Source of the DNA: a virus
IMG/VR virus record: IMGVR_UViG_3300046007_013028
Coordinates: 1 to 26,110 of that record
Direction: 5' to 3' (one strand)
DNA: 26,110 nucleotides
Shown here: positions 1 through 26,110 of the stretch, piece after piece
How positions within the stretch are numbered: the first letter of the stretch is position 1
Layout of the letters: each line of letters opens with the position of its first letter
Program-made: the position numbers and the translations under genes
Notes under the pieces: generated by a model
The model's database searches: none
The model's input: only the letters and a program-made list of their open reading frames with translations
What the model was told of the DNA's origin: nothing

Positions 1-225
1 GGACGCTATGATATAGGCGGGGACTTAGCACTGCTAGATCGCATGATCGCAGAGGACTCTAGTCAGCTGATCAACGCCCTAAAACAACCTGAGTATCAAT
101 TTGATGACACTGGTATAGTATCACTCATCACAAATACAGCCACACTATCCGAGATCTCAAACGATCCTAGTCAGGTCGGCTATCTATTAACATTACCCTT
201 TACACTTTTATATCTAGAGGACTAA
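1..225 (+). CDS. C-terminal part of a head-tail connector or tail-completion protein (partial)
   Basis: The reading frame is open from the first base and ends at 225, so this is the last 74 residues of a gene that starts before the window. An internal Met at position 43 is available, but the upstream codons read as normal protein (RYDIGGDLALLD), so a real start there is unlikely. The fragment ends in TLLYLED. It lies 3 bases upstream of the major tail protein gene. In siphophages that place usually holds a head-tail joining, tail terminator or minor tail protein, and this position is the only basis for the call. I do not recognise the family from this fragment. Confidence 0.6.
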   Translation, partial: GRYDIGGDLALLDRMIAEDSSQLINALKQPEYQFDDTGIVSLITNTATLSEISNDPSQVGYLLTLPFTLLYLED

Positions 226-228
226 AAA

Positions 229-1521
229 ATGACAGTAACACATAGAAGTATATCAGTCGCCTCAGAGGCATCTTTTGGCTCAGTCGACAGCTCAACCGGT
301 CTCCCATCTGCTAGCGGGCTTAGCTTCATCTCTTTACCATGCGAGCGTGATCCCATCGTCATCTATGGCGATGTAGTCGTAAATGAGCGAAGCGAGGGGC
401 GTGATGGTCCTCATGGGCTACCTCCAGAGCCTGACACAGTATGGAGCGGATCAAGTCGCGTGCAGAGACGAACTGGGCAAGTGCAAATCACTATCGACTT
501 TACTACAGTCGGAGCTGACGCCAATGCTTATGCGGGGACAGGGCTTGGCAAGCTTTTAAATGCAGGTTTTTTGACAAGTCTCCCACTCTTTACAAGTGCT
601 GATACTGTCACAGGCGACGATGTCAATTTTTTCACTCCCACAACCACAAACACAAATTACAAGATTGGCGGTATTGTGGGCAGTATTATTGCGGGGCGTT
701 GTGAGTACTCAGCAGTGACTAGCAACAACAGGGCAGGTGCAGGCAAGATCGGCGTTTCTCCTGCTTTTAGCGATGAGCCTGCCACCATTTATCCAATGCA
801 AACTTGGTATGTCCCCACCTCCACATCTAGCGGGCAGGTGGTGGAATCGCTTTGTTTTAGAGTCGATGGAGTCGGCTTTAGGACTTATGCTTATGGTTGT
901 AAGCTGGCATCTCTCAATATCAGCGTGACTAATGGTCGCCTATTGGGACAATTTACATTCCAAGCAGCTCTCATCCAAGACGATCACGCTAATGCGACCG
1001 GTCCTGTTGAGCCTGTTGTTTTAGGCGGTGCGACTCAACATTTTAGAAATGCTTATGCGGTACTTTCTAGCCCTGTGACATATTCTAGAAGCAATATCGC
1101 AGGCACTACAGGCGAGGAGCTAGATCGTATCGCTTTAGATGCTGAGAGTTTTTCATTTAATATCACAAACACACTCACCGCCAAGGGATTCTCAAACAAC
1201 ATCTTGACCATGTCCGACATGGAGGTAAGTAACGTTGATCTAGAGTGTACAATCACGCTCTCATCAGTAAAGAGCGATATCGCAGACGATTTTAAAGATA
1301 GGGTAGTCCGTCAGGTGTTAATAGGCACAGGACCAATCGGGAATGGCAAGGGCATGGCTTTATTTATCCCTGCAGGATATCTCACGGTCGATCCCAATAA
1401 ATACGACGTATCTGGTGAGATTGTGAAGCAAGCCTTGACCTATAAGCATACTCGATTCGGCGGTGATGTAGGTACTACACAGCCCGCAAATAGCCCCATT
1501 AGACTAGCACTAGGAATTTAA
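229..1521 (+). CDS. Major tail (tube) protein, probable
   Basis: This gene encodes 430 residues. It starts at ATG 229 behind a GAGGA ribosome site about 7 bases upstream. It is rich in Ser, Thr, Gly and Val with many short beta-type segments and has no membrane segment or signal peptide, as expected of a structural beta-sandwich protein. The assignment rests mainly on order: it lies directly before the frameshifted G/GT chaperone pair and the tape measure gene, where siphophages encode the tube subunit that polymerises around the tape measure. The length is above that of many tube proteins, so an extra C-terminal surface domain is possible. A decoration or minor tail protein is a less likely alternative. 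Confidence 0.7.
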   Translation: MTVTHRSISVASEASFGSVDSSTGLPSASGLSFISLPCERDPIVIYGDVVVNERSEGRDGPHGLPPEPDTVWSGSSRVQRRTGQVQITIDFTTVGADANAYAGTGLGKLLNAGFLTSLPLFTSADTVTGDDVNFFTPTTTNTNYKIGGIVGSIIAGRCEYSAVTSNNRAGAGKIGVSPAFSDEPATIYPMQTWYVPTSTSSGQVVESLCFRVDGVGFRTYAYGCKLASLNISVTNGRLLGQFTFQAALIQDDHANATGPVEPVVLGGATQHFRNAYAVLSSPVTYSRSNIAGTTGEELDRIALDAESFSFNITNTLTAKGFSNNILTMSDMEVSNVDLECTITLSSVKSDIADDFKDRVVRQVLIGTGPIGNGKGMALFIPAGYLTVDPNKYDVSGEIVKQALTYKHTRFGGDVGTTQPANSPIRLALGI

Positions 1522-1522
1522 T

Positions 1523-2035
1523 ATGCTTTCATTCTCCACCTCATCTCTCACTACCATCGAGGTAGCTATCACCTGCGACACCGCTTTAGATATGGCAGAT
1601 CAAGACAAAGTTCTATACCTCAAGGGGCAAAGAAACCTCTTGAAATGCAAGGACGGTCAATCGCCTACTCTATTTGTGCTAAAGGCTTTATCGCCTGCAG
1701 AGAGAGAAGAGGCAGAGGTAAAGGCTGGGGCATACACTAGGAGCGAACTTGGGCGTATGCTGTATCTAGAACAGCCTGACAGTGGCAAGGATAGAGCCTA
1801 TTGGCATGACTCACTGACAGAAAAAGAAAAGACAGCCCTAGCAGAGTATAACGCATATTTAAATCGTGTATATCAAGAGATGATCAAGGTTTCATGCGTT
1901 GAGATCAAGGGCGTCAATGGGAAGCCTTGGGATTTAATCCAATCAATCAAGCCCGATATTGTGAGAGTGCAGACAATTGGAGAGCTGGTTGCTCATATAT
2001 CAAATTTATCTCTCCTAGGTGAAGAGGGAAAATAG
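1523..2035 (+). CDS. Tail assembly chaperone, G-like short product
   Basis: This gene encodes 170 residues and starts at ATG 1523, one base after the tail protein stop, with AGGA about 8 bases upstream. It is mixed alpha/beta and charged, with a run of Leu, Lys and Glu codons, and has no export signal. Its place between the major tail protein and the tape measure is that of lambda G, which binds the tape measure protein and recruits tube subunits during tail assembly. The last two sense codons, GGA AAA, form part of a slippery heptamer directly before the TAG stop. This allows a minority of ribosomes to make the longer product described next. The function is inferred from position and the frameshift signal rather than from sequence similarity. 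Confidence 0.8.
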   Translation: MLSFSTSSLTTIEVAITCDTALDMADQDKVLYLKGQRNLLKCKDGQSPTLFVLKALSPAEREEAEVKAGAYTRSELGRMLYLEQPDSGKDRAYWHDSLTEKEKTALAEYNAYLNRVYQEMIKVSCVEIKGVNGKPWDLIQSIKPDIVRVQTIGELVAHISNLSLLGEEGK

Positions 2036-2463
2036 CAATCGCATCCTCAATATGGCTATCGCAAAATAAGGGGCGATCGTGGGGATGCGAGCAATGTAAA
2101 TCACAGCCAAGGCTGAGGGGACTGCGTGGAAATTGTGGCGGTGAGTTTAAGCGGGGCTTGCCTCATCTAGATGAAGATGAGCATGGCTTTTTTATTCCTG
2201 CGTATAGAGTGGCTCCTAACTGCTCGGCAGAGTACAGCGATCTAAAAATAAGGTCATGCCCTGTTGCATCAGCAAACCTCATCGCCCCCATCGCTCAAAG
2301 TTATTTTAGGCATATCAATGGCTTATTTGATTTAAAAAACGCGTATCCTAGCCCATCTTGTGCTATCGTAGAGGCAATAGATTTATTGCATCATCACTAC
2401 ACAGAGCTAAAAAACAAGATTGCTCAAGAGCAGATAGAGGAGGCACAAATTGGCAGAAAATAA
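1523..2463 (+). CDS. Tail assembly chaperone G-T fusion made by -1 frameshift
   Basis: A -1 slip on the heptamer at 2026-2032 joins the 170 G residues to a second open frame, read from 2032 to the TAA at 2463, giving about 313 residues. The T part has no stop between 2032 and 2463 and reads as normal protein from the slip point. It has a Cys-rich stretch (GCEQCKSQ, then GNCGG), a CPVAS segment, a YPSPS segment and an amphipathic C-terminal helix. A TTG at 2158 could start the second frame alone, but it has no good ribosome site and the upstream frame is already open and protein-like. In lambda, G-T bridges the tape measure and tube subunits and is absent from the finished tail; the same role is inferred here. 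The T end overlaps the tape measure start by 14 bases. Confidence 0.82.
2026..2090 (+). promoter_or_regulatory. Programmed -1 frameshift signal: slippery heptamer plus stem
   Basis: The heptamer G GGA AAA lies at 2026-2032 in the correct zero-frame phase (X XXY YYZ) and the next codon is the TAG stop of G. Lambda uses the closely related GGGAAAG. Six bases after the heptamer, TCGCATCC (2039-2046) pairs perfectly with GGATGCGA (2083-2090). Inside that loop ATCGC (2058-2062) pairs with GCGAT (2073-2077). Stimulatory structures normally sit about 5-9 bases after the slip site, so the spacing fits. Slippage efficiency cannot be read from the sequence. Confidence 0.8.
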
Positions 2464-4603
2464 AATCGAGATCGAGGTCGATGTTATAGGCATGGAATCG
2501 GCTCAAAAAAAGCTAGATGGGATAGAGGGATCAGCTAAGGGCATCGGCGAAAGCGTTAAGGGCGTGGGCGAGAGCTTCAAGGGCGTTGGGGCGGTAGTAT
2601 CCGCTCAGGGCGGGGCTATGGGCGAAGCCTTTGGAGCCCTTGGCGAGTCAGTAAGTGGCGTTGTCGATGGCGTAGGTCAATTTAGCGAGGCACTACAAAG
2701 CGGTGGCAAAATAGGCGTTTCATCGATCTTGAGTCTATTAGGTCCTATCTCTGCCATAGTCGGTGCATTGGCTCTAGCAGTCGAAGCGTGGCGACAATTT
2801 AGCGGTGCAGCTAAAGAGGCAGAGCAGATCGAGGCGGCGGTCAGTGCTGCAGCTGGTGATCTCACTGCAAAAATGGAGGAGCTTGCAGATAAGGGCATTA
2901 AAGCAACCTCTGATCAACTCAAAAGTTTGATCTCATTAAATACGGAAGCTCGATTAAAGCTGGAGATACTAAATGAGAAAAACGCTAGTTTAACCAAGGT
3001 TTATATTGATCAAATCAAAGCCGAAAAGGATTTAATAGCAGTTAAAAAGATATTAAATGGAGTCGAAAATTTATCAATGTTTGAGCGCGGTAATTTGGCG
3101 ACTGCAACAAATAAATTGGAGATAGCAAATAAGGCAGTAGCCAAGGCACAAGACGAACTAACAAGGGGATATGCTGACGCCCTTCCAGCGATAGAAAAAG
3201 CTCAAGAATATCAAAGAAATTTAGCGATGACTCAGCAGGAGGCGACAGATGCCTTGAAGGCTCAGCTTGAGATACAAAAGCAACATAATGACTTGCTATT
3301 GGCAACCTCTGATCTCAGCGATTATGAGAGGGGCATACAGGCTAAAGAGGATGAACTAATGGTTGATAGAGAGCTATCAGCCCAGAGAAACAAGAGCATA
3401 GCAGAGATACAAGCCCTCACAAAATCGCTAGAAGATGAAAATAAAGCTAGATCTGACGGAGAGGATTTATATTTAAAAGAAATCAAAAATCAAAAAGAAT
3501 TGCAGGCGTTAAAGGATGCAGAAATAAAGCGTTTAAAGGATGAATCTAAAGCAAGGGGTGATGCTTTTAGAGCAAGACAACAACAGATAATTGGCGAGCA
3601 ATCACAAATCAACGCCCTTAGAATACAGCTAGAAAAAGATGGGATTGATGAGCAAATAGCATTAGCCGTCAACACATATACAACTCAACAGCAATTAAAT
3701 AAAAATAATAAAAATCAACTAATAATTGCAGAGCTACAATATCAACAACAGTTAAATAGTATCGCAGAGCAAGAGATAGCAAGACAACAAGCGTCTCAGC
3801 TTGCTTTAGAGCAGTCTCAGCTTGCTAAAATCGGGGCTTTGCAAGAAGAGGCATATAAAGAGATTGAGATAGAAAAGACCAAGGAGCAGGCTAAAAAAGA
3901 TCTAACTGATAAAATCGCTTTGCTAGATATACAGCTCACACAGACAGGCTATGATCAGCAAATAGCGATGCTAAATAAGCAAATGGAGCTCGAACTTGCT
4001 ATCGTTGAAAAAGGAAGTTTGGCAGAACTGGAGATCAAAAAAAGATACCAGCTAGCATCAAAAGATGTTCAAGGCGAGTCTATGCAGATGTTAGGCGAAT
4101 TTGCTGAGGCGCAAACACAAGCCTTTAGCGCCTCATTGGCAACGGCGATCATGACGGGTGCGTCAGTGAAACAGGTCTTAAAGGAGACATTGACGGGCAT
4201 GGCAACAGAGGCTTTAACAAAGTCAATTTTCCATACAGCTGAGGGATTTGCGTCTTTGGCGTTAGGTCCTATTGGGGGGCTTAGTGCAAGCCAGCATTTT
4301 GCTGCAGCAGGGTTATTTGCAGGAGTCGCCTCTGTGGCGGGCTTGGCTGGGGCATCTATCCCAGCCTCAAAAGCTAGTGCATCAAGCGGGGCTTCGCCTA
4401 GTGGCATGGCACAGACTACACAGGTACAACGCCCAGAGGCTCAAAAATCCGAGCCTATGGTTTTTAATGTCAACTTCGCTGGAGCTACGATTTACGACAC
4501 AAAAGAGTCTGCTAAGAGAGCTCTCAGCGATGAGATAGTCAAGTATATAAATGAACCTCGTAGGGGTAGCCCACGATTGAGAGTACAAAATGCCCAGTTA
4601 TGA
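2450..4603 (+). CDS. Tape measure protein
   Basis: This gene encodes 717 residues. It starts at TTG 2450 behind a strong AGAGGAGG site (2436-2443) and overlaps the T frame by 14 bases. The N-terminus (about residues 20-85) carries a Gly/Val repeat around GIGESVKGVGESFKGVG, followed by a hydrophobic segment at about 92-115. A very long Ala, Gln, Glu and Lys-rich coiled coil fills the middle, and a second Gly/Ala-rich hydrophobic stretch lies at about 600-650. This is the usual build of a siphophage tape measure, which sets tail length and may help DNA cross the inner membrane. At the commonly used 0.15 nm per residue it predicts a tail of roughly 105 nm. No lysozyme or peptidase motif is visible in it. 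Confidence 0.9.
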   Translation: MAENKIEIEVDVIGMESAQKKLDGIEGSAKGIGESVKGVGESFKGVGAVVSAQGGAMGEAFGALGESVSGVVDGVGQFSEALQSGGKIGVSSILSLLGPISAIVGALALAVEAWRQFSGAAKEAEQIEAAVSAAAGDLTAKMEELADKGIKATSDQLKSLISLNTEARLKLEILNEKNASLTKVYIDQIKAEKDLIAVKKILNGVENLSMFERGNLATATNKLEIANKAVAKAQDELTRGYADALPAIEKAQEYQRNLAMTQQEATDALKAQLEIQKQHNDLLLATSDLSDYERGIQAKEDELMVDRELSAQRNKSIAEIQALTKSLEDENKARSDGEDLYLKEIKNQKELQALKDAEIKRLKDESKARGDAFRARQQQIIGEQSQINALRIQLEKDGIDEQIALAVNTYTTQQQLNKNNKNQLIIAELQYQQQLNSIAEQEIARQQASQLALEQSQLAKIGALQEEAYKEIEIEKTKEQAKKDLTDKIALLDIQLTQTGYDQQIAMLNKQMELELAIVEKGSLAELEIKKRYQLASKDVQGESMQMLGEFAEAQTQAFSASLATAIMTGASVKQVLKETLTGMATEALTKSIFHTAEGFASLALGPIGGLSASQHFAAAGLFAGVASVAGLAGASIPASKASASSGASPSGMAQTTQVQRPEAQKSEPMVFNVNFAGATIYDTKESAKRALSDEIVKYINEPRRGSPRLRVQNAQL

Positions 4604-5783
4604 CAAATCACCTAATTTTATGATCATGAGCGATTTTGACGCCCGTAACTTTACCTCAACACTCTATACAAGAGCGGGCTCAAATATCGCTTTAAATAGC
4701 AATGGGCGAGTCGTCTTTAGTGATCCAGTCTATTTTTTAAATGGGCGCGGTCAGTCTGCCACCACATCGCTCAAAGCGTGTCTAGAGGCTGATATAGGCG
4801 ATACATGGACTATCTCTATAGACAGTCAAGATCGAATCAAATGGGAATGCACGGCTAGTCAAAATCAAGATATTGAGACTCAGTTTGGGGGGGGTGCTAT
4901 TTGGGGGCTAGATAACGACTATACAAACATGAGCGGGACATCAGTCACCTTTGCGGGGCAGTGGCAAAGGGGCAATCAAATTTTTTGGTCTGCTGGTAGT
5001 GCTCTATATGGCAAGTTGTCATATAGCGACTCGGGCACTGTATACCCCACTTTTTATCCATCATTCCCAGTGGCTCAAGACATCCCATCGCTCCTGTCGG
5101 TGCGATCAGGCAGTGGCATTTATTGTCTGCAGTCAGCTGAGGAAGCCCTATTTAGCGACTATGTTCAATGGGTGCTACGCGATGACGGAAGAGTCATGCA
5201 GGTAGTCAACTATGTAGCAAACGCAAATCTAATGAATTTTGCTTGGGCTGATACAGCGTTTAGAGATCGGCTTGGATTTAGCGGGCTGGAGACATGGCAG
5301 ACGCTCTATGGTCGCAGGGTGATGATCGCTGATAATGTGATGCCCGGCGTCATAGCCCCATCTCGACCATACGAAGATCATCACCTAGCATTTGATAGAC
5401 TGAGTGACACTAGGAGAAAGGGGGATGGTAGCTATGGGACAAACTTTAAAGGCAATTTTACAAAATCTATTTTACGCTTTTATGTCGATGGTATCGCAGA
5501 CATACAAGATGACTATAAGCGATTTGTATTTGATCTTGGCGACTATTTTTATATAGGGGCGAAGATTAACTTGGTGCAAGAGGTGGGAGAGCCAAGACTA
5601 AATCGCATGACTAGCCAGATCAGCTCTTCATCGCCTGCGTATAGCCTTACTCATACAAGCGAGGACAATGGAATGCACGGCATCATCACAGGCACGATCA
5701 CAAGCATCACTAGCGATCTGCCCTTTGAAAATAGAATCATGAGACGCATCCCTGTCTCGATGGAGATCGCTCATGACAAATAG
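4590..5783 (+). CDS. Tail structural protein after the tape measure, distal-tail-like position, unrecognised family
   Basis: This gene encodes 397 residues and starts at ATG 4590, overlapping the tape measure by 14 bases. It is rich in aromatic residues, Ser, Asp and Gly with alternating beta-type segments, and has no coiled coil, membrane helix or signal peptide. A central stretch (RRVMIADNVMPGV, then DRLSDTRRKGDGSYG) looks like a conserved loop between two beta domains. The gene directly after the tape measure usually encodes the distal tail or tail-tip adaptor that links tube and hub, and that role is inferred from position. I do not recognise the family. The gene holds a run of eight G at 4887-4894. 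Confidence 0.6.
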   Translation: MPSYDKSPNFMIMSDFDARNFTSTLYTRAGSNIALNSNGRVVFSDPVYFLNGRGQSATTSLKACLEADIGDTWTISIDSQDRIKWECTASQNQDIETQFGGGAIWGLDNDYTNMSGTSVTFAGQWQRGNQIFWSAGSALYGKLSYSDSGTVYPTFYPSFPVAQDIPSLLSVRSGSGIYCLQSAEEALFSDYVQWVLRDDGRVMQVVNYVANANLMNFAWADTAFRDRLGFSGLETWQTLYGRRVMIADNVMPGVIAPSRPYEDHHLAFDRLSDTRRKGDGSYGTNFKGNFTKSILRFYVDGIADIQDDYKRFVFDLGDYFYIGAKINLVQEVGEPRLNRMTSQISSSSPAYSLTHTSEDNGMHGIITGTITSITSDLPFENRIMRRIPVSMEIAHDK

Positions 5784-6810
5784 CCTTACTCTGCCTCTAG
5801 CGGGCAACAATGCAAGAGTCGAGCCTGATGCTTTCATTGCAGGGAAAGATATCAGCGACCTACAGAGTCAACTCGGCAAACTTGGGCGACTGCAAAACTA
5901 TATCCACGCCTATCATGGGACAGGTGCGATCATAACTCAACATTTTGAGGATGGCATATTCTATTATTCATCAGCCACTTTGAGAGAGGTCTGCAGATGG
6001 AGAATCCCTGTAATATCAGCAAATCATAAGACGATAAAGATCACACTCAAGGGCACGGGGACAAACGGCAATGCGATCTTTACCCTCTCAAATAATAGCA
6101 GTGCTGGCTCAAAAAGTTTTACATTTAACTCCTCTAAATACGATCAGGGCTCGATAGCCTTGGCGTCTGTGAGTGCTGAGTATAGCTATCTAATCCTCGA
6201 GGTGCAGAACACGATACAGATCGATTATTTGTGTATCGAGTATCTACCACTCAGCTCACCACTAGCAGAAAGCAGAGTAAATGCGGTCTATATGAACAGC
6301 TTTTTTTACCCCTTCGGTGATGACTCCTTTGATGCTGATCAGCCTCTCTCATCAGCCCTAGGGCAACAACTAATCAACAATATCAGAGTACTGCAGAAAA
6401 GACCTAGGATGCTCTTTTGTGCTAGTGGGCTAGATCTTCCAGAGACGACAACAAGCCCAACTTTTGGGCTGGCACGACCACAAAAGGGGCTAACAGTCAA
6501 TGACTTATTTGCACTAAACACAAGCTTTATTTCATGGTATAATCGCAATCGATTGGGTTTTACATATAAGCTGGTGATGTATGTACAAAATGCCACAGCT
6601 CATGATTTTTCTTTTTCTGTATATAATAAACAGATCACGATCACTGCAGGCACTACAGCCCAGTGGCTCGAGTATGACATCGCAACAATCTTTAATGCGG
6701 ACGGCGTGGACGGCGATCTATCCATGCCACTAATCCAGTTCTCGCCTAGGATGACATACTTTTTGACAAACGCAACGCCGATCTTATCGATCTCTTTTTG
6801 GGGGGCATAA
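5773..6810 (+). CDS. Tail tip structural protein, unrecognised family
   Basis: This gene encodes 345 residues, with ATG 5773 overlapping the previous gene by 11 bases and GGAG 7 bases upstream. It appears to have two beta-sandwich halves. The first (about 50-160) runs from a YHGTG segment to a YSYLILEVQN strand. The second (about 175-345) opens with FYPFGDDSFDADQPLSSALG and holds an RPRMLFCASGLDLP stretch. No enzyme motif, membrane helix or coiled coil is visible. A short region resembles one in the next gene, as both have a helix followed by KR-x-(R/H) and a hydrophobic strand, so distant paralogy is possible. A role in the tail tip is inferred from lying between the tape measure and the hub. 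Confidence 0.55.
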   Translation: MTNSLTLPLAGNNARVEPDAFIAGKDISDLQSQLGKLGRLQNYIHAYHGTGAIITQHFEDGIFYYSSATLREVCRWRIPVISANHKTIKITLKGTGTNGNAIFTLSNNSSAGSKSFTFNSSKYDQGSIALASVSAEYSYLILEVQNTIQIDYLCIEYLPLSSPLAESRVNAVYMNSFFYPFGDDSFDADQPLSSALGQQLINNIRVLQKRPRMLFCASGLDLPETTTSPTFGLARPQKGLTVNDLFALNTSFISWYNRNRLGFTYKLVMYVQNATAHDFSFSVYNKQITITAGTTAQWLEYDIATIFNADGVDGDLSMPLIQFSPRMTYFLTNATPILSISFWGA

Positions 6811-7463
6811 TGGCAATAATACCAAGTACGACAATATTTGCTCCATCACCTAGCGAGGCAAACGCGGGCGTTCCTGTTCATAGTGCTGTCATGATGCTGA
6901 TAGCAGATCAAACCAATCATCTTGCTTTTGCCAAGGCTAAAAGGCATCAAATTGGTTTTGTAAATCGGACATATCCTAGGACATGGACGCAAAATCAGGC
7001 AGACTATACCACGGAGAGCTACTATGTCGATCAGATATCTATAGGCGATACTAATAGGGCATATACTCAAATCCTGCAGACAACAGCCAATTGCCGACAT
7101 ATCGTCTTCGCCTTTGCATATAGAACGCATGAAAATTTGGCAAGGTCGATCAGCATTACAGCCTTTAGAAATCCTCGCACGACTCAAGATATCATCGATA
7201 ATGGATGCCTTTTGAGCGTTGCCAATGGTCAGCTGTCGTCTACCTATGATCCCGATGGATCATCTAATTTTTGGAATCAGGCATTGATTTCTAGCGGTGG
7301 CGATATATCATCCACCTCTATAGTGCAGACGCTTTATCCTAGACCGCTATTTATCCCAGAGGCTTATAGAGGACAGGAAATAGGAGTAAAATTTGATTGC
7401 GTGAGAGTACGATTAGATAATGTTTGTCTCTATGAAGCTTTTGATGAGGTGATCAATGATTAG
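6810..7463 (+). CDS. Tail tip structural protein, small, unrecognised family
   Basis: This gene encodes 217 residues. I chose ATG 6810, which overlaps the previous TAA by one base (TAATG) and has a G-rich ribosome site a few bases upstream. A start 12 bases earlier is possible but lies closer to that site. The N-terminal third is Pro/Ser-rich and then helical (LIADQTNHLAFAKAKRH); the rest is beta-rich and ends in a strand-like segment (IGVKFDCVRVRLDNVCLYEAF). There is no signal peptide or catalytic motif. It overlaps the hub-like gene by 8 bases and is probably made together with it. Function beyond a tail-tip part is unknown. Confidence 0.55.
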   Translation: MAIIPSTTIFAPSPSEANAGVPVHSAVMMLIADQTNHLAFAKAKRHQIGFVNRTYPRTWTQNQADYTTESYYVDQISIGDTNRAYTQILQTTANCRHIVFAFAYRTHENLARSISITAFRNPRTTQDIIDNGCLLSVANGQLSSTYDPDGSSNFWNQALISSGGDISSTSIVQTLYPRPLFIPEAYRGQEIGVKFDCVRVRLDNVCLYEAFDEVIND

Positions 7464-10095
7464 TGACGATAGAACAGCTCGAGTTTATGGGCTAGAGATA
7501 GCAGGGCTTGCGACACGCTTTTATTATAGGGCATCGCCTTTTATATCCGAATCCATCGGCTCATCACCTGATGAGATATCATATACCGACCTCGACTGTA
7601 TAGAGAGTATCAGCGACTATGTGGCAGACCTGGAGCCTAGCGGTGGCATAGCAACCTATTCTCCCATAAGTGTAAGCCTAGTCATGGATAGGATGAGAGG
7701 CACCAATCAAGATCCTCATCGTATCTTTGGGCGTGTCATGCGGTCATCGTCTGTGTGGAGTGGTCAGCTGGTACAGGCTATCGCTAGAGATGATGATCAG
7801 CCGACTATCATAGTCGATAGTGATCCATCTCTCACATATCCCCATCTAGTCCACATAGGGGCTGAGTCTTTTTTGATCAGTGGTCAATCGCAGGTCGGGG
7901 ATGTGTATCATCTCGCTTGTGAACTTCGCATTGGCTTTAGGCAGATGCACGACATACGACTAGATGGAACAGATACGCCTATAGTGACAAGCGAGATAGT
8001 CGCTTGGCGTGGTAGACAGGCATCGATCTATTGTGCTAGTATGGATGACAATGCGATCATAACTGACAATCAAGTCGTCTTTCATGGCATGATCGAGCGG
8101 TCGCCCGATATTAGCGACCTGACCGCGATATCAATATCCATCGTTCCCATTTCTGCCATCGTTGACAACAGGGTGGCTGGACCTAAAAATAGCACTCAGC
8201 TAGTGCACGGATATCATTATTTTGACCAGTCGGCTAGATATAGGATCAATAATATACAAAAACTAGGCGATAACCGAGCATTTATCGGCGGAGGCTATTT
8301 TATAGAGTTTTCAAATGGGCTTTCGTCAACCGATGAAATCATGGACAAGATCAATTCAGTCTCAAGAGGTGCAGAGCCGGGAACTTGGTTTATCAAAAGA
8401 CAGGCAGGCGGATATTATTTAGTCTTGAATCCCCATAGCAACGCTAGCACAGTGCATCAGGTTTTTGCTGATGACATCAGCCTTGTAAAGCTGGATCAGC
8501 TATCTAGATCGGGCAACGCTTTGGATTTTAGATATATATCCGATGATCCAGTATGCCTAGATTTTGGCGTCAATTTCTCATCAAGTGAAGCTCCTATTAG
8601 GACAGCCAAGGATGAAAAAAGCTATCAATTCGACATAGATAGAGATCTAAATCTGTACTACTATCTATATCAGACAGAGACCTATGCAGAGTATCAAATC
8701 AGGGGCGTAGCCTTGGGCTGGTATGAATATGGAGAAAAATATTTGCTCGTGCAAGACTCTCTAGGTCTGCCCGCGTCCTATGATGGTACGCTATACGCAA
8801 TAGAAATCAAGGCTTATGGTAAAGCCTTTAAGGCGATGGCAAAGAGCGAGACTGCTGTATCAGTGGGCTATCTCATCGAGCTAGATCAGGACAATGTCTA
8901 TAATAGAGGCTTGCCCAGCTTTGGCGACTTCCTAGATTCTACCGAGAAAATTGAGATATCGAGAGGGCTTTTGATTGAGAATAAACCTGCTGGGCAGGTG
9001 ATGCTAGAGCTACTTGAAAGCGGGGGCGGTGGTGGCATAAATGGCGATTATGATTTGCACTTGGTGGGCTGTAATATCAGTCAAGCTTTTATCGATGAAG
9101 ACAGCTTTTTATCAAATCAAAGTGCTAGCAACATTAGGGATTGGCAATTCAATTTGAGCATCGATGATATCACGGCGAGGGACATTTTAGAACCTATGCT
9201 GAGAGTGATGGGCTGTGCGATAGTGATGGACAGATCGACGTTTTATCCACGCCTAAAATTGATTAGTGTTGGGCATGAGGCAGATGAAAATCAGCCCCTT
9301 ATCACAGATGATACTATGCTGATAGATAGCCCCATTTATTGGAGCGTCTATGAGGATATCATAACACAATTTAAATTTATTTATGACCTGCAAAATGATC
9401 AGCCCACTGAGAGAGTCATCAATAATTATGCTGCTATCAATCAGCTTGCGGGCGAGACTAGGAGCGAGGAATACAAGCTTTATGGACTGACTTCCGAGAT
9501 CGTAGGTGGGGCAAGAGCGGGGGATTTTCTGCAGTATTTTAGAGCTACCTATGCCCGCCTATTCCGACTGTATGGGCAGGCTATAAGGCAGTGGGTTTTT
9601 TCTATCACATCGGGGGCTAGCTTCAATCTTGACATTGGGTCGAGCCTAAGAGTATCAAGCGATTTTCTCAAGGGGTATAGCGATGACTATGGCGTGAGCG
9701 ATGGCGTTGGGCTGATAGTGTCCATGCGTCTATCGCTATTCGGTGAGGGCTGTGAATTGAAGCTCAACCATTATGGGCTCAGCTCTCCCACATGGAACGC
9801 ATCGGCTCGAGTCGACCAAGTGATCAATTCAACGACTGTCTCGATAGTCGTAGACCAGTTCTCAGCATCAGACATATCTTTTTTTAAGGTGGGCGATGCA
9901 GTCGTGCGATATACATGGGGGGCAAATGACAGTAAAACATCGCTCACGATTTCACAAATAAACGGGGCTCAGATTGTTTTTAGTGGTAGTCATGGAGCTA
10001 CGGCAGGCGATATCATCCAGCCTGCATCCTATACACTAGCAAGCACCGCCCACAAAAAACGGGCATACATAGATCGAGGATATAAGTATGAATGA
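7456..10095 (+). CDS. Large tail hub or tail-tip protein, probable
   Basis: This gene encodes 879 residues from ATG 7456, with GAGG 7-8 bases upstream. It is a long beta-rich protein without coiled coil or membrane segment. A Gly-rich loop (LLESGGGGGINGDYD, about 515-530) precedes a segment with DITARDILEPMLRVMGCAIVM, which resembles the mixed alpha/beta hub domains of siphophage tail-tip proteins where a helix packs on a sheet. It is the largest protein after the tape measure and directly precedes the fibre genes, the place of the central hub (lambda J or Tal-like proteins) that closes the tube and carries fibres. No peptidase or lysozyme motif is seen, so it is probably not a cell-wall-degrading hub. 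The subfamily is not recognised. Confidence 0.6.
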   Translation: MISDDRTARVYGLEIAGLATRFYYRASPFISESIGSSPDEISYTDLDCIESISDYVADLEPSGGIATYSPISVSLVMDRMRGTNQDPHRIFGRVMRSSSVWSGQLVQAIARDDDQPTIIVDSDPSLTYPHLVHIGAESFLISGQSQVGDVYHLACELRIGFRQMHDIRLDGTDTPIVTSEIVAWRGRQASIYCASMDDNAIITDNQVVFHGMIERSPDISDLTAISISIVPISAIVDNRVAGPKNSTQLVHGYHYFDQSARYRINNIQKLGDNRAFIGGGYFIEFSNGLSSTDEIMDKINSVSRGAEPGTWFIKRQAGGYYLVLNPHSNASTVHQVFADDISLVKLDQLSRSGNALDFRYISDDPVCLDFGVNFSSSEAPIRTAKDEKSYQFDIDRDLNLYYYLYQTETYAEYQIRGVALGWYEYGEKYLLVQDSLGLPASYDGTLYAIEIKAYGKAFKAMAKSETAVSVGYLIELDQDNVYNRGLPSFGDFLDSTEKIEISRGLLIENKPAGQVMLELLESGGGGGINGDYDLHLVGCNISQAFIDEDSFLSNQSASNIRDWQFNLSIDDITARDILEPMLRVMGCAIVMDRSTFYPRLKLISVGHEADENQPLITDDTMLIDSPIYWSVYEDIITQFKFIYDLQNDQPTERVINNYAAINQLAGETRSEEYKLYGLTSEIVGGARAGDFLQYFRATYARLFRLYGQAIRQWVFSITSGASFNLDIGSSLRVSSDFLKGYSDDYGVSDGVGLIVSMRLSLFGEGCELKLNHYGLSSPTWNASARVDQVINSTTVSIVVDQFSASDISFFKVGDAVVRYTWGANDSKTSLTISQINGAQIVFSGSHGATAGDIIQPASYTLASTAHKKRAYIDRGYKYE

Positions 10096-10282
10096 CGACA
10101 AAAAGCCCTTAACGATGAAGTTTTTATTCGATGAGATCGAACTGCTTAAGGATGAAATTGAGGTGCTAAAGAGGCAAATCAATGCTTTTTCTATGCGAGA
10201 ACAAAATATTGAAAAAACAAGTAAAAAAATCGTTATACTACACGATGAACCGATCACAATAAAGGCAAAAAGACATGAATAG
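10088..10282 (+). CDS. Small coiled-coil protein of the tail cluster
   Basis: This gene encodes 64 residues. ATG 10088 overlaps the hub-like gene by 8 bases and GAGGA lies about 7 bases upstream, so translation is well supported. Residues about 12-40 form a Leu/Ile heptad helix (FLFDEIELLKDEIEVLKRQ), which should form a short coiled coil; the C-terminus is basic. It could be an oligomerisation or attachment part for the fibre, or an assembly helper. No family is recognised. Confidence 0.6.
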   Translation: MNDDKKPLTMKFLFDEIELLKDEIEVLKRQINAFSMREQNIEKTSKKIVILHDEPITIKAKRHE

Positions 10283-10655
10283 ACTTCAATACGCCATAGG
10301 CACAGGCGAGTATATCGCTTGTAAAAGCACATCAGCCAATGCTTCCACTGACTGGACAGATCTAAATAGTAGCGATTTTATCGACTCCAAGACAGGATCA
10401 GCCCTATCTGCTGACTTGGCGTTTGCTGAGGTATCCATCTATAATCCGGGCTCATCCACCGCCTATCTAAAATTGCGAGCTCGCACAGGTGCAGGCGACT
10501 CTACCGCCAATGAAATTTTTATCTTGGCAGGTGGTGCAATCGATTTGCAGTGTGCAGGGCTCAAAGATGGTGCTGTCGTGAATATCGCCTATAAAAAAGG
10601 TGCATCAGGCGATAATGTTCAACTCATTTGTGCATTCAATAGAAGGGCGGTTTAA
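10275..10655 (+). CDS. Small beta-rich structural protein before the fibre gene
   Basis: This gene encodes 126 residues. ATG 10275 overlaps the previous stop by 8 bases, with AAAGG upstream. The composition is Ala, Ser and Gly-rich with regular beta strands (AEVSIYNPGSSTAYLKLRAR, NEIFILAGGAIDLQ), which suggests a single beta-sandwich domain like small decoration, fibre-adaptor or tail-surface proteins. No signal peptide is present. It ends one base before the fibre start and is probably a virion part. The family is not recognised. Confidence 0.6.
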   Translation: MNRLQYAIGTGEYIACKSTSANASTDWTDLNSSDFIDSKTGSALSADLAFAEVSIYNPGSSTAYLKLRARTGAGDSTANEIFILAGGAIDLQCAGLKDGAVVNIAYKKGASGDNVQLICAFNRRAV

Positions 10656-10656
10656 C

Positions 10657-12942
10657 ATGGCAATTATTATTAAACCTCCTGTAAGCGGTGGCGGTGGTGC
10701 TGTTGATTCTGTGAATGGGGCTACTGGCGTTGTTGTTTTGACTACCGATAATATCGATGCGGGCTCAAATGCAGATCGCCAATATTTTACGAGTTCTATT
10801 CAAAGCGAGATCGATAGCAAAGCCGACCTAAGCGATCTTGATACAGTGCAGAGCAAGACGCTTTACTCCAACTCGTACTATGTAAACGAGGGCGTAAATG
10901 ACATTCAAACTGTAGTCAATACTATTGCAGGTGGAAGCGGTGCATATGCGATCTATATGTCAGCCGGCTCTTATAGTGGCAGTACACTCACGATCAGCGA
11001 TGCCCCTAGCGGTATGGATATCATCGCACCATATCATCCAACAAGCGGGCATATTTGCGAGCTAGTATCTAGAGGGCTGACTATATCAGGGGCGACCACT
11101 ACTCGAGTCAGGATCAGTGATCTCAATGTCGAGGGTGCATTGCTCATCGATGGCACACTAGGTCGCCACTATTTTAAAAACTGCATCTTCGATTCCACTG
11201 TGACAATCACAAATGCAACTGCTAATTTTGTGACATTTGAGCAGTGTTCTTTTGCTGGTGGGATCTCCATCGCTTCCAGTGTGACGGCGACTGTCTATTT
11301 TGATCGATGCGCCATGGGGAATCAGCTAGTTACCTCTTTGCGTGCAGGGGCTGGGTCGCCTTTATTGACCGTCCTCACAGAGTGCAGTGGTGTCAACGCA
11401 CTACAAGTGAATTTAACCTCAAATGTAGTTTTAGTCGGGCGTACAGGTTTCAATGATCTGTCGGTCGTGCAGTATCAAAATAGCGATAGCTATGTATATG
11501 ACCTAAACAACGGGCTGTCTACTTCATTTAGTGGATCATATACAGAGCTGAGAAATAAGCCCACGATTCCATCTGCATACACAGATGAGCAAGCAAGAGA
11601 TGCAGCAGGCACAGCCCTTGCAAATGGTACTCATACAGGGATCAGCTTTGTAAATAATGACGCTGGAGACACTATCAACGCGACTGTATCGCTATCTAGT
11701 TTTTCAACAGATAATCTGTCTCAGGGTTCAACCAATAAATATTTTAGCGACACTTTGGCACGAAGTGCATTTACTGCAGGGGCTGGCATCTCTATCACCA
11801 CAGGCACTATCGCATCTACCATCACTCAGTACACTGACGCTGATGCAGACGCACGAATCACCGCACAAAAAGGGCAAGCGAATGGAGTTTGTGAGCTCGA
11901 TGCAAATAGCCTCGTGCCAACCAATCATTTGCCACCCCTTGCGATTACCGATGTTCATGTGGTGGCAGATGCGACTGAGAGGCTAGCCCTTACAGTACAG
12001 GAGGGCGATGTTGCTATACAGACAGATGACTCGACATCTTGGATTTATAGCGGTACTGCATGGGTGCAGTTTAGCACTGGTGGTGCGGTTCTATCTGTCA
12101 ATGGACAGACTGGCACGGTCTCACTCGATACTGATGATATAACCGAGGGGGCTACAAATAAATATTTTAGCGATACCTTGGCTCGAGGTGCATTTACTGC
12201 AGGGACAGGCATCTCTATCACCACAGGCACTATCGCATCTACCATCACTCAGTACACTGACACGCTAGCAAAGACCGCATCGGTGGTCGATAGCATGGTG
12301 GGATCTCAGACCGATCAGGCTCCATCTGTGTCATCAGTCAAGGCATACTATACCGCAGGGACTGGCATCAGTCTCACAGGTGGCACAATAGCATCTACCA
12401 TCACTCAGTACACTGATGAGCTAGCTCAAGACGCCTCAGCCTCTCTGCTCACTACAGGCACTCATACAGGCATCAGCTACTCATATGTCGACGGCTCAAA
12501 TAAAATTGATTCTACCGTGTCTTTAGCTGGTTTTAGCATTGATGCTTTGAGCGATGTCGACACAAGCACAACGCCCCCGACTAGTGGTCAGGCTTTGGCG
12601 TGGGATGGGACAAGCAAGTGGATTCCTGCATCGATCACAGGTGGCAGTCGCCCATCATATACAACCGTCGCATCATTCCCATTGACTATCTCAGCCCCCG
12701 CCTCCAGCGTGGTAAAGGCGAGATATTATCTAAACAACGGGGCATCTGCTGTCACCGTTAATCTGCCCGCTGTCGCCTCATGCGATGGGCTTGAAATCGT
12801 AATTAAATTGTTGGGCACTGGCACAGCTACCATAGACGCAAGCGGAAGCGAGACCATTGATGGAGCACTGACATTTGCGCTCACTCTACAAAACTCGAGT
12901 ATCAATTTAGTCGCCACCTCTGCGGGATGGAGGATAGAATAA
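10657..12942 (+). CDS. Tail fibre or receptor-binding protein
   Basis: This gene encodes 761 residues. I place the start at ATG 10657, one base after the previous stop, with AGAAGGGCGG upstream; an in-frame ATG at 10600 lies inside the preceding gene and is less likely. The N-terminus has a Gly linker and SVNGATGVVVL, a motif common in phage fibres. Residues about 70-285 have short regular strands with periodic Asn, Thr and Ile like a beta-helix. Residues about 290-315 (FSGSYTELRNKPTIPSAY) and later segments (SVNGQTGTVSLDTDDI, EGATNKYFSDTLAR) are recurring fibre modules. The C-terminal 100 residues form a compact tip ending in GWRIE. It probably makes a trimeric fibre that binds the host surface. 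A domain repeated at DNA level is listed separately. Confidence 0.85.
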   Translation: MAIIIKPPVSGGGGAVDSVNGATGVVVLTTDNIDAGSNADRQYFTSSIQSEIDSKADLSDLDTVQSKTLYSNSYYVNEGVNDIQTVVNTIAGGSGAYAIYMSAGSYSGSTLTISDAPSGMDIIAPYHPTSGHICELVSRGLTISGATTTRVRISDLNVEGALLIDGTLGRHYFKNCIFDSTVTITNATANFVTFEQCSFAGGISIASSVTATVYFDRCAMGNQLVTSLRAGAGSPLLTVLTECSGVNALQVNLTSNVVLVGRTGFNDLSVVQYQNSDSYVYDLNNGLSTSFSGSYTELRNKPTIPSAYTDEQARDAAGTALANGTHTGISFVNNDAGDTINATVSLSSFSTDNLSQGSTNKYFSDTLARSAFTAGAGISITTGTIASTITQYTDADADARITAQKGQANGVCELDANSLVPTNHLPPLAITDVHVVADATERLALTVQEGDVAIQTDDSTSWIYSGTAWVQFSTGGAVLSVNGQTGTVSLDTDDITEGATNKYFSDTLARGAFTAGTGISITTGTIASTITQYTDTLAKTASVVDSMVGSQTDQAPSVSSVKAYYTAGTGISLTGGTIASTITQYTDELAQDASASLLTTGTHTGISYSYVDGSNKIDSTVSLAGFSIDALSDVDTSTTPPTSGQALAWDGTSKWIPASITGGSRPSYTTVASFPLTISAPASSVVKARYYLNNGASAVTVNLPAVASCDGLEIVIKLLGTGTATIDASGSETIDGALTFALTLQNSSINLVATSAGWRIE
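11731..12416 (+). repeat. Repeated fibre module in the DNA, three copies
   Basis: Bases 11731-11837 and 12154-12260 are near-identical 107-base copies, and a shorter diverged third copy lies at 12351-12416. They encode AFTAGxGISITTGTIAST plus ITQYTD; the third reads TAGTGISLTGGTIAST. The same reading frame is kept throughout. The shared core GCATCTACCATCACTCAGTA is identical in all three. The copies are spaced by unrelated coding sequence, so they are fibre repeats and not a CRISPR array. Confidence 0.85.
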
Positions 12943-13325
12943 TGTCATATAATATCGGGCGTCAAGTCACGCCCGCCTTAGCCGTCTGCTCGCTATCATC
13001 CTCTGCATCTGGGCTCGCCACTATCACATATATAAATGGCGATTTCACGCCATCGATTAGCGGGACTGATCTCACGCTAGAGGCTGGATACGAGTATTTT
13101 TTGATCACTTCGCCTGCTACTGTGTCGGCTGTGACAGCTACCTATGAGACGCTGATAGATGGAGTATCACAAGGGGCATATCCCATCAGGAGCACATCGC
13201 TAACTGGAAGCCTTGACGAGAAATTTGATAGCGTTTTAGCTACAAGCTCGACGCTCATACAGATCACAGCCAATGCCGCGTTAAGCACCAATTCAAGATT
13301 ACAGATTTGGAGGATGCCCCTATGA
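12942..13325 (+). CDS. Small fibre-like surface protein A
   Basis: This gene encodes 127 residues. The start is ATG 12942, sharing its A with the TAA of the fibre gene, and GGAGGA (12929-12934) lies 7 bases upstream. An earlier in-frame start would place the ribosome site inside the gene. The protein is Ser, Thr, Ala and Ile-rich with beta strands, and includes a TLEAGYEYFLI strand also found in protein C (13702-14208). It ends in LQIWRMPL. This build is typical of small C1q or jelly-roll-like domains that cap phage fibres or decorate the tail tip. A function as a separate receptor-binding or decoration subunit is inferred. Confidence 0.65.
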   Translation: MSYNIGRQVTPALAVCSLSSSASGLATITYINGDFTPSISGTDLTLEAGYEYFLITSPATVSAVTATYETLIDGVSQGAYPIRSTSLTGSLDEKFDSVLATSSTLIQITANAALSTNSRLQIWRMPL

Positions 13326-13702
13326 GCCATGATCCTAGCCAAGCTTTTGGCACTAGAAGCGTGCAAATCGATATCAACTCCGCATCGGTACTGAGCGATG
13401 ATATTACACAGCATACTGAGACATCTATCACCGCTAAGAGCGTATATTTTATAGATGTTAGACATATGTACTCGACAAATTTATCTGGAACGGGATGTAT
13501 CGCGTATAGGAACTTTAATAATTTTTTGCCCTTTGGAGGACAATTTAAAGTCAACAACGTTTCTTCGGGTAGTACATCATGCGATGAGTCGTATTGTGGG
13601 GTAAATGCGAGAAATACAGCATTGACGGTCTTTGTTAACAACATCAACGGAGGAAATATCACTGCGAACAATTCTTTTAAATCGCTGTGGAGGATACTAT
13701 AA
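13322..13702 (+). CDS. Small fibre-like surface protein B
   Basis: This gene encodes 126 residues. ATG 13322 overlaps the previous stop as ATGA, with GGAGGA at 13309-13314. It is beta-rich with many Asn, Ser and Thr residues and ends in SLWRIL. It is more diverged than A and C and lacks the LEAGY strand, but has the same size, position, start arrangement and Trp-Arg end. Two close cysteines (SCDESYC) might form a disulfide or metal site. It is probably a virion surface protein. The family is not recognised. Confidence 0.6.
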   Translation: MSHDPSQAFGTRSVQIDINSASVLSDDITQHTETSITAKSVYFIDVRHMYSTNLSGTGCIAYRNFNNFLPFGGQFKVNNVSSGSTSCDESYCGVNARNTALTVFVNNINGGNITANNSFKSLWRIL

Positions 13703-14208
13703 TGTCATATTTTGGATCAGAAAAGCGATTGCTCATGTCTATAAGCTCTCTATATAGCTCAGCTAATACGCAAAGTATTGGCATAACCGGGGTAATAGTG
13801 AGCATTTTTAATGGGGTCACTCCGACACAGATGACATCATCTATCGGGTATCCCACGATCAGCGTGTCAAGTGGGACTTTCACTTTAGAGGCGGGATACA
13901 AATATTTGATCGACTGTAGATTTAAAGTGAGCGACTCAACTCCTTCAGCAGGTGAATATGTTAGTTACTATTTGGCTGACTCTGCATCGGCTCAAATATC
14001 ATCCACTGGAATAACGAATATAACTACAGACTCATCAGCTGTTTTGAGTCAAGAGCGATGTATAGCCTATATAGATGCTACTGCCGGGGCTCAGACTTTT
14101 ACGATAAGAATGCAAAAAAATGCCGGCTCTGCAGTAACACTCAACTCAAATATCGACTCAGGTACTACGGGTTTTTTGTCGTATGTCCTGGTCAAGGCGT
14201 GGAGATAA
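13702..14208 (+). CDS. Small fibre-like surface protein C
   Basis: This gene encodes 168 residues. ATG 13702 shares a base with the previous TAA, and GGAGGA lies at 13689-13694. It shares FTLEAGYKYLI with protein A, the most direct sign that the two are related. The rest is regular beta strands with short Ser, Thr and Ala loops, ending in SYVLVKAWR just before the stop. Such single-domain proteins usually form trimers. It may be a fibre tip, a tail decoration protein or a second adhesin. The next gene is the endolysin. Confidence 0.65.
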   Translation: MSYFGSEKRLLMSISSLYSSANTQSIGITGVIVSIFNGVTPTQMTSSIGYPTISVSSGTFTLEAGYKYLIDCRFKVSDSTPSAGEYVSYYLADSASAQISSTGITNITTDSSAVLSQERCIAYIDATAGAQTFTIRMQKNAGSAVTLNSNIDSGTTGFLSYVLVKAWR

Positions 14209-14209
14209 A

Positions 14210-14587
14210 ATGCAAGTAACAAAAAATTTTAAGCTCTCAGAGCTCGAGTTTAGCGATTCAGTCCCGCCTGACCTAGTCGCAAATGCGGTTGAGCTTTTGC
14301 AAAATTTGCAGGTCATCCGAGACCATTTTCAAAAGCCGATTGTCATTATCAGCGGTTATCGATCACCAGCAAGAAATGAGGTTGTTGGAGGTGCTAAAAA
14401 ATCCCAACACATGGAAGCTAAGGCGGCTGATATAAAGATTGCTGGAGTACCCACAGAAGAGATCTATAGTCGCATTGACAAGCTTATGGCACAGGGTAAA
14501 ATCAAGGTAGGTGGACTAGGTTTTTATCCTAGTCAGGGCTTTGTACACTACGACACTAGAGGCGTGAAAGCGAGGTGGCAGGGATGA
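14210..14587 (+). CDS. Endolysin, M15-type zinc peptidase
   Basis: This gene encodes 125 residues from ATG 14210, with GGAG (14201-14204) upstream. It has the M15 (VanY or Ply-type) layout: an N-terminal substrate region with LSELEFSDS, then SGYRSPARN, SQHMEAKAAD with zinc ligands His67 and Asp74, and FVHYDTRG with His113 next to Asp115. These enzymes cut the D-Ala-containing or peptide cross-link part of peptidoglycan, and short single-domain versions are common endolysins of Gram-negative phages. The usual Gly of SQHxxGxAAD is replaced by Ala. There is no signal peptide, so it needs the adjacent holin-like protein for release. Position at the end of the late cluster supports a lysis role. 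Confidence 0.85.
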   Translation: MQVTKNFKLSELEFSDSVPPDLVANAVELLQNLQVIRDHFQKPIVIISGYRSPARNEVVGGAKKSQHMEAKAADIKIAGVPTEEIYSRIDKLMAQGKIKVGGLGFYPSQGFVHYDTRGVKARWQG

Positions 14588-14838
14588 ACTCGGACATGAT
14601 CTCTATATCAGCGATGACGGCGGTCATCACCGCTCTTTATCCACTAGTCAAATTTTTGTCTGCCTATGACAGACGCATCGCAATCCTCGAACAGCAAAAC
14701 CTAGAGTTTAGCAAAAAGCACGACAAAACCGAGAATGAACTGCATGACATACAAAAATCGATGCACAAAATCGTCGTGAGCCTAGAGCGTATTGAGACAA
14801 ATATCGAGCATCTAAAAGATAAAAAATTTGAGTCCTAG
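14584..14838 (+). CDS. Holin-like small membrane and coiled-coil protein
   Basis: This gene encodes 84 residues from ATG 14584, overlapping the endolysin stop as ATGA. Residues about 6-26 (ISAMTAVITALYPLVKFLSA) form a single hydrophobic helix, followed by a long Glu, Lys and Leu-rich coiled coil to the C-terminus. Together with its position this suggests a holin or holin accessory, or an inner-membrane spanin-like part that helps the endolysin act. It has one membrane helix, fewer than class I and II holins. It is not homologous to a family I can name, and the call is by build and neighbourhood. Confidence 0.6.
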   Translation: MNSDMISISAMTAVITALYPLVKFLSAYDRRIAILEQQNLEFSKKHDKTENELHDIQKSMHKIVVSLERIETNIEHLKDKKFES

Positions 14839-14856
14839 CCTCGCGAGTGTTTAAAT
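14828..14856 (+). promoter_or_regulatory. Weak promoter candidate before nrdJ
   Basis: TTGAGT (14828-14833) and TTAAAT (14851-14856) are separated by exactly 17 bases, each matching 4 of 6 consensus bases. The 46-base gap before nrdJ is the only space between the lysis genes and nrdJ. A perfect 8-base palindrome CTCGCGAG (14840-14847) lies in the spacer and could bind a regulator. Read-through from the late operon is the alternative. Confidence 0.3.
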
Positions 14857-14884
14857 AGGCATCCCCCAATTTCAAGGATGCAAT

Positions 14885-16813
14885 ATGGCACAAAATAAAA
14901 TTTTAGGACAAGTCGCTTTTGCCACACAATACGCAAAAATCAAGGCAGATGGTAGCAGAGAGAGCTACGCTGACGCTATGGGCAGAGTCAGGGATATGCA
15001 CATCGAAAAATTCCCCCAGCTCGCAAAGAGGATCAATCAGGTTTTCAACGATTTTGTCATGCCTCAAATCGTATTCCCATCTCAGCGATCGACTCAATTT
15101 GGCGGTGATGCTATCAAGAGAAATAATATGCGATTGTACAACTGTACAGCCTCATATTGCGATAGAGTGAGATTTTTTGCTGAGGGCTTTTGGCTCTTGA
15201 TGAGTGGCTGTGGCGTCGGTTTTTCTGTGCAAAAGCACCACATCGCTCGCCTGCCAAGGCTGATCACAGCAGAGCAAAGAGACGCTCGAATCAATAAGAT
15301 TCATGTGGTGGCAGATAGTATTGAGGGCTGGGCTGATGCAGTGCTAGCCCTCGTATCCAGCTATATGCCCACAGATGAAGAGCAAGCAAAATACTGTATC
15401 AATTTTCACTATGATCGGGTACGCCCAGAGGGATCGCCGATCTCTATCGGTGGAGTCGCTCCCGGTCCCCAAGTGCTAAAAACTGCTATCGAGCGAGTGA
15501 AGGCTGTACTAGATCAGGCGGTCGATGATAGTCAATATAAAATTCGACCTATACAAGCGTTTGATATTTTTATGCACATATCTCATGCAGCTCTTCTATC
15601 GTCTCGCAGGGCAGCAACGATCGCTCTCTTTTCACCTGATGACGATGAGATGATGACTGCTAAAACTGGAGACTGGTGGATGACTCAGCCTCAAAGGGCA
15701 TATGCGAATATTTCGGCTCAGATTGATACATCATCACTCACAGAGAAAAAAAATATATTTGCCCAGATCGTGGACACTGCTCGACAGTATGGTGAGCCCG
15801 GTTTCTTTTTTGCTCATTCAACCGAGTATGCGACAAATCCATGCGGTGAGATCGGTCTTTATCCTCGTATCCTAGAGGCTGATGGCACATGGTCGAGTGG
15901 CTGGGCTGTCTGCAATTTAAATGAAATCGTCATCCCCAATATCATCGATAGCCACCACTTTATCCAGGCTTGCAGTGCTGCAGCATTTTTAGGCACTCTG
16001 CAGGCATCCTATACAGAGACAGGCTATCTCGGCGATGTGTCTAAACGCATCATAGAGCGTGATGCACTGATAGGCGTATCCATGACGGGCATCATGCACA
16101 ATCCCAAGCTGATAGAAAATAAAAATCTCCTGCAGATGGGAGGACTCATGATTAGAAATGAGAATGAGCTCACAGCAAAGGCAATCGGCATCAATCAAGC
16201 CCTGCGTTGTACGACTATCAAGCCAAGTGGCAACTCATCGACAGTGGCAGGCTGTTGTGCGGGCATCCATCCATATCATGCTCGATACTACATCAGACGC
16301 ATGAGGATAAATAAAATCAATCCCATATGGGCAGAAATTTTAAATAAATTGCCACAGGTCTGCGATGATAGCGATCCACAGGTGGGGATTGTGGCTTTTG
16401 CCTGTGAAGCTCCAGAGAAAGCGATCTTGAGAAAAGATATCGATGCTATCGAATTTTTAAACAAAGTTAAGTTTTTTCAAGACTACTGGGTGATGGCAGG
16501 TAATCGAGAGATCGAATCTCAAAAGGGACTGACTCATAATGTCTCAAATACCTGCACGGTCAAGAGTGGTGAGTGGGATGCAATCAAGGATCGCATCTGG
16601 GATCTTAGAAAGTCGGTTCGGGGCATCAGCCTATTGAGCGACTACGGCGATACTGTATATAAAAATGCCCCATACGAGACAAGCGACATCAGCGATGAAT
16701 ACTATAAAACGCTTTTAGGAGCTGATTGGTCTCTTGTCGATTTTAGCCTTGGGGGCTATGTCGAGAATCCACAGGCTGATCCAGCTTGTGCAGGTGGCGT
16801 CTGCCTGCTATAG
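14885..16813 (+). CDS. nrdJ: Adenosylcobalamin-dependent (class II) ribonucleoside-triphosphate reductase
   Basis: This gene encodes 642 residues from ATG 14885, behind AAGGAT. It reduces ribonucleotides to deoxyribonucleotides with a B12-derived radical. The sequence shows NPCGEI (Asn318, radical Cys320, Glu322), the active-site redox pair Cys87 (LYNCTASY) and Cys343 (VCNLNE), the loop TIKPSGNSSTVAG (444-456), and a C-terminal CAGGVC (Cys635, Cys640) that would hand over electrons as in the Lactobacillus leichmannii monomeric enzyme. It is shorter than that enzyme (739 residues), and I see no ATP-cone or separate small subunit. It needs no oxygen and no NrdB or NrdG partner. It lies after the lysis genes, ends 6 bases into the convergent RecT-like gene, and works with the dCMP deaminase and ThyX further right. 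Confidence 0.9.
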   Translation: MAQNKILGQVAFATQYAKIKADGSRESYADAMGRVRDMHIEKFPQLAKRINQVFNDFVMPQIVFPSQRSTQFGGDAIKRNNMRLYNCTASYCDRVRFFAEGFWLLMSGCGVGFSVQKHHIARLPRLITAEQRDARINKIHVVADSIEGWADAVLALVSSYMPTDEEQAKYCINFHYDRVRPEGSPISIGGVAPGPQVLKTAIERVKAVLDQAVDDSQYKIRPIQAFDIFMHISHAALLSSRRAATIALFSPDDDEMMTAKTGDWWMTQPQRAYANISAQIDTSSLTEKKNIFAQIVDTARQYGEPGFFFAHSTEYATNPCGEIGLYPRILEADGTWSSGWAVCNLNEIVIPNIIDSHHFIQACSAAAFLGTLQASYTETGYLGDVSKRIIERDALIGVSMTGIMHNPKLIENKNLLQMGGLMIRNENELTAKAIGINQALRCTTIKPSGNSSTVAGCCAGIHPYHARYYIRRMRINKINPIWAEILNKLPQVCDDSDPQVGIVAFACEAPEKAILRKDIDAIEFLNKVKFFQDYWVMAGNREIESQKGLTHNVSNTCTVKSGEWDAIKDRIWDLRKSVRGISLLSDYGDTVYKNAPYETSDISDEYYKTLLGADWSLVDFSLGGYVENPQADPACAGGVCLL

Positions 16814-17725
16814 GCGAGTGATGCTGATCATACAGCTTCCGTGTATGGATGGAGTGAGGTTGACTGCAAAATATGTTCCATTGATGACAGTCTCGATATT
16901 TTGCGATGCTAAGTCTAGAAATGCCTTAGCCACAATAGGACTTGACACAGAGATCTCTAGCACCTGCCCACCTTTTAGGCTGGACACTTCATCGATATGA
17001 TCGCTTAAAATCTCTGTCAGATGCCCTGATTGTAGGGAGCTCATCTTGTGATTGATTGTGATATTTGATTCTTCAATCTGTACAGGCAAAGGGGCGATCT
17101 CGACTTTAGGCTGAGCCTTGGGCTGTGTCTTAGGTGGCAATTTTGCATCCTTGGCTAGGGCTGTGCCCTCCGACTCATCGATCAAGGCGAGTCTCTCATG
17201 CTCAGGCATATCTAGGCTATCTGCCATCTCCATCACATCATATCCGCTGATCACATCTGCGAATACCTCACGAACAGCCATAGATCGACAGCGTGCGAAT
17301 AGCATTTGTTGGGGCATTTTCTGCCATTGCTGACTTGATGCGAGTCCCTGCTGCTTTGCCATCTCAATAGTGAACCTAATAGTGTGCTTAATGTCCTTTG
17401 GTTGATCATTGCGTTGACATTCGATCACGCACTCGGTGGCGGTGGTGGATACTGTCTTGAAATAGCGGACTTTACCAGAGCTCAATACCAAGCCGAACAG
17501 CGCGTGAACTTGAAACGCCGGTTTGCCTTTGAGGTTGTGCATATTGTCGAGGATCTCTGCCATAGTCCAGCTGTATTTAATGCCATAGCTGAGATAGGCA
17601 CTTACCAGGCTTTGAGCTGTCCAGCCATCACGAGCGAGGTATGTGGCAAGCTTGATCATCGACTCCATGTTGGAAGCGATGAGGTTCATCTCTTGCATTG
17701 CGTTTTGAATTTTTGCGAGACTCAT
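16808..17725 (-). CDS. recT: RecT-like single-strand DNA annealing protein
   Basis: This gene encodes 305 residues and starts at 17725 with AAAGGA upstream. The N-terminal two thirds follow the phage RecT-like pattern: an entry helix, YGIKYSWTMAEILDNMHNLKGKPA (48-70, split here), LIFxxLxxxxGKVRYFK-type strands, IRFTIEMAKQQGL (116-128), then WQKMPQQMLFARCRSMAVRE (134-153) and FADVISGYDV. In this family these parts bind ssDNA and form rings that anneal strands during replication and recombination. Residues about 190-220 are a Pro/Lys linker, and the last 80 residues are a separate small domain of unknown role. It is the last gene of the leftward group and no partner exonuclease is visible in this window. 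Confidence 0.75.
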   Translation of the reverse strand: MSLAKIQNAMQEMNLIASNMESMIKLATYLARDGWTAQSLVSAYLSYGIKYSWTMAEILDNMHNLKGKPAFQVHALFGLVLSSGKVRYFKTVSTTATECVIECQRNDQPKDIKHTIRFTIEMAKQQGLASSQQWQKMPQQMLFARCRSMAVREVFADVISGYDVMEMADSLDMPEHERLALIDESEGTALAKDAKLPPKTQPKAQPKVEIAPLPVQIEESNITINHKMSSLQSGHLTEILSDHIDEVSSLKGGQVLEISVSSPIVAKAFLDLASQNIETVINGTYFAVNLTPSIHGSCMISITRL

Positions 17726-17767
17726 TTTTATGTCCTTTGTTTTGTCTGTTGCGGTGACTTGGTTATC

Positions 17768-17995
17768 TTATAGAGCGACTACATAGCATTGCATTGCCAT
17801 TGAGAAAAAATCAGCATCAGATGCGCACTCGACTTCTTCATAGCACTCGACATCTAGATCAGCCCAGAAGCTTGGCTCTTGGCTATAGCACTCGAAGGAG
17901 GTGAATCCATCGTCTTGTGTATCGATGTGGCAGAAGCTGACGGAACCGTCTAGGGCGATGAATTCGAAGGAGGTTGTATGCTTTAGGTTTCTCAT
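17768..17995 (-). CDS. Small acidic hypothetical protein
   Basis: This gene encodes 75 residues, starting at ATG 17995 with AAGGAT about 8 bases upstream. An earlier in-frame Met at 18058 lies close to the predicted transcription start and is unlikely. The protein is rich in Phe, Asp, Glu and Cys (FECYS, VECYEEVECASDADFF) with no recognised family. The spaced cysteines could bind a metal or reflect a small beta domain. It is the first gene after the leftward promoter at 18057-18085 and precedes the RecT-like gene by 42 bases, so the two are probably co-transcribed. Confidence 0.6.
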   Translation of the reverse strand: MRNLKHTTSFEFIALDGSVSFCHIDTQDDGFTSFECYSQEPSFWADLDVECYEEVECASDADFFSMAMQCYVVAL

Positions 17996-18056
17996 TTTAA
18001 GATCCTTGTTTTTTTTGAGTTTTTTGAGTTTTGGCTTATTGCCTTGTTGTATAGTC

Positions 18057-18085
18057 AATATAAAACAATTTTGTATTTATGTCAA
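18057..18085 (-). promoter_or_regulatory. Strong sigma-70-type leftward promoter
   Basis: Read on the minus strand, TTGACA (18080-18085) and TATATT (18057-18062) are 17 bases apart. A long A/T-rich tract lies upstream, like an UP element. Transcription would start near 18050, giving about a 55-base leader with repeated AAAACTC units before the gene at 17995. It would drive the small acidic protein and the RecT-like gene. The 87-base gap 18059-18145 holds nothing else that I see. Confidence 0.7.
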
Positions 18086-18145
18086 ATATTTTTTTATATA
18101 AATAAAAAAAAATTTTATGTTCATTAAAAAAAGATTGATGAGTTT

Positions 18146-19804
18146 TTAAAATCGCCTTGGTGTAGCCCCGTCAATGTCTCTAAGCCTCTGCTGTTTTTTA
18201 TCAAAATGGCATCGAGCAACACCAATCTCTCCGTGTCTATTTTTTGTGATACCTATCTCCATGACATCACGATCTGCAGTCTCTGGATTATATACCTCAT
18301 CTCGATATAGCATCATGACAACATCGGCGTCCTGCTCGATGCTTCCCGATTCTCTGAGATCGCTGAGAGTCGGGCGTTTATTGGGGCGACTCTCCACGCC
18401 TCGATTTATCTGTGCTAGTGCAATCACGGGGCAATCCATGATCTTGGCTAGACTTTTGAGCCCTCGGCTGATGGCAGCTATCTCCTGCTCTCTAAAATCC
18501 TTGTTTGCACTCATAAGCTGTAGATAGTCAACGATGATGAGACCGACCTGATCGGCTTGTGCCTCAGCCAATCGCTTCTCCAGAGAGAGATACTCTAGGA
18601 TATCCCACCTCTGCTCCTCAAAAACAGCATCGTCTATCTGCCTAGATATGAATGGAACGCCCTCTGCATCTCTACCTGACACATAGGCATTTTTATATCG
18701 TACTGAGTCGTATGTATAGCCATTGGCTTCGACTATAGGTCTCACTGTACGCCTGAGATGCTCAAGGCGTGGCATCATGTGATCTAGTCGTATATCGCTC
18801 TTTAGCCTACTGCATCTCTCTATGAGTGCATCTATCGATAGGCTGCTGTCATCAAAAATCTGCAAATTGAGATTTTTGATATAGTCGATAGCCTCGCCCA
18901 TCTTCTGCATATCCTGGGCGGTAGCACCAGCCATGCCACTGGTTAGCACATGATGGTCTATGCCTCCAACTGATGAAATCAATCTTTTCATTAGCTGCTC
19001 TTGTGGCATTTCTAGGCTGATAAAGATCGTCTTTTTGCCATGGGCTAGCCTGGCTAGATGCAGGGCTACTGCTGTTTTACCCATAGCAGGACGCCCCGCG
19101 ATGATATATAGGCATCCCCTTTGCAGGCGGGCATACTGATCTAGCTCTGCCAAGCCGGTGGATAGACCGGGCTGGAAATTTTGGATAGATAGAAGCGTCT
19201 TTGTCAACGCATCGCCCATGCTTGGCGCTGGTTTTGGTCGCAGTGAGTCGAGCTCACGCATCGCATCTCTCTCGAAATTTTCTGCTTCTGCGATGCCGAT
19301 TTCTTTGATTAAGTGCGTCTTGATAGATGATATACGAGCCATCGCCTTTTCAACAGTATGAGCCATGTATGTATCGCACTCGGCTTTAGCCATGACAGCT
19401 CCTACCCATAGAGGATAGGTGGCGGTCTCCATCAAAAAATTGAGGGCTTGATCTGGATTGTCCATGTCCGGCAGCTTCTTTATATTGCTAGAGTATCGAC
19501 TTTTATACTCCTCATAAATGGCTATGAAGCCGATCGGGGCATCTATACCAGCCTCTCTGTTTTTATGCCTGAGCCTGATAGCCATACGATAGATCATGCG
19601 TAGTGTATGATGCACAAAGAGGGCTTCATGTACTATGGATGAGAATATCGCATCCTGTAGGTCTTTGTCGTATGTGTGACATAGATTGATGATGATTTTT
19701 AGAGCTCTCATAGCATGAGCCTGATGCTTGAGCTCATCTGTCTCGCCTATGATAGCCTCAATGTCCGTTAGTCTCAAGACGTCTTTATATGAACCTGTGA
19801 TCAT
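18146..19804 (-). CDS. dnaB: Replicative DNA helicase, DnaB type
   Basis: This gene encodes 552 residues. I chose ATG 19804 because it overlaps the upstream gene as ATGA and has GGAG 7 bases upstream; a longer frame to 19951 lies inside the neighbouring gene. Residues about 1-200 are a helical N-terminal domain. The RecA-like motor has Walker A GRPAMGKTA (237-245), FISLEMP with catalytic Glu265, Walker B LIIVDYLQL (422-430), QINRGVE (465-471), SDLRESGSIEQDADVV (481-496) and the Arg-finger region KNRHG (521-525). It unwinds DNA at the phage fork as a hexamer. About 80 residues (roughly 338-415) sit between the helix after FDDSS and Walker B, where E. coli DnaB has only a short link. Confidence 0.92.
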   Translation of the reverse strand: MITGSYKDVLRLTDIEAIIGETDELKHQAHAMRALKIIINLCHTYDKDLQDAIFSSIVHEALFVHHTLRMIYRMAIRLRHKNREAGIDAPIGFIAIYEEYKSRYSSNIKKLPDMDNPDQALNFLMETATYPLWVGAVMAKAECDTYMAHTVEKAMARISSIKTHLIKEIGIAEAENFERDAMRELDSLRPKPAPSMGDALTKTLLSIQNFQPGLSTGLAELDQYARLQRGCLYIIAGRPAMGKTAVALHLARLAHGKKTIFISLEMPQEQLMKRLISSVGGIDHHVLTSGMAGATAQDMQKMGEAIDYIKNLNLQIFDDSSLSIDALIERCSRLKSDIRLDHMMPRLEHLRRTVRPIVEANGYTYDSVRYKNAYVSGRDAEGVPFISRQIDDAVFEEQRWDILEYLSLEKRLAEAQADQVGLIIVDYLQLMSANKDFREQEIAAISRGLKSLAKIMDCPVIALAQINRGVESRPNKRPTLSDLRESGSIEQDADVVMMLYRDEVYNPETADRDVMEIGITKNRHGEIGVARCHFDKKQQRLRDIDGATPRRF

Positions 19805-20013
19805 CTCATGGCTCCAAGCCATACAAGGCACACATACATAAAGAAAAATAGAATAGCGATTGATGAGACAAATAGCGCGATAGCGGTCAGCTCTCTTGCT
19901 ATCGATGGTGATTGTAATTTTGGTAGCTGTACGATGGGGAAATACCCGCATTGAGGGGCTTCATCTCTTGGGCTGTCATCTAGTATGGGGGCGTCGTGGT
20001 CTAAGTGAGTCAT
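19801..20013 (-). CDS. Small single-pass membrane protein
   Basis: This gene encodes 70 residues from ATG 20013 with AAGGAT upstream. The N-terminal 20 residues are acidic and polar, the middle has PIVQLPKLQSPS, and residues about 43-66 are a strongly hydrophobic helix (LTAIALFVSSIAILFFF then MYVCLVWLG). It ends in GAMR, with its stop overlapping the helicase start. The tail-anchored build places it in the inner membrane with the N-terminus probably in the cytoplasm. It sits between a regulator and the helicase in the early operon. Superinfection exclusion, membrane anchoring of replication or host interference are possible, but none is shown. Confidence 0.6.
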   Translation of the reverse strand: MTHLDHDAPILDDSPRDEAPQCGYFPIVQLPKLQSPSIARELTAIALFVSSIAILFFFMYVCLVWLGAMR

Positions 20014-20016
20014 GAT

Positions 20017-20241
20017 TTATCCTTTTTTATTTGCAAATTGGAAGCAGAGGGGCTGATCATACAAAAAAAATTGATGGCTGATGCCTGTGGTGGACTCCAG
20101 CTTTTGAGCAAATCGCATAGTGGGGCAAGCACCGGGGCGTAAATTATTGTATAGTGTCGCGTATGTGATGCCCGCATCCTCTGCGATTTGCTTTAGTGTT
20201 TTATGTGTGAGCTCTTGAAGCTTTAAAGATTTTAGATTCAT
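20017..20241 (-). CDS. Small HTH regulator, Cro/CI or YdaS-like
   Basis: This gene encodes 74 residues. ATG 20241 is preferred because AAAGG lies 7-8 bases upstream; an ATG 15 bases further out lacks a site. Residues about 13-45 (HKTLKQIAEDAGITYATLYN) form a helix-turn-helix with the second helix as reading head, followed by a helix and a short C-terminal tail. It lacks a CI-type oligomerisation or autocleavage domain. It is the first gene of the leftward operon next to the control region 20257-20343, and it probably binds the repeated sites there to control both directions. Confidence 0.75.
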   Translation of the reverse strand: MNLKSLKLQELTHKTLKQIAEDAGITYATLYNNLRPGACPTMRFAQKLESTTGISHQFFLYDQPLCFQFANKKG

Positions 20242-20256
20242 GGTGAAGCCTTTCAT

Positions 20257-20343
20257 GTCGTTGAATGATTTTTGATATAGATAAAATATTTATTGCTTTT
20301 TGTCAAAAATATTTTTATAAATATCAAAAATAAAGGAGCACTC
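20257..20343. promoter_or_regulatory. Divergent control region with two facing promoters and operator-like repeats
   Basis: A leftward promoter has TTGACA (20301-20306) and TATCTA (20278-20283), 17 bases apart. A rightward promoter has TTGCTT (20293-20298) and TATAAA (20316-20321), also 17 bases apart. The two overlap, so only one polymerase can bind at a time. The 11-base sequence ATTTTTGATAT (20268-20278) is repeated as a perfect inverted copy at 20321-20331, one copy at each promoter. A third half-site TGTCAAAAAT (20301-20310) lies 21 bases, two helical turns, from the right copy and covers the leftward -35. This is the usual design of a phage switch controlled by a small HTH protein. Confidence 0.7.
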
Positions 20344-21420
20344 ATGCAATTCAATTTTATTACTATCGCTATCAACGCGGCAAAGCATCCCGCGATAAAC
20401 GCTTTACCTCATGGGCTGAGACTTATCATAAGACTCTTAGAGCTCCATGGACCACAGAGAGAGGCGTCTATACTCAGTGGCAAGGAAGCTACAAATCAGT
20501 GGATCGGCAATGGTGGGCTCAGTAAATACCAGATACAATCGGCTCTAGAGCATCTATCGGCGATTGAGATTGATGGCAAGCCACTAATCAGCGTATCAAT
20601 GAAATTCATCCCAGGGCTGGGCAAGGCGAGAGAGATAGATGTTTCAGGTCTATCAGCTCTAGACATGGATTATAAGACTTTTTTTACTCGATACTGCCAA
20701 GAGACAGCAGAAAAGCCCAAGGCTAAAAAGGCTAAAAAAGAGGATGCTCCCTTAGTCAAGTCTGCCTTGGTAAAGCCCGCTTTAGTAAAGCCCGCCTTAG
20801 TAAAGCCGACTCGACATATAAGTGTTAATATACCCTCTAAAGAGGGTATATTTAATAGCAAAGAAAATCTTGACGATTTTCATGTGCAAAAAGAGGAAAA
20901 AAAAGAGGTTGAGATTATTGAGCCCACTAGTCATCAAAGAGATGTTGAGCACTCTCTTTTTAAGGCGAGTCAGTGGCTATTGGATGGGATGACAGTCAGG
21001 GCTACAGATGGCAAGTGCCTGCATCAAAATCCAGCCAAGCCTAAGGCTTCATTGTCAGCATCATATCTGCCCTATGCCGTCTTTAAAGGGGGGCTAGCCT
21101 CCATCAATAGCGATATATATAGATATGTGCAGCTACAGGATATTTTAAGCGATATAGAGAGATGTAAAGAGGATATCCATAGACTGAGACGTGATGAAAA
21201 ATTGCTATTTTATAGGATAGCTAGAGCGATGATTTTTGAGCATGATAGAGATCTAGCCTGTCTATATATCGATAAGGATTTTATGTCTAAAAAATCGGGG
21301 CAGGCTCTGATAGACCGCCTAGACATCAATGTCTATTTTATAGACCTAGATGGTATTGATGACAGCCTTATTTATACTCTGCTAGAAAAAGATAAGTGCG
21401 TCATCGTCCTAGAGAGATGA
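20344..21420 (+). CDS. Replication initiator-like protein (O-like)
   Basis: This gene encodes 358 residues. ATG 20344 has AAAGGAG 5 bases upstream; an earlier in-frame start lies within the promoter. Residues about 15-105 look like a winged-helix domain (LPHGLRLIIRLLEL, then GLSKYQIQSALEHLSAI, then a wing). A basic linker (KPKAKKAKKE) is followed by a repeated Ala-Leu-Val-Lys-Pro pentapeptide (139-156). The C-terminal 150 residues are helical and mixed and unrecognised. It is the first rightward early gene, opposite the helicase operon, and carries repeats plus a palindrome inside the gene, as lambda O carries its origin. It probably binds the origin and loads the helicase. A regulator is the alternative. 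Confidence 0.55.
   Translation: MQFNFITIAINAAKHPAINALPHGLRLIIRLLELHGPQREASILSGKEATNQWIGNGGLSKYQIQSALEHLSAIEIDGKPLISVSMKFIPGLGKAREIDVSGLSALDMDYKTFFTRYCQETAEKPKAKKAKKEDAPLVKSALVKPALVKPALVKPTRHISVNIPSKEGIFNSKENLDDFHVQKEEKKEVEIIEPTSHQRDVEHSLFKASQWLLDGMTVRATDGKCLHQNPAKPKASLSASYLPYAVFKGGLASINSDIYRYVQLQDILSDIERCKEDIHRLRRDEKLLFYRIARAMIFEHDRDLACLYIDKDFMSKKSGQALIDRLDINVYFIDLDGIDDSLIYTLLEKDKCVIVLER
20749..20808 (+). repeat. Four tandem 15-base repeats, possible iterons
   Basis: Units GCCTTGGTAAAGCCC (20764-20778), GCTTTAGTAAAGCCC (20779-20793) and GCCTTAGTAAAGCCG (20794-20808) follow each other directly. A degenerate copy at 20749-20763 matches 11 of 15 bases. They encode the ALVKP pentapeptide. They lie 18 bases before a perfect 26-base inverted repeat, so they may act as initiator binding sites as well as a protein linker. 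Confidence 0.7.
20827..20852. repeat. Perfect inverted repeat within the initiator gene
   Basis: AATATACCCTCT (20827-20838) is matched by its reverse complement AGAGGGTATATT (20841-20852) with only AA between. The flanks are A/T-rich. Being inside a gene and next to iteron-like repeats, it fits an origin or an operator better than a terminator. Confidence 0.75.
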
Positions 21421-21847
21421 GCTGTACGCCATGGGCTGATAAATAGTCCTCGCCCGTACTAGTCCATCTCTGCCCGCCCCGATAATAGACCGTCTTGATC
21501 CCCGACTGTATTATCATCTTAGAGCACATGAGACAGGGCGGAGCGGTGATCACAATGCAGGCATCAGCCAAGGCGATACCCTCATAGACGGCATTGGCTA
21601 TCGCATTGATCTCTGCATGGATACAGCCGATCTCGATCCTCTCCCCGCTGGGGATGCCTAGCCTATCCCTATCGCAGCATGAGCCACCGCATAAAATCGA
21701 TTCACTTTTGCGAGCCTGCCCATTGTATCCAGTGGACAAGACCGACTTACGATCTGCCCTAAAAATCACTGCCCCCACCTGTGCACGAGGGCAGGGCGAT
21801 TGCTTGGCTATCGTGCGAGCTACCTCATCCCATATCTCAGCACTCAT
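21401..21847 (-). CDS. dCMP deaminase (cytidine/deoxycytidylate deaminase family)
   Basis: This gene encodes 148 residues. ATG 21847 has AAAAGGAT about 8 bases upstream, and the longer frame beyond it runs into the preceding gene. It converts dCMP to dUMP with a zinc-bound water. His78-Ala79-Glu80 (IHAEINA) and PPCLMC (Cys105, Cys108) give the catalytic zinc site and proton shuttle. The cysteines of CGGSCC (53-58) and GCIHAE could form the second structural zinc site known from T4-type enzymes. YNGQ (41-44) matches the substrate loop. Length and the DRK-VLSTGYNG pattern suit dCMP rather than tRNA deaminases. It feeds dUMP to the ThyX encoded two genes upstream. The 3' end overlaps the convergent initiator gene by 20 bases. 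Confidence 0.9.
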   Translation of the reverse strand: MSAEIWDEVARTIAKQSPCPRAQVGAVIFRADRKSVLSTGYNGQARKSESILCGGSCCDRDRLGIPSGERIEIGCIHAEINAIANAVYEGIALADACIVITAPPCLMCSKMIIQSGIKTVYYRGGQRWTSTGEDYLSAHGVQLISLGR

Positions 21848-22271
21848 AGCAAAAATCCTTTTTTGAGCCACTGCGACAGTCGAGCTCACGAGCAAGAGCG
21901 ATGATCATCCTAGACCGGCGACCACACACGCCTTTATTGCCCATCGCATATCTGCCAAGAGCGAGGCAAGCGCTTTTTGATCTATCCATCCAGTATCTAA
22001 GGGCGATCATGCCCGCCTCTATATCAGAGCATGATTGGCAAGCAATAAATTTTCTCTTCACCTGCATAGCCCCAACAGCTCCATGAGATGACACCGCCTT
22101 TTTATCAAATCGGCTTTCGTGATATGCCAAGGCGAGCGCTATATATGGATCAATTTTATACTCCATCGCATAGCGTGCCACCTCTTGACAGGTATCCACT
22201 CGATGGGCTGATGGAATAGGCTCTGCCATGCTAGCGAGGTATAGGCACACGCCTAAAAAATCATTCATCAT
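21837..22271 (-). CDS. Lytic transglycosylase-like protein (SLT fold), possibly exported
   Basis: This gene encodes 144 residues from ATG 22271, with GAGGAG about 10 bases upstream. YHESRFDKKAVS with catalytic Glu52, SHGAVGAMQV (62-71) and ALGRYAMGNKG (104-114) are the three conserved parts of the SLT family, which cleaves peptidoglycan glycan strands. The first 16-20 residues are hydrophobic and end near SMA, a possible short signal peptide, although the usual positive charges are missing. Eight or so cysteines, including CQSC, are unusual and may form disulfides after export. It sits in the early nucleotide cluster, far from the late lysis genes, so a role in DNA entry, conjugation-like wall opening or exclusion is conceivable. 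A cryptic second endolysin is the simple alternative. Confidence 0.75.
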   Translation of the reverse strand: MMNDFLGVCLYLASMAEPIPSAHRVDTCQEVARYAMEYKIDPYIALALAYHESRFDKKAVSSHGAVGAMQVKRKFIACQSCSDIEAGMIALRYWMDRSKSACLALGRYAMGNKGVCGRRSRMIIALARELDCRSGSKKDFCYEC

Positions 22272-22434
22272 CGTCTTCTATCTCCTCATCGGGATCTAGT
22301 GTGTCATCTAAAAAATCGTCATCGTATGACTCACGATATACAGTGGTCACACACTCAGCACAAAATCGGTACTCAAAGCCCTGCAGGTAGTCTAGCCCTT
22401 GGAGTCGAGCCCCGCATTTGATACATCTTGACAT
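22261..22434 (-). CDS. Small zinc-ribbon protein with acidic tail
   Basis: This gene encodes 57 residues and is too short for usual length cut-offs. ATG 22434 has GGAG 8 bases upstream. Two CxxC pairs, CIKC (residues 4-7) and CAEC (25-28), are spaced as in a zinc ribbon. From residue 36 the protein is almost purely Asp and Glu (DDDFLDDTLDPDEEIEDDDE). The gene overlaps the end of thyX by 43 bases and the transglycosylase start by 11, in phase with the tight packing of the cluster. Acidic-tailed zinc ribbons often act as DNA mimics or protein-binding modulators, but no function is shown here. Confidence 0.7.
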   Translation of the reverse strand: MSRCIKCGARLQGLDYLQGFEYRFCAECVTTVYRESYDDDFLDDTLDPDEEIEDDDE

Positions 22435-23093
22435 CTCACCAGCTCCATAGATCGAGGAAAGTATATGCGGGCTAAGTCTAGCACAGCTTGAGCAAAATCG
22501 CGCATCTCTTTTTGAGCGTGATCATCAAGTCGGAGCTCAATGAAATTCATCACCGCCTGCAGGCTAGCAGTCCAGATCGCTTTAGAGTACATCCCCACTG
22601 GTAGCATGACACGCGCCTGCTCACGACATACGCCCATATCGATCAGCTGAGCGTAGTTTTTATAGGCTACCTCATACGCCTCTTCTAGCAGAGCGGTCGC
22701 CTTCATCTGCTCATCCCTAGGCAAGATCCCCAAGGAAGATTGTTTATTTTTGCTGTCCTGCAGTCTCCAGAGCACAGGGCGAAAAGCCTCACTCTCTCCC
22801 ATATCGACATAGCGGGCTGAGATTTCATTCCAAGAGCAACCAACTTGATGTTTCATCCACTGCCTCAACACAAAGATCGGGGCTGATATCTCAAAGCGGA
22901 TCGAGGCGTGCCTAAAAGGGGAGGTGTGCTTATTTGCCCATAGATATCGCAGAAGCTTCTCATCACGATCAGACCACTCTTTAGACTCTTTGTCATAGCT
23001 GACTCTAGCGGTATTTACGATCATGAGATCGCTACCTAGCACACAGCCATCGCTCACTCGCACATATCCATCATGTACAAAAATTTGATTCAT
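22392..23093 (-). CDS. thyX: Flavin-dependent thymidylate synthase
   Basis: This gene encodes 233 residues from ATG 23093, with AAAAGG upstream. It makes dTMP from dUMP using FAD, NADPH and methylene-folate. HTSPFRHASI (56-65) binds flavin and nucleotide, FVLRQWMKHQ (74-83) leads into the signature region, WNEISARYVD (88-97) follows, and Arg161 in ARVMLPVG is the conserved dUMP-binding Arg. The usual RHR of the signature is KHQ (81-83) with one more residue before the Ser, a variant known from phage-type ThyX proteins. Arg188 in FIELRL also fits the family. It is the first gene of the leftward group 21401-23093 and is fed by the dCMP deaminase. Confidence 0.92.
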   Translation of the reverse strand: MNQIFVHDGYVRVSDGCVLGSDLMIVNTARVSYDKESKEWSDRDEKLLRYLWANKHTSPFRHASIRFEISAPIFVLRQWMKHQVGCSWNEISARYVDMGESEAFRPVLWRLQDSKNKQSSLGILPRDEQMKATALLEEAYEVAYKNYAQLIDMGVCREQARVMLPVGMYSKAIWTASLQAVMNFIELRLDDHAQKEMRDFAQAVLDLARIYFPRSMELVRCQDVSNAGLDSKG

Positions 23094-23187
23094 TTTACTT
23101 GCCTTTTCAAAAAACCAGTGATAGAATGTTTTAGAATTTTCTATTGAAAATCATCAATTTATTATAACACAAACCAAGGATAAAATC
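23094..23187. promoter_or_regulatory. Divergent intergenic region between thyX and the rightward packaging group
   Basis: On the minus strand there is a perfect -10 TATAAT (23161-23166) that would serve thyX. On the plus strand TATTAT or TATAAC lies around 23160-23168 and would serve the rightward genes. Neither has a clear -35, as is common in some AT-rich hosts. ATTTTC (23136-23141) and GAAAAT (23146-23151) form an inverted repeat that may be an operator. The two -10 elements overlap. Confidence 0.45.
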
Positions 23188-23559
23188 GTGAATTTACAAC
23201 AGCTGTATTCCCACTTAAAAGATTTACCCGCTAAGGCTTTTATGCCTATATGGGATGGCGTACTGCCCCAAGACCTCAGAGTCTATCTGCAGGGTAATAA
23301 GATCGTGATCACCTATCACACATACGAGGATGATAGACGATGCCATATCACAGCCCATCAAGGAAGATTTAGAGCTCTTCATTTATGCCGAGACAGACAC
23401 GCCAAGGCTGGAGGGATGTCAGTCATGCTATTCGATGGGGCTGATATGCAAGCGATCCATCAGCCCCTATTTAGTCAGGCTGGAGGTCTGCTGACCAAAC
23501 AGGGGCAGATGATACAGACATACTTTACCGATGACGAGGGCACATATGCAGACCTATAG
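23188..23559 (+). CDS. Hypothetical early protein
   Basis: This gene encodes 123 residues. The start is GTG 23188, supported by AAGGAT 6 bases upstream. It is a soluble alpha/beta protein with several His and Gln residues (CHITAHQG, LHLCRDRHAK), no membrane segment and no recognised motif. It leads the rightward group 23188-26110, and a 23-codon ORF overlaps its end by 14 bases, just as neighbouring genes overlap. Function unknown. Confidence 0.6.
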   Translation: MNLQQLYSHLKDLPAKAFMPIWDGVLPQDLRVYLQGNKIVITYHTYEDDRRCHITAHQGRFRALHLCRDRHAKAGGMSVMLFDGADMQAIHQPLFSQAGGLLTKQGQMIQTYFTDDEGTYADL

Positions 23560-23617
23560 CCCATGGGATAAAATACTTTTTGATGCGCTAAAAAAAGCAA
23601 GAGAGAAAACTAAATGA
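23546..23617 (+). CDS. Possible 23-residue microprotein
   Basis: ATG 23546 overlaps the previous gene by 14 bases and its TGA overlaps the ssb start as ATGA. GAGG lies a few bases upstream. The product (MQTYSPWDKILFDALKKA then REKTK) is a short amphipathic basic helix. Both overlaps are of kinds repeated through this genome, which argues for a real coupled gene. It could also be a coupling leader without a functional product. Confidence 0.45.
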   Translation: MQTYSPWDKILFDALKKAREKTK

Positions 23618-23925
23618 TCAACTCCATCACACTAGCAGGCAGAGCAGGCAAGGATTTTATCCTAAAGCCCATTGGTACAACACTCACAAAGGCGGTGGGA
23701 ACTATCGCATATCAGAACAGAAAAGACAGTCCAGTCAGCTGGTTCAATGTCGATATCGTCTCTTTTGGGGCTGATACCACAGCCAAGCGAGCATCAGAGC
23801 AGATCAAAAAAGGCGATCTCGTTTTAGTGGAGGGCAAGATGTTATCTAATCAGTCCGAGGACGGTAAAACCTATTGGCGATTGGAAGCCCACAGCTTCAA
23901 TCTGCTCAATAAGGAGCAAGCATAA
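23614..23925 (+). CDS. ssb: Single-stranded DNA-binding protein
   Basis: This gene encodes 103 residues from ATG 23614. The OB-fold pattern is clear: INSITLAGRAGKDF at the start, VGTIAYQNR, a WFNVDIVSFG strand, an ASEQIKKGDLVLVEGKM segment and KTYWRLEAHSFNLL at the end. It coats ssDNA at the replication fork and during annealing by the RecT-like protein. It lacks the acidic C-terminal tail (DDDIPF type) through which bacterial SSB recruits host partners, so it may work independently of host SSB contacts. It is shorter than E. coli SSB (178 residues), as is usual for phage forms. Confidence 0.88.
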   Translation: MINSITLAGRAGKDFILKPIGTTLTKAVGTIAYQNRKDSPVSWFNVDIVSFGADTTAKRASEQIKKGDLVLVEGKMLSNQSEDGKTYWRLEAHSFNLLNKEQA

Positions 23926-24137
23926 TGTTTTCAGCACTAGACATCTTTTTAGAGATATCACGCCTAGAGCAAGATGGCATCATCACAGAGCAGACCATAG
24001 ACGCCATCGTTGATAGTCTACGCCCAGATATGGACGCGATAGGCATATCTGCAGAAGCCCAAAGGCGTACAGCCGTCATCTACTCTGCTATCGATAGCCT
24101 ATGTAAAAAAGGACATACTACTCATGAAAAAAATTAA
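23925..24137 (+). CDS. Small hypothetical protein
   Basis: This gene encodes 70 residues. ATG 23925 shares a base with the ssb TAA, and AAGGAG lies upstream. It is predicted fully helical (ALDIFLEISRLEQDGIITEQ then AIDSLCKKG), with no metal site or membrane segment. The family is not recognised. Its place between ssb and a ribbon-helix-helix protein suggests a small regulator or replication helper. Confidence 0.6.
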   Translation: MFSALDIFLEISRLEQDGIITEQTIDAIVDSLRPDMDAIGISAEAQRRTAVIYSAIDSLCKKGHTTHEKN

Positions 24138-24351
24138 AAGGTCGAGCCATACGCTCTATCTATCGTCCCGCCTCATCGACAAACTCAACGAGCTCTCTGA
24201 TGCGATCAGCTCTAGCCCATCAAAGATCATAGAGGCTTGTGTAGTCGATATCGTCGATGACAAGGCGTCAAGAATCAAAGCATTTATAGAGTCTGTCGAT
24301 GTCGATGATAGTATAGAGAAAATAAGCAGTCGCATCTATAAGGGGGAATGA
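24124..24351 (+). CDS. Ribbon-helix-helix (CopG/Arc-like) DNA-binding protein
   Basis: This gene encodes 75 residues from ATG 24124, overlapping the previous gene by 14 bases. The N-terminus has the RHH pattern: a beta strand (SHTLYLSS), helix 1 (RLIDKLNELSDAISS), then SPSKIIEACVVDIVDD as helix 2. The C-terminal third is helical and acidic. RHH proteins bind DNA as dimers through the strand, often as autoregulators. Placed just before TerS, it may control the rightward packaging group. It might also be an antitoxin, but no toxin gene lies beside it. Confidence 0.65.
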   Translation: MKKIKRSSHTLYLSSRLIDKLNELSDAISSSPSKIIEACVVDIVDDKASRIKAFIESVDVDDSIEKISSRIYKGE

Positions 24352-24863
24352 TGGGCATCGATGACAGGATCAAAAAACGCAAGCAGATCGAGGCTCTCGA
24401 GGAGACAGCAGAGATCGTCCAGTCGACCACGCAGGAAGCCCCCATAAAGAGCACTGCCGATGCTAGAAAAGAAAAAGTACTCTTTTTTATCTCTCAGGGC
24501 ATGAGTCAAAGGCAAGCCTCGATCATGGCTGGAGTTGATCCTGCTACAGTGGCTAGATACAAAAATCTTGATCCTGTTTTTGCTCACGAGATAGAGCAGG
24601 CTAGGCTGACATATCGCATGATGCTAGTCGATAGAGTCAAGATCGCCACTGAGACGGACTGGAGAGCTGCCAAGTTTCTCCTAGAAACACAATTCGCAAG
24701 TGAATTCGGGCAAAAGCAACAGATCGAACTCACTAACACAGACAAACCTAAATCAATCATAATCGACATGGTCAATCAAATACGAGGGATAGCAGATGAT
24801 AAACCTAGTGAGCAGGCAGAAGCCCCAGCCCAGGGCGACACAGTGGACGATGATCAAGGCTGA
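24351..24863 (+). CDS. Terminase small subunit-like HTH protein
   Basis: This gene encodes 170 residues. I prefer ATG 24351, with AGGGGG about 4-7 bases upstream; ATG 24348 is just too close to it. Residues about 50-75 (QGMSQRQASIMAGVDPATVA) are a helix-turn-helix, followed by a helical region with TDWRAAKFLLETQFASEFG, a pattern common in small terminase-type phage proteins. The C-terminus is acidic and polar. Small terminase subunits bind the packaging site and guide the large subunit. The large subunit lies one gene further on, which supports this. A DNA-binding regulator is possible. Confidence 0.7.
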   Translation: MGIDDRIKKRKQIEALEETAEIVQSTTQEAPIKSTADARKEKVLFFISQGMSQRQASIMAGVDPATVARYKNLDPVFAHEIEQARLTYRMMLVDRVKIATETDWRAAKFLLETQFASEFGQKQQIELTNTDKPKSIIIDMVNQIRGIADDKPSEQAEAPAQGDTVDDDQG

Positions 24864-25464
24864 GGATGGGACAGTCTTTGACCTCAACGATGCAGATAAT
24901 CAAACGACCATCGAGAAGATGCTGGGCAAGTCTTTTAAGGGGCTGTCGGGATATAGCGACGATCATGTGGTGAGCTACTATATCCTGCTAGAGAGATACC
25001 TAAAGCAGGCTAAGATTTTTGAGAACCGAGAGCGCATTTTAGGCTACCTAAAGGCTGTCGCAAGAATCCACTATCTATCAGGCTACCTCAATGCAAGGCG
25101 ACGGCTCAGATATGAAATAGCAAGCTGTGATATCATGAGCGTCATGCAAAAAGGGACGCCGATCGCCACACGCAGAGACTGCCAGAGCTACAACGATCAA
25201 CAGCTCGATTGTTTCTATGTGAGAAATTCGGATGTCGAGTCGATAGCCGTAGAGGACTCTATGATCTTAGAGATGGACCTGGCAGATCTACTAGATGGCG
25301 TACATGAAAAAGACCAGTATATGCTCAGCCTCATCATAGACGAGTATAGGCATATCGACATAGCTAGAGATATGGGGCTAAAGGCAAACACGGCTTTTAC
25401 TATGGTCAATCGGCTCAAAAAAAAGCTACGCACTAGATGGAGAGAGCAGTATGAAGCTCAATGA
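24796..25464 (+). CDS. Sigma-factor-like transcription regulator
   Basis: This gene encodes 222 residues. ATG 24796 has GAGGG (24784-24788) 7 bases upstream, so I keep it although it overlaps the TerS-like gene by 68 bases; ATG 24850 is a weaker choice. Residues about 75-107 (ENRERILGYLKAVARIHYL then NARRRLRYE) resemble sigma region 2, and residues 158-213 (DLADLLDGVHEKDQ, HIDIARDMGLKANTAFTMVN, RLKKKLRTRW) resemble region 4 with its helix-turn-helix. This is the layout of an ECF-type sigma factor or of ArpU/RinA-type late activators. It lies between TerS and TerL and could redirect host RNA polymerase to late promoters. Confidence 0.55.
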   Translation: MINLVSRQKPQPRATQWTMIKAEDGTVFDLNDADNQTTIEKMLGKSFKGLSGYSDDHVVSYYILLERYLKQAKIFENRERILGYLKAVARIHYLSGYLNARRRLRYEIASCDIMSVMQKGTPIATRRDCQSYNDQQLDCFYVRNSDVESIAVEDSMILEMDLADLLDGVHEKDQYMLSLIIDEYRHIDIARDMGLKANTAFTMVNRLKKKLRTRWREQYEAQ

Positions 25465-26110
25465 TCTGCAGATGAGCCTCATCAAAGCCCTGCTACTATC
25501 GGCGGACAATTTTATCGCCGTCCGTGCAGGTTGGGGCAGTGGCAAAACATCAGCCCTTGTCTTTGCCTTGGCAGCATGGGCAGAGGCTCATCCCTCTCTG
25601 TCTAGTCTGCTGATCACAGATACAGCAGGCAGATATAGGCAAGTGCTAGCCCCCGAGATTCAAAAGTGGCTAGGCGATGAAGGCTGGATATATCACGCAC
25701 TCGAGGGCAAATGGACTGCCCCCAATGGTCATGTCGTATGGACTCGATCATATTTTAGACCGGGTACGCAGGACGCTTCTCAAAACAGCCTCGAGGGGCT
25801 CAATATCACGTCGGGGCTAGCGGTGATAGATGAGTGTCAGATGCTGACTGAGGAGGTAGCCTATAAAGCCCTTGGGCGTCTGCGATCAGGTCCAACGCCT
25901 AAGCTAATCATGGTCGGTCTGCCTGTATGGGATGCGTGGTGGGTAAAGATGGCAGAGAAGGCGGGATGCACGCCTCTATTTTTTACTAGCTATGTCAATC
26001 AAGACAACTTGTCTGCAGACTGGTTCGAGGCGACTAAAAATTTACCTGAGGACGAGAGGCGGGCAATGATTGAAAATATGCCCATGCCCCCAAGTGGGAT
26101 GATCTATTCC
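25451..26110 (+). CDS. terL: Terminase large subunit (partial, N-terminal)
   Basis: ATG 25451 overlaps the sigma-like gene by 14 bases, with GGAGAG upstream, and the frame stays open to the end of the window (220 residues). The Walker A motif is RAGWGSGKTSAL (about residues 25-36). Walker B is LAVIDECQMLTEE (about 123-136), with catalytic Glu after the Asp. Then a motor region with PKLIMVGLPVW follows. This is the packaging ATPase; the nuclease domain lies beyond the window. The portal gene is expected next. Confidence 0.9.
   Translation, partial: MKLNDLQMSLIKALLLSADNFIAVRAGWGSGKTSALVFALAAWAEAHPSLSSLLITDTAGRYRQVLAPEIQKWLGDEGWIYHALEGKWTAPNGHVVWTRSYFRPGTQDASQNSLEGLNITSGLAVIDECQMLTEEVAYKALGRLRSGPTPKLIMVGLPVWDAWWVKMAEKAGCTPLFFTSYVNQDNLSADWFEATKNLPEDERRAMIENMPMPPSGMIYS

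Follow-up and report, generated by a model that had tools for sequence, protein, structure and literature searches.

How does a phage translate a conserved reading frame that, at most of the loci where it occurs, lacks a start codon near its beginning? The question arises in a complete uncultivated virus record of 26,110 bases (the window), where an ORF for a gpG-like protein (G) gives way to a second conserved frame (T) in the −1 register. The locus is very probably a canonical programmed −1 ribosomal frameshift making tail assembly chaperones of the gpG/gpGT type. A first-pass annotation had proposed a −1 cassette of the lambda G/GT kind with a slippery heptamer and a stem; this is right in kind, as the heptamer is invariant among relatives and the stem covaries. 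The features of the region are as follows.

229 to 1521, plus strand: probable major tail protein, 430 aa, in the position before G; order conserved in L003 and L010
1523 to 2035, plus strand: G ORF in the zero frame, 170 aa, gpG-like tail assembly chaperone, ending Gly-Lys-TAG
2023 to 2463, plus strand: T frame (−1) with invariant cysteines, open from 2023; 143 residues after the slip
2026 to 2032, plus strand: slippery heptamer G GGA AAA, the candidate −1 slip site, in zero-frame phase
2033 to 2035, plus strand: zero-frame stop TAG, directly after the heptamer
2039 to 2049, plus strand: 5′ arm of the outer stem, pairing with 2080–2090
2058 to 2062, plus strand: 5′ arm of the inner stem, ATCGC, pairing with 2073–2077
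2073 to 2077, plus strand: 3′ arm of the inner stem, GCGAT, pairing with 2058–2062
2080 to 2090, plus strand: 3′ arm of the outer stem, pairing with 2039–2049
2450 to 4603, plus strand: tape measure protein, 717 aa (phrog_1538, tail length tape measure protein, E 1.9e-5)

The 3′ end of G reads GAG GGA AAA TAG and the heptamer fits the pattern X XXY YYZ. The annotated coordinates of GGGAAAA in zero-frame phase and of the TAG directly behind it hold, the −1 frame extends to 2463 as proposed, and the predicted fusion has the claimed 313 residues (170 + 143). Before the stop the two frames overlap by 10 nt (2023–2032), most of which the heptamer occupies. Since the T frame opens just 10 nt before the G stop, a change of frame is possible only at the heptamer. 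The slippery sequence thus has the form, the phase and the position inside a two-frame overlap that are expected of a −1 frameshift site. The window has a single GGGAAAA, against an expectation of about 2.1 copies over both strands, so the heptamer alone is unremarkable.

What is remarkable is its conservation. Viral contigs were searched with G, with a G alignment and with a T alignment, yielding 98 distinct cassettes that form 18 clusters at 70% G identity, the lowest pairwise G identity being about 43%. The search patterns were defined at the protein level and away from the heptamer (e.g., KAGAY[TS]R and [GA]YRVAP[DN]C), and cassettes cut off by a contig end were left out of the heptamer count. 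All 98 intact cassettes carry GGGAAAA where G ends; the cassettes are mutually related and these counts do not represent independent events. Relatives keeping both frames without the heptamer, which the first-pass annotation had named as a refutation, were not found among them. Codon usage does not account for the conservation, because GGA is the rarest glycine codon in the G genes of the relatives (90 of 688, 13%) and AAA makes up only about half (51%) of the lysine codons. G is 47–94% conserved in the aligned relatives. Two such frames resemble one broken gene, as would result from gene decay or a mistake in sequencing, but the identical break lies at the same base in many independent metagenomes and both frames are conserved as protein, which refutes this reading and leaves it a negligible probability.

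A second possibility is that T forms a gene of its own, complete with a start codon, and that the heptamer is incidental. Conservation of T begins with its first residues (GKIALASSVWL), where most loci have no start codon; in most of them none appears for at least eight codons. The first in the window, TTG at 2158, comes 44 codons in and sits far inside the conserved T domain. It does open an ORF of 101 aa, and in L044, L052 and L056 an ATG at T codon 3 or 4 (GGGAAAATGATG or GGGAAAATAATG) makes stop-start re-initiation possible. Against a separate gene, the residues before 2158, three invariant cysteines included, are conserved like the rest and mostly have no start codon, and the heptamer is invariant even in L044, L052 and L056. 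Independent initiation of T is accordingly very unlikely as the general explanation. In the sub-lineage of L044, L052 and L056, where the heptamer (at 3001) leads into the T-frame ATG, re-initiation could add to frameshifting.

The programmed −1 frameshift also calls for RNA structure about 5–9 nt downstream of the slip site (PMC7618472). The perfect 8-base stem of the first-pass annotation exists, TCGCATCC (2039–2046) being the exact reverse complement of GGATGCGA (2083–2090), and the outer stem is longer than had been claimed, with 11 bp including one G-U pair. It begins 6 bases past the heptamer, as annotated (spacer 2033–2038, 6 nt). The outer-stem fold has a minimum free energy of −24.0 kcal/mol (z −4.64) and none of 200 shuffles was as good. 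The 5-base stem noticed inside it is backed by covariation in relatives; minimum-energy folding favours a different inner pairing.

In the clade of the window (15 distinct sequences) both helices are kept, with 98.3% of cells paired (97.6% in the outer stem and 100% in the inner stem). Each helix contains one compensatory pair, found as AU 8, GC 6 and GU 1 in the outer stem and as UA 12 and GC 3 in the inner stem. No other pair in the clade is compensated, and an unsupervised scan ranks these two as its most strongly coupled columns. In the remaining clades this 5′ region finds its partner closer by, in a register that varies by sub-lineage. There all 30 sequences with the alanine codon GCG have the arginine codon CGC, against 3 of the 41 with GCC, whose usual pairing partner is GGC or GGGCG. 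Covariation in this larger set looks weak when scanned in a single fixed register, because the register differs between sub-lineages, and the matter is settled by the codon coupling together with shuffle tests. Scanned against synonymous-codon shuffles, both groups had more structure than the null only within the 60 nt that follow the heptamer, with a mean z of −1.96 in the clade of the window (n = 15) and −2.16 in 74 others, and none beyond −1.1 elsewhere. Column-preserving synonymous shuffles never reached the observed mean energy (0 of 200 per group), with z −13.5 for the larger group. The structure signal is weaker in the clade of the window itself (z −2.6, two compensatory pairs). As synonymous shuffles fail to match the observed folding, the hairpin is selected as RNA, in addition to selection on the protein. 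The spacer is 6 nt in 14 of the 15 sequences of the window's clade. In the other clades it is most commonly 7–8 nt (37 of 72), and the remaining values of 0–6 nt mostly reflect predicted stems that reach further toward the heptamer. The spacer in the window and the covariation among relatives thus place a structure at the distance at which a stimulator is expected, and comparison bears out the heptamer and the stem alike.

The hairpin also bears on whether RNA polymerase, and not the ribosome, slips on GGGAAAA to make the fused frame. Transcriptional slippage normally needs longer homopolymers and the run here is just four A. It would need neither the GGG nor a conserved RNA stem 6–8 nt downstream. 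The mechanism does have precedents in some IS elements and secretion genes (PMC5009743); for this locus it is highly improbable.

Another candidate stimulator, the Shine-Dalgarno-like AGGTGA at 2017–2022, was rejected, as the base before its GG varies, being A in 58 of 98, and the motif sits too near the heptamer for the dnaX arrangement. No conserved Shine-Dalgarno sequence was found among the cassettes at a dnaX-like distance upstream of the heptamer. In L177, a contig from a bacterial MAG, a distant homologue (HHalign probabilities of 98.7 for T and 22 for G) has C CCA AAA at 5989–5995, within one residue of the homologous place, and its G stop follows 27 nt after the heptamer. Structure directly after that heptamer was not above the null (z −0.91). 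A further candidate, L178 (Jiella), matches over a short stretch by chance and was discarded.

The stop adjoins the heptamer in 91 of the 98 cassettes (88 TAG, 2 TGA and 1 TAA), which might point to read-through of the TAG instead of a change of frame. However, the zero frame past the stop is short and unconserved (in L006 it stops within 20 codons) and it is the −1 frame that is conserved, so that read-through is scarcely credible. The isoleucine codon of the T frame that overlaps the stop is ATA in 78 of 84 isoleucine cases, compared with 26% of the other isoleucine codons in T and 14% in G. This excess suggests that an adjacent UAG is favoured, an argument weakened by the relatedness of the sequences. 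Seven cassettes (L066, L073, L077, L078, L082, L094 and L176) have the stop two codons (6 nt) later; the adjacent stop is hence not essential, and these cassettes provide a natural test of it. One speculative and rather doubtful extension is that the stop itself is a selected part of the signal, that the supply of release factor helps set the ratio of G to GT, and that the hairpin is kept as a shape. With the mRNA held by the hairpin, the ribosome would pause with UAG in its A site. If this were true, the hairpin would be preserved as shape and not as sequence, its pairing partner changing between lineages.

The proteins themselves have no recognized family. Neither G nor T gave anything significant in Pfam, PHROGs, NCBIfam or PDB-sequence profile searches. 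AlphaFold models were built from shallow alignments of 10–11 sequences. The model of G (pLDDT 70.5) has weak Foldseek matches in BFVD (E 0.03–0.4, none below 0.001), among them the two Molivia chaperones (E 0.03 and 0.04) and several more proteins annotated as chaperones, and the model of T (pLDDT 56) is too poor to interpret. T is cysteine-rich, as the first-pass annotation noted. Six of its cysteines never vary across the aligned sequences, and four of these (C21, C24, C37 and C78 in aligned numbering) are also present in L177. Their pattern would suit a metal site, and the T domain is possibly zinc-binding.

Gene order agrees with that of gpG/gpGT-type loci, running from the probable major tail protein through G and T to the tape measure protein, as it also does in L003 and L010. 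The tape measure protein is identified by its PHROG match. The product of 229–1521 has no Pfam, PHROG or cultured-phage match and its name is accordingly a tentative one, taken from position and order. Searches of cultured phages with tblastn gave nothing for G, T, these two proteins or the ORF at 7456–10095.

Elsewhere on the contig, 14885–16813 encodes a ribonucleotide reductase of the adenosylcobalamin-dependent class II type (TIGR02505, E 2.8e-47, below the curated cutoff of the model), accompanied by genes for ThyX, dCMP deaminase, DnaB and SSB. The DnaB_C match of the DnaB-like helicase (18146–19951, minus strand) is split in two by about 85 residues, possibly an insertion in the ATPase domain. 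At 12927–14208 lie three consecutive small ORFs whose readings start M-E-D-x-x-M-S. Their true starts are probably the inner ATGs, and the GGAGGA-like repeat before each is probably a ribosome-binding site.

The anatomy, conservation, covariation and gene order described above are observed; the occurrence and efficiency of frameshifting and the functions of G and GT are predictions. In the proposed −1 frameshift, most ribosomes would read GAG GGA AAA UAG and terminate, releasing the gpG-like protein of 170 residues. A minority would stall as the hairpin meets the mRNA entrance, the glycine and lysine tRNAs would re-pair from GGA AAA to GGG AAA, and translation would continue in the −1 frame to give the G-T fusion of 313 residues. 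By analogy with lambda, G may coat the tape measure protein while the T part may recruit the major tail protein. With such roles, the ratio set by the slip would matter for tail assembly.

The phenomenon itself is textbook. What is new is the protein family, how widely it occurs among uncultivated phages, and a hairpin, well supported by comparison, with an adjacent stop. Both frames can now be annotated as a chaperone pair in uncultivated phages that have no Pfam, PHROGs or NCBIfam family for them. The 98 distinct cassettes, with a fixed heptamer and differing stems, form a natural series that can be used to measure the effects of hairpin shape and of an adjacent stop on frameshift efficiency in bacteria.

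Frameshifting in the chaperone genes of long-tailed phages is well established (Levin 1993 and Xu 2004, as cited in PMC5009743), with efficiencies of 6–7% measured for two HK97-like chaperone genes (PMC3711429). Lambda G binds to the tape measure protein, and its T part brings in the tail tube subunit (PMC5009743). Lambda G/GT resembles the window in having G GGA AA(G) at the 3′ end of G, a gene between those for the major tail protein and the tape measure protein, a −1 shift into T, and G and T of similar sizes. It differs in that its heptamer is GGGAAAG and its G stop lies 15 nt later. The first-pass annotation had held that lambda works by the same rule. This is so for the kind of frameshift and not for the stem, since in the same synonymous-codon test lambda shows no structure above the null after the heptamer (z +0.91) and is thus no precedent for it. 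Heptamer plus a close downstream stem-loop, read by bacterial ribosomes, is found in E. coli dnaX and in the −1 cassettes of IS elements (PMC5009743), which involve other genes and from which the present family differs in having no conserved Shine-Dalgarno sequence at a dnaX-like distance. The Cutibacterium phage KIT09 chaperones have a slippery stretch beside a TAG stop, but its sequence (GGGGAATAG) is different and the site is a software prediction (PMC12733950). The identical heptamer GGGAAAA is reported for the tail assembly chaperones of TM4 (gp15/gp16; PMC4626039, in a statement citing Xu et al. 2004) and of Microbacterium phage Bush (PMC11749239), which are unrelated in sequence to the G and T of the window. 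In TM4 the stop comes 21 nt after the heptamer and not adjacent to it, and no structure above the synonymous-codon null follows in the same test (z −0.11). The suggestion that the cassette was undescribed must therefore be narrowed, as the heptamer was already known from TM4 and Bush and it is the gene family and its particular stem that are new.
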